Positions 1 to 40,894 of a stretch of 40,894 nt of DNA are shown piece after piece. The stretch's first letter is position 1; every line of letters starts with the position of its first letter. Location: contig JAJTCK010000009.1 of the NCBI GenBank assembly GCA_021323175.1, positions 1 to 40,894 on the forward strand. The letters are read 5' to 3'. The translations under genes were made by a program, and so were the position numbers. The notes under the pieces are model-generated. The model was not told where the DNA came from and did no database searches. It saw nothing but the letters and a program-made list of their open reading frames with translations. Source of the DNA: Solirubrobacterales bacterium (GTDB taxonomy: Bacteria > Actinomycetota > Thermoleophilia > Solirubrobacterales > 70-9).

Positions 1-64
1 CGGTGGAGATCCGGACGCCCAGACCAGCGCATCGCCGCGCACGCGTAGAGCGTCCGCACGCGTC

Positions 65-70
65 TACCCT
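65..70 (+). promoter_or_regulatory. -10 element of a leaderless gene
   Basis: TACCCT (TANNNT) is followed by 8 nt and then the ATG at 79. This places the expected transcription start at or within 1-2 nt of the start codon. The same arrangement recurs throughout the window. It also argues against the out-of-frame ATG at 75. No clear -35 element is visible. Confidence 0.5.
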
Positions 71-78
71 CTGCATGG

Positions 79-567
79 ATGCCGCTCGCCGAGCTCAGCT
101 CCGGCACCGTCCTGATCCTGATCGTGCTCGCGGCGCTGCCGATCGGCGCCTTCGTCTTCGCCATGGGCGCCGGGCGCGCGTTCTCCCAGATCGGGCGCGG
201 CGACATGTCGATCGGTGACGAGGAGCTGCCGCAGAACCCCGGTGGCCTCACCGACTCCGGCGCCGAGGGGTCCGGCGACGGCGTCTCGGCCTCGGTGCGC
301 GAGGAGGAGATCCGCCAGATGGTCCAGGCGCGCTCCGACCGCGCCCAGGCGCGCGGCGAGAAGGGCTTCGACGTGTCCGCCGAGGTGGAGAGGTTGCTGG
401 AACGTGCCCCCGCGCCAGGGCCGAGCGAAGATCCCGGCCTTCGCGACGAGGTGCGCCAGCTAGTGATCGCGCGGAACGAGCGGCGCGGGCGCCAGGGCAA
501 GGAGCCCCTCGACGTGGACGCCGAGGTCGAGCGCCAGCTGCGGGAGCTGGAGGGCCTGGGCCAGTAG
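79..567 (+). CDS. Membrane-anchored protein with two copies of a helical repeat
   Basis: This is a 162-residue protein of unknown function. Residues 10-32 form one hydrophobic segment, followed by a Gly/Asp/Glu-rich linker (about 41-70). Two related helical units follow, at about 73-109 and 121-157. Both share the plan (R/D)E-(E/V)-RQ(M/L)V-AR-(D/E)R, then a basic GK/GE stretch, then DV-AEVER-L. The repetition implies an internal duplication, perhaps a protein- or membrane-binding module on the cytoplasmic side. The start at 79 is supported by the TACCCT box 8 nt upstream. I do not recognise the family, and the unit is only loosely reminiscent of short SHOCT-like helical hairpins. Confidence 0.7.
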   Translation: MPLAELSSGTVLILIVLAALPIGAFVFAMGAGRAFSQIGRGDMSIGDEELPQNPGGLTDSGAEGSGDGVSASVREEEIRQMVQARSDRAQARGEKGFDVSAEVERLLERAPAPGPSEDPGLRDEVRQLVIARNERRGRQGKEPLDVDAEVERQLRELEGLGQ

Positions 568-594
568 ACCCTGGCGCCGTGACCGCGCCTGGGG

Positions 595-600
595 TATATA
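595..600 (+). promoter_or_regulatory. -10 element of a leaderless gene
   Basis: TATATA is followed by 8 nt and the ATG at 609. It is the most AT-rich hexamer nearby and favours 609 over the in-frame GTG at 579. No convincing -35 is seen. Confidence 0.55.
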
Positions 601-608
601 ACCGGGGC

Positions 609-977
609 ATGGAGGCGTCAGGACAAGATCGAGAGCGGCTGGAGAGCGACGCGGCCGACACCGTCGTCGAGATGGACGAGATGCTGAACCGGCCGGGGAC
701 TTACTTCAACCCACAGACCGAGGTGCTGGTCGTTGTGGACGACTCGAGCACGCTCGACGAGGAGGTCTTCAACATGGAGGCCTACGAGGGGGCCGAGTGG
801 GTTCGCCTCTCCGACGACGTGGCCGTCGACGAGTCTCAGCGCGACGCCGTCCTGCTCGACTTCCAGACCCACTACCACCCCGGGATGGCCGACTCCGTCA
901 CCGAGACCGCCCTGGAGCAGGGCGACGAGGAGTACGACGAGGGCGAGGACGGCCAGGAGGTCGGCCGCGAAGACTGA
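609..977 (+). CDS. Small acidic protein of unknown function
   Basis: This is a 122-residue, strongly acidic soluble protein with no signal peptide or membrane segment. The middle (about 28-85) reads like a small globular domain (PGTYFNPQTEVLVVVDDS, then EGAEWVRLSDDV and a Tyr/His-containing stretch). The last 25 residues are almost all Asp, Glu and Gly and look disordered. I chose the ATG at 609 because a TATATA hexamer ends 8 nt before it, although an in-frame GTG lies at 579. Its last codons contain the AGGAGG (955-960) that probably serves the next gene, and its stop overlaps the start of that gene. Family not recognised. Confidence 0.65.
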   Translation: MEASGQDRERLESDAADTVVEMDEMLNRPGTYFNPQTEVLVVVDDSSTLDEEVFNMEAYEGAEWVRLSDDVAVDESQRDAVLLDFQTHYHPGMADSVTETALEQGDEEYDEGEDGQEVGRED

Positions 978-1866
978 GCGCCCGCTGACCCTGCTCGGCG
1001 TCCCGATCGACAGCGTTGGGCAGCCGGGCGGCACCGAGTTGGGCCCGAGGGCCTTGCGCGAGCGGCTGGCGCCGGCCGGCATCACCGACGCCGGCGACAC
1101 ACGGACACGGCTGCGGGGCGGGATCCGCGATCCCGAGACCGGATGGCTCGACTTCGAGCAGGTGTGCGACCTGACCGCCGAGGTGCGGGAGCGCGTGGCC
1201 GCGCTGGTCGCCGAGGGCCGCGTCCCCGTGGTGCTGGGCGGCTGCTGCACCCTGGTCCCCGGCGCACTGGCGGGCGCCCGCGACGCGCTGGGAGAGAGCG
1301 GCCTCGCATACTTGGACGGCCACTTCGACCTGTACGAGGGCGAGACCTCGCAGACCGGCGAGGCCGCGGACTTTCCGCTGGCGGCGGCGATCGGCCGGGC
1401 CCCGCAGGCGCTGATCGACCGTCTCGGCGGCGGTCCCGTCGTCGACCCCGAGCGCGTCGAGCTGATCGGCCCCCGGGACGAGGAAGAGGCGGTCGGGTTC
1501 GGCTCACCTGTCCCGTCCGAGCTGGGAATCGGCCACTACCGCGACCGGGAGTCGCTGCGCGGCGCCGACCTCGCCACCGTCGGCGCCGAGGCCGCAGAGC
1601 GGCTGAGCGAAGGGGGGCGGCACTACTGGCTCCACCTCGACGTGGACGTCTGCGACCAGGAAGCGTTCCCCGCCACCGATGTGCTGATGCCGGACGGCTT
1701 GAGCGTGCAGGACCTGTGCGAGCTGATCGCCCCCCTGCTCGCGCACGAGGGTCTTGCGGGGGTCAATCTCGTCTGCTTCAACCCCGAGAAGGACCCCAGC
1801 GGCGCGTGCGGGGACGCGCTGGCCGCGCTGGCCCTGGCTGGCCTTCGCGGTCCCGGCGGCTGCTGA
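970..1866 (+). CDS. Arginase/agmatinase-superfamily (ureohydrolase-like) protein
   Basis: The ureohydrolase fold is clear: an N-terminal LLGVPIDSVGQPGG strand-loop, LDGHFD matching the DxHxD metal motif, and HLDVDVCD matching the SxDxDxxDP motif. The first metal motif, usually GGDH or GGNH, is GGCC (VVLGGCCTLVPG), so the histidine that normally binds one Mn ion is a cysteine. Substrate cannot be assigned. The start is abnormal: the coding frame has no ATG, GTG or TTG between the previous gene and the first conserved strand. AGGAGG at 955-960 is correctly spaced for codon 970 (AAG), which would give the natural-looking N-terminus (M)TERPLTLLGV; CTG at 985 is the alternative. The next frame (ACT relic) overlaps its stop as CTGA. 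Function moderately sure, start unsure. Confidence 0.75.
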   Translation, partial: KTERPLTLLGVPIDSVGQPGGTELGPRALRERLAPAGITDAGDTRTRLRGGIRDPETGWLDFEQVCDLTAEVRERVAALVAEGRVPVVLGGCCTLVPGALAGARDALGESGLAYLDGHFDLYEGETSQTGEAADFPLAAAIGRAPQALIDRLGGGPVVDPERVELIGPRDEEEAVGFGSPVPSELGIGHYRDRESLRGADLATVGAEAAERLSEGGRHYWLHLDVDVCDQEAFPATDVLMPDGLSVQDLCELIAPLLAHEGLAGVNLVCFNPEKDPSGACGDALAALALAGLRGPGGC

Positions 1867-2152
1867 GTGTCACGCGCCTGGACAGGGTCGCGGGCGACTA
1901 CTGCGTCTGCCGCCTCGATCCGGGGGCGGATCCGGCCCCGCGAGATCAAGATGCCGGCCTGCACAGCGTCACATGGACCGCCGTGGAGACCTCCGTCGTA
2001 TGCCGGTCAGACCGTGCCCCGAACGGCGTCCGGACTGGGGACCCTTCGCCGCGCTGAGGGTCGCCGGCACGCTCGACTTCTCGCTGACCGGAATCCTCTC
2101 CGGGCTCACGGGTGCGCTCGCCACCGGCGGAGGACACGAGGTCTTCATATGA
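1863..2152 (+). pseudogene. Frameshifted, 3'-truncated ACT-domain protein
   Basis: Two adjacent frames together spell an ACT-domain protein of the small actinobacterial type. One frame gives TRLDRVAGDYCVCRLDPG, LHSVTWTAVETSVVC and APNGVR (from 1863 to about 2035). The next frame gives WGPFAALRVAGTLDFSLTGI and LSGLTGALA (about 2033-2152). The switch needs one missing base near 2031-2037. The last beta strand and helix of the ACT fold are absent, and the frame ends right after EVFI. A CTG at 1863 overlaps the arginase stop (CTGA) and would be the start. The relic's TGA overlaps the prxQ-type start as ATGA, so the region is still laid out as a coupled operon. Intact relatives bind small ligands such as amino acids. 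Confidence 0.7.
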
Positions 2153-2634
2153 TGCGCGTGATCGAGGCTGGCCAGGAAGCCCCCGACTTCACCCTCCCCG
2201 ACCAGGACGGGAACGAGGTCACGCTGAGCGACATGCGCGGCTCCACGGTCGTCCTCTACTTCTATCCCAAGGCCGACACCCCCGGGTGCACCAGACAGGC
2301 CTGCGGCATCCGCGACCGATCTTCCGAGTATGGGACGGCCGGAGCGAGGGTGGTCGGCGTCTCAAAGGACACGGTCGAGGACGTGAGGAAGTTCGCCGAC
2401 AAGTACGCCCTCGACTTCACCCTGCTCGCCGACTCCGAGCACCAGGTCGCGGAGGCCTACGGCACCTGGGGCGAGAAGAGCATGTACGGCAAGAAGTACC
2501 TGGGGGTAACCCGCGCCACGTTCATCATCGACCCGGACGGCAAGGTCGCGAGGGTCTTCCCGAAGGTCAGCCCCAAGGCACACGACGACGTCGTGCTCGC
2601 GGCGCTGGGCGAGCTTCCGCTGCCTGAGCTCTAG
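2149..2634 (+). CDS. bcp: Thiol peroxidase of the PrxQ/Bcp family
   Basis: This 161-residue peroxiredoxin would reduce hydrogen peroxide and organic hydroperoxides in the cytoplasm, using thioredoxin-type donors. The motif DTPGCTRQACGI holds the peroxidatic Cys47 and, five residues on, the resolving Cys52 typical of the alpha-2 helix PrxQ subtype; the usual Glu of CTxEAC is Gln. FYPKADTPGC, GVSKD, LLADSEHQVAEAYGTW and TFIIDPDGKV are all family hallmarks. The start at 2149 overlaps the TGA of the ACT relic (ATGA); the next codon is also ATG. Its TAG stop shares the palindrome CTAG (2631-2634) with the stop of the convergent antiporter. Confidence 0.92.
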   Translation: MMRVIEAGQEAPDFTLPDQDGNEVTLSDMRGSTVVLYFYPKADTPGCTRQACGIRDRSSEYGTAGARVVGVSKDTVEDVRKFADKYALDFTLLADSEHQVAEAYGTWGEKSMYGKKYLGVTRATFIIDPDGKVARVFPKVSPKAHDDVVLAALGELPLPEL

Positions 2635-3623
2635 ACCGAGACGACCACGATGAAGCTGGCGTACAGCGCCAGCCAGGCCAGCACCGGAAGCAGCTCGAAG
2701 CGGTCGCGCAGGCGCAGTGCCCAGTAGGCAAGCAGCCCGCCGGCGAGTCCGAGCGCCATGGAGATGGAGGCGTTCCCGCTCACCTCCCACTCCGTGAAGA
2801 TCAGGCCGATCCCGATCGGGATCGTGGACTGGAAGACCATTGCGCCCGTGATATTGCCCAGCGCCAGGGAGTCCTTGCCCTCGCGGACCCAGAAGAAGCT
2901 GTTGACCTTCTCGGGCAGCTCGGTGGCGAGCGGGGCGAGGATCAGGGAGAGGACGATCGGCTCGGCGCCGATGTCCTCGGCGACGTGGACCAGCTCCTCG
3001 ACGAACAGGTGCGCGCCTCCGACCATCGCGCCCAGTCCGACGAGGACCTGGATCACCGCGATCGAGAGCGGCGGATCTGTGGCGGCCCTGGGGCCGCGAG
3101 CCATGATCATCGGGTTGAGGGTCTCCTCGGGCTGTGTCTCGCCGCCGCTCCGCAGGGTCCATGCGACGTACACGACGTAGGCGACGAAGAAGAGGATGCC
3201 CGCGACCAGGCGCAGTCCCTCCGGCGCGCCGAACCCGAGCGCCAGGGCCAGGCCGAAGAACACCATGAAGAACGCCAGGTCGCGATCCAGCGTGGGCACG
3301 TGGGCGTTCAGCTCGATGCCCTGCTCGCGCTTGTTCCGGTACAGGAAGGCGGTCAGCCCGACCAGGCCCATCGCCAGCGTGGCCAGCAGGAACGGAGCAC
3401 CGACGATGGCGCCGATCGCGACGTCCTCGCTCTTCGTGGCGCCGACGAGCGCCACGATGGCGATCAGGGTCTCGGGCAGCGCCGTCCCGACCGCCGCGAG
3501 CAGGCTGCCTACGGCGCCCTCACCCAGGCCGAGCTTGTGGCCGATCCACTCGATCGCGTTCGTGAACAGCAGCGCGCCGGCGAGGATGATCGCGAAGCTG
3601 AGGAAGAGAAGAAACGCCTCCAC
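2631..3623 (-). CDS. CaCA-superfamily sodium/calcium-type antiporter
   Basis: This is a 330-residue inner-membrane protein of about ten helices with the two inverted alpha repeats of the Na/Ca exchanger superfamily. Alpha-1 contains GTALPETLIAIVAL (about residues 46-59). Alpha-2 contains APLATELPEKVNSFF followed by GNITGAMVFQSTIPI (about 230-275). The paired acidic residues (PE in each) are the cation-binding glutamates of the family. It is closest to the bacterial YrbG-like branch. The central loop (GGETQPEETLNP) separates the halves. The GTG start at 3623 is preceded by GGGAGG. It lies 29 nt after the CAX-type antiporter, so two different cation exchangers are probably co-transcribed with an upstream lipoprotein. 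Ion specificity is inferred. Confidence 0.88.
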   Translation of the reverse strand: MEAFLLFLSFAIILAGALLFTNAIEWIGHKLGLGEGAVGSLLAAVGTALPETLIAIVALVGATKSEDVAIGAIVGAPFLLATLAMGLVGLTAFLYRNKREQGIELNAHVPTLDRDLAFFMVFFGLALALGFGAPEGLRLVAGILFFVAYVVYVAWTLRSGGETQPEETLNPMIMARGPRAATDPPLSIAVIQVLVGLGAMVGGAHLFVEELVHVAEDIGAEPIVLSLILAPLATELPEKVNSFFWVREGKDSLALGNITGAMVFQSTIPIGIGLIFTEWEVSGNASISMALGLAGGLLAYWALRLRDRFELLPVLAWLALYASFIVVVSV

Positions 3624-3652
3624 CTACCTGCGCCTCCCGGGCGCGCGCGGCC

Positions 3653-4819
3653 TCACGCGTAGAAGAAGGCCAGGCCGAGGATCACGTACAGCGCCAGCAG
3701 CTGCACGCCCTCGAACCAGTTCGACTCGCCCTCGTTGGTGACCTGGTGGGCGACGAGCACCGCCAGGACCACGGCGGCGATCTCGAAGCCGTTGAAGACG
3801 AGTGGCATCGGTCCCGGTCCGAGGAAGAACGAGGTGATGACCAGGACCGGCGCCACGAACAGGGCGACCTGCGCGCTCGAGCCGATCGCGATGTTCACCG
3901 ACAGGTCCATCTTGTCCTTGATCGCGACCAGGACCGCGACCCAGTGCTCGGCGGCGTTGCCGACGATGGCTACGACGATGACCCCGATGAAGAACTCGCT
4001 GAGGCCGATGGACTCCGATGCCCCTTCAATCGAGCCCACCAGGATCTCGGACATGCCGCCGACTGCGATCCCTGCCACCGCCAGCGCGATGACCGAGGTC
4101 CGGATCGACCAGCCCCAGGTGTCGTCATGTCCCTCTTCGCCTTCCTGGTGGGGATTGAAGAGCGAGCGGTGGGTGCGGAGGCTGAACAGCAGCCCTATCG
4201 CGTAGGTGGCGATCAGGACGATCGCCACCGCGAGCGAGAGGTCCTCGACTGTGCCGTCGAAGTCGATTCGCTCCTGGTCGATCCCGGGCAGGCCCTGGCC
4301 CTCGACCAGCTCGAAGATCGCCGGCATCACCATCGCCGCAACGGCCAGGAACAGCATTAGCGACTGGACGTTGGCGGCGGTGCGGTTGAAGGTCTGGTGG
4401 CTGCGACCGCCCACAAGGCCGCCGGCTAGCATGGCGGCGCCCATCACCAGCAGGATGTTCCCCAGGATCGAGCCGATCACCGATGCCTTCACGACCTCGT
4501 GCAGGCCCGCCTGGAGGGCGAACAGGGCGATGATCAGCTCCGGGGCGTTCCCGAAGGTGACGTTGAGGAGGCCGCCGATCCCGGGGCCGGACTTGGCCGC
4601 GACCTCCTCGGTCGCCCGGCCCATCAGCGCCGCCGTCGGGATCACGCCCGCCGCTGCCGCGAAGAAGATCAGGCCGGCGGACGCGTGCGCCAGCTCCAGC
4701 GCGATCGCCGCCGGGATGAATGGGACCAGCAGGTACGGCCAACCCGAAGGGGAGAAGAAGAAGCGGGGGCCGAAGGAGGGGCCCGGGTTGCCTGCGGAGG
4801 GGTGCTCGCTAGAGGCCAC
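3653..4819 (-). CDS. Calcium/proton antiporter, CAX (ChaA/VCX-like) family
   Basis: This 388-residue, roughly eleven-helix antiporter would export Ca2+ (possibly K+ or Na+) in exchange for protons. Signature elements are GGLLNVTFGNAPELIIALFA in the first alpha repeat (near residues 83-102), with GSILGNILLVMGAAML after it, and GNAAEHWVAVLVAIKDKMDL plus IGSSAQVALF in the second. The acidic linker VEGQGLPGIDQERIDFDG and the HQEGEEGHDD loop are probably cytoplasmic. The GTG start at 4819 lies 18 nt after the lipoprotein stop, with the second CaCA antiporter 29 nt downstream, which suggests one transcript for cation handling. Confidence 0.9.
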   Translation of the reverse strand: MASSEHPSAGNPGPSFGPRFFFSPSGWPYLLVPFIPAAIALELAHASAGLIFFAAAAGVIPTAALMGRATEEVAAKSGPGIGGLLNVTFGNAPELIIALFALQAGLHEVVKASVIGSILGNILLVMGAAMLAGGLVGGRSHQTFNRTAANVQSLMLFLAVAAMVMPAIFELVEGQGLPGIDQERIDFDGTVEDLSLAVAIVLIATYAIGLLFSLRTHRSLFNPHQEGEEGHDDTWGWSIRTSVIALAVAGIAVGGMSEILVGSIEGASESIGLSEFFIGVIVVAIVGNAAEHWVAVLVAIKDKMDLSVNIAIGSSAQVALFVAPVLVITSFFLGPGPMPLVFNGFEIAAVVLAVLVAHQVTNEGESNWFEGVQLLALYVILGLAFFYA

Positions 4820-4837
4820 GGCCGGATCGAGGGCTGC

Positions 4838-5881
4838 TCACTGCTCCAGCAGTGCTTCGCACCGCTGGAGCGCATCCGCACCCTGGGCGGTGCCCAGGCA
4901 GTCGAGATAGGCCTGCGTGGCGGCCGAGCCCGGCTCCGACGCGCCGCCGGCTGCCGCGCCCAGCTGTCCGAGCCGGCTGGGATCCACGCCGAACTGCTGC
5001 AGCAGGGTCTCGAGCGGCTGCGAATCCGTGGGCCCGACGATCGTCTGGGCCTCATTCAACTCCGCGAGCGTGACGTCGAAGTGCACGGTGACCGAATCGG
5101 GGGAACCGCCGCTTTCGGGAGGCTCCAGCTCCATGCTCGCCTCGAGCCTGCGGAGGATGTCGTCGTCGGTGCCCGTGAAGACATCGAAGTCGGCGCTGGT
5201 CACGATGTCGGTCAGCTGGCCGAGCTGGTCCAACTGCGCGGGGCTCACCTGCTGCGCGGCCTGCGGAACGCTCTCCGTGATCGTCCTCAGGTCCTCGATC
5301 AGCTTCGGCACGTCGGCCTGGCCTGAGACGTGGATCGTCTCGGTCCCGTCGACGTCCTCATTTCCCTCGTTGGACAGGTCGGTCAGCCAGCCGGAGGGGT
5401 CAATTCCGAGCGACCCGAGCAGATCCTGGTTCTCACCCTGCTGGCCCTGGGACTGCGCCTGCTCGAACGCGGTGCGGAACTGCGAGAAGGCCTCCGCCGG
5501 GACCTCGTAGTCAGTGCCCTGGAAGCTGAGGAACGCAGAGTCGCCGGTGGAGAGAAGGCCGGCGCTGCCCGAGAAGTCCTGGGATTCGCTGTCGAGCGAG
5601 GCCTCGGCCTCCATGTCGAACTGGGGCACCCCATAGCCGCCGCCCTGGAAGGGACCGCTGAAGCTCGCCTCGAGCGAGCCCGGGTCATCGCCACCCTCGG
5701 CCGTCACGTCGAAGCTGATATCCAGCACGCCGCTATCCACGGCCTGGTCGCTATCGAACGTCGCGTCCAGGACCTCCTGCGGGTCCTCGTCGCCGCCGTC
5801 GTCGCCACCGCACGCGACCAGGACGGTGGCGGCGAAAAGCGCGAGCAGGACTGCGATAGCGGTACGAAGACTCGGGAAGAT
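4838..5881 (-). CDS. Secreted lipoprotein (LppX/LprG-like type suspected)
   Basis: The frame encodes a lipoprotein of about 347 residues. The signal peptide is clear: a basic n-region (SLRTAI), a hydrophobic core (VLLALFAATV) and a LVAC lipobox, followed by GGDDGGDEDP. The mature part reads like the beta-rich actinobacterial lipoproteins (FSGPFQGGGYGVPQFDMEAE, STGDSAFLSFQGTDYEVP), seen in Thermoleophilia and resembling LppX/LprG lipid-binding proteins. No ATG, GTG or TTG precedes the signal peptide in frame. The best candidate is ATC at 5879-5881, 3 nt after a GGGGGGGA run, while the first in-frame GTG (5740) would remove the signal peptide and lipobox. Cation antiporters follow in the same direction. 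Confidence 0.72.
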   Translation of the reverse strand: MFPSLRTAIAVLLALFAATVLVACGGDDGGDEDPQEVLDATFDSDQAVDSGVLDISFDVTAEGGDDPGSLEASFSGPFQGGGYGVPQFDMEAEASLDSESQDFSGSAGLLSTGDSAFLSFQGTDYEVPAEAFSQFRTAFEQAQSQGQQGENQDLLGSLGIDPSGWLTDLSNEGNEDVDGTETIHVSGQADVPKLIEDLRTITESVPQAAQQVSPAQLDQLGQLTDIVTSADFDVFTGTDDDILRRLEASMELEPPESGGSPDSVTVHFDVTLAELNEAQTIVGPTDSQPLETLLQQFGVDPSRLGQLGAAAGGASEPGSAATQAYLDCLGTAQGADALQRCEALLEQ

Positions 5882-5910
5882 GGGTCCCCCCCTGGCGACG
5901 GGAAGATGGG
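5873..5910. repeat. 12-bp direct repeat at the lipoprotein start
   Basis: CGGGAAGATGGG occurs at 5873-5884 and again at 5899-5910. On the minus strand the first copy contains the presumed ATC start codon of the lipoprotein gene, so the second may reflect a local duplication that disturbed the leader or start. Confidence 0.6.
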
Positions 5911-5915
5911 CAGAG

Positions 5916-5928
5916 CGCTGCGCCAGCG
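5916..5928. promoter_or_regulatory. Dyad in the divergent promoter region
   Basis: CGCTG-CGC-CAGCG is a perfect 5-bp inverted repeat. It lies about 28-40 bp before the expected cyclase transcription start and overlaps TACGCT (minus strand, 5925-5930), a possible -10 for the lipoprotein operon. It is an operator candidate only. Confidence 0.35.
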
Positions 5929-5942
5929 TAGCGCACGCCCCT

Positions 5943-5948
5943 TATGGT
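5943..5948 (+). promoter_or_regulatory. -10 element of the leaderless cyclase gene
   Basis: TATGGT is followed by 8 nt and the ATG at 5957. There is no Shine-Dalgarno sequence in the gap, in line with a leaderless mRNA. Confidence 0.5.
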
Positions 5949-5956
5949 TCCAGCCG

Positions 5957-8900
5957 ATGGAAACGCCCGCGCGAACCTGTCCGTCGTGCGCCGCGGAGAA
6001 CCCCGTCCATGCCCGCTTCTGCATGTCCTGCGGCGGGGCGCTGGCACCCGGTTGCCCTGCCTGCGGAGCCGAGAACCCGCCCGGCGCAAAGTTCTGCATG
6101 GAGTGCGGCGCCCAGCTCGACGACTCCGCGCCTCCGTCTCCGACGCCGGCACCGTCCGCCGCCCTGCCGGTCGAAGCGCCCCCCGAGGAGCGTCGCCAGG
6201 CGAGCGTTCTCTTCGCCGACCTCTCGGGCTACACCGCAGCGGCCGAGCGCATGGACCCCGAGGCGGTCAAGGCGCTCCTTGACCGCACGCTCCGCCGGCT
6301 CGGCCAGGAGATCGAGCGCTACGGCGGGGCGATCGACAAGTTCATCGGGGACAACGTGATGGGGGTCTTCGGCGCGCCCGTCTCCCACGAGGACGACCCC
6401 GAGCGGGCCGTGCGGGCCGGCCTCGCGATGCAGGCCGCCATGGACGAGGTGAACGGCGAGATCAACGACCGCTACGGCGTCGACTTCTCCCTCCGGGTCG
6501 GCATCAACTCGGGCGAGGTGATGGCGGGCGCGGTCGGGGACCGCTACACGGTCCTTGGGGACGTGGTCAACGTGGCCGCGCGCCTGCAGGCCGCGGGACG
6601 CCCCGGCAGCGTCACGGTGGGCGAAGCGACCCACCGCGCAACCCGCGAGGCTGTCACCTACGAGCGGCTGGAGGACTTGCTGCTGAAGGGCAAGGAGGAG
6701 CCCGTGCCGGCGTGGGAGGCGATCGAGGCCATCGCGGCCCCCGGCCGCGGCGCCCGCAGGCTGGAGACGCCCCTGATCGGCCGTGGCGAAGAGGCCGGCC
6801 TGCTGGTCTCGCTGGTGGACAGGATCCAGCACGAGGAACGCCCCTACCTGGTCACAGTCATCGGCCAGGCGGGCGTCGGGAAGTCCCGGCTGCTGCGGGA
6901 GCTGACAGAGACGGTTTCGGGATACGAGACCCCGCCCACGATCCGGCGCGGGCAGTGCCCGCCCTACGCGGGCATCTCCTACCTGGCGCTGGTCGAGGTC
7001 CTGCGCGAGGAGTTCGAGTTGCTGGACACCGACGCCCCGGATACGGCCTGGCAGAAGCTCCGCTCGGGCGTACAGGACCTGATGGACGAGCTCGACGAGC
7101 CGGAGGCCGGCGAGCGCAACGCGGCGCTGCTCGCCGTGCCCCTTGGCATCGAGACGCCGGCCGAGAGCGCCCCCCAGGACGACGATCCTCAGCGGATGCG
7201 CGAGGCGCTGTTCTCGGCGGCGCGGGCGGTGATCGAGGCGCTGACCCGCCGACGGCCGGTCGTGCTCGCGATCGACGACATCCACTGGGCGGACGAGGGG
7301 ATGCTCGACCTGATCGACCACCTCGCGCGCTGGGTCCGGGGCCCGCTGCTACTGGTCTGCCTGGCCAGGGACGAGCTGCTGGAGCGGCGCCCGGGCTGGG
7401 GTGGCGGGCGCAAGAACGCTACGTCGATCTCGCTCGAGCCCCTCACCGAGGACGAGACGCGCGAGCTCGTGGCGGCCCTGATGCCGGAGGCCGTCGGCGA
7501 CGGCAACGGAAGCGGAGGCGGACCCGACGCCGGAAACGGCGTCGTCCCACAGGTCGCCGAGCGCTCAGGGGGCAACCCGCTGTTCGCCGAGGAGATGGTC
7601 AACCGCCTGATCGAGGAGGACACGGTTGAGACGGCGACTCTGCCCGGGACCGTCCAGTCCCTGCTGGCCGCAAGGCTCGACTCCCTGGGCCGTCCCGAGC
7701 GCAGGTTGCTGCTGCAGGCCTCGGTCGTGGGGCAGACCTTCTGGGACGGCTCGCTGGCCGCGACCGCCCAGGAGGAGGGCCTTGACTTGGTGCAGACCCT
7801 TGCGGCGCTGGAGGAAAAGGACCTGATCGTGACCAGCCCCCGCAGCCGGATCAGCGGTGAGCGCGAGTACGCCTTCAAGCACGTGCTGATCCGCGACGTC
7901 GCGTACGGGATGCTTCCCAAGGCCGTCCGCTGCCGCAAACACGTCGAGGTCGGCGAGTTCATCCGCGAACGGGCGGGCGACCGCATCGACGCGTTCGTCG
8001 GCCTGGTCGCCGAGCATTACACGCGGGCGGCGGCGCTGGGCGCCGACGGCGGGCTCGACGAGGGCGCCCTGATGGAGCTGCGAACCGAGGCGCTGGGGCT
8101 GCTGGAGGCCGCCGGGGACGCCGCGGCCGCTCTGTACTCCAACCCGGAGGCGTTCGAGCGCTACTCGGCAGCCCTCGAGATCACTGACGAGATGGACCCC
8201 GCCGACCGCGCGCGGATCGGCGAGAAGCAGGGCGATGTCGCCCTGCGGATGGGCCGCGTGGACGCGGCCGTCGCCGTCTGGGAGCGCTCGCTCGCATACC
8301 ACCGCGAGCAGGAGCAGCTGGAGCGGGTGGCGGACCTGCACCGCAAAATCGGCGCCGGCCTCTGGCACAAGGGCGAGCGGCGGGCGTCCATCGACAACTA
8401 CCAGCGCGGCATCGACCTGCTGAAGGACGGCCAGCCGTGCATCGAGCTTGTCCGCTTATACGAGGAGGCGGCATCGCTCTACATGCACACCGGCGACAAC
8501 ATGCTGGCGATCTACGCGTCCGAGAAGGCGCTGCGCCTGGCCGAGCGCCTGGACGAAGCGCGCGCCGCCAGCCGGGCCCATGGCATCTTCGGACGGGTCT
8601 TCGGGCGCATCGGGGACTCCGAGAAGGCGCGGGAGAACCTGGAGCGGTCGGTGGCGCTGGCACGCGAGTCAGACCGCGGCGAGGCCGTCCGGGCCCTGCT
8701 GACCCTCGGCTATCACCTGGAGGTCTCCGAGGCCGACTACGAGGGCGCCGCGACCGCCTATCGGGAGGCGCTTGCCCTCTCCCAGGAGGTCGGGGACCTG
8801 CCGAGCCAGGTCGAGCTGCGCGCATCGCTCGGACAGCTGGCGATCCACCGGGCCGACTGGGAGGAGGTCGAGCGCGAGGCCGAAGCGAGCTCCGCGCTGG

Positions 8901-9544
8901 CCGAGCGCGAGGGACTCCACGGCAAGCTCTGCTTCCCATGCGTCCTCCGCGCTGTCCTGCACTGGCGCCGCGGCGAGTGGGCCGAGGCCGAGCGAGCCTG
9001 CCGCCGCGCTCACGAGCTCGGCGAGCAGGTCGGCCGCTCAGAGGTCGCCTTCGAGGCGCTGTTCTGGCTGGGCGTGACCTTGCGCGACTCGGGGGACCTC
9101 CCCGGAGCCGAGAGCGAGCTCTCGCGAGCGCTCGACATCTGCGAGCGCGCCGGCCTGATCGCGCAGTCGGTCGAGGCCATCTCGACCCGCGCGATCGCGT
9201 TGGCGCTGGCGGGCCGGGAGGATCAGGCCAGAGCCGCCGCCGAGGAGGCCGAGCGCCTCTCCGAGCGCCTCCACTATCCGGTCGGCAAGGCGGCGAAGCA
9301 CGAGGCTTCTGGAGCCTGCGCCGGTTCGCCAGAGGAGATCCGCGAGCAGATGGAGGCCGCGCGGGACAAGTGGACCGAGCTGGGCAGGCCGCTCGACGCC
9401 GCCCGCACCGTCTTGGTCTGGGGCCGCATCCTGGAGCCTCACGACGTCCACGGCTCGGCCGAGCTGATCCGCGAGGCGGCCGAGGAATACGAGCGGCTCG
9501 GGGTCTCGGGCCTGGCCGAGCAGGCGCGCGAGCTCGTCGGCTGA
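5957..9544 (+). CDS. Adenylate cyclase (class III) with zinc ribbons, AAA ATPase and TPR repeats
   Basis: This is a 1195-residue multidomain signalling protein. Two zinc ribbons come first (Cys8, 11, 22, 25 and Cys33, 36, 47, 50). A class III cyclase domain follows (about 76-260): metal ligands Asp88 (FADLSGYT) and Asp132 (DKFIGDNVMG), adenine-pocket Lys128, Thr198 in YTVLGD where classical enzymes have Asp, and Asn205/Arg209 of NVAARL. All catalytic positions are present, and Thr at the base-selecting site is typical of class IIIb adenylate cyclases. An AAA/STAND-type ATPase follows: Walker A GQAGVGKS (303-310) and Walker B VLAIDDIHW (Asp440). From about 690 on there are TPR-like helices. 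It is soluble. SRPBCC follows 3 nt after the stop. What it senses is unknown. Confidence 0.9.
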   Translation: METPARTCPSCAAENPVHARFCMSCGGALAPGCPACGAENPPGAKFCMECGAQLDDSAPPSPTPAPSAALPVEAPPEERRQASVLFADLSGYTAAAERMDPEAVKALLDRTLRRLGQEIERYGGAIDKFIGDNVMGVFGAPVSHEDDPERAVRAGLAMQAAMDEVNGEINDRYGVDFSLRVGINSGEVMAGAVGDRYTVLGDVVNVAARLQAAGRPGSVTVGEATHRATREAVTYERLEDLLLKGKEEPVPAWEAIEAIAAPGRGARRLETPLIGRGEEAGLLVSLVDRIQHEERPYLVTVIGQAGVGKSRLLRELTETVSGYETPPTIRRGQCPPYAGISYLALVEVLREEFELLDTDAPDTAWQKLRSGVQDLMDELDEPEAGERNAALLAVPLGIETPAESAPQDDDPQRMREALFSAARAVIEALTRRRPVVLAIDDIHWADEGMLDLIDHLARWVRGPLLLVCLARDELLERRPGWGGGRKNATSISLEPLTEDETRELVAALMPEAVGDGNGSGGGPDAGNGVVPQVAERSGGNPLFAEEMVNRLIEEDTVETATLPGTVQSLLAARLDSLGRPERRLLLQASVVGQTFWDGSLAATAQEEGLDLVQTLAALEEKDLIVTSPRSRISGEREYAFKHVLIRDVAYGMLPKAVRCRKHVEVGEFIRERAGDRIDAFVGLVAEHYTRAAALGADGGLDEGALMELRTEALGLLEAAGDAAAALYSNPEAFERYSAALEITDEMDPADRARIGEKQGDVALRMGRVDAAVAVWERSLAYHREQEQLERVADLHRKIGAGLWHKGERRASIDNYQRGIDLLKDGQPCIELVRLYEEAASLYMHTGDNMLAIYASEKALRLAERLDEARAASRAHGIFGRVFGRIGDSEKARENLERSVALARESDRGEAVRALLTLGYHLEVSEADYEGAATAYREALALSQEVGDLPSQVELRASLGQLAIHRADWEEVEREAEASSALAEREGLHGKLCFPCVLRAVLHWRRGEWAEAERACRRAHELGEQVGRSEVAFEALFWLGVTLRDSGDLPGAESELSRALDICERAGLIAQSVEAISTRAIALALAGREDQARAAAEEAERLSERLHYPVGKAAKHEASGACAGSPEEIREQMEAARDKWTELGRPLDAARTVLVWGRILEPHDVHGSAELIREAAEEYERLGVSGLAEQARELVG

Positions 9545-9547
9545 CGC

Positions 9548-10009
9548 ATGCCCACCTGGCAGCAGCAGAGCCTGATCGAGGCGCCGGTCTCGCGGGTGTG
9601 GGCGCTCCTTGCCGATCCCGCGAGCTATCCGGCCTGGGCGGGTGATGCCATCAGCGTCACCGGCCGGCCGACGAAGATCGAGAAGGGAGCAACGTTCGAG
9701 CAGACGAGCCCGGGTCCATTCGGATCCCAGCAGACCACGACCTTCGAGGTCGAGGAGCTGGAGGATCTGCACGAGATCAAGCTGCGCTGCCAGATGAGCG
9801 GCTACTACTCGCACTGGCGACTCACCGAGGCGCAGGGCCAGACCTTCGCCGACGTGGAGATCGGCGTCGAGCCCATCGGTGTCCACGGCCAGGTCGCGCG
9901 CGTGATGATGACCAAGAAGCAGCTGCGCCAGGTGACCGAGGAGAGCCTGGACGGGCTGCGGCGGGCGACTGTCGGGTCCGGCCATCCCGGCGCTCAAGCC
10001 GCGACGTAG
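9548..10009 (+). CDS. SRPBCC (START/Bet v 1-like) ligand-binding protein
   Basis: This 153-residue protein has the family opening QQSLIEAPVSRVWALLADPASYPAWAG, then alternating strands (ATFEQTSPGPF, TTTFEVEELEDLHEIKLR, HWRLTEA, FADVEIGVEP) and a long C-terminal helix (RVMMTKKQLRQVTEESLDGL). The fold encloses a hydrophobic pocket for lipids or polyketide-like ligands, and many members have no known ligand. The ATG at 9548 lies 3 nt after the cyclase stop, so it is very probably co-translated with it and could shape or sense a ligand in the same pathway, although that is inference. A new promoter for the EVE gene overlaps its stop codon. Confidence 0.88.
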   Translation: MPTWQQQSLIEAPVSRVWALLADPASYPAWAGDAISVTGRPTKIEKGATFEQTSPGPFGSQQTTTFEVEELEDLHEIKLRCQMSGYYSHWRLTEAQGQTFADVEIGVEPIGVHGQVARVMMTKKQLRQVTEESLDGLRRATVGSGHPGAQAAT

Positions 10010-10012
10010 AAT
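10007..10012 (+). promoter_or_regulatory. -10 element of the leaderless EVE gene
   Basis: TAGAAT, whose TAG is also the stop codon of the SRPBCC gene, is followed by 7 nt and the ATG at 10020. It is one of the best -10 matches in the window. Confidence 0.55.
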
Positions 10013-10019
10013 CGCCTCG

Positions 10020-10493
10020 ATGACCGAGCCCTCAGGAAAGACCTGGATCCTGACCGGGTCGCTGGAGAACTTCCGGATCAACGCCGGGCGCGGGTTCGAC
10101 GTGATCGGCTTCAAGGAGCGACGGCGCAACCAGGCCGAGCAGTTCTCGCCGGGGGACGAGGTCGTCTTCTACGTGACCGGTGTCCAGGCGTTCGGAGGCA
10201 TCGCGCGGGTCACCTCGCGGATGTTCGAGGATCGGACACCGATCTGGCCTCGGGGAAAGAAGAAGACCCCCGAGCCGTATCCCTGGCGCGTCGGCGCGGA
10301 GCCCGTCCTGGTGCTGGACGAGGACGACTTCGTCCCGGCGGAGGAACTGGTCCCCGAGCTGGAGCACGCCGCGAAGTGGCCGGCCGAGCACTGGCATCTG
10401 GCGTTCCAGGGCCAGCTCCGCACCGTGGGGGTGCCTGACGCGGCGCTCCTCCGCGAGCGGATGCATGCCGCCGCGGCGGCCGTCGCGAGGTGA
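10020..10493 (+). CDS. EVE-domain protein
   Basis: This is a 157-residue single-domain protein of the EVE (PUA-like) superfamily, whose members bind modified bases in DNA or RNA. Diagnostic stretches are TWILTGSLENFRI near the N-terminus, FDVIGFKERRRNQAEQFSPG, DEVVFYVTGVQAFGGIARVT and the C-terminal HWHLAFQGQLRTV. The pocket-forming Trp and aromatic residues typical of the fold are present. The start is an ATG 7 nt after a TAGAAT box. Its TGA overlaps the GTG start of the DUF2203 gene (GTGA, 10490-10493), so those two are translationally coupled. EVE proteins can serve in defence, but no restriction or toxin genes lie nearby, so a housekeeping or RNA-related role is as likely. Confidence 0.9.
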   Translation: MTEPSGKTWILTGSLENFRINAGRGFDVIGFKERRRNQAEQFSPGDEVVFYVTGVQAFGGIARVTSRMFEDRTPIWPRGKKKTPEPYPWRVGAEPVLVLDEDDFVPAEELVPELEHAAKWPAEHWHLAFQGQLRTVGVPDAALLRERMHAAAAAVAR

Positions 10494-10891
10494 GCGACGA
10501 GGCCCCGCAGACTCAGCATCGCCGGCACTTCACACGCGAGCAGGCCGACGCGCTCCTGCCGAAGCTCGAGCCGATGCTGGTATCGCTCCGCGAGGCCAAG
10601 GACGAACTCACCGACGAGCAGGCTCACGAGCTCCTCTCGGACGCCGCGCCCGGCAACGGCGGCGGCGAGCCCGGACACCGGGTCGGAACCGCGTTTCTCG
10701 AGGTACGGCGCCTGCTCGACACCCTCGAGGAAGCGGAGATCGTGGTTCGCGACATCGATCGCGGCCTGATCGACTTTCCTGCCCTGATGGACGGACGTGA
10801 GGTCTATCTGTGCTGGGAGCTGGGCGAGGAGTCGGTCGGCCACTGGCACGACATCGAGTCGGGCTACGGTGGCCGGCAGCCGCTGGATTGA
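10490..10891 (+). CDS. DUF2203 family protein
   Basis: This 133-residue protein matches the DUF2203 pattern: an N-terminal HFTREQADALLPKLEPML helix, a second helical region around VRRLLDTLEEAEIVVRD, and the C-terminal signature DIDRGLIDFPALMDGREVYL followed by CWELGE and HWHDIESGYGGRQPL. The biochemical function is unknown. The conserved Asp, Trp, His and Glu residues in the C-terminal third suggest a binding or catalytic site. The GTG start overlaps the TGA of the EVE gene. Its end overlaps the probable start of the following membrane protein by 23 nt. Confidence 0.9.
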   Translation: MSDEAPQTQHRRHFTREQADALLPKLEPMLVSLREAKDELTDEQAHELLSDAAPGNGGGEPGHRVGTAFLEVRRLLDTLEEAEIVVRDIDRGLIDFPALMDGREVYLCWELGEESVGHWHDIESGYGGRQPLD

Positions 10892-11381
10892 GCGGGTCAC
10901 CGACCTACCCCGGACGCTCCTGCGCGAGGTCCGCGGCCTGCGAGGCAACGAGAAGCTCGCGGTGATCGGGGTGGCGGTGATCGCGGTGAGCCTACTGCTC
11001 CCGTGGTACGGAGTCCCGGTCTCGGGAGACGTGGTCCAGACGGGGCTCGGGGCCTTCGACTGGGCCACGGCCGCACTGATGCTCGCCGCCGCGGCCGCGC
11101 TCATCTTGGCGATGCGGATCGGGGGTGGCTACCGGCTGCCGCGCCCGCTCACCGAGTGGGGGCTGCTGGTCGCCGCAGGCGTGTGGGCCGCGGCGATCGT
11201 GGGCTACCGGATGGTCGATCGGCCCGAGCTGGACTTCGAGGTGATCGTCCGGGTGAACCGCGACTACAGCCTGCGGTACGGGATCTTCGTCGCGCTCGCC
11301 GGAGCGCTCCTTATCGTCGCGGCCGGCGTCCGCGCGCGGGCGCAATCCGCGCAGCGGACGGCTCGGAGGGCCGGCGGCTAG
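10869..11381 (+). CDS. Four-helix membrane protein of unknown function
   Basis: This protein of about 170 residues has four hydrophobic stretches: LAVIGVAVIAVSLLLPWYGV, AALMLAAAAALILAMRI, WGLLVAAGVWAAAIVGYRMV and FVALAGALLIVAAGV. The loop PELDFEVIVRVNRDYSLRYG precedes the last helix, and the C-terminus is Arg/Ala-rich. The GTG at 10869, inside the end of the DUF2203 gene, is the only standard start near the N-terminal helix (SRWIERVTDLPRTLLREVRG); an ATT at 10887 that straddles the DUF2203 TGA is an unorthodox alternative. The stop TAG shares CTAG (11378-11381) with the stop of the convergent PPK2 gene. Family not identified. Confidence 0.75.
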   Translation: MAGSRWIERVTDLPRTLLREVRGLRGNEKLAVIGVAVIAVSLLLPWYGVPVSGDVVQTGLGAFDWATAALMLAAAAALILAMRIGGGYRLPRPLTEWGLLVAAGVWAAAIVGYRMVDRPELDFEVIVRVNRDYSLRYGIFVALAGALLIVAAGVRARAQSAQRTARRAGG

Positions 11382-12157
11382 TCCACGTCCATCTTGGCGG
11401 GCTCGGGCGGCTCGATCCCGTTGCGGCGCATGCCCTCCTCGATCCCCTCGATGACAGTCAGCAGCACCCGGACGCGCGCGTAGCGCTTGGAGTCGCCCTC
11501 GATCAGGTGCCAGGGCGCGTGCGGCTGGCGGTCGGTGCGCTCAAGCATCTCCTCGACCGCGGCGGCGTACTCATCCCGCTTCTCCCGGTTCCGCCAGTCC
11601 TCGTCGGTCAGCTTCCACTGCTTCAGCGGATTCTTGCGGCGACTCTCGAAACGCTTCAGCTGCTCCTCGTCGGAGATGTGCATCCACAGCTTCACCAGGA
11701 TCATGCCCTCGTCGGCGAGCGTCTGCTCGAACGAGTTGATCTCGTCGTAGGCCCGCTTCCAGGACGCTTCCTCGGCGAACCCTTCGACGCGCTCCACGAG
11801 CACGCGCCCGTACCAGGAGCGATCGAGCACGGTCATCCCTCCCCACCCCGGCAGCACCGGCCAGAACCGCCACAGGAAGTGGTGGCGCTTCTCGTCGTGC
11901 GTGGGAGCCGCGAACTGCACGACTCGGACGTGCCGGGGGTCCATCGGCGAGACCAGCCGCTTGATCGCACCGCCCTTCCCGGACGCGTCCCAGCCCTCGA
12001 ACAGGACGCACACCGGCGGTCCGAGCGCGCGGTCTCCGATCTGGCCGCCGAGCGTCAGCCGCAGCTGTGTCAGCCGCTCCCAGCCCTGCGCGAGGGCGCT
12101 CGCCTCCTCCTTGCGCGAGAGCTGCTTCGACAGGTCGACCTTGTCGAGGCGTCCCAC
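11378..12157 (-). CDS. ppk2: Polyphosphate kinase 2 (PPK2) family protein
   Basis: This 259-residue cytoplasmic kinase transfers phosphate between inorganic polyphosphate and nucleotides. The P-loop is GWDASGKGG (55-63). A Walker B-like segment TVLDRSWYGRVLVERVEGF follows, with the typical HHFLWRFWPVLPGWGGM before it. Basic lid residues appear in FESRRKNPLKQWKLTDEDW, and HLIEGDSKRYARVRVL near the end is family-typical. The length fits the short, single-domain PPK2 classes; whether it makes NTP from NDP or from NMP cannot be read off here. The start GTG at 12157 has GGATCGGAG just upstream. CHAD and CYTH proteins within 4.3 kb suggest a polyphosphate neighbourhood. Confidence 0.93.
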   Translation of the reverse strand: MGRLDKVDLSKQLSRKEEASALAQGWERLTQLRLTLGGQIGDRALGPPVCVLFEGWDASGKGGAIKRLVSPMDPRHVRVVQFAAPTHDEKRHHFLWRFWPVLPGWGGMTVLDRSWYGRVLVERVEGFAEEASWKRAYDEINSFEQTLADEGMILVKLWMHISDEEQLKRFESRRKNPLKQWKLTDEDWRNREKRDEYAAAVEEMLERTDRQPHAPWHLIEGDSKRYARVRVLLTVIEGIEEGMRRNGIEPPEPAKMDVD

Positions 12158-12174
12158 GGCTCCGATCCTTTCAG

Positions 12175-12402
12175 CTACCGCGTGCCCGGCGCCAGGATCT
12201 GCCGGTTCGACTCGGGCTCCTCCTCGGTCGCGATCACCGCCAGCGGCAGCAGCAGCGTCGCCATGAAGATCATGATGATCCCGGTCGCGACCGCGACCTT
12301 GCTCTTGTAAAGATGGCCGAGGGTCCCGACCACGAAACCGGCGAGCATCAGGAGCAGGTACGGGCTGATCGAGCTGGGCAGGACGTCTGCGACGGGCGGC
12401 AC
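12175..12402 (-). CDS. Small two-helix membrane protein
   Basis: This is a protein of about 75 residues with two hydrophobic helices, YLLLMLAGFVVGTLGHLY and VAVATGIIMIFMATLLLPLA, joined by a short KSK turn. It has an acidic tail (ATEEEPESNRQ). I prefer the GTG at 12402 because GATAAT on the minus strand (12409-12414) ends 6 nt before it, as for the other leaderless genes here; an upstream in-frame GTG at 12441 would add 13 residues and would lie beyond that promoter. It ends 17 nt before the PPK2 start, so it may share a transcript with it. No family recognised. Confidence 0.65.
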   Translation of the reverse strand: MPPVADVLPSSISPYLLLMLAGFVVGTLGHLYKSKVAVATGIIMIFMATLLLPLAVIATEEEPESNRQILAPGTR

Positions 12403-12408
12403 CGATCG

Positions 12409-12457
12409 ATTATCCGTGACTGGCCGCAGCTGCCGGCTCACCCCTTCGATCTATCAT
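12409..12457. promoter_or_regulatory. Divergent promoter pair
   Basis: Two -10 hexamers lie back to back in the 63-bp gap: GATAAT on the minus strand (12409-12414), 6 nt from the GTG at 12402, and TATCAT on the plus strand (12452-12457), 8 nt from the ATG at 12466. Each would give a leaderless transcript. Confidence 0.5.
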
Positions 12458-12465
12458 CAGCCGCC

Positions 12466-13401
12466 ATGCCGGACGCTGAACAGCCGCGGTCGGTCGCCGA
12501 GGTCCGCGAGGGACTGGGCGAGGCCGGCTACCTGGCCGACGAGTCCTCCGCTCTCGTCTCCTTCCTCGCGCAGCGCCTCGGCAAGCCCGTGCTGGTCGAG
12601 GGACCGGCCGGAGTCGGCAAGACCGAACTGGCCAAGGCGCTCTCGCGCCACACCGGCCGGCCGCTGATCCGGCTCCAGTGCTACGAGGGGCTGGACGAGG
12701 CCAAGGCACTGTACGAGTGGAACTACCGCAAGCAGCTCCTGCGGATCCAGGCCGAGGCCGGCGGCGAGGCCGAGCCCCCCGAGGGCTCGTGGGAGGCGAC
12801 CCGGGGCGACATCTTCAGCGAGGAGTTCCTGTTCACCCGCCCGCTCCTGGAAGCGATCAGCGCGGAGATGCCGGTGGTGCTGCTGATCGACGAGATCGAC
12901 AAGACAGACCAGGAGTTCGAGGCGATGCTGCTGGAGGTCCTCTCGGACTTCCAGATCTCGATCCCCGAGCTGGGCGTGATCGAGGCGCGCACGCGTCCGC
13001 TCGTCCTTTTGACCTCCAACAACTCGCGCGAGCTGACCGAGGCGCTGAAGCGCCGCTGCTTGTATCTGTGGCTCGACTACCCATCCGTGGAGCGCGAGCT
13101 GGAGATCGTCCGGCTGCACACCCCCGAGCTGGACGAGGGCTTGGCGCGGCGCATGGTCGAGGTCGTCCACATGGTCCGCCAGCTCGACCTGAAGAAGCCG
13201 CCCTCGATCGCCGAGTCCATCGACTGGGCGAGGACCCTGCTGCTGGTTGGCGCCGAGGACCTGGACCGCGAGACCTTCGAGCAGTCGATGAGCATCATCG
13301 TCAAGCACCGCTCCGATATCGACCTGGTCGCCGAGCGGGTGGCAGTGAAGCTCGGGGACGCAACGCCCCCCGCCGGGGCCGCCGGGCAGACGCAGGCATG
13401 A
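12466..13401 (+). CDS. MoxR-family AAA+ ATPase (CoxD-like)
   Basis: This 311-residue chaperone-type AAA+ ATPase has Walker A GPAGVGKT (46-53), Walker B VVLLIDEIDK (Asp142, Glu143), sensor 1 in LVLLTSNNSRELTEALKRRC with a following arginine finger region, and the characteristic HxGRPLIRLQCYEGLDEAKALYEWNY segment near residues 65-85. MoxR proteins remodel or activate partner complexes, often together with a von Willebrand A protein. Here the partner follows directly, overlapping as ATGA. The ATG at 12466 lies 8 nt after a TATCAT hexamer. It resembles CoxD of carbon monoxide dehydrogenase clusters, but no CO dehydrogenase genes are in view, so the client is unknown. Confidence 0.93.
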   Translation: MPDAEQPRSVAEVREGLGEAGYLADESSALVSFLAQRLGKPVLVEGPAGVGKTELAKALSRHTGRPLIRLQCYEGLDEAKALYEWNYRKQLLRIQAEAGGEAEPPEGSWEATRGDIFSEEFLFTRPLLEAISAEMPVVLLIDEIDKTDQEFEAMLLEVLSDFQISIPELGVIEARTRPLVLLTSNNSRELTEALKRRCLYLWLDYPSVERELEIVRLHTPELDEGLARRMVEVVHMVRQLDLKKPPSIAESIDWARTLLLVGAEDLDRETFEQSMSIIVKHRSDIDLVAERVAVKLGDATPPAGAAGQTQA

Positions 13402-14795
13402 TCTCCCCGGAGCGGCCCCCTGGCGAGGAGGACCGCGTCCCGGGCACGGCCGGAAGCCTGCTTGCCTTCTTCGAGGACCTGCGCTCGGAGGGGGTGGCGG
13501 TCGGGACCTCCGAGATCCTCGACGCCTTCGCGGCCCTGGAGCAGGTCAGCTGGACCGACCAGCGCGACTTCCGCGAGGCCCTGGCCTCCACGATCGCCAA
13601 GTCCCAAGAGGACAGGCGGGTGTTCGAGCTGCTCTTCGATCGCCACTTCTTCCGCGCCGCGGAGGCCGAGGCACTCCAGCACGAGGTCCAGGAGGAGCGC
13701 TACGACGGCTCGGACCGCCTCGACCTGGACGAGCTTCGCGAGGCGATCCGCCAGGCGATCAGCGCCGGCAGCGACGGCGAGATGCGAGACCTAGCGCGTC
13801 TTGCGATCAGCGCCTTCGGGCGCCGGGGGGAGCGCTCGGGAGTCATCGGCGTGGACGTGCAACGGATCCGCCGGGCCCTGGAGCTGCAGGCTCGCGGCGG
13901 CTCCGACGGCGAGCAGGCCGCGCTGGACCCACAGGAGGTGCGACGGTTCGAGCAGCACCTGCGCCGCGAGCTAGAGCGCGCAACCATCGAGCGGACGGGC
14001 AAGCTGCCTCCGTCGCGCCCCCTCGCCGAGCTCGACCGCACCCTGCCCACCAGCCCGACGCAGGACCTGGCCGCCGTTCACCGCGCGGTCGCGCAGATGA
14101 AGAGGCGGATCGCGACCCTGGGCCACGAGCAGCGAGGGCGGCGCCGCGGCCGGGTCGTGGACGTCCGGCGGACGATGCGGGCATCGCTGGAGACCGGCGG
14201 CGTGCCGCTGCGGCTGCGCTACCGGCCGAAGCGGCCGAGGCGTCCTGAGATCTACGTGCTCTGCGACGTCTCGACCAGCGTCAGCAGCGCCAGCGTCTTC
14301 TTCCTCTCGGTCCTGCACGCCCTGCACGACTCGTTCCGGAAGCTGCGCAGCTTCGTCTTCATCGAGCGGATCAGCGAGGTATCCGACATCTTCGAGCACG
14401 AGCGCGACTTCCGAAAGATCTCCGAGCGCGTCTCGTCCGAGGGTGGCGTCGCCGACGTCTCGGGCTACACGGACTATGGCCGCGTCTGGCTGGAGTTCGG
14501 CGAGGAGATCGCCGAGGACCTGGGGCCCCGCTCGAGCGTGATCGTCCTGGGCGACGCCCGCACCAACGGCCGCGAGCCGCACGCCGAGATCTTCGGGACC
14601 ATCGCCTCGCGGGCCGGCCGGACTTTTTGGCTCAACCCCGAACCGCGCCTGTACTGGAACTACGGCGACTCGGTGATGGCCGCCTATGAGCCCTTCTGCG
14701 ACGGGGCGTTCGAATGCTGGACCACCAAGCACCTGGAGCAGTTCGTGAACGTGGTCGCGGGCGGGCGGCCCGCGGACCTCACGCGCGGATCCTGA
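13398..14795 (+). CDS. vWA-domain protein of the CoxE family
   Basis: This 465-residue partner of the MoxR ATPase has an N-terminal half that is helical and highly charged (GTAGSLLAFFEDLRSEGVAV, GTSEILDAF, then Glu/Arg-rich segments). The C-terminal half carries a von Willebrand A domain with a complete MIDAS start DVSTSVS (Asp290, Ser292, Ser294), and later GYTDYGRVW and VIVLGDARTN, which provide the remaining metal-site positions. CoxE/VWA proteins bind client metalloenzymes or complexes, and the MoxR ATPase drives the change. The ATG overlaps the MoxR TGA (ATGA). A strong hairpin lies 3 nt after the stop, within the 3' end of the convergent CHAD gene, which overlaps by 17 nt. Confidence 0.9.
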   Translation: MISPERPPGEEDRVPGTAGSLLAFFEDLRSEGVAVGTSEILDAFAALEQVSWTDQRDFREALASTIAKSQEDRRVFELLFDRHFFRAAEAEALQHEVQEERYDGSDRLDLDELREAIRQAISAGSDGEMRDLARLAISAFGRRGERSGVIGVDVQRIRRALELQARGGSDGEQAALDPQEVRRFEQHLRRELERATIERTGKLPPSRPLAELDRTLPTSPTQDLAAVHRAVAQMKRRIATLGHEQRGRRRGRVVDVRRTMRASLETGGVPLRLRYRPKRPRRPEIYVLCDVSTSVSSASVFFLSVLHALHDSFRKLRSFVFIERISEVSDIFEHERDFRKISERVSSEGGVADVSGYTDYGRVWLEFGEEIAEDLGPRSSVIVLGDARTNGREPHAEIFGTIASRAGRTFWLNPEPRLYWNYGDSVMAAYEPFCDGAFECWTTKHLEQFVNVVAGGRPADLTRGS

Positions 14796-15885
14796 GCGAG
14801 AGCCCGCCCCGGTCCGGGCTCTCCCATTCGGACCAGTGCCGCTCCAGCCCCTTCAGGAAACGCTTGGGCTTGTCGCGGTAGACGCGCGTCCCGAGTGAGA
14901 GGGCGGCGAACTGAAGCTCGCCCCGCCTGCGGTCGATCAACTCGGACAGCACGCGCCGGTCGCCCGGCTCGGCGAGCGTCGCGGCCCTCTCCGATGTCGC
15001 CTCCGCGAGCAGCGCGAGGTCGTGGTCGTCGCCCAGCTGGTCCGCGAGGTCATCGGTGTCCCCGACGACGTAGCCGATCACCTCAGGGTTCACGCAGCGG
15101 ACCAGGCGCATCTGGTACCAGAGGTCCTTGACGCGCTTGCGCCACTCGTGGAGGTTGATGTCGGTCGGCTCCTCCTGTGCTTCGTGCAGCCGCTTGCGCC
15201 CTCGGCGGTAGGTGCGGTGTATGCCGGGCGCCACCATGGCCCAGCCCTCGGTCTCGAGGGGCCAGGATTCGATCCCCGAACGTGCCTCCTTGAGCGCAGC
15301 CGCCGCGCAGTTGAGGGCGCGCTCGCGCGAGCCGTCCTCGGAGTGTCCGGCCAGATCCTGCTCCAGGCTTTCGCGCAGTCCTGAGAAGCGCTCAGTGGCG
15401 GAGTCACCGAAGCGTTCATCGAGCCGGTCCAGCGTCTCGATCAGGACCTCGGAGTCGCGCAACCCGCTGAGGCCCCGCCCGATGTCCCCGTACCGCTGAT
15501 TCTCCGTCCTGTACAGATCGTCCCCGAGCTCGTCCCGGACCAGACGGATCACGGCGCGGATCTTCTTGATGTCCTTCCGGGCCTCGTGGATCGCCTCCGC
15601 CGGGGGGACGCCGGTGGCGCCACCGAGGTGGGCGATCGCGTCGTCGGTCCTGGCCAGTGCCACGCGCCGCAGTCCCTTGCCGGGCGATTCGCCGTCGAGC
15701 AGGCGATATGCGGTGTCGCTGTCCCTGACCTCTCCGTTGCGCGAGGCGAAGCGGCGCAGACCCTCTCCGACCACGGCCGCCGCCGCGGCGCCCCCCGCCA
15801 AGACCGCCGCCACGCGCTTGTCGGCGCGGGGAACATGCTCGATGGCCGACCTCGCCTTCTCGATCCTTCGCTCGCGACGCCTCAT
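14779..15885 (-). CDS. CHAD-domain protein
   Basis: This 368-residue protein has a short hydrophobic stretch near the N-terminus (VAAVLAGGAAAAAVVGEGL, about 22-40) and then a CHAD domain, an all-helical fold rich in conserved histidines and basic residues that binds inorganic polyphosphate. Typical pieces are AIHEARKDIKKIRAVIRLVR, RDSEVLIETLDRL, LHEWRKRVKDLWYQMRLV and DDLADQLGDDHDLALLAE. A CYTH protein lies just upstream on the same strand (52-nt gap), the classic partner of CHAD, and PPK2 is a few kb away. The ATG at 15885 is preceded by AAAAAAC, and TAAGCC lies 7 nt upstream as a poor -10 candidate. Its 3' end overlaps the convergent vWA gene by 17 nt. Confidence 0.92.
   Translation of the reverse strand: MRRRERRIEKARSAIEHVPRADKRVAAVLAGGAAAAAVVGEGLRRFASRNGEVRDSDTAYRLLDGESPGKGLRRVALARTDDAIAHLGGATGVPPAEAIHEARKDIKKIRAVIRLVRDELGDDLYRTENQRYGDIGRGLSGLRDSEVLIETLDRLDERFGDSATERFSGLRESLEQDLAGHSEDGSRERALNCAAAALKEARSGIESWPLETEGWAMVAPGIHRTYRRGRKRLHEAQEEPTDINLHEWRKRVKDLWYQMRLVRCVNPEVIGYVVGDTDDLADQLGDDHDLALLAEATSERAATLAEPGDRRVLSELIDRRRGELQFAALSLGTRVYRDKPKRFLKGLERHWSEWESPDRGGLSLRIRA
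14798..14823. terminator. Hairpin after the MoxR-vWA operon
   Basis: GAGAGCCCG (14798-14806) and CGGGCTCTC (14815-14823) form a perfect 9-bp stem with an 8-nt loop, starting 3 nt after the vWA stop. No U-tract follows, so it would be a U-less terminator or an mRNA end-stabilising stem. It lies inside the CHAD coding region. Confidence 0.55.
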
Positions 15886-15937
15886 GTTTTTTGGCTTACC
15901 CGACGCCCATCGGGGAAAACCGGCCGGATTCCTAGAG

Positions 15938-16399
15938 TCAGTTTCCTCCGGCGGGGGCCCCCCGGATCGCCAAACTCTGGTTCTTGTAGGAGTCGTCGTC
16001 GGTCACCTCGGCGCCCAGCCAGCGGGGGCGATCGAACCCGGCGGCCGCCTCCTCGCTGGGAAATTCGATCTCGGCGACGGCCAGCCCCTCCAGGTCGCCG
16101 TCGTAGACGTCCAACTCGATCGTCCGGGCACCATCCCTGATCAGGTGGCGATGCTTGCTGAGGCGCCGCCCCTCGGTCAACGGCCACAGGCGCTCGAAGT
16201 CACCCGGCTCCAGCGGGATCTCCCTCTCTTCCCGGGAGAGCCCGGAGCCGCGCTTGACGGTCAGCATCAGCTCGCCGCCGTCGCGACGCAGGCGCACCTC
16301 GGAATCCGCGCCTATAGCCAGGTAGCCCTGCTCGATCGGCCGCGACTCGCCGGTGAGATCGGGCAGCCGTTCGACGAGGAACTTGCGCTCGATCTCCAT
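15938..16399 (-). CDS. CYTH-domain (triphosphate tunnel metalloenzyme) protein
   Basis: This 153-residue protein opens with MEIERKFLV, the ExExK signature of the triphosphate tunnel fold. It continues with QGYLAIGADSEVRLRRDGGELMLTVKRGSG, where charged residues point into the tunnel, then KHRHLIRDGARTIELDVYDG and VAEIEFPSEEAAAGF. Members hydrolyse inorganic triphosphate or bind long phosphate chains with Mg or Mn ions. The pairing with a CHAD gene 52 nt downstream supports a role in polyphosphate or triphosphate turnover. I chose the ATG at 16399, which gives exactly the ExExK start; TACCTT ends 6 nt upstream, a leaderless arrangement. Divergent from the thiamin riboswitch operon. Confidence 0.93.
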   Translation of the reverse strand: MEIERKFLVERLPDLTGESRPIEQGYLAIGADSEVRLRRDGGELMLTVKRGSGLSREEREIPLEPGDFERLWPLTEGRRLSKHRHLIRDGARTIELDVYDGDLEGLAVAEIEFPSEEAAAGFDRPRWLGAEVTDDDSYKNQSLAIRGAPAGGN

Positions 16400-16442
16400 G
16401 CCGTCAAGGTAGCGGCGGGGGCGCGGACGGGGGCCCTTCTCG

Positions 16443-16448
16443 TAGACT
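16443..16448 (+). promoter_or_regulatory. -10 element of the thiamin transporter operon
   Basis: TAGACT ends 7-8 nt before the expected 5' end of the riboswitch, so transcription should begin at about 16455-16457, at the base of the riboswitch P1 stem. Confidence 0.55.
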
Positions 16449-16454
16449 GGGCGG

Positions 16455-16559
16455 GACCACCAGGGGGGCTCGCGGGCTAAGCGGGCTGAGATAGCGGAAT
16501 TGGCCTCCACCACCCACCGCTGACCCTCAGAACCTGTGCGGTAATGCGCGCGGAGGGAG
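16455..16559 (+). promoter_or_regulatory. TPP riboswitch (Thi-box)
   Basis: All conserved blocks of the thiamin pyrophosphate riboswitch are present in order: a GGGGGGCTC 5' arm, GCTGAGA (16485-16491), GACCCT (16522-16527), GAACCTG (16530-16536), TAATGC (16542-16547) and a final GGAGGGA (16552-16558). The variable P3 arm (about 16492-16521) is short. The terminal GGAGGGA is also the Shine-Dalgarno sequence for the ATG at 16561. TPP binding should therefore hide the ribosome-binding site and block translation of the importer directly. I see no terminator between the aptamer and the gene. Confidence 0.95.
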
Positions 16560-16560
16560 C

Positions 16561-17391
16561 ATGCTCAGCACGACCGGGGCTCCCGAATCGGAGCCCCTCG
16601 ATGTATCTGGCAAGGCCGGGCCGCCCGTCTCGATCCGGGGACTGCTCCACGCGTTCGGAGACCTGCTCGCGCTGGACGGCATCGACCTGGAGGTACCGGG
16701 GGCCGGGGTGCTGGGGATCGTTGGCCCATCCGGGTGCGGGAAGTCCACTCTGCTCGAGGTGGCAAGCGGCCTGCTCGAGCCGTCGGCGGGGAGGGTGTCC
16801 GTAGGCGAAGCCGCGGACGCCCCAAGCCGCACCCCGGCCGGCGAGCGCCTTGCCCGCTGCGCCCTGATGCCTCAGCGCGACCTGCTCCTCCCCTGGCTCG
16901 CGGCCATCGACAACGCCGCCCTGGGTCCGTCGCTGGCCGGTGCATCCCGGGAGGCCGCGAGGGAGCGGGCCCGGGCGGACTTCAATCGCCTGGGGCTGGG
17001 CGGCTTCGAGCTCGCGAAGCCGCAGGAGCTGTCCGGAGGCATGCGCCAGCGCGTCGCGTTCCTGAGGACGCTCATCTCCGGGAAACAGGTTCTGCTGCTG
17101 GATGAGCCGTTCGCCTCCCTGGACGCCATCACACGTGCCGAGACACAAGCCTGGCTCGCTGGGGTACTGGCACAGGACAGCCACACGGTCCTGCTCGTGA
17201 CCCACGACGTCGAGGAGGCTCTCTACCTGTCGGACCGGGTCGCGGTGCTCACCGCCCGCCCGGCGCGCGTGGCCGCGACGCTCGACGTGCCCGAGCCCCG
17301 TTCGCCCGATCGCGCCGCGGCGGTGACGGCCGCGGATTTCGTAGAGCTCCGCGAGCGCGCGCTGCGATTGCTCGCCGGAGGCGCGAGGTGA
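16561..17391 (+). CDS. ABC transporter ATP-binding protein, thiamin-precursor uptake
   Basis: This 276-residue ATPase is of the nitrate/taurine/HMP importer class. Walker A is GPSGCGKST (55-63), the Q-loop is in LMPQRDLLLPW, the signature is LSGGMRQRV, Walker B is VLLLDEPFASLD, and the H-loop is in VTHDVEEAL. The first 20 or so residues are an extra, weakly conserved leader. The role is assigned from the TPP riboswitch directly upstream and from the THI5/ThiY-like binding protein two genes on: uptake of the pyrimidine precursor of thiamin. GGAGGGA 2 nt before the ATG is part of the riboswitch. Its TGA overlaps the permease start as GTGA. Confidence 0.93.
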   Translation: MLSTTGAPESEPLDVSGKAGPPVSIRGLLHAFGDLLALDGIDLEVPGAGVLGIVGPSGCGKSTLLEVASGLLEPSAGRVSVGEAADAPSRTPAGERLARCALMPQRDLLLPWLAAIDNAALGPSLAGASREAARERARADFNRLGLGGFELAKPQELSGGMRQRVAFLRTLISGKQVLLLDEPFASLDAITRAETQAWLAGVLAQDSHTVLLVTHDVEEALYLSDRVAVLTARPARVAATLDVPEPRSPDRAAAVTAADFVELRERALRLLAGGAR

Positions 17392-18194
17392 GCGCCCGGG
17401 CCCGGGACGTTGCGGCGCCGGCGCTGCTCTTCGTCGCGCTGATCGGCCTCTGGGAGGTGGCCGCGCAGACCGGGGTGCTCGCGGACGTCCTCCTGACCGA
17501 GCAGGGGGCCGGGGGCGGAGGCGACGCCGAGTTCCTGGTCCCGGCTCCCAGCGACATCGCCGACGCGCTCTGGAACGACCGCGATCTGCTGGCCGAGGAC
17601 GCCTGGGTTACCCTGCGGGAGGTCGTCCTGGGCTTCGCGCTCGCCCTGGTCTCGGGACTGGCGCTCGCCGTCCTGATCCACCTCTCCAAGACCACCAGAC
17701 GCGCGGTCTATCCCCTCCTGGTCGCCTCGCAGACGATCCCGATCGTCGTGCTCGCCCCGATCCTGGTCGTCTGGTTCGGCTTCGGGATCTTCCCGAAGTT
17801 GCTGATCATTGCCCTGATCTGCTTCTTCCCGATCACGGTCAACGCGTACGACGGGCTGCGGTCGGTCGACCCGGACCTTCTGAAGATGATGCGAACACTC
17901 GGCGCCGGCCGCGGCCAGACGCTGAGGCGGGCCGAGCTGCCATGGGCTCTCCCCTTCATCTTCAGCGGCGCCAAGATCGCGGTTGCGGTGGCGGTCATCG
18001 GCGCCGTCTTCGCCGAGTGGGCCGGCGCCGACTCGGGGCTGGGACATCTGATCCTGGTCTCGTCGGGAGAGCTGTCGACCTCGTTGACCTTCGCCGCGAT
18101 CGTCGTGCTGTCGGCCATCGCCATCTGCCTGTTCGCTCTGCTCGCGCTCGTCGAGCGGCGAGTCGTTACCTGGAAGGAAGGTCCATCGTCATGA
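17388..18194 (+). CDS. ABC transporter permease, thiamin-precursor uptake
   Basis: This is a 268-residue inner-membrane permease with about six helices (ALLFVALIGLWEVAA, VVLGFALALVSGLALAVLI, LLVASQTIPIVVLAPILVVW and others). The cytoplasmic EAA-type loop that contacts the ATPase is LLKMMRTLGAGRGQTLRRAELPWALPFIF, read in two parts. It belongs to the SsuC/TauC/ThiX group. The GTG start overlaps the ATPase stop (GTGA) and its own TGA overlaps the lipoprotein start (ATGA), so the three subunits are translationally coupled and all fall under the riboswitch. Confidence 0.92.
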   Translation: MSARARDVAAPALLFVALIGLWEVAAQTGVLADVLLTEQGAGGGGDAEFLVPAPSDIADALWNDRDLLAEDAWVTLREVVLGFALALVSGLALAVLIHLSKTTRRAVYPLLVASQTIPIVVLAPILVVWFGFGIFPKLLIIALICFFPITVNAYDGLRSVDPDLLKMMRTLGAGRGQTLRRAELPWALPFIFSGAKIAVAVAVIGAVFAEWAGADSGLGHLILVSSGELSTSLTFAAIVVLSAIAICLFALLALVERRVVTWKEGPSS

Positions 18195-19204
18195 GGAGAA
18201 GTCCGAGACGCCTGATGCTCGCCGTCGGCGTGGGGTTGGTAGCCGCTGGGCTCGCCGCCTGCGGCGAGAAGCAGGAGGACCTGGGATCGGCGGGGGCTGC
18301 GCCGGTCGACCTGGCGCTCGACTTCTACGTCAACCCCGACCACGCCGGCATCTACACAGGGCTCGAACGCGGCTACTTCGCGCGGGCGGGCCTGAACGTG
18401 CGCCCGCGCGTCCCCTCCGACCCGTCGGCCCCGATCCGCGAGGTCGCAGCCGGGCGGGTCGACCTGGCGATCAGCTACGAGCCCGAGGTGCTGCTGGCGC
18501 GCGACAAGGGACTCGACGTGGTCGCGGTGGCGGCGCTGGTCGACGAGCCGCTGACGTCGCTGATCTCACTGCCGGCGGCGGGAATCGAGGGACCGGCCCA
18601 GCTGGCCGGCAAGACCATCGCCACCGCGGGCATCCCGTACCAGACCGACTATCTGGAGACGATCCTCGAGGGGGCCGGCCTCAGCCTCTCAGACGTGAGC
18701 CAGGTGAGCGTCGGGCTCAACCTGCTGCCCGCGCTGCTCGGCGGGCGCGCGGACGCGATCCTCGGTGGATTCAAGAACGTCGAGGGCGTGGACCTGGCGC
18801 GGCGCGGCGAGAACCCGTCGGTCGTGCCCGTGAACCGGCTGGGCGTCCCGACCTACGACGAGCTCGTCCTGGTCGCCAGCGGGAACCGCATCGAAGACGA
18901 CCCCGAGGAGATCCGGCTCTTCATCGCGTCCCTCGCGAAGGGGACCGAGGACGCCGTCGCGGACCCAGCCGCCGCCACGCGGGCGATCTTGGCGGCGAAC
19001 GAGGGGCTCGACCCCGACCTGACGCGCGCCGAGGTCCAGGCGACCCTGCCGCTCCTCGCCACCACCCCCAAGCAGCCCTTCGGGCAGATGGACTCCGAGG
19101 AGTGGACGCTGTTCGCGAGCTGGATGAGCGAGAACGGACTGATCAGCGAGGTCCCCGACACGAATGAGGTTCTGACGAACGAGCTGCTGCCTGCGGCCGG
19201 GTAG
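18191..19204 (+). CDS. Substrate-binding lipoprotein, THI5/ThiY-like
   Basis: This 337-residue lipoprotein has a short signal peptide with an Arg-rich n-region and a LAAC lipobox (Cys24). The mature part begins LALDFYVNPDHAGIYTGLER, the pattern of the NMT1/THI5 family that binds hydroxymethylpyrimidine or formylaminopyrimidine. GYFARAGLNVRPRVPSD, AAGRVDLAISYEPEVLLARD and AGKTIATAGIPYQTDYLETI are typical of the two-lobed fold. It should capture the thiamin pyrimidine precursor outside the membrane for the ABC importer. The start ATG overlaps the permease TGA. Which precursor it binds is not decided by the sequence. Confidence 0.92.
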   Translation: MRRSPRRLMLAVGVGLVAAGLAACGEKQEDLGSAGAAPVDLALDFYVNPDHAGIYTGLERGYFARAGLNVRPRVPSDPSAPIREVAAGRVDLAISYEPEVLLARDKGLDVVAVAALVDEPLTSLISLPAAGIEGPAQLAGKTIATAGIPYQTDYLETILEGAGLSLSDVSQVSVGLNLLPALLGGRADAILGGFKNVEGVDLARRGENPSVVPVNRLGVPTYDELVLVASGNRIEDDPEEIRLFIASLAKGTEDAVADPAAATRAILAANEGLDPDLTRAEVQATLPLLATTPKQPFGQMDSEEWTLFASWMSENGLISEVPDTNEVLTNELLPAAG

Positions 19205-19230
19205 CGCGGGCGGAGCGGCGGGACCCGGGC

Positions 19231-20217
19231 CTAAGCCCTCACGGTGCGGAGCGCCGGCAGGACCTTCTCGCCATAGACCTCGATCGCGCCCATCGGGTCG
19301 GCGCCGGAGACGTTCATCAGGGCCACCGTCGTGGCGCCGAGGTCTGCGGCCTCCCGGACGCGATCCGCGTGGACATCGGGATCGGAGGAGATGATCAGGG
19401 CCTCCATCAGCTCGTCGTCGCTGATATGCCTCTCACCGTGCTCGTACATGGCGCGCGGCTCGTGCCAGTCGTCGGTGTAGAACTCACTCGGCTGAGAGCC
19501 CTTCCATGCCCGCGCGCCCTCCAGGGCGGCGGCGTCGTCATCGGCCCACGAGAACTGGAGCTGGAGCACGATCTCGCCGGGGTCACGGCCGGCGTCGTCG
19601 CATGCGCCGCGGTACGCGTCGATTACCTCCGGGGCCTGGTCGGGATCTGCCAGCGTCCACAGGCCGTCGCCCAGCCGGCCCGCGACCCGTGCAGCCTTGG
19701 GGCCGAACGCCGAAACGTAGATCGGGGGCTTGCGCGCGGGGAGTGTGTGGAGGACCGCGCCCTCGGTGCGGAAGTGATCGCCCCTGTAGTCCACCCGCTC
19801 GCCTGCGAAGAGCTCGCCGATGATCTCCAGCGCCTCCCTCATGCGCTCGACCTGTTCTCCGGGCGAAGGCCACTCCGCCCCCAGCGGGCTTTCGTTCAAC
19901 GACTCGCCCGAGCCGAAGCCCAGGAACGGGCGCCCCGGGAACATCGCCTCGAGCGTCGCCCACCCCTGCCCGATCACGACCGGGTGGTAGCGGGGACCCG
20001 GCGGGGTCACCGCCGTCCCGATTGCGACCCTCTCGGTCGCCTGGCCGACCGCGCCGAGCCAGATCCAGGCGTGGCCGGCCTCGCCGCCCTCCCACCAGGG
20101 CTGCAGATGATCGGAGCAGCCGATGCCCTCGAACCCGGCCTGCTCGGCGGCAACCGCCTGCTCCAGCAGGTCATCGGGCTCGAACTGCTCGTGAGCCGCT
20201 CCGTAGAAGAAGCGCAT
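19231..20217 (-). CDS. LLM-class F420-dependent oxidoreductase
   Basis: This 328-residue TIM-barrel protein is of the luciferase-like family, close to the F420-dependent glucose-6-phosphate dehydrogenase group. Marker segments are MRFFYGAAHEQFEP, GCSDHLQPWWEGGEAGHAW, GQATERVAIGTAVTPPGPRY, ATLEAMFPGRPFLGFGSGES, EWPSPGEQVERM and PPIYVSAFGPKAARVAG. The substrate is unknown, and coenzyme F420 is inferred from the subfamily and the actinobacterial context. The ATG at 20217 has no clear Shine-Dalgarno sequence. Its TAG stop lies 26 nt from the convergent end of the thiamin importer operon. Confidence 0.9.
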   Translation of the reverse strand: MRFFYGAAHEQFEPDDLLEQAVAAEQAGFEGIGCSDHLQPWWEGGEAGHAWIWLGAVGQATERVAIGTAVTPPGPRYHPVVIGQGWATLEAMFPGRPFLGFGSGESLNESPLGAEWPSPGEQVERMREALEIIGELFAGERVDYRGDHFRTEGAVLHTLPARKPPIYVSAFGPKAARVAGRLGDGLWTLADPDQAPEVIDAYRGACDDAGRDPGEIVLQLQFSWADDDAAALEGARAWKGSQPSEFYTDDWHEPRAMYEHGERHISDDELMEALIISSDPDVHADRVREAADLGATTVALMNVSGADPMGAIEVYGEKVLPALRTVRA

Positions 20218-20255
20218 GTCGGCCGGTTACCCGTGGGTGTGCCGGGCCTAACGCG

Positions 20256-20271
20256 CCGCCTCGCGAGGCGG
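20256..20271. terminator. Perfect 16-bp palindrome between two minus-strand genes
   Basis: CCGCCTCG-CGAGGCGG is fully self-complementary. It lies 17 nt past the glycosylase stop and 39 nt before the LLM start. It could be a hairpin terminator without U-tract or a protein-binding site. Confidence 0.45.
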
Positions 20272-20288
20272 GAGCTTGAGGCTCAGAC

Positions 20289-21251
20289 CTAGGCGGCCAG
20301 CGAACCCGGTGCCGCGCGCAGCGGCGGGCCTTGGGCCGCGGCCCGCTGCCAGCCGGCGAGGGCGAACGAGCCGGCCAGTGAGCGGTAGGGCGCATAGGGG
20401 GCGAAGTACTCCTCGACCTCCTGCACTGTCGCCTTTCGCCCCAGGCGCTCGAGCTGCCCGACGAGCTTGACATAGGCCAGGTCTCCCGCCGGCAATGAGT
20501 CGTAGTCGCCGCGGCCACCCTGGCCCAGGCATTGGATCGTCCACGGGCCGACCTCGCGGATTGCCAGCAGCCGCCGGTCGGCCGCGGGGTCGGCAAGGTC
20601 AGCGCGTCCGGCGTTCACCTCGCGGGCGCAGCGGACCATCGCGATCGAGCGGGCCTCGGTCAGGTCCATCGAGACGAGCTCGGCCGGAGCACGACCCGCG
20701 ATCAGCCGGGGGGAAGGGACGTCCATCAGGGGGCGCTCCGAGCGGCCCGCGGGTGCCGCCTTCGGCCCCCACCGCCGCACGATCCGACGCTGGATGACAG
20801 CGGCGCGGGAGGACTCGATCAGCTGCTCCGTGATCGCCCACGCCAGCGCCTCCCAGGCCCACGGCCGCCGCTTCGGGCGGGTCCACGGCTTCAGCCTGAT
20901 CGCCTTGCGCAGCAGCGGGGCGGCCTTGCACTGCGCGTAGAAGCCGCTGATGTCCTCGTCCACCCAGAGCGCGAAGCGCATCCGCTCGATTGCGATCTCG
21001 AGCTGCTCGTCACCCGCCTCGCTGCACTCGGCCTCCGCGTCGAAGTTGATCAGCAGCCGCGGCTGTATCCGCTCGGCGCGAATCCGGATCCCTGTCCGGG
21101 CCTGCCAGCAGCGAACCCTGACGGGACAGGGGCCGACGTGGAGCAGCCGCTCGATGACCCCCTCCCGCGTCCGCATGACCCCGTCGCCGCCGCTCCGCGG
21201 CAGCCGCAGCGGCGAACGCGGCCGTACCTCGACCTCGAGGACCCCCGCCAC
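20289..21251 (-). CDS. AlkA-type DNA glycosylase (HhH-GPD superfamily)
   Basis: This 320-residue base-excision-repair enzyme would remove alkylated bases. The helix-hairpin-helix is LLAIREVGPWTIQCL. The catalytic aspartate lies in DSLPAGDLAYVKLVG (Asp257), the position equivalent to that of AlkA. Upstream are WAWEALAWAITEQLIESSRA and the N-terminal beta domain starting VEVRPRSPLRLPRSGG. The ATG and GTG codons further upstream lie in another gene. I took the GTG at 21251 because it begins just before the conserved VLEVEVRP strand and lies 7 nt after the previous stop. Lys- and Arg-rich (KPWTRPKRRPWAW) segments fit DNA binding. Confidence 0.88.
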   Translation of the reverse strand: MAGVLEVEVRPRSPLRLPRSGGDGVMRTREGVIERLLHVGPCPVRVRCWQARTGIRIRAERIQPRLLINFDAEAECSEAGDEQLEIAIERMRFALWVDEDISGFYAQCKAAPLLRKAIRLKPWTRPKRRPWAWEALAWAITEQLIESSRAAVIQRRIVRRWGPKAAPAGRSERPLMDVPSPRLIAGRAPAELVSMDLTEARSIAMVRCAREVNAGRADLADPAADRRLLAIREVGPWTIQCLGQGGRGDYDSLPAGDLAYVKLVGQLERLGRKATVQEVEEYFAPYAPYRSLAGSFALAGWQRAAAQGPPLRAAPGSLAA

Positions 21252-21258
21252 CCCCGGG

Positions 21259-21534
21259 CTAACGACCGAGTACGTGGACGTCCACCAGGAAGGAGCGCCG
21301 AGCCACGACCCTCTCGCGGCGACGGAACAGGCCCCGTCGCGGCGGCCGCCGCTCCCGTCGGACGGCGGTGCGGGCGACCGCGACGGCGGCGATACCGGCC
21401 GCGGCCCCGGCCGTCGCCGCCACGGCGACAGGCCCGACCTCGCGACCCCAGAGCTCGATGGTCCCTGCCGCACGCTGCTGCGGAAGCGGCGCGGCCTCCA
21501 CCACCAACTCTCCTGAGGAGATCTCCTGGCTCAC
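21259..21534 (-). CDS. Small single-helix membrane protein
   Basis: This 91-residue protein has a central hydrophobic helix (VAVAATAGAAAGIAAVAVA), a polar N-terminal part (SQEISSGELVVEAAPLPQQ) and a basic C-terminal part (VRRERRPPRRGLFRRRERVV). I chose the GTG at 21534 rather than the ATG three codons earlier because TAGGAT on the minus strand (21542-21547) ends 7 nt before it, and that ATG overlaps the promoter hexamer. It lies 7 nt upstream of the glycosylase gene and is probably co-transcribed with it. Function unknown. Confidence 0.6.
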   Translation of the reverse strand: MSQEISSGELVVEAAPLPQQRAAGTIELWGREVGPVAVAATAGAAAGIAAVAVARTAVRRERRPPRRGLFRRRERVVARRSFLVDVHVLGR

Positions 21535-21541
21535 GTGACGC

Positions 21542-21547
21542 ATCCTA
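21542..21547 (-). promoter_or_regulatory. -10 element, minus strand
   Basis: TAGGAT is followed by 7 nt and GTG at 21534. The identical hexamer and spacing recur before the lipoprotein gene at 27791. Confidence 0.5.
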
Positions 21548-21578
21548 GACGCGGACCAGGATCAATTCGATGGTTCCA

Positions 21579-22712
21579 CTAGAGCGGCTTCTCGAAGAGC
21601 CGGTACTTCTTGACGACCTCGCCCCCCATGCCCTCCATTGCGCGGTTCATCGGCTCGTTCACCTCGAGGATCCACCCGGTCTCTCCACCGGGGACGCCGA
21701 GCTCGGCCGCCGTCTCGATGTGGCGGACGTAGAAGCGCGCGGCGATGCCCGTGTGCTGGTGCTCGGGCTTCACCCCGAGGGCGAAGACCCGAACGTAGTC
21801 GATGTTGCGGCGGCCGGTCAGGAACCGGAGCCAGCCGAGGGGAAGCAGGCGTCCGTCCATCTTCCTCAGGACCTGGTTGATGTCGGGCAGAGTGAGCGCG
21901 GCGCCCATCACCTCGCCGTCCCGCTCGGCGATGAAGGCCCAGCGCTCGTCCAGGATCTGCTTCAGGGCCTTGGCCTGGAAGCGGACCTCCTCCTCGGTCA
22001 CCGGGACGAACCCCCAGTTCTTCCCCCAGGCCGCGTTGTAGACCTCCATGAAGCGGCCGATCTCGGCCTCCAGGTCGTTCTTGCGCATGTTGCGGACCGT
22101 GATCCCGTGCTCGGACTCGACCTTGTCCGCCACCGCGTGGATGGCCTCCGCGAAGCGGTCCCCCTGCTTCAGCGCGCCCATCGAGAGCTTCCACATCAGC
22201 AGGTCCATCGACTTCTCGTACCCGGCCTGCTCGATGCGCTCCAGGTAGTACGGCGGGTGCCACGGCTGGAGGATCAGTGGAGCGATGTCATAACCCTCGA
22301 TCAGCAGCCCGCATTCGTCGTTCATCGTGAAATCCATCGGCCCCAGGATCCGCGCGCGGCCGCGCTCTCGCCCCCACGCCTCGGCGGTCCCCAGCAGGGC
22401 CGCGAAGACCTCTGGGTCGTCGATCGCCTCGATGAACCCGAACTGGGCGTCGTTCCCGCCCTGGTGGGCGTCCCAGCGCTCGTCCACCTGGGCTGTGATG
22501 CGGCCGACCGGTTCGCCGTCTCGCCACGCCAGGAAGTACTCGGCCTCGGCGTGCTCGAAGTACGGGTTCTTGGCGCGGTCCAGGAACTGGCGGCGCTCGA
22601 TGGTCAGCGGGGGGACCCACGGTGTGCCCGGGTGCAGACCGCGCGGCAGCTTGATGAAACTGGTGAGCTCCCCGCGGCCCTGTACGGGCCGGACCTCGAC
22701 TGCGCCGGACAC
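21579..22712 (-). CDS. Acyl-CoA N-acyltransferase-like (GNAT fold) protein, possible ceramide synthase type
   Basis: This 377-residue protein has an N-terminal half PRGLHPGTPWVPPLTIERRQ, NPYFEHAEAEYFLAWRDGEP, FGFIEAIDDPEVFAALL and GPMDFTMNDECGLLIEGYD. Its C-terminal half carries an acetyltransferase-like core (WAFIAERDGEVMGAALTLPD, VFALGVKPEHQHTGIAARFY). This architecture matches a family of GNAT-related proteins that often sits beside serine-palmitoyltransferase-like enzymes. As I recall, the bacterial ceramide synthase bCerS belongs to this broad group, which makes N-acylation of a sphingoid base a plausible but unproven role. The GTG at 22712 is chosen because TAGCGT (22720-22725, minus) ends 7 nt upstream. 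The AOS-family gene is divergent across 79 nt. Confidence 0.75.
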   Translation of the reverse strand: MSGAVEVRPVQGRGELTSFIKLPRGLHPGTPWVPPLTIERRQFLDRAKNPYFEHAEAEYFLAWRDGEPVGRITAQVDERWDAHQGGNDAQFGFIEAIDDPEVFAALLGTAEAWGRERGRARILGPMDFTMNDECGLLIEGYDIAPLILQPWHPPYYLERIEQAGYEKSMDLLMWKLSMGALKQGDRFAEAIHAVADKVESEHGITVRNMRKNDLEAEIGRFMEVYNAAWGKNWGFVPVTEEEVRFQAKALKQILDERWAFIAERDGEVMGAALTLPDINQVLRKMDGRLLPLGWLRFLTGRRNIDYVRVFALGVKPEHQHTGIAARFYVRHIETAAELGVPGGETGWILEVNEPMNRAMEGMGGEVVKKYRLFEKPL

Positions 22713-22719
22713 GACAGGC

Positions 22720-22725
22720 ACGCTA
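22720..22725 (-). promoter_or_regulatory. -10 element, minus strand
   Basis: TAGCGT is followed by 7 nt and GTG at 22712. It supports a leaderless start for the acyltransferase-like gene. Confidence 0.4.
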
Positions 22726-22791
22726 TCGCCCGCGCCGTCACCGCGGCGCCCGGACCCGCAGCGGACCGGCATCCCTGGAACACTTCCCAGG

Positions 22792-24048
22792 ATGGCGGAC
22801 TCGACTCAGACGCCCGTCGACGTCTTCGAAAAGGCGCGAACCCACGAGCGCCTGGAGCAGCTGGAGGCCGCGAAGCAGGGAGACCTGCTGCCCTACTTCC
22901 GCATCCTCAAGTCCCAGGCCGGCCCCGTGGTGGACATGGAGGGGCGCGAGACGATCATGCTCGGCTCCAACAACTATCTGGGGCTGACGACCGACCCGCG
23001 CGTCAAGCAGGCCGCTCGCGACGCCCTCGAGGCCTATGGCACCGGCGTCACCGGGTCGCGCCTGCTGAACGGCACGACCCCGCTGCATCTGGACTTGGAG
23101 CGGGAGCTGGCGGAGTGGATGGGAACCGAGGACGCGATCGTCTTCACGACCGGATACCAGTCGAACCTCGGCGCGATCAGCGCGATCCTCGACCCCGGCG
23201 ACACGGTGATCTGCGATTCGGGCGACCACGCGTCCATCCTTGACGGCTGCAAGCTGTCGGGAGCCAGGCTGCGCCCGTTTCGCCACAACCGCATGGACAA
23301 GCTCGAGTCGATGCTCGAGCGGTCGACGGCCGAGCGGAGCCCGACACTCGTGGTGGTTGACGGTGTCTTCTCGATGGAGGGCGACGTGTGTGACCTGCCT
23401 CCGATCGTGGACCTGTGCAAACGCTTCGGCGCCAGGCTGATGGTGGACGAGGCGCACGGAGTCGGAGTCCTGGGATCGCGGGGAGCCGGTGCGTGCGAGC
23501 TCTTCGGCCTGGAGGACGAGGTCGACCTGCGGATGGGCACCTTCTCGAAGAGCCTCGCGTCCTGCGGCGGCTTCGTCGCCGGAACCGAGGAGGTCATCGA
23601 GTACATGCGGATCGCCTCCCGGGCCTTCATCTTCAGCGCGTCCGCGGTACCCGCCGCGGTCGGCGCTGCCCTCGGCGCCCTGCGCATCATCAGGTCCGAG
23701 GGCCCAGACCTCTTCGAACGGCTGCTCGGCAACGCCGCCTATCTGCGACAGGGCCTCCGGGACCTGGGCCTGAAGGTCGTCGAGCCCGGAACGCTGCCCG
23801 ACGGCACCGAGGCCACCACCCCTGTCGTCCCTGTGATGGTAGGCGAGGACTGGCAGGCGGTCCTCCTCTGGAAGGCGCTGTTCGACGCCGGGCTCTACAC
23901 GAACGTCGCGCTCCACCCCGCGGTGCCGCCCGGCGGCGCGTTGCTGCGGACCAGCCTGATGGCGACCCATGAGCGCGACCATCTGGACCGGGCGCTCGGG
24001 ATCTTCGATCGGGTGACCGGGGACTTTCCCGATCTTCCTCGGGCCTGA
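22792..24048 (+). CDS. Alpha-oxoamine synthase family PLP enzyme, serine-palmitoyltransferase-like
   Basis: This 418-residue fold-type I PLP enzyme joins an amino acid to an acyl-CoA with loss of CO2. Glycine-rich and PLP contacts include GSNNYLGLTTDPRVKQAA, TGVTGSRLLNGTTPLHLDLE, the PLP-stacking CDSGDHASILDG, MVDEAHGVGVLGSRGAGA, and the PLP lysine in GTFSKSLASCGGF (Lys253). GTFSKS at the lysine is typical of serine palmitoyltransferases, whereas 2-amino-3-ketobutyrate ligases and BioF usually read GTLGKA or similar. The enzyme is therefore best called SPT-like, with KBL or BioF as alternatives. The divergent neighbour is an acyltransferase-like protein, and together they could start ceramide synthesis. 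The ATG at 22792 follows CCAGG. Confidence 0.85.
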   Translation: MADSTQTPVDVFEKARTHERLEQLEAAKQGDLLPYFRILKSQAGPVVDMEGRETIMLGSNNYLGLTTDPRVKQAARDALEAYGTGVTGSRLLNGTTPLHLDLERELAEWMGTEDAIVFTTGYQSNLGAISAILDPGDTVICDSGDHASILDGCKLSGARLRPFRHNRMDKLESMLERSTAERSPTLVVVDGVFSMEGDVCDLPPIVDLCKRFGARLMVDEAHGVGVLGSRGAGACELFGLEDEVDLRMGTFSKSLASCGGFVAGTEEVIEYMRIASRAFIFSASAVPAAVGAALGALRIIRSEGPDLFERLLGNAAYLRQGLRDLGLKVVEPGTLPDGTEATTPVVPVMVGEDWQAVLLWKALFDAGLYTNVALHPAVPPGGALLRTSLMATHERDHLDRALGIFDRVTGDFPDLPRA

Positions 24049-24180
24049 TTCGCGGTAGCGGGCCGCGGCATACCGGAAACCAGGGAAGTGCTTCGCGCCT
24101 TTATCGACGCCCATCCGGGGGCCCCAATCGGCCCTTCACGAAAAGGCTGCTCTTAGCGAACAGTGCGGACGAACAGGGGG
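24049..24180. other. Intergenic DNA without a recognised gene
   Basis: Between the SPT-like gene and the mIHF promoter I see no open frame with coding character, RNA gene or clear terminator. There is a GGGGCCCC palindrome near 24117-24124 and short G+C runs only. Confidence 0.5.
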
Positions 24181-24208
24181 TTGACCCCCCGGCGCCAGCG
24201 CATATAAG
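24181..24208 (+). promoter_or_regulatory. Sigma70-type promoter of the mIHF gene
   Basis: TTGACC (24181-24186), a 16-nt spacer and TATAAG (24203-24208) form the only good two-box promoter I found in the window. The predicted transcription start is near 24215, about 140 nt before the start codon, in contrast to the leaderless genes elsewhere. Confidence 0.75.
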
Positions 24209-24214
24209 TTTGCC

Positions 24215-24355
24215 CTCGCCGCGCGCACCGCACCCGGGGCAGGGAGCGGACGGAGATCAAAGCAAGCCGTCCCTTCCCCCGGCCCATCATGGCCGCCGGG
24301 GGGCGACGCCGGAACAACCAAGCCCCGCGCAAACCGCCACCACGGGAGGAACGTG
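24215..24355 (+). promoter_or_regulatory. Structured 5' leader of the mIHF gene
   Basis: This is a leader of about 140 nt between the promoter and the start. It can form a two-part stem in which CCGGGG and GGACGG pair with CCGTCC and CCCCGG around a purine-rich loop (about 24233-24280). A second hairpin CGGCC-CATCAT-GGCCG (about 24279-24294) follows. GGGAGGA then lies 5 nt before the ATG at 24356. It does not match a riboswitch class I know. It could be autoregulatory or simply stabilising. Confidence 0.45.
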
Positions 24356-24757
24356 ATGACCGCTGTCTCGACGATAGCCCCTGCTCGCAGCCAGACCCCA
24401 ACCGCCGCGCCCAAACGCCTGGCTCCGGAGCGCACGATGGTCGGAAGCCCATTCGTCGAGCCGCAGCACATGCGGGCGTTGGCCCGCGCCAACGAGGTCC
24501 GCCTGGCTCGCGCGCAGATGAAGCGCGAGATCGCATCCGGTCACCGCCACGTCCTGGAGATCATCGGTGAGTGCCCATGGGAGGCCGAGAGCATGACGGT
24601 CGGAGAGCTGCTCCGCAGCCAGCGCCGCTGGGGCCGGGCCCGCTCCCGCAAGTTGATCAACTCCGTGGGGTTGACTGAGAACAAGCAGCTCGGCAGCTTC
24701 ACGCAGCGCCAGCGCGGCCTGCTGGTGCACGCGCTCCAGGCGAAGGACCGCCTCTAG
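24356..24757 (+). CDS. mihF: Actinobacterial integration host factor (mIHF)
   Basis: This 133-residue nucleoid-associated protein has an unstructured N-terminal 35 residues, a long basic helix (RALARANEVRLARAQMKREI) and a C-terminal helix-turn-helix/H2TH-like DNA-binding region (MTVGELLRSQRRWGRARSRK, LINSVGLTENKQLGSFTQRQ). The actinobacterial IHF pattern GxxRARxLMxxxGI...R.L..RQR.AL is recognisable. It binds DNA with little sequence preference and affects supercoiling, recombination and replication. GGGAGGA lies 5 nt upstream of the ATG; an in-frame GTG sits one codon earlier. Its strong two-box promoter fits an abundant protein. Confidence 0.88.
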   Translation: MTAVSTIAPARSQTPTAAPKRLAPERTMVGSPFVEPQHMRALARANEVRLARAQMKREIASGHRHVLEIIGECPWEAESMTVGELLRSQRRWGRARSRKLINSVGLTENKQLGSFTQRQRGLLVHALQAKDRL

Positions 24758-25838
24758 CGCGAAGGGCCCGGAGTCCGATCAGGGACGGACCCGGAACGAG
24801 GCGCCGGCGCGCCGCCTGAACGCTCCGGCCAGCAGGTAGGCGGCCGCCCCGAAGGCGGCCGCCCCCGCTGCCAGCGCCACGACCGGCGGCGCCTCCACGA
24901 GCGCGAGCATGGCGGCGATCACCGCGATGCCGGCCGCTCCCGCGAGCAGCAGCGTGTGCGAGCGGTATCCGGAGAAGTGCTCCCGGGCGGCGAGCTCCAG
25001 GCCGGCCAGCGATCCCAGCACCAGCCCGGCCCCCAGCATCACGGCCCCGCGCGGCGCTGCCACGAAGAAGCCTCCAATGAGCAGGACGATCGCGACGAAG
25101 ACGACGATCTCCGATAGCGGGAACGAGCCCCACGGCGGCGGCGGCGGACCTTCCTTCTTGCTGGACCGGCGAGGACGGGCCGGCGCTTCCGGCGAGGTCA
25201 CCGCCGCACGTGGATTGGGCTGCGGGCCCTGGGACTGGGGTCCGCTCCCGCGCCGCTTGCGCTTCCGCTTCTTCGCCATCTTCAGTGGGGGCCGCAAGCC
25301 CCGCGGCTAACGGGCAACCCGATGAGACGACGATGCGCCACCAGTTCAGGAGCAGCCCTAGGGGACCCCACCTGGGACGCGAGTGCCAGTGCCGGCAGCC
25401 CGGCTCTCCGATGTCCTCGTTCGAGACCCGCACCCACTTGTGCGACACGGGATCCGCGGTCATCTCCTCGATCAGGAGCCGGTTCTCGGACTCGATGCGA
25501 GAGCGCTCGTGCATCTCGGCCCTGACGGCTCGAAGCCGCGCCGCGAGCGCGTCGCGGGTCCCCTCGAGCTCATCCACGCTCAGGATGCGCGGGCCCCCGC
25601 CCGGGGCGGGAACGCGAAAGTCGATCCCCATCCGCGGAAACGCCGAGCCGAAGTGCCGGCCGAGCTCGCGCTCGAGAACGGCGATCTGGCGACGCAGGTC
25701 CGACCTGGCGGCCCGCTCGTCGTGCTCGTAGAGGGCTGTGCCGAGCCCGTCCGGGGGTGCCGGAGGTAACCAGGAGATCAACTCGCGCGGCGCGTACGGC
25801 GCCGACTGGACCTGTTGCCTTTCGAGTACCTCCGGCAA
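24699..25838 (-). CDS. Coiled-coil protein of unknown function with an implausibly long 3' extension
   Basis: The first 180 residues look like a real protein: YAPRELISWLPPAPPDGLG, a coiled coil (ERAARSDLRRQIAVLERELG), FRVPAPGGGPRILSVDELEG, a second helix RDALAARLRAVRAEMHERSR, then LLIEEMTADPVSHKWVRVSN and GEPGCRHWHSRPRWG, WWRIVVSSGCPLA. GAGGAGG 4 nt before TTG at 25838 fixes the start. After about 25310 the frame stays open, without protein-like composition, to 24699. That tail covers the whole membrane-protein gene and part of mIHF on the opposite strand, so the real end is probably near 25300 and the stop has been lost or shifted. The family seems lineage-specific; no function can be given. 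Confidence 0.55.
   Translation of the reverse strand: MPEVLERQQVQSAPYAPRELISWLPPAPPDGLGTALYEHDERAARSDLRRQIAVLERELGRHFGSAFPRMGIDFRVPAPGGGPRILSVDELEGTRDALAARLRAVRAEMHERSRIESENRLLIEEMTADPVSHKWVRVSNEDIGEPGCRHWHSRPRWGPLGLLLNWWRIVVSSGCPLAAGLAAPTEDGEEAEAQAARERTPVPGPAAQSTCGGDLAGSAGPSSPVQQEGRSAAAAVGLVPAIGDRRLRRDRPAHWRLLRGSAARGRDAGGRAGAGIAGRPGARRPGALLRIPLAHAAARGSGRHRGDRRHARARGGAAGRGAGSGGGRLRGGRLPAGRSVQAARRRLVPGPSLIGLRALRARGGPSPGARAPAGRAGAA
24779..25279 (-). CDS. Four-helix membrane protein with a very basic N-terminus
   Basis: This 166-residue protein begins MAKKRKRKRRGSGPQ, followed by a Pro/Ser/Lys-rich tail that is probably disordered and cytoplasmic (to about residue 49). Four hydrophobic segments follow (IVVFVAIVLLIGGFFVA, AVMLGAGLVLGSLAGLEL, TLLLAGAAGIAVIAAMLALV, VVALAAGAAAFGAAAYLLA) and an Arg-rich end. 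The codons in this frame look genuine. An in-frame ATG six codons earlier exists, but MAKKRK is the natural start. It lies wholly inside the open frame of the upstream gene, an overlap discussed separately. Family not identified. Confidence 0.7.
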   Translation of the reverse strand: MAKKRKRKRRGSGPQSQGPQPNPRAAVTSPEAPARPRRSSKKEGPPPPPWGSFPLSEIVVFVAIVLLIGGFFVAAPRGAVMLGAGLVLGSLAGLELAAREHFSGYRSHTLLLAGAAGIAVIAAMLALVEAPPVVALAAGAAAFGAAAYLLAGAFRRRAGASFRVRP

Positions 25839-25897
25839 AGCACCCTCCTCGAAGTGGTGCCCGCATCTTACCCCCGCCCCGCGGCGGGCGGCCGCCC

Positions 25898-26692
25898 TCA
25901 GCCCCCGAGCCACTCCCTGATCGGCGCCTTCACCGAGAGGGCCGAAAAGCTGCCGCCCTGAAGCTCCTGGGCAGCCTCGGCCATCGCCTCCACGGCGATC
26001 CAGGTCAGACCGCTCCCGACGCTGATGCGCTGCGCTCCGGCATCCACCACCGCGTCCTGGGAGAGCCCCGGGTGAGCGAGCACGTTGACCGGCCGGGAGA
26101 CCGCATCGCAAACCTGCCTCACCTCGCCGGCGTCCCGCAGGGCTGGCGCATACAGCACGTCCGCTCCAGCCTCCTCGAAGGCGCGGAGCCTGGCGATGGT
26201 GTCGTCGATGTCGGGATTACCCCGCAGATGATTCTCGGCGCGGGCCGTCAGCGTGAAGGCGAGGTCCAGGCCGCGCGCCGCCTCGACTGCCGCACGAACC
26301 CTCCCCGCGGCATGCTCGAGCGGGTACAGCTCCCGTCTCTCGGGATCCCAGTCCTCGATCGAGCCTCCGACCGCGCCCGCCGCCGCGGCGCCCTGGATGG
26401 CGGCCGCCGCCTTCTCCGGCGCCGACCCGTAGCCGTTCTCGAGGTCCACGGAGACCGGCAGGTCCGTCGCCTCCACCAGCAGGGCGGTGTGCTCCAGGAC
26501 CTCCTCCAGGCTGACGTTCCCGTCCAGGCGCCCCAGTGTGAACGCGAATCCGGCGCTCGTCGTGGCAACGGCGGGAAAGCCCAGCGCCGCCATCACCTTC
26601 GCCGTGCCGCCGTCCCAGGGATTTGGGATGACGAATGGCTCGCCGGCGTGCAGTTCCCTGAAGCGCTCGCCCTTCTCGGCCTGCGTGCTCAT
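25898..26692 (-). CDS. Isocitrate lyase/PEP mutase superfamily protein
   Basis: This 264-residue TIM-barrel enzyme of the carboxyphosphonoenolpyruvate/PEP mutase branch has FVIPNPWDGGTAKVMAALGF, TTSAGFAFTLG, SVDLENGYG (Mg-binding acidic residues), GGSIEDWDP, LTARAENHLRG and NVLAHPGLS. The usual gating-loop motif KKCGH of true isocitrate lyases is absent, so it is more likely an oxaloacetate- or C-P/C-C-lyase type, of unknown substrate. The ATG at 26692 is preceded by AGAGGA. It lies 40 nt downstream of the SecD-head lipoprotein gene on the same strand and could share its transcript. Confidence 0.88.
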   Translation of the reverse strand: MSTQAEKGERFRELHAGEPFVIPNPWDGGTAKVMAALGFPAVATTSAGFAFTLGRLDGNVSLEEVLEHTALLVEATDLPVSVDLENGYGSAPEKAAAAIQGAAAAGAVGGSIEDWDPERRELYPLEHAAGRVRAAVEAARGLDLAFTLTARAENHLRGNPDIDDTIARLRAFEEAGADVLYAPALRDAGEVRQVCDAVSRPVNVLAHPGLSQDAVVDAGAQRISVGSGLTWIAVEAMAEAAQELQGGSFSALSVKAPIREWLGG

Positions 26693-26732
26693 GGTTCCTC
26701 TGACGCCTTTGCGGGCACTTCCGTGAGTTCCA

Positions 26733-27791
26733 TCAGCCGGCCTGGGCCAGCCCGACCGGTGGAGGCCCGACCTCGAGCAGGGAGGCGAGCTCCTCGGCCT
26801 CGTCCCGGGAGAAGTCGCCGGAGATGGTCACTCCCTGCGAAGCTTCGATTCCGTCGGGGTTCTCCACGAAGTTGATGAGGGGGCGCGAGACGACCTCTCC
26901 GTCGAGAACGATGGCGAGGTGGCCGGAGATCTTGGTGGCCTCGGCGGGGCCCACTTTCTTCGGTGCTTCGGCTGCGGAGCGAACGGCGATGCGGCGCGTC
27001 AGCTGCTCGAACACCTCCTGCCCGTGCTCGGTCAGACCGAACGAGATCGCGGGCTCGCCCGTGACCGGATCGGTGATGGCCTGCGGGTGGACGATGTCGT
27101 TGCCGGTGAGCGAAGCGCGATCCCGCAGCGCGAAATAGGACTCGGGACCCACCGCGGCGAGGATCACGCCCTCCTGGATGGCGAGCACCTCCACGGGCGG
27201 GTCGATCCCGTCGGCGAGGCGGTCGTCGAGCAGGCGCTCCGCACCCAGCGAGGGACCGTCCAGCAGCTCCTTGGTGTCGAGGTCGTACAGGAAGTAGGTG
27301 GGGCCCGGAACGGTGCAGTGGCCCTCGGAGCAGTCGGTGGGCTGGGCAGCGGCGAACCGGACGGCGTCGTACTCGCGCTTGAACGGCGTCTCGGTCGGCC
27401 TGGGGCTGCGCACCGCCGGGTCCAGAATCACATTCGCCTCCCAGTCATAGAAGCCGATCCTGGCCGGTTCCCCGATCAGCTCGGCGGCCCGCTCGGCGTC
27501 CTCTCCGGCCAGGAAGACCTCGACCTGGTTGTCCTCGCCGCGGACGACCACGTCATCGACGCCCAACGCCTTGGCGCGGTCGCAGAGGTTCTCGCGCGTG
27601 GCCTCGGCCTCCGAACCGGAGACCGCGCCCAGGGCGGGCGCGGGGACCATGCGGAAAGAGACCTCCACCGCGTCCTCGGGTGGAGAGCCGTCACAACCGG
27701 CGACCTCCTGCTGTCCGCCGCCGCAGGCGGCCATGGGGAGCGCGCATGCGACCGCGGCCAGAGCCGCGACACTGAGACGATGCCCCTGCAT
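26733..27791 (-). CDS. Lipoprotein with a SecD P1-head-like domain
   Basis: This 352-residue lipoprotein has a signal peptide ending in MAAC (Cys23) followed by GGGQQEV. The rest resembles the periplasmic first domain of SecD: VSFRMVPAP, a ferredoxin-like unit with ALGVDDVVVRGEDNQVEVFL and AELIGEPARIGFYDWE, and then the head subdomain AISFGLTEHGQEVFEQLTRR, ISGHLAIVLDGEVVSRPLIN and GVTISGDFSRDEAEELASLL. None of the SecD membrane helices is present. The start is ATG 27791, because TAGGAT on the minus strand (27799-27804) ends 7 nt before it; the ATG three codons earlier overlaps that promoter. The role is unknown, perhaps a helper of secretion or of the adjacent RND protein. Confidence 0.82.
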   Translation of the reverse strand: MQGHRLSVAALAAVACALPMAACGGGQQEVAGCDGSPPEDAVEVSFRMVPAPALGAVSGSEAEATRENLCDRAKALGVDDVVVRGEDNQVEVFLAGEDAERAAELIGEPARIGFYDWEANVILDPAVRSPRPTETPFKREYDAVRFAAAQPTDCSEGHCTVPGPTYFLYDLDTKELLDGPSLGAERLLDDRLADGIDPPVEVLAIQEGVILAAVGPESYFALRDRASLTGNDIVHPQAITDPVTGEPAISFGLTEHGQEVFEQLTRRIAVRSAAEAPKKVGPAEATKISGHLAIVLDGEVVSRPLINFVENPDGIEASQGVTISGDFSRDEAEELASLLEVGPPPVGLAQAG

Positions 27792-27798
27792 GGCGCGC

Positions 27799-27804
27799 AT
27801 CCTA
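27799..27804 (-). promoter_or_regulatory. -10 element, minus strand
   Basis: TAGGAT is followed by 7 nt and ATG at 27791. It is the same hexamer and spacing as at 21542-21547, and gives the lipoprotein its own leaderless transcript. Confidence 0.5.
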
Positions 27805-27821
27805 GACCGCGCCGCGACGGC

Positions 27822-28493
27822 CTAGGCCAGCATGGCGCTCGAGGCGACCCACAGTGCCTCTTCGAGAGCGACGTCAGGCACCCCCCGCACCCCCACCGCG
27901 ACGATCGCCGTGCGCTCGGTCTTACGGGTGACGCCGCGTCCCTCGGCCTTGGCGCCGAACAGGATCTCCAGGGGTCTGCGCTCGTCGGCGATTACGATCG
28001 TGCCCGCCTCGAGGGGAGTGATGCGGCCCTCGATCTGCTCCTTCTCATCCGCCTGGCGCAGACCCAGGCGTCCGTCAACCCTTTCCGCATCGAAGGCGGT
28101 AAGCGCCACGCCGACCTCGGCGACGGCCAGCGTCAGCGCATCGTCCAGGCGGTTGCGGGGCGCGAAACGCCCGTCTCTCATGCGGTTGAGCGAGACCTCC
28201 TCGGCCGGTGGCGGCGTCCGGTCCGGGTCAAGGCCGATGTGCCGGAAGAAGACCCGATACGCCCAGGGAATCGCCTGCTGGCGCAGGTTGATCGCCTGCG
28301 CGCCGGCGAAGCGGTCACTCAATTCGCGCAGCTGCTCCCTGACCGGCTCGGGGCTCCGGCCACGTCCGCCCTGAACCTCGACGAAGGCCAGCGACAGCCC
28401 TGGAAACTCCTGGGCCAGCACCGGCTCGACCCAGCCGGCCTCGGGGGCCGCGTCCTGCGGCTCGCGGGCAGCCAGGTCACCGGGCTCCGCCAT
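27822..28493 (-). CDS. B3/B4 (tRNA-binding-like) domain protein
   Basis: This 223-residue protein is related to the B3/B4 domain of phenylalanyl-tRNA synthetase beta chain, which binds or edits mischarged tRNA. Pieces typical of the stand-alone family are LSLAFVEVQGGRGRSPEPVREQLREL near the N-terminus, PWAYRVFFRHIGLDPDRTPP, LNRMRDGRFAPRNRLDDALT and LAVAEVGVALTAFDAERVDG, then EIEGRITPLEAGTIVIADE-like strands. The family is known from tRNA or peptide editing contexts, but its free-standing form has no firm function. ATG 28493 and the TGA of the previous gene overlap as TGATG. Confidence 0.85.
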   Translation of the reverse strand: MAEPGDLAAREPQDAAPEAGWVEPVLAQEFPGLSLAFVEVQGGRGRSPEPVREQLRELSDRFAGAQAINLRQQAIPWAYRVFFRHIGLDPDRTPPPAEEVSLNRMRDGRFAPRNRLDDALTLAVAEVGVALTAFDAERVDGRLGLRQADEKEQIEGRITPLEAGTIVIADERRPLEILFGAKAEGRGVTRKTERTAIVAVGVRGVPDVALEEALWVASSAMLA

Positions 28494-29209
28494 CAGCGCA
28501 CCGTAGCGGCCCGCCGGCGGGACTCCGCGACGAGCCTGTCCACCTGCGCGCCGATCTCCGCTTCGCTCAGTTCGCCGATCGCGGTGTCTCGCAAGATCCC
28601 GCCGGGATACGCGTAGAGCAATGTCGGGCAGCCGCCGACCCGGTACAGGTTCGACAGGGCGCCGTCGGAGTCGAGCCCGATCGGGTGCGTCCACCCCCGC
28701 TCCTGGGCCAGGCGGGCCACCTCGTCGCGACCGTCGCGGACGTTGATCGCCAGGAAGTTGACCTTGTCGCCGCGGCGGCGATACACGGCTTCGAACGCGT
28801 CCTGCTGGGCCTCGCACTCGCCGCCGCGCGTGAACCAGAACGAGAGCACGAGTGGCCGGTCGAAGAGGTCGCACACCCGTATGGCTCCCTCGACCTCGAC
28901 CTCGCACGCGGGGATCCGCACCTCGTCCTCGGGGCACGGAATCCGCGAGACCTCGCAATCGTCCTGCGCGATATTCGCATCGCCCCCGGCCCCGCTCTTG
29001 AGCGACGGGACGGCGAACTGCGCCAGCGGCAGGTCGCCCTCCTCGTCGGCGCCGATCACCCCGCTGTCGTCGGTCTGCACCGTGTTGATGGCGGCGACGA
29101 TGATGATCGCGACGAAGACCAGGCCGACGATCGCCGAGTAGATCGCCGTCGGGCGCCTGTCCCGGCCGCGGTGCCCGCGCTCACGCGGGGACTCGCCGTT
29201 CTGGCTCAT
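28493..29209 (-). CDS. Membrane-anchored thioredoxin-fold protein with a degenerate CxxC
   Basis: This 238-residue protein has a charged N-terminus, one transmembrane helix (AIYSAIVGLVFVAIIIVAAI) and an extracellular thioredoxin/TlpA-like domain. The active-site helix reads FWFTRGGEC: by alignment with FWATWCxPC the first catalytic Cys is Gly129 while the second, Cys132, remains. The cis-Pro loop GGCPTLLYAYPGG is intact and adds a Cys beside the proline. Four more cysteines sit in the N-terminal insert (DDCEVSRIPC, PACEVEV, RVCDLF), suggesting structural disulfides. It could be a peroxiredoxin-like or redox-silent binding domain. ATGA overlap with the upstream MMPL gene and TGATG with the next make it a tight operon. 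Confidence 0.85.
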   Translation of the reverse strand: MSQNGESPRERGHRGRDRRPTAIYSAIVGLVFVAIIIVAAINTVQTDDSGVIGADEEGDLPLAQFAVPSLKSGAGGDANIAQDDCEVSRIPCPEDEVRIPACEVEVEGAIRVCDLFDRPLVLSFWFTRGGECEAQQDAFEAVYRRRGDKVNFLAINVRDGRDEVARLAQERGWTHPIGLDSDGALSNLYRVGGCPTLLYAYPGGILRDTAIGELSEAEIGAQVDRLVAESRRRAATVR

Positions 29210-31869
29210 TCGGCTCGCCCCTGCGCCGGCCTGGCGGCCACCGGGTTGCGCGCGGTGCGGCGCCTGCGCGAGCCGAGCCGCTGCTCTGCCCAGACGAGCG
29301 CGGCCGGGAGCACGAGCATCACACCGACCAGGGCCACGGCGAGGTCGGCCACGGTGACGAGGCCGAAGTCGCGGAGCATGCGGATGTCGGTGGCCGCCAG
29401 TGCGGCAAAGCCGGCGAGGGCGGTCACGCCCGACGCAAGCACCGCCGTCCCGGTGCTCGAGTAGGTGACCCTCAGGGCCTCTCCCACGGTCAGCCCCCTG
29501 CCACGCTCATGTTCGTAGCGCGCCGACAGGAGCACGCTGAACTCGGTGGCGATCGCGATCACCAGGGCACCCAGGGTCGCAGACATCGGGTTGAGCGGGA
29601 CGTCGATCGCGGCGACCACGAGCGCCGACCACCCGGTCGCCAGAACGATCGGGATCAGCGGAACCAGCGCCCGCCGCAGCGAGCGGTACACGGCGAGCAG
29701 GGCCAGCGCGACAGCGGCCAGCCCGGCCAGCGGAAGCCAGTAGCGGCTGTCAGCCAGGTCCTCGTTGGCCTGGGCGGCGATCACCGGCAGGCCGGCCAGC
29801 TCGACCTCCGTCCCCGCGGGCGGCCCACCCTCGGCGTCGATCTGGGAGCGGATCCGGTCGATCAGCTCCTGCTGGTCGTCCAGGGGCTGGACCCTGATCC
29901 CGAAGGCGATATTCGCCGTGTCCCCGATCCCCCCGGCGGGGTCCCTGGTGACCACCGCCTGCGAGAAGTAGGGCGGGATCGTCGCGACCAGCGCGCGGAC
30001 CTGCTGCTCGCTCGTGATCCGTGTGCCGCCGGTGAACAGGTCGGTCAGGGAGATGGCGGGGCACAGGCGGGCGTCCTCGCAACTGGGATTCGGGCCGGCG
30101 TACCCCGCGTCCTCGAGCACGCGGGCCTGGAAATCGCCGATCCAGTTGGTGACCGCGGGGTCCGCGAGATCATCGGAGCGCACGACCGCGTTCACCTCGC
30201 CGGAGACGCCGGTCTCCTCCTGCAGGTCGTTCACGTCCTCGAGGGCCTGGAGGCTCGAGGGCGCCAGGTCGCGGATGTCGGAGACCACCTCGGTCTTCGT
30301 CCCCGCCACCCAGCCGCACACGGCCAGGACCACCGCGGCCCCCAGCACGCGGCCCGGGCGAGCGATGGCGACTGCCAGCGTCGCCTTGCCGGCCGCTCGC
30401 AAACGAGGTCGGGCGCCGGCCCACCTCCTCGCGACCTCGGCCGTCTTCGGTCCCCAATCGCGTGCCGAGCGTGGGGCCGCCGGGCCGCGCCAGGAAGCGA
30501 GGGCCAGCGCCGCGAACCCGGCCGTCGCCGCGACCGCGAACGCGAGCGCGATGCCCGCGATCAGGAGGACCCCGAACGACCGCACCATCGGGATCGGAGA
30601 GAGCACCAGCGCAGCAAACCCGGCCGCGGTCGCGATGCACGCCGCACCGATCACGGGTCCGCCGCGGCGCGCCGCGGCGACCGCGGCGCGGGCGGGCGGG
30701 GCGCCCTCGGCCTGCGCCTCGGCGAACCTGGCCTGGAACTGGATCGCGTAGTCCACCGCCAGCCCGATCAGGACCGGCAGCACTGCGACGGAGGCCATCG
30801 TGAGCGAACCCCCGAGCAGTGCCAGCAGCCCGAAGGTCAACGCTGACGCCGCCAGGGCCACGCCCAGGGGGAGCAGCCGCAGTGGTGGGCTCAGGATGGC
30901 GAGCAGCGTCAGCGCCATCAGGGCCACCGCGACGGCCAGGAGCACGAGCAGCTCGGTCTGGAGTGCGGACGCGAGGCCCTCGACCACGGCAGGCACGCCG
31001 CTGACGACGTAGGTCCCGCCCCCGCGAAGCGCGAAGCGCTCGTCACCGATGGCCCGCCTGAACAGCTCCACCGCGTCTGCGCGCTCCTGGTCGGTCAGAT
31101 CGGGACGGAGCCGGGCCGAGACCAGCGCGGAGTCCGCGCTGGGGAAGATGTAGGCGAAGCGCTCCTTGGGGGTACCAGCCTGCGCCTCGGGATCGAACAC
31201 AACCCTGCTGATGAACTGCGTATCGTCCAGGCGCGGGGGACGCGTGATGTTGAACTGGAGCGCGAGTCGGATCAGGTCGCTCTGGAATGAGCCGAGCACG
31301 GCCTCGCTTGCCTGGGCTGCCGCTTGCCGCGCCTCGTCATCCGAAGCGCCGCTCGCCAGCGCCATGGCCGAGGCACGCCGGCCGGCTCGACGCGCCGCCG
31401 CCCGGGTCGCTCCGATCTGTCCCTGGAGCAGCTGCTGGATCTGCGCGACCGACTGGTACAGGAAGGTCGCCGGCCCGTAGACCACGCGGGCGGGCGCCAG
31501 CTCCGCGATCTCCTCGCAGACCTCGGGAAGGGGCGCTCCGCGGCGGCGCGGCAGGCTCTCGCCCAGCTCCGTCCCGCCCGCCAGGCATGTCTCGAGCTCG
31601 AAGAGCGCCTGCAGGTTCGCGGTCAGCGTGAGCTGCCTCAGGTCCTGACGAATCAGGATCACCGCCGCCTCGTCGCCGAAGCTCTCCCTGAACCGCTCCG
31701 TCGCCCGGAACTCGGGCGAGTCCTCGTCCACCAGCGTCTCCGTGCCCGCGTTGGTCGGCAGCGTGAAGGCCCCCACCGCGCCCGCGATCGCGAGCAGCGC
31801 GACGACGAGCAGCGTCATGCGCGGCCACCGCACGGCAACCCCCGCAACCCGCTCGAAGAAAGAGCTCAT
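29206..31869 (-). CDS. MMPL/RND-family transporter
   Basis: This 887-residue membrane protein has the RND layout: a helix near residues 18-36, a large extracytoplasmic domain, five helices (VLLAVAVALMALTLLAI, LTMASVAVLPVLIGLAVDYA, and so on), a second large domain and a final helix bundle (ALVIAIATEFSVLLSARYEHERG, VASGVTALAGFAALAATDI, VTVADLAVALVGVMLVLPAA). GLAVDYAIQFQARFAEA and EFSVLLSARYE are the intramembrane acidic stretches that carry protons in RND pumps. MMPL-type proteins move lipids or lipid-like molecules. It heads an operon with the thioredoxin-fold and B3/B4 proteins. A 7-bp hairpin lies between it and the upstream Mce-type ATPase gene. Confidence 0.9.
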   Translation of the reverse strand: MSSFFERVAGVAVRWPRMTLLVVALLAIAGAVGAFTLPTNAGTETLVDEDSPEFRATERFRESFGDEAAVILIRQDLRQLTLTANLQALFELETCLAGGTELGESLPRRRGAPLPEVCEEIAELAPARVVYGPATFLYQSVAQIQQLLQGQIGATRAAARRAGRRASAMALASGASDDEARQAAAQASEAVLGSFQSDLIRLALQFNITRPPRLDDTQFISRVVFDPEAQAGTPKERFAYIFPSADSALVSARLRPDLTDQERADAVELFRRAIGDERFALRGGGTYVVSGVPAVVEGLASALQTELLVLLAVAVALMALTLLAILSPPLRLLPLGVALAASALTFGLLALLGGSLTMASVAVLPVLIGLAVDYAIQFQARFAEAQAEGAPPARAAVAAARRGGPVIGAACIATAAGFAALVLSPIPMVRSFGVLLIAGIALAFAVAATAGFAALALASWRGPAAPRSARDWGPKTAEVARRWAGARPRLRAAGKATLAVAIARPGRVLGAAVVLAVCGWVAGTKTEVVSDIRDLAPSSLQALEDVNDLQEETGVSGEVNAVVRSDDLADPAVTNWIGDFQARVLEDAGYAGPNPSCEDARLCPAISLTDLFTGGTRITSEQQVRALVATIPPYFSQAVVTRDPAGGIGDTANIAFGIRVQPLDDQQELIDRIRSQIDAEGGPPAGTEVELAGLPVIAAQANEDLADSRYWLPLAGLAAVALALLAVYRSLRRALVPLIPIVLATGWSALVVAAIDVPLNPMSATLGALVIAIATEFSVLLSARYEHERGRGLTVGEALRVTYSSTGTAVLASGVTALAGFAALAATDIRMLRDFGLVTVADLAVALVGVMLVLPAALVWAEQRLGSRRRRTARNPVAARPAQGRAE

Positions 31870-31922
31870 CCGCCCGCCGAGGTTATGGCCAGTCCCTCAA
31901 CCTGGGGGTGACTTCCGTGACA

Positions 31923-31947
31923 GGACCTGGGCCCGACCGGCAGGTCC
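31923..31947. terminator. Hairpin after the Mce-type ABC operon
   Basis: GGACCTG (31923-31929) and CAGGTCC (31941-31947) form a perfect 7-bp stem with an 11-nt loop just beyond the ATPase stop and before the MMPL start. There is no U-tract, as with the other hairpins in this window. Confidence 0.5.
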
Positions 31948-31952
31948 CGCCG

Positions 31953-32954
31953 TCAGTCCATCGCGAGCGGCCCCTTGACGTCGGCGTTCAGGAACTGGTT
32001 GACGAACTCGTTCTTCGAGTTGAACAGCTCGTCCGAGGGACCGCTCTCGACGATCCGGCCCTTCCACAGCACGGCGATGAAGTCCGCAATCCGACGCGCG
32101 GTGCCAAGGTCGTGGCTGATCACCAGGTAGCAGCCGCCGTTCTCCTCGTGGACCTCGCGGATCAGTTCGCACAGGAGCGCGGTCCGCACCGGGTCCAGGC
32201 CGGAGTCGGGCTCGTCGAACATGACGATCGCCGGGTCGAGCACGAGCGCCCTCGCGAAGCCCGCGCGCTTGCGCATCCCGCCCGAAAGCTCGTTCGGCAT
32301 CTTGTACATCGCCTCGGAGAGGCCGACCTCGCGCAGCCGGCGGTTGACGATCTCCTCGATCTCGTCCTCGCCCTTGTCCGTGTGCTGGCGGAGGGGGAAC
32401 GCCGTGTTGTCATAGACGTTCATCGACCCGAACAGCGCGCCGTCCTGGAACAGGAGGCCGAACTTCTTGCGCGTCTCGAACAGCTCGTCGTCGTTCATGC
32501 CTGGGATCGACTCGCCGTGCACGAGCACGTCGCCGGCGTCGGGATAGAGCAGCCCGACGATGTGCTTGATCAGCACCGACTTGCCGGTGCCCGAAGGCCC
32601 GAGGACCATCGAGATCATGTCGTTCGGCAGACCGAGGTTGCACCCGTTCAGGATCCGGGTGCGGCCGAACTGCTTGACGAGGTCGATGATCTCGATCGCG
32701 TCCTCGCCCCCGTGGTCCCGCTTCTCGCCCGTGTGCCACTTGTAGGGATGCGGGTCATCGGCTTCGACACCGGGGATCGTGTAGTCGCGGTCGCCGAAGT
32801 CCTCGTTGCCGGTCATCCCCTGCGCCGCCAGCGGGTCGGTCCGCTCCTCGGCGCCCTGCTCCCTGGCGTCCGAGCTCGCCTTGGCCCCCGGGCTCCGCCG
32901 GGCCGCGGACCCCGTGCCGCCGCTGCTCGTCGTGTCCTTCTCACTCTCTGCCAA
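31953..32954 (-). CDS. Mce/Mla-type ABC importer ATPase (MkL/MlaF-like)
   Basis: This 333-residue ATPase has an unusually long, charged N-terminal extension (about 85 residues, rich in Ser, Lys, Asp and Glu). The domain then begins AIEIIDLVKQFGRTRILNGC. Walker A is GPSGTGKS, the Q-loop is GLLFQDGALFGSMNVYDN, the signature is LSGGMRKRAGFARAL, Walker B is IVMFDEPDSGLD, and the H-loop is VISHDLGTARR. DSGLDPVR and GALFGSMNVYDN mark the MlaF/MkL class. AGGAGG lies 8 nt upstream of the TTG start. It energises lipid or sterol import with the two MlaE-type permeases upstream; no MCE-domain protein is encoded in this window. Confidence 0.92.
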   Translation of the reverse strand: MAESEKDTTSSGGTGSAARRSPGAKASSDAREQGAEERTDPLAAQGMTGNEDFGDRDYTIPGVEADDPHPYKWHTGEKRDHGGEDAIEIIDLVKQFGRTRILNGCNLGLPNDMISMVLGPSGTGKSVLIKHIVGLLYPDAGDVLVHGESIPGMNDDELFETRKKFGLLFQDGALFGSMNVYDNTAFPLRQHTDKGEDEIEEIVNRRLREVGLSEAMYKMPNELSGGMRKRAGFARALVLDPAIVMFDEPDSGLDPVRTALLCELIREVHEENGGCYLVISHDLGTARRIADFIAVLWKGRIVESGPSDELFNSKNEFVNQFLNADVKGPLAMD

Positions 32955-32976
32955 GGCTCAATCCTCCTGGCGGCCG

Positions 32977-33777
32977 TCAGCCGCCGATAGGCGCTCGTGG
33001 GTTCGCTCCCCAGAAGACCAGGGTTCCCATCATCCCGATCAGGTGCACCAGCACGATGTTCAGGACCATGGACTTCGCGGTCGCGGTGCCGACTCCGACC
33101 GGCCCGCCCGAGGCGGTGTAGCCGTAGTAGCAGCCGACCAGCACGATGGCGGTCGCCATCGTCATGCCCTTGATGAGGCTGAATAACAGGTCGGGCGGGT
33201 TCTGGAACATCCAGAAGATCAGGAAGTAGCCGCCGGACGAGACGTCCCCGATCTGTTCGACCACTGCCAGCCAGCTGGCGAAGAATCCGATTCCCACGGC
33301 GGCCAGGTACATGAAGGGGAAGGCGATCCATGCGGCGAGCAGGCGGGTGGCGGCCAGGAAGGTGACGGGCGGCACGCCCATCACCTCGAGCGCGTCGATC
33401 TCATCGGAGATCCGCATGGCGCCCAGCTCGGCGACGATTCCGGTCCCCACCTTGGCGGCCAGCATGTAGCCGAAGGCATAGGGGATCACCTCCCGCAGGT
33501 CACACCAGGCGGCGAACACGCCGGCGTAGGCGGGCGCGCCGACCGAGCGGTTGAAGTAGGCGCCCTCGATGCCGCACTGCAGGCCGAGGATGAAGACCAG
33601 CCCCCAGATCACGATCGTGGAGCCCAGGATCAGGATGCCGGTCTGGCGCAGGGCCTCGCCGAAGAACTGGAAGACCCGGCCGCTGAAGACCAGGCCCATG
33701 ACCCGCGTGGAGAACCCGAAGATCTCGCCGATCGAGTTCAGCCAGGACTTGGGGACCGCCGTCCAGCCGCCGCCCAT
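32977..33777 (-). CDS. MlaE/YrbE-type permease (second copy)
   Basis: This 266-residue permease has about five helices, including ILILGSTIVIWGLVFILGLQ and FAAWCDLREVIPYAFGYMLA. The conserved MlaE loop is VAELGAMRISDEIDALEVMG followed by VPPVTFLAATRLLAAWIAFP. The coupling helix residues EIDAL are intact. The ATG overlaps the stop of the first permease (TAATG), and the ATPase starts 22 nt later. The two permeases probably form a heterodimer, as YrbEA and YrbEB do in mycobacterial Mce systems. Confidence 0.92.
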   Translation of the reverse strand: MGGGWTAVPKSWLNSIGEIFGFSTRVMGLVFSGRVFQFFGEALRQTGILILGSTIVIWGLVFILGLQCGIEGAYFNRSVGAPAYAGVFAAWCDLREVIPYAFGYMLAAKVGTGIVAELGAMRISDEIDALEVMGVPPVTFLAATRLLAAWIAFPFMYLAAVGIGFFASWLAVVEQIGDVSSGGYFLIFWMFQNPPDLLFSLIKGMTMATAIVLVGCYYGYTASGGPVGVGTATAKSMVLNIVLVHLIGMMGTLVFWGANPRAPIGG

Positions 33778-34583
33778 TACTTGATCACCTGGAGCTCGGG
33801 ATGGGTCGCCAGCAGCGTCTGCGTGAAGACGTAGTTGAACGCGAACACGCCCATGAACGCGATCACGACCGCCTCGTTCACGGCTCTGCCCACGCCCTCG
33901 GCGCCTCCGGACGCAGTCATCCCCTTGTAGGAGCAGACGATCGCGATTATCGCCCCGAACAGGGTCGTTTTCAGGACCGACCCCCAGAGGTCCGTGACGG
34001 AGGCGTTGCTGAAGAGGGTCGAGAAGAACCCGCCGAGCGGCTCGTTGTAGAGCAGCTCCGCGCCGATGCCGCCGACGATGCCGAAGATCAGCGCGTAGAT
34101 GTCCATCAGGCCGGTGATCAGCATCAGCGCCAGGAACCTTGGGACGACGAGGTTCTTGATCGGATCGACTCCGAGCACCTGAAGGGCGTCCAGCTCCTCG
34201 CGGATCTTGCGCGCCCCGAGGTCCGCGGTGATCGCGGTGCCGGCGACTCCGGCGACGACGACCGCGGTGACGAACGGCGCGAACTCGCGAATGGAGGCGA
34301 GCACGAAGAATCCGCCGAGCCTGTCGAGGGCGCCGAACAGGGAAAGGAAGTTCGCGGCCTGCAGGCCCGGTGCCCCGAACCCGAACGCCAGCGTCGAGAT
34401 CATCATCGGGAACCAGCAGAGCTGGAGAGCGAACAGGAACTGGCGGATGAACTCACCGCCATACGGGTAGGGGGGACGGATCGCCGAGACGATCGTCTTC
34501 GCGGTCAAAATCATCATGTCCCCCACCTGCTCGAAGAGCGACTTCGCAGGCAGGAACGCTCTGTCGGCTACCGATCGGACCAA
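33777..34583 (-). CDS. MlaE/YrbE-type permease (first copy)
   Basis: This is a 268-residue permease with helices such as FALQLCWFPMMISTLAFGFG and FAPFVTAVVVAGVAGTAITA. The signature loop is DLGARKIREELDALQVLGVD followed by PIKNLVVPRFLALMLITGLM. The TTG at 34583 is fixed by AGGAGAG 6 nt upstream, and TAGTCT (minus strand, 34601-34606) offers a -10. A tandem 10-bp repeat lies just upstream of that. It is the first gene of the three-gene importer core. Confidence 0.92.
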   Translation of the reverse strand: MVRSVADRAFLPAKSLFEQVGDMMILTAKTIVSAIRPPYPYGGEFIRQFLFALQLCWFPMMISTLAFGFGAPGLQAANFLSLFGALDRLGGFFVLASIREFAPFVTAVVVAGVAGTAITADLGARKIREELDALQVLGVDPIKNLVVPRFLALMLITGLMDIYALIFGIVGGIGAELLYNEPLGGFFSTLFSNASVTDLWGSVLKTTLFGAIIAIVCSYKGMTASGGAEGVGRAVNEAVVIAFMGVFAFNYVFTQTLLATHPELQVIK

Positions 34584-34600
34584 CTATCTCTCCTGGGGGA

Positions 34601-34606
34601 AGACTA
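34601..34606 (-). promoter_or_regulatory. -10 element of the Mce-type operon
   Basis: TAGTCT on the minus strand is followed by AGGAGAG and the TTG start at 34583, giving a short leader with a ribosome-binding site. No good -35 is seen. Confidence 0.4.
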
Positions 34607-34626
34607 TGGGATAGCCCCCCTGTCCG

Positions 34627-34646
34627 CCAGGGACCACCAGGGACCC
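34627..34646. repeat. Tandem 10-bp repeat upstream of the Mce-type operon
   Basis: CCAGGGACCA is followed directly by CCAGGGACCC. It sits about 20-40 bp upstream of the TAGTCT hexamer (34601-34606, minus strand), around the -35 position, where an operator would be expected. Confidence 0.45.
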
Positions 34647-34698
34647 AACGCCCGCTTAACCACGGGAAGGCCGGTGCGCCGCGATATAGGGTTGCGGT

Positions 34699-35661
34699 AT
34701 GTTGCCCGCGCCTTTGGAGGAGAGCGGCACCACATCCCGTCTCCTGCGGATGCGCGTCCGCTTCGGGGTAGGGCTGGTCGTCGCTCTCTGCGTCGCGGGC
34801 CTCTCGGCCTGCGGGGGCGGCGAGCGCCAAGACGAGGACGAGGCCGAGGGTGAGTTCCCCGTCGAGATCACGGCGGCCGAGTTTCCGGCCAAGCAGAGCC
34901 TCGCGCAGGCAACCGAGCTGGTGCTCTCCGTCGAGAACGCCGGGGATGAGACGATCCCGAATCTAGCGGTGACGATCTTCACGGTGGCCGACGAGGACGA
35001 ATCCGCCGGCGAGGCCGACGCGGCCGCCGTCGAGGAGCAGCTCGAGAGCGGAGACTCGGGGGACGGCGAGGATGACCTGGCCGAGGCGGTGGAGCAGGAA
35101 CTCCAGGAGGAGCTCGAGGACGCCGGGAGCGATGACGAGGAGGCGCAGACCGAGGCGGAGCTGACGGTGGACGAGGACGCCCAGCTCTCGGTCGCCGAGG
35201 GGTCGTTCTCGACGATCTCGCTGCAGCCCGGTCTTGCGAGTCCGTCCCGGCCCGTGTGGATCCTCGAGCAGGGCTACCCGACGCTCGTCGGCGCCGAGAT
35301 CCCTCCGGGGCCACCCGGGGAGCTGGCCGCGGCCAGCCCGGCCACCGCGGTCCAGACGAACACCTTCGCCTGGGGGGTACTGGAGCCCGGCGATGACATC
35401 GACATGGTCTGGAAGGTCACCGCCGTCCAGCCGGGCACCTACACCGTCCACTACCGCGTGGCCGCCGGCCTGCAGGGCAACGCGGTCGCGGTCACCGACG
35501 ACGGCGGGGATCCCGAAGGCGAGTTCGTGGTCCAGATCACCGACGCCCCGCCTCAGACTCGCGTCAACGAGGCGGGCAAGGTCGTGCCGATCAAGCCCGG
35601 GGACGTGATCGGACAGGTCGGCCGGGACGCGGGAGGCTCCGGCGGGTCAGGCAACCCGTAG
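34699..35661 (+). CDS. Acidic secreted lipoprotein of unknown function
   Basis: This 320-residue lipoprotein has a lipobox LSAC (Cys38 from the 34699 start) after a hydrophobic core FGVGLVVALCVAGL. The mature part has a beta-sandwich-like unit (LAQATELVLSVENAGDETIP, AVTIFTVADEDES), interrupted by an 80-residue, almost entirely acidic insert with coiled-coil character. It resumes with PVWILEQGYPTLVGAEIPPG, NTFAWGVLEPGDDIDMVWKV and GTYTVHYRVAAGLQG, read as a second half. The ATG at 34699 follows TATAGG (34685-34690) by 8 nt; ATG 34750 is an alternative that shortens the n-region. It is divergent from the Mce-type operon. Function unknown; possibly a surface binding protein. Confidence 0.75.
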   Translation: MLPAPLEESGTTSRLLRMRVRFGVGLVVALCVAGLSACGGGERQDEDEAEGEFPVEITAAEFPAKQSLAQATELVLSVENAGDETIPNLAVTIFTVADEDESAGEADAAAVEEQLESGDSGDGEDDLAEAVEQELQEELEDAGSDDEEAQTEAELTVDEDAQLSVAEGSFSTISLQPGLASPSRPVWILEQGYPTLVGAEIPPGPPGELAAASPATAVQTNTFAWGVLEPGDDIDMVWKVTAVQPGTYTVHYRVAAGLQGNAVAVTDDGGDPEGEFVVQITDAPPQTRVNEAGKVVPIKPGDVIGQVGRDAGGSGGSGNP

Positions 35662-35681
35662 GGCCCGAAGGGACGATTCCC

Positions 35682-35687
35682 TAGAGT
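35682..35687 (+). promoter_or_regulatory. -10 element of the first sugar dehydrogenase
   Basis: TAGAGT is followed by 6 nt and GTG 35694 (9 nt to GTG 35697), consistent with a leaderless transcript. Confidence 0.4.
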
Positions 35688-35693
35688 CTCCTC

Positions 35694-36899
<1,206 letters not shown>

Positions 36900-36901
36900 G
36901 A

Positions 36902-36985
36902 GTGCTCCGCATCACGATCCTGTCCGGCCTGACCGGGCTGTTGGTACGGGGGAACGGCCGCGTCTACAGGGTGGACCCGTCGTGA
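36902..36985 (+). pseudogene. Possible 3' remnant of a sugar dehydrogenase copy
   Basis: The 28-codon stretch ends NGRVYRVDPS, closely resembling NGPIYRLDPA at the end of copy 3. About 25 of 33 nucleotides agree over that segment (36952-36984) by my hand alignment, more than copies 1 and 2 share there. It sits exactly between copies 1 and 2 and ends as GTGA with the copy 2 start. It looks like a leftover of a duplicated copy, or a short coupling peptide. Confidence 0.45.
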
Positions 36986-38223
36986 CCTCGAAGTTCCGCC
37001 ACCACGCGCGCACCCGCATCGCCGTCTCCGCACTGGCCGCGGCGCTCGCGTGTGCGTCCGGCGCCGCCGCGGGCGATCGGCACGCTCAGGCGGGGGCGGC
37101 CGTGGCCGCCCCCGAGGCCGCCGAGGCCGCGAAGACCGGCGGCGGCAGGGGAGGGATCGGGCTGAAGCGGGTCGGCCGCTTCCGCGCCCCGACCTACGTG
37201 GCGGGCGCCCCCGGGGAAAAGGGCGTCTTCGTCGTCGAGCAGGCCGGTCGGATCAGACTGCTCCGGCGAGGAAAGCGCAGGACGTTCCTGGACATCCGGG
37301 GCAAGGTGCTGATAGGCGGCGAGCAGGGGCTGCTCTCGGTGGCATTCGCCCCCGATTACCGGACCAGCGGCTTCCTCTATGTCTTCTACGTCACCAACGG
37401 CGGGGACCTGGCGATCGAGGAGTACCGCCGCGACTCGGCCAAGCGGGCCGCTCCGGGCAGCGCGCGGCGCGTGCTCACGATCGACCACCCGGGCGAGTCG
37501 AACCACAACGGCGGGCAGGTCGCGTTCGGCCCCGACGGCTTGCTCTACGCGGGAACGGGCGACGGTGGCGGCGCGGGCGACACCTCCGACAACGCCCAGG
37601 ACGTCGACAGCCTGCTCGGCAAACTCCTGCGGATCGACCCGCGACCGAGCAGTGGCCAGCCCTACCGGTCGCCCGGTTCCAATCCGTTCGCCGGCCGCGC
37701 GGGCAGGGACGAGGTCTACGCGGTGGGATTGCGCAATCCGTATCGGTTCTCGTTCGACGGCGCCTCGGGCAAGGGCACCCGGATCGCGATCGGGGACGTC
37801 GGCCAGAACCGCTTCGAGGAGATCGACTACGAGAAGCTTGGAGCCGCCAACGGGGCGAACTTCGGCTGGAACGATTTCGAGGGCTTCTCCACCTTCGACG
37901 GGGCCCATGCCCCGGCGCCGAGCAGGCATGACCGCCCGATCAAGGTGTACGGCCTTGGCGGAGGGGGCTGCGCGGTGATCGGCGGCTACGTCTCGGCAGC
38001 GCGGGAGCTGGCGAGCATCCGGGGCCGCTACGTCTACGGGGACTTCTGCCTCGGTCAGATCCGAAGCCTGGTGCCCAAGCTCGGCCGCGCCCGCAAGGAT
38101 CGCCGCCTGGGGGTGCGCGTTCCGATGCTCAGCTCGTTCGGCCGCGGCCCTGGCGGGAGCCTCTACGCGACGTCGCTGAACGGCCCCGTGTTCAAGCTCG
38201 TGGGCAAGCGCAGGAAGCGGTAG
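36982..38223 (+). CDS. PQQ-dependent sugar dehydrogenase family protein (copy 2)
   Basis: This 413-residue secreted paralogue of copies 1 and 3 has a Sec-type signal peptide (basic KFRHHARTR, then VSALAAALACASGAAAG). A low-complexity Ala/Glu linker follows, then the propeller: GRFRAPTYVAGAPGEKGVFV, GGEQGLLSVAFAPDY, NHNGGQVAFGPDGLLYAGTG, YAVGLRNPYRFSFD, IGDVGQNRFEEIDYEK, NFGWNDFEGF and CAVIGGYVSAARELAS. The conserved His of NHNGG is retained. GTG 36982, with AGGGTGG upstream, overlaps the TGA of the small remnant frame as GTGA. There is no lipobox Cys, so unlike copy 1 it is probably released or loosely attached. Confidence 0.9.
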   Translation: MTSKFRHHARTRIAVSALAAALACASGAAAGDRHAQAGAAVAAPEAAEAAKTGGGRGGIGLKRVGRFRAPTYVAGAPGEKGVFVVEQAGRIRLLRRGKRRTFLDIRGKVLIGGEQGLLSVAFAPDYRTSGFLYVFYVTNGGDLAIEEYRRDSAKRAAPGSARRVLTIDHPGESNHNGGQVAFGPDGLLYAGTGDGGGAGDTSDNAQDVDSLLGKLLRIDPRPSSGQPYRSPGSNPFAGRAGRDEVYAVGLRNPYRFSFDGASGKGTRIAIGDVGQNRFEEIDYEKLGAANGANFGWNDFEGFSTFDGAHAPAPSRHDRPIKVYGLGGGGCAVIGGYVSAARELASIRGRYVYGDFCLGQIRSLVPKLGRARKDRRLGVRVPMLSSFGRGPGGSLYATSLNGPVFKLVGKRRKR

Positions 38224-38240
38224 CTCTAAGCTCCCGCGCC

Positions 38241-39479
38241 GTCATCTCAAAGCGACGCGCAATCGAGACAGCAATCGCCGCGGCCCTCGCCGTGGCCGCC
38301 GCCGCGATCGGGATCTCCGAGCGCGACGAGAAGCCGCTCGGCCCAAAGTTCCTGACCCTGGAGCGCATCGGGCGTTTCGACCAGCCCGTCCACCTGGCCC
38401 AGCCGCCGGGCAGCGACCTGCTCTACGTGGTCGAAAGGCCCGGCCGCGTGCGGGTCATCCGCGACGGCCGGACGCTGAAGCTGCCCTTCCTCGACCTGCG
38501 GGGAAGCGTCGAGGACTCGGGGCACGGCGGCGAGCAGGGCATGCGCTCGATCGCGTTCGCCCCGGACTATCAGGAGAGTGGCCTGTCATACATCTCCTAC
38601 ACCGACCGGCGAGACACGATGCGGGTGCTCGAATACAGGCACCTGCGGGGAGATGAGGCGCGGGCGGACAAGGCCAGCGCCCGCCTGGTCCTGAGCATCC
38701 CCCAGCCGACTCCGCAGCACCACGGCGGCCTGCTGGCATTCGGCCCGGACCGCTACCTCTACCTCGGCGTCGGGGACGGCGGACCCTGGCGCGACCCCCG
38801 GGCCCAGGACAAGCGCCTGCTGCTGGGAAAGCTGCTGCGGATCGACCCGCTCACGCAGCGGGCAACATCCGACGGCGCGACCGAAGCAGGCGACCGAAAG
38901 GATGACGGCCCACGCGAGTACACCGTCCCGCGCGACAACCCCTTCGTAGGCAAGCCCGGCCGTGACGAGATCTACTCCTACGGGCTGCGCAACCCGTGGC
39001 GGTTCTCGTTCGACCCGGCGACGGGGCTGATCGCGATCGGGGACGTCGGCGACGCCATGTACGAGGAGGTCAACATCCTTCCGCTGCGCAAGGCCCGGGG
39101 CGCCAATTTCGGCTGGTCGGGCTGGGAGGGCAACTACGAGCTCACGCCGGGGGCGATCCCCCGGGACAGGACGGTGCGCCCGGCCCTCGCGTACCCGCAC
39201 GACCCCGAATGCGCCGTGACCGGCGGCTACGTCGTCCGCGATCCGCGTCTCTCACGCATCGCCGGCCGCGAGATCCTGGGCCGCTACATCTTCGGGGACT
39301 TCTGCACCGGCCGCCTGTTCGCGTTCCGCCTGACGCCCACGGGCCGCGGCGAGGAGCGCAGCTTCCGCTTCCGGGTCCCGGCCCTCGCCTCGTTCGGCGA
39401 GGACCGCTCGGGCCGCATCTATCTGATCTCCCAGAACGGCCCTATCTACCGGCTGGACCCGGCGCGCAAGCGGCGCTAG
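38241..39479 (+). CDS. PQQ-dependent sugar dehydrogenase family protein (copy 3)
   Basis: This is the third paralogue, 412 residues if it starts at 38241. The propeller markers are VVERPGRVRVIRDGRTLKL, GGEQGMRSIAFAPDYQES, QHHGGLLAFGPDRYLYLGVG (HH replaces HN), YSYGLRNPWRFSFD, IGDVGDAMYEEVNI and CAVTGGYVVRDPRLSRIAGR. Upstream of the first standard start (GTG 38292) the frame encodes ISKRRAIETAIAAALAVAAA, a perfect signal peptide or anchor, so translation must begin earlier. The only candidates are GTC 38241, 8 nt after TAAGCT (38227-38232), or ATC 38244. The stop lies in the palindrome GGCGCTAGCGCC. Confidence 0.85.
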   Translation, partial: VISKRRAIETAIAAALAVAAAAIGISERDEKPLGPKFLTLERIGRFDQPVHLAQPPGSDLLYVVERPGRVRVIRDGRTLKLPFLDLRGSVEDSGHGGEQGMRSIAFAPDYQESGLSYISYTDRRDTMRVLEYRHLRGDEARADKASARLVLSIPQPTPQHHGGLLAFGPDRYLYLGVGDGGPWRDPRAQDKRLLLGKLLRIDPLTQRATSDGATEAGDRKDDGPREYTVPRDNPFVGKPGRDEIYSYGLRNPWRFSFDPATGLIAIGDVGDAMYEEVNILPLRKARGANFGWSGWEGNYELTPGAIPRDRTVRPALAYPHDPECAVTGGYVVRDPRLSRIAGREILGRYIFGDFCTGRLFAFRLTPTGRGEERSFRFRVPALASFGEDRSGRIYLISQNGPIYRLDPARKRR

Positions 39480-39483
39480 CGCC
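39472..39483. terminator. Palindrome at the convergent gene ends
   Basis: GGCGCT-AGCGCC is a perfect 12-bp palindrome containing the TAG stop of copy 3. It lies 3 nt before the AI-2E stop (39487, minus strand). It may be a small bidirectional hairpin; no U-tract. Confidence 0.35.
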
Positions 39484-39486
39484 TGC

Positions 39487-40582
39487 TCACGCCTCGGCCC
39501 GGGACAGGTCCGAGGCGATGCGCACGACCGCGGCCGTCGCCGGCGCGGCGAGGATCAGCCCGACCGCCCCGAACAGGGCGCCGCCCGCGATCGTGACGAC
39601 CAGGACGGCCAGGGGGTGGATCCCGAGGGCAGCTCCGTAGGCGATTGGCTGGACGACCTGCTGCAAGGGGCCGTTCGAGAGGAGCTGGATGGCAACCATG
39701 CCCCCGGCGGCCTCGGGGCCTGATCCGCCGAGCGCGATCAGGACCGAGAACGCTCCGGCGCTCCAGGCTCCGACGTAGGGGACGTAGGCGCCGATGAAGG
39801 TGACGACGGCGATCGTCCCGGCCAGGGGCACGCCGAGCAGCAGCGCGCCCCCGCCCACTAGGACGGCGTTGAACACGGCGACGATCGTGACGCCCAGGAA
39901 GTAGCCGCGCAGGGACTGGAGGGAGCGCCCGGTGATCGTGCGAGCGACGGACTGCCCCACACCCATGTGCCGCTCGGCCCAGGCGCGGATGGACGGTCCG
40001 TCCTTGAGCAGGAAGAACAGGCTGAGCACGGTCATAGCCAGGAAGAAGACGAGCGAGGACAGCGCTCCGATCCCCGCCGCCAGGCCGTGAACGAGCGTGT
40101 TGAAGCTGTCGCTCGCGCCCGCGCTCAGATCCTGATTCGCCCCCTGCGCCTTGCCGGTACTGACGCCCAGGTCCGTGAGCCAGCCCTCGATCTCGCCGGC
40201 GGCGTCCTTCAGTTGGCTGTTGATGCCGCTCGTCTCGCTCGCGATGCCGGTGAGGATCAGGTAGGCCGCGAGCGCGCCGGCCCCTGCGATCAGGAGGAGG
40301 ACCATCGCCGCCGCGAGGCCCCGCGGAACCCGCCGGTCCGACAGCCAGTCGACGAGTTGGCCCGCGACGGCGGCGATCACGCCCGCCACCACCAGGGGCA
40401 CGAAGATGACGTGGGTGAGCGACGCGATCCAGACCAGCCCCACGACCGCCACCGTCACCCCGGTCAGCAGCCACGCGCTGGAGCCTGCGTCCCGCAGCCA
40501 CTGCGGCGCGGCGAAGACGCCCGCCCTCGGTCGGGGGCGGACCGGCCCCCCGGCGGCGCAGTCGTCCGCGGATCAACGGCAT
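39487..40582 (-). CDS. AI-2E-family transporter, probable frameshift near the N-terminus
   Basis: This is a membrane protein of the AI-2E/PerM family with about eight helices in two clusters (THVIFVPLVVAGVIAAVAGQ, MVLLLIAGAGALAAYLIL, LSSLVFFLAMTVLSLFFLL, and later FLGVTIVAVFNAVLVGGGAL, GGALFGAVGLILAAPATAAV). The conserved PYVGAW and LLSNGPLQQVVQPIAYG stretches are present. The first standard in-frame start is GTG 40458, inside the first helix, yet the frame clearly codes upstream (VFAAPQWLRDAGSSAWLLTG). ATG 40582, beside an AATAGG box, opens the other frame. Removing one C from the run of six at 40546-40551 (plus strand) joins them into one natural N-terminus. A one-base indel or sequencing error is likely. 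Confidence 0.82.
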
Positions 40583-40586
40583 GCCC

Positions 40587-40599
40587 CCTATTGAATAGG
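40587..40599. promoter_or_regulatory. Perfect inverted repeat in a divergent promoter region
   Basis: CCTATT-G-AATAGG is a 6-bp perfect dyad, the most AT-rich point of the region. It lies 5 bp upstream of the AI-2E ATG (40582), overlapping where its -10 should be, and 57 bp upstream of the gene at 40657. Candidate operator or part of the promoter. Confidence 0.45.
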
Positions 40600-40656
40600 T
40601 ACGACCGGAGCGATCCTCTCCCTTGGCGGTGACGGGTACGCGGGTCTGACAGTGTC

Positions 40657-40894
40657 ATGTACTCCATCACCTCCTTCCCCCCCTCGACTCAGCGCACCGT
40701 CCCCCCCGAGCCGGTCACCACCGGCCGGCTGCGCTATGTCGGCCACGCGACAGTGGACCTCGAGGTCGGGGGGACGCGCGTCGTGACCGATCCGGTCCTG
40801 CGCGCATGGATCGGCCCCCTCCGCAGGTACGGAGCCCGACCCGATCCGGGGATCCCGGACGCCGCAGACGTCATCGCCGTCTCGCACCTCCACC
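40657..40894 (+). CDS. Metallo-beta-lactamase-fold hydrolase (UlaG-like), cut by the window end
   Basis: These are the first 79 codons of a gene that runs off the window. GRLRYVGHATVDLEVGGTRV followed by VTDPVL and then DAADVIAVSHLHH is the beginning of an MBL-fold hydrolase. GHAT and DPVL are typical of the UlaG/L-ascorbate-6-phosphate lactonase-like branch, and SHLHxDH (truncated here) starts the metal-binding motif. The first 24 residues are an extra stretch rich in Pro and Thr. ATG 40657 is the natural start, and no clear Shine-Dalgarno sequence is visible. It is divergent from the AI-2E gene. The substrate is unknown. Confidence 0.82.
   Translation, partial: MYSITSFPPSTQRTVPPEPVTTGRLRYVGHATVDLEVGGTRVVTDPVLRAWIGPLRRYGARPDPGIPDAADVIAVSHLH

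What the first reader, a model, noticed from the sequence alone, without database searches (positions are those of the whole stretch)
26733..27791. SecD periplasmic head domain as a free lipoprotein
The protein has a lipobox and a SecD P1/head-like domain but none of the SecD membrane helices, and it lies near an RND protein (SecDF is itself RND-related). It may be a helper of protein secretion or have been recruited for a new role.
Basis: partly seen in the sequence, partly recalled or inferred. Interest (0 to 1): 0.5.

Follow-up and report, generated by a model that had tools for sequence, protein, structure and literature searches.

The report
Free lipoprotein copy of SecDF's grip
This bacterium carries, besides its normal protein-export motor SecDF, a separate small surface-anchored protein made only of that motor's outer "hand", and related bacteria have copied out the same piece more than once, in several cases placing it beside a gene-control factor.

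Summary
Window 26733-27800 (-) encodes 355 aa: an N-terminal signal/lipobox-like segment, then the SecD P1 domain (weak base, strong head), ending where SecDF's second membrane helix would follow. The genome also has a normal SecDF (999 aa).

A tree places the lipoprotein inside its own family's SecDF P1 domains: a truncated duplicate, not an old separate family. Only the one congener held shares it (2 of 50 family genomes). It evolves about ten times faster than SecDF. The suggested MMPL link is weak: the MMPL-thioredoxin cluster is found across the family, and the lipoprotein and a PEP-mutase gene stand at its end only in this genus.

Wider search: P1 was copied out repeatedly in this class, as lipoproteins (at least 2 origins, AU p 0.0004) and as single-pass membrane proteins whose gene overlaps an upstream ECF sigma gene (8 of 8 testable loci). 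Free copies lack the GLDLxGG motif of SecD/SecDF (0 of 13 against 44 of 44).

Most likely it is a passive, membrane-tethered polypeptide-binding head without motor; function is inferred, and a decaying relic is the main rival. New variant of a known kind.

The parts
26733..27800 (-). free SecD-P1 lipoprotein gene, 355 aa (alternative start at 27791)
27720..27776 (-). hydrophobic signal segment, residues 9-27, lined up with SecDF TM1
27723..27725 (-). probable lipid-modified Cys26 (relaxed lipobox MAAC; Pro at -4)
   Evidence: the sister-species cysteine passes strict patterns
27444..27677 (-). P1 base, N-terminal part (residues 42-119), without the GLDLxGG motif
   Evidence: (weak, below cut-off)
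26763..27140 (-). P1 head (residues 221-346), PF22599
25898..26692 (-). PEP-mutase family gene, present at this place only where the lipoprotein gene is; in pieces in the sister species' contig
27822..28496 (-). B3/4-domain protein, next gene upstream (21-bp gap)
28493..29209 (-). TlpA/ResA-like thioredoxin-fold protein with GGEC, a single Cys, where CxxC is usual
29206..31869 (-). MMPL/RND transporter (HAE3-like, below that model's cut-off)
31953..34583 (-). MlaF-type ATPase and two MlaE permeases, upstream part of the conserved cluster

Best explanation
Shown by sequence: the gene is a duplicate of the front part of a secDF of its own family (first membrane helix plus P1), standing with a PEP-mutase gene at the end of an older Mla-MMPL-thioredoxin-B3/4 cluster in the two held species of this genus; it stops at the end of P1 and has lost the GLDLxGG motif at the P1-membrane junction. 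Inferred: TM1 became a lipoprotein-type signal segment, the product is tethered to the outer face of the cytoplasmic membrane, and it keeps P1's polypeptide-binding head but cannot couple to proton flow. It would therefore act as a passive catcher or adaptor for polypeptides outside the membrane (a holdase near the translocon or for a narrow client set) and not as a pulling motor.
For: P1 head E 6e-16; Foldseek's first 8 hits all SecDF. 42% identity to own SecDF P1, E 7e-64. Tree: the two g1 lipoproteins form a 100/99 pair inside family f1 SecDFs (100/97), in a 10-row set at 96/95 (bootstrap not fully settled). Of 76 P1 columns conserved in 30 SecDFs it keeps 47: 2 of 8 in the first 16 positions but 7 of 8 in 111-200 and 30 of 45 from 201 on, so the junction is lost and the head kept. 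GLDLxGG: 44 of 44 SecD/SecDF rows, 0 of 13 free copies. ORF, signal segment, coding GC pattern (0.75/0.48/0.88) and gene place are kept in the sister species at 41% identity, while the adjacent PEP-mutase gene there is in pieces. P1 head as SecD's substrate-binding site: passages of PMC7793623.
Against: No evidence that the lipoprotein itself binds polypeptide. Fast evolution: tip branches 0.80 and 1.27 against 0.11 and 0.095 for SecDF in the same two species; NG86 dN/dS 0.83 against 0.13-0.33 for SecDF, MMPL, thioredoxin and MlaF, with dS near saturation. The sister copy has lost part of the head's central loop and strand and keeps 24 of 45 conserved columns there. The model is low-confidence with loose superpositions. 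The window's lipobox is not canonical.
Confidence: 0.45

Rival explanations
1. A decaying or nearly neutral truncated duplicate: expressed perhaps, but without selected function.
For: About tenfold faster evolution than SecDF; NG86 dN/dS 0.83; only 2 of 50 family genomes have it; the neighbouring PEP-mutase gene is in pieces in the sister species.
Against: Both copies are open frames at only 41% identity, with GC3 0.88 and 0.94; the ML dN/dS estimate is 0.14 (0.02-0.04 for the four comparison genes); signal segment, FYDWE and most head residues are kept in both.
Confidence: 0.25
2. A partner of the MMPL-Mla envelope cluster (extracytoplasmic subunit of a lipid or drug exporter).
For: Same strand, 21 bp behind the B3/4 gene of the cluster; kept in both congeners.
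Against: The cluster stands without it in the other family loci examined: 0 of 19 informative; none of the cluster's genes is found at the two other lipoprotein loci (L040, L097).
Confidence: 0.12
3. A sensor of unfolded exported protein recruited for signalling, as the sigma-linked P1 proteins of the same class may be, with its signalling partner elsewhere in the genome.
For: 8 of 8 testable free P1 membrane proteins in related families have a gene start that overlaps an ECF-type sigma gene; the free copies lack the same GLDLxGG motif.
Against: None of those eight sigma factors has a match at E 1e-3 in the window or at the other three lipoprotein loci (control and looser limit, best 0.009); a lipoprotein has no cytoplasmic part.
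Confidence: 0.1

Closest known systems
SecDF P1 domain (PF22599 + PF21760; solved as 3aqo, 3aqp, 5yhf, 5xan, 5xap, 5xam)
   Same: whole P1 extent, head motifs, order of elements, best sequence and Foldseek matches
   Different: no further membrane helices, no second half, no GLDLxGG motif; lipoprotein-type N-terminus in place of TM1
Own genome's SecDF (C46, 999 aa)
   Same: 42% identity over residues 34-351; the tree puts the lipoprotein among the family's SecDFs
   Different: full motor; 11 hydrophobic segments by a simple scan
P1 membrane proteins of the same class, eight of nine shown next to an ECF sigma gene (L083-L087, L089, L095, L096, L102)
   Same: P1 without the SecDF motor, no GLDLxGG
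   Different: transmembrane anchor with a short cytoplasmic N-terminus; one common origin of all 13 free copies is rejected (AU p 0.004)
PpiD / SurA (chaperones at the translocon exit)
   Same: proposed working place; PpiD crosslinks to SecD's P1 head and SurA is predicted to meet it (passages)
   Different: compared by role only; fold relation not tested here

Membership tests
SecDF_P1_head domain family (PF22599) | profile score above the curated cut-off | tested here: met
   58.8 bits against 27
SecDF_P1_head domain family (PF22599) | P1 fold | tested here: inconclusive
   Foldseek's first 8 hits all SecDF (best E 6.3e-9), but on a model of pLDDT 54 with rmsd 13-15 A
SecD P1 N-terminal part (PF21760) | profile score above the curated cut-off | tested here: not met
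   16.3 bits against 27; the stretch does align with SecDF
SecD/SecDF translocase subunit | equivalog score (TIGR01129) | tested here: not met
   53.1 bits against 244.4
SecD/SecDF translocase subunit | multiple membrane helices (six in SecD, recalled) | tested here: not met
   one N-terminal hydrophobic segment only
SecD/SecDF translocase subunit | GLDLxGG motif after TM1 | tested here: not met
   44 of 44 SecD/SecDF rows against 0 of 13 free copies, this one included
Bacterial lipoprotein | signal segment with lipobox cysteine | tested here: inconclusive
   relaxed lipobox at C26 with Pro at -4; strict in the sister copy
Bacterial lipoprotein | lipid modification in vivo | not testable with these tools
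   needs labelling or mass spectrometry
Polypeptide-binding chaperone | binds unfolded polypeptide | not testable with these tools
   for SecD's P1 head from the literature only (passages)

The most novel reading that the evidence does not exclude
In this class of bacteria the substrate-binding hand of the export motor is a portable sensor of exported polypeptide: copied out of SecDF several times, uncoupled from the motor with loss of GLDLxGG, and re-anchored either as a lipoprotein or as the outer domain of a membrane protein paired with an ECF sigma factor, making a bacterial analogue of unfolded-protein sensing built from translocon parts.
Probability: 0.2. Interest if true: 0.75.

Novelty: new variant of a known kind. 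Interest (0 to 1): 0.45.

Why it matters
SecDF is normally one motor, and whether its P1 head can do anything alone is open. Natural free-standing P1 proteins, of more than one origin and lacking the same motif, give a ready set to test which parts bind polypeptide and which couple to the motor. The sigma-linked copies, if they are anti-sigma factors, would give a direct route from exported-protein load to transcription.

Tried and rejected
MMPL or RND partnership: rejected as the main reading, because the cluster stands without the lipoprotein in the other family loci examined (20 loci, out of 47 other family genomes with the thioredoxin-like gene). Replacement of SecDF: rejected, SecDF is intact in both species. 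Ancient separate family: not favoured by the tree; the g1 and G057 lipoproteins as one clade have AU p 0.00041 (L097 left out for its long branch, a choice made after seeing the tree), all 13 free copies as one clade 0.0041. A single origin of the seven f2 membrane-type copies is not rejected (p 0.06). The place of L095, L096 and L097 is unsure (long branches) and the bootstrap of the second tree had not settled.

Led nowhere: the plasmid search gave 5 records; one is annotated secD, and the two I opened (L100, L101) hold long SecDF-type frames. Genome contigs gave 5 loci, all SecDF. VIA-align rows below SecDF are common ferredoxin-like folds and RND transporters, not used. In one search the B3/4 pair was taken in a wrong frame and is discarded, and the G001 SecDF stretch ran one codon past its stop. 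In one search the first of two BLAST databases failed (empty output); it was redone with a positive control. The phylum search scored at most 4 candidates in most genomes, so it can miss copies. Literature: no paper in the held library with 'SecDF P1 head'; the listings of searches on ECF/anti-sigma/SecD, SecDF/P1/lipoprotein/paralog, SecDF/P1 head/preprotein, Solirubrobacter/SecDF and SecD-like/lipoprotein/Actinobacteria showed nothing on free P1 proteins (15 of 33 and 10 of 53 papers listed). This is only that library; annotated 'SecDF P1 head subdomain-containing protein' entries elsewhere are recalled, not seen.

Against my reading of the motif loss: by alignment L086 still keeps 5 of the 8 conserved positions in the first 16, and L083, L084 and L085 have lost much of the middle of P1 too (2, 3 and 4 of 8 kept), so motif loss is not the only change in the free copies.

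Rows dropped before counts: L091 (fragment) from trees and the motif count; L034, L035, L036, L073 and L090 from the second tree; L074, L082 and L090 from the 76-column count; L114 (10 bases fetched by mistake). Of 13 genomes with two or more P1 hits among 229, G058 is one gene split in two hits, G244 looks like one SecDF cut at contig ends, G066's second hit is a SecDF-type fragment at a contig edge and G136's is an undetermined 125-aa fragment. In the order set G171's second hit is SecDF-type, and those of G125 and G129 were left as fragments or not opened.

Full report
WHAT IS THERE. The minus-strand gene 26733-27800 encodes 355 aa. Pfam gives the SecDF P1 head at 6e-16 over residues 221-346 and the P1 N-terminal part weakly (0.0067, below cut-off) over 68-119. 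The best PDB sequence hits are SecDF. An AlphaFold2 model from six sequences is poor (pLDDT 54); Foldseek ranks eight SecDF chains first, best E 6.3e-9, but with loose superposition (rmsd 13-15 A). The only hydrophobic segment over threshold is at residues 9-27. The lipobox is probable but not canonical in this species (Pro at -4 of C26) and canonical in the sister species.

ORIGIN. The genome (2.3 Mb, 169 contigs, 94% complete) has two P1-head genes, this one and a normal SecDF (L038 5842-8841, 999 aa). The lipoprotein is 42% identical to that SecDF's P1 (E 7e-64). Lined up, its signal segment falls on SecDF TM1 and its stop falls where P1 ends. In a 52-row tree the lipoproteins of the two congeners pair at 100/99 and sit inside family f1's SecDFs (100/97 for the 20-row family set, 96/95 for a 10-row subset). 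It is thus a truncated duplicate made within the family; which SecDF inside the 10-row subset is nearest is not resolved.

DISTRIBUTION AND PLACE. Of 50 genomes of the family searched, 45 have any match to the protein and 2, the window's and the only congener held, have the free form; the five without a match are 54-82% complete. I compared 20 loci of other family members around the thioredoxin-like gene: MMPL and the thioredoxin-like gene are in 20 of 20, MlaF in 18 of 20 (the other two contigs start inside MMPL), B3/4 in 15 of 20, and the lipoprotein and PEP-mutase genes in 0 of 20; one contig ends before the place, so 0 of 19 are informative, 14 of them with the B3/4 gene. In the congener the order is the same as in the window, with the lipoprotein ORF open and the PEP-mutase gene in pieces in two frames with a part missing (a draft contig, so an assembly error is possible). 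The nearness to MMPL is best read as a late insertion beside an older cluster.

RATE. Tip branches are 0.80 and 1.27 for the two lipoproteins against 0.11 and 0.095 for the two SecDFs. NG86 dN/dS is 0.83 against 0.20 (SecDF), 0.23 (MMPL), 0.33 (thioredoxin) and 0.13 (MlaF), with dS near saturation; the ML values are 0.14 against 0.02-0.04. Constraint is weak but not clearly absent.

A WIDER PATTERN. Searches for the P1 head in the order (232 genomes), the class (229 genomes at least 90% complete) and one copy-specific search in the phylum (396 genomes, few candidates scored per genome) turned up other free P1 proteins. Lipoprotein-like: G057 (L040, 370 aa, strict lipobox LTAC) and G271 (L097, head only; its CAGC cysteine matched none of three patterns). 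Membrane proteins with one TM then P1: nine (L083, L084, L085, L086, L087, L089 and L102 of family f2, L095 and L096 of f9). Eight of the nine could be tested for the gene in front. All eight have an ECF-type sigma factor (Sigma70_r2 and r4 hits; for L095 the r2 hit is below cut-off), and in all eight the P1 gene's start overlaps the sigma gene's stop: by 4 bases in six, 1 in L089 and 11 in L096. The ninth, L086, lies at a contig end. These are not eight independent events: L083/L084 and L085/L102 are pairs from one genus each. Among the 229 class genomes at least ten have a free form: G000, G001, G057, G097, G201, G202, G271, G295 and G304, found among the 13 with two or more hits, and G093, found only; three more (G094, G124, G149) come from less complete genomes of the order. 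None of the eight sigma factors matches at E 1e-3 in the window or at the three other lipoprotein loci.

ORIGINS OF THE FREE FORMS. G057's lipoprotein sits inside family f3's SecDFs (100/99), apart from the window's; holding the two groups together is rejected (AU p 0.00041). All 13 free copies as one clade is rejected (p 0.0041). A single origin of the seven f2 membrane-type copies is not rejected (p 0.06), although two of them (G124, G149) lie beside their own genomes' SecDF in the tree (87/70 and 95/95). Long branches make single placements unsure.

A SHARED LOSS. The GLDLxGG motif just after TM1 (called D1, name recalled) is in 44 of 44 SecD/SecDF rows, some of them close relatives of each other, and in 0 of 13 free copies (33 and 9 rows, 11 and 4; L097 is head-only, so for it the loss is trivial). 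Of 76 columns conserved in 30 SecDFs the window protein keeps 2 of 8 in the first 16 positions but 37 of 53 in positions 111 to the end. Not every free copy is as clean: L086 keeps 5 of the first 8, and L083-L085 have lost much of the middle too.

HOW IT MOST LIKELY WORKS. In SecDF the P1 head is described as the substrate-binding site that moves with proton flow (passages of PMC7793623, and of PMC9987972). Without the membrane core and the junction motif, the free protein cannot pull. The likeliest remaining role is passive binding of polypeptides at the outer face of the membrane (inferred). A near-neutral relic is the main rival, given the rate.

NOVELTY. A free, probably lipid-anchored P1 is a new variant of a known domain. 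The repeated escape of P1 and its tie to ECF sigma genes is the more striking part; I found no paper on either in the held library, which is not the whole literature.

Noticed in passing
L083 6271-7766, L084 6323-7875, L085 5011-7139 (-), L087 4891-6890 (-), L089 3746-5625, L095 3555-5494 (-), L096 19-1567 (-), L102 4262-5997 (-): ECF-type sigma gene overlapping the start of a single-pass membrane protein whose outer part is a SecD P1 domain: putative anti-sigma factor or sensor; 8 of 8 testable loci.
   Followed up: partly
L040 8965-10077 (-); L097 2563-3138 (-): Two further free P1 lipoprotein-like genes in other families of the class, the second with the head only; none of the window cluster's other genes is found there.
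   Followed up: partly
window 28493-29209: Thioredoxin-fold protein with GGEC in place of CxxC (also in the sister species); relatives in 49 of 50 family genomes and next to MMPL in 20 of 20 loci. Whether the other relatives also lack CxxC was not checked.
   Followed up: no
L039 1570-2042: PEP-mutase gene of the sister species is in pieces (two frames, about 60 residues missing), unlike the window copy at 25898-26692.
   Followed up: no
window 35694-39479: Three neighbouring plus-strand ORFs all match the GSDH (glucose/sorbosone dehydrogenase) family.
   Followed up: no
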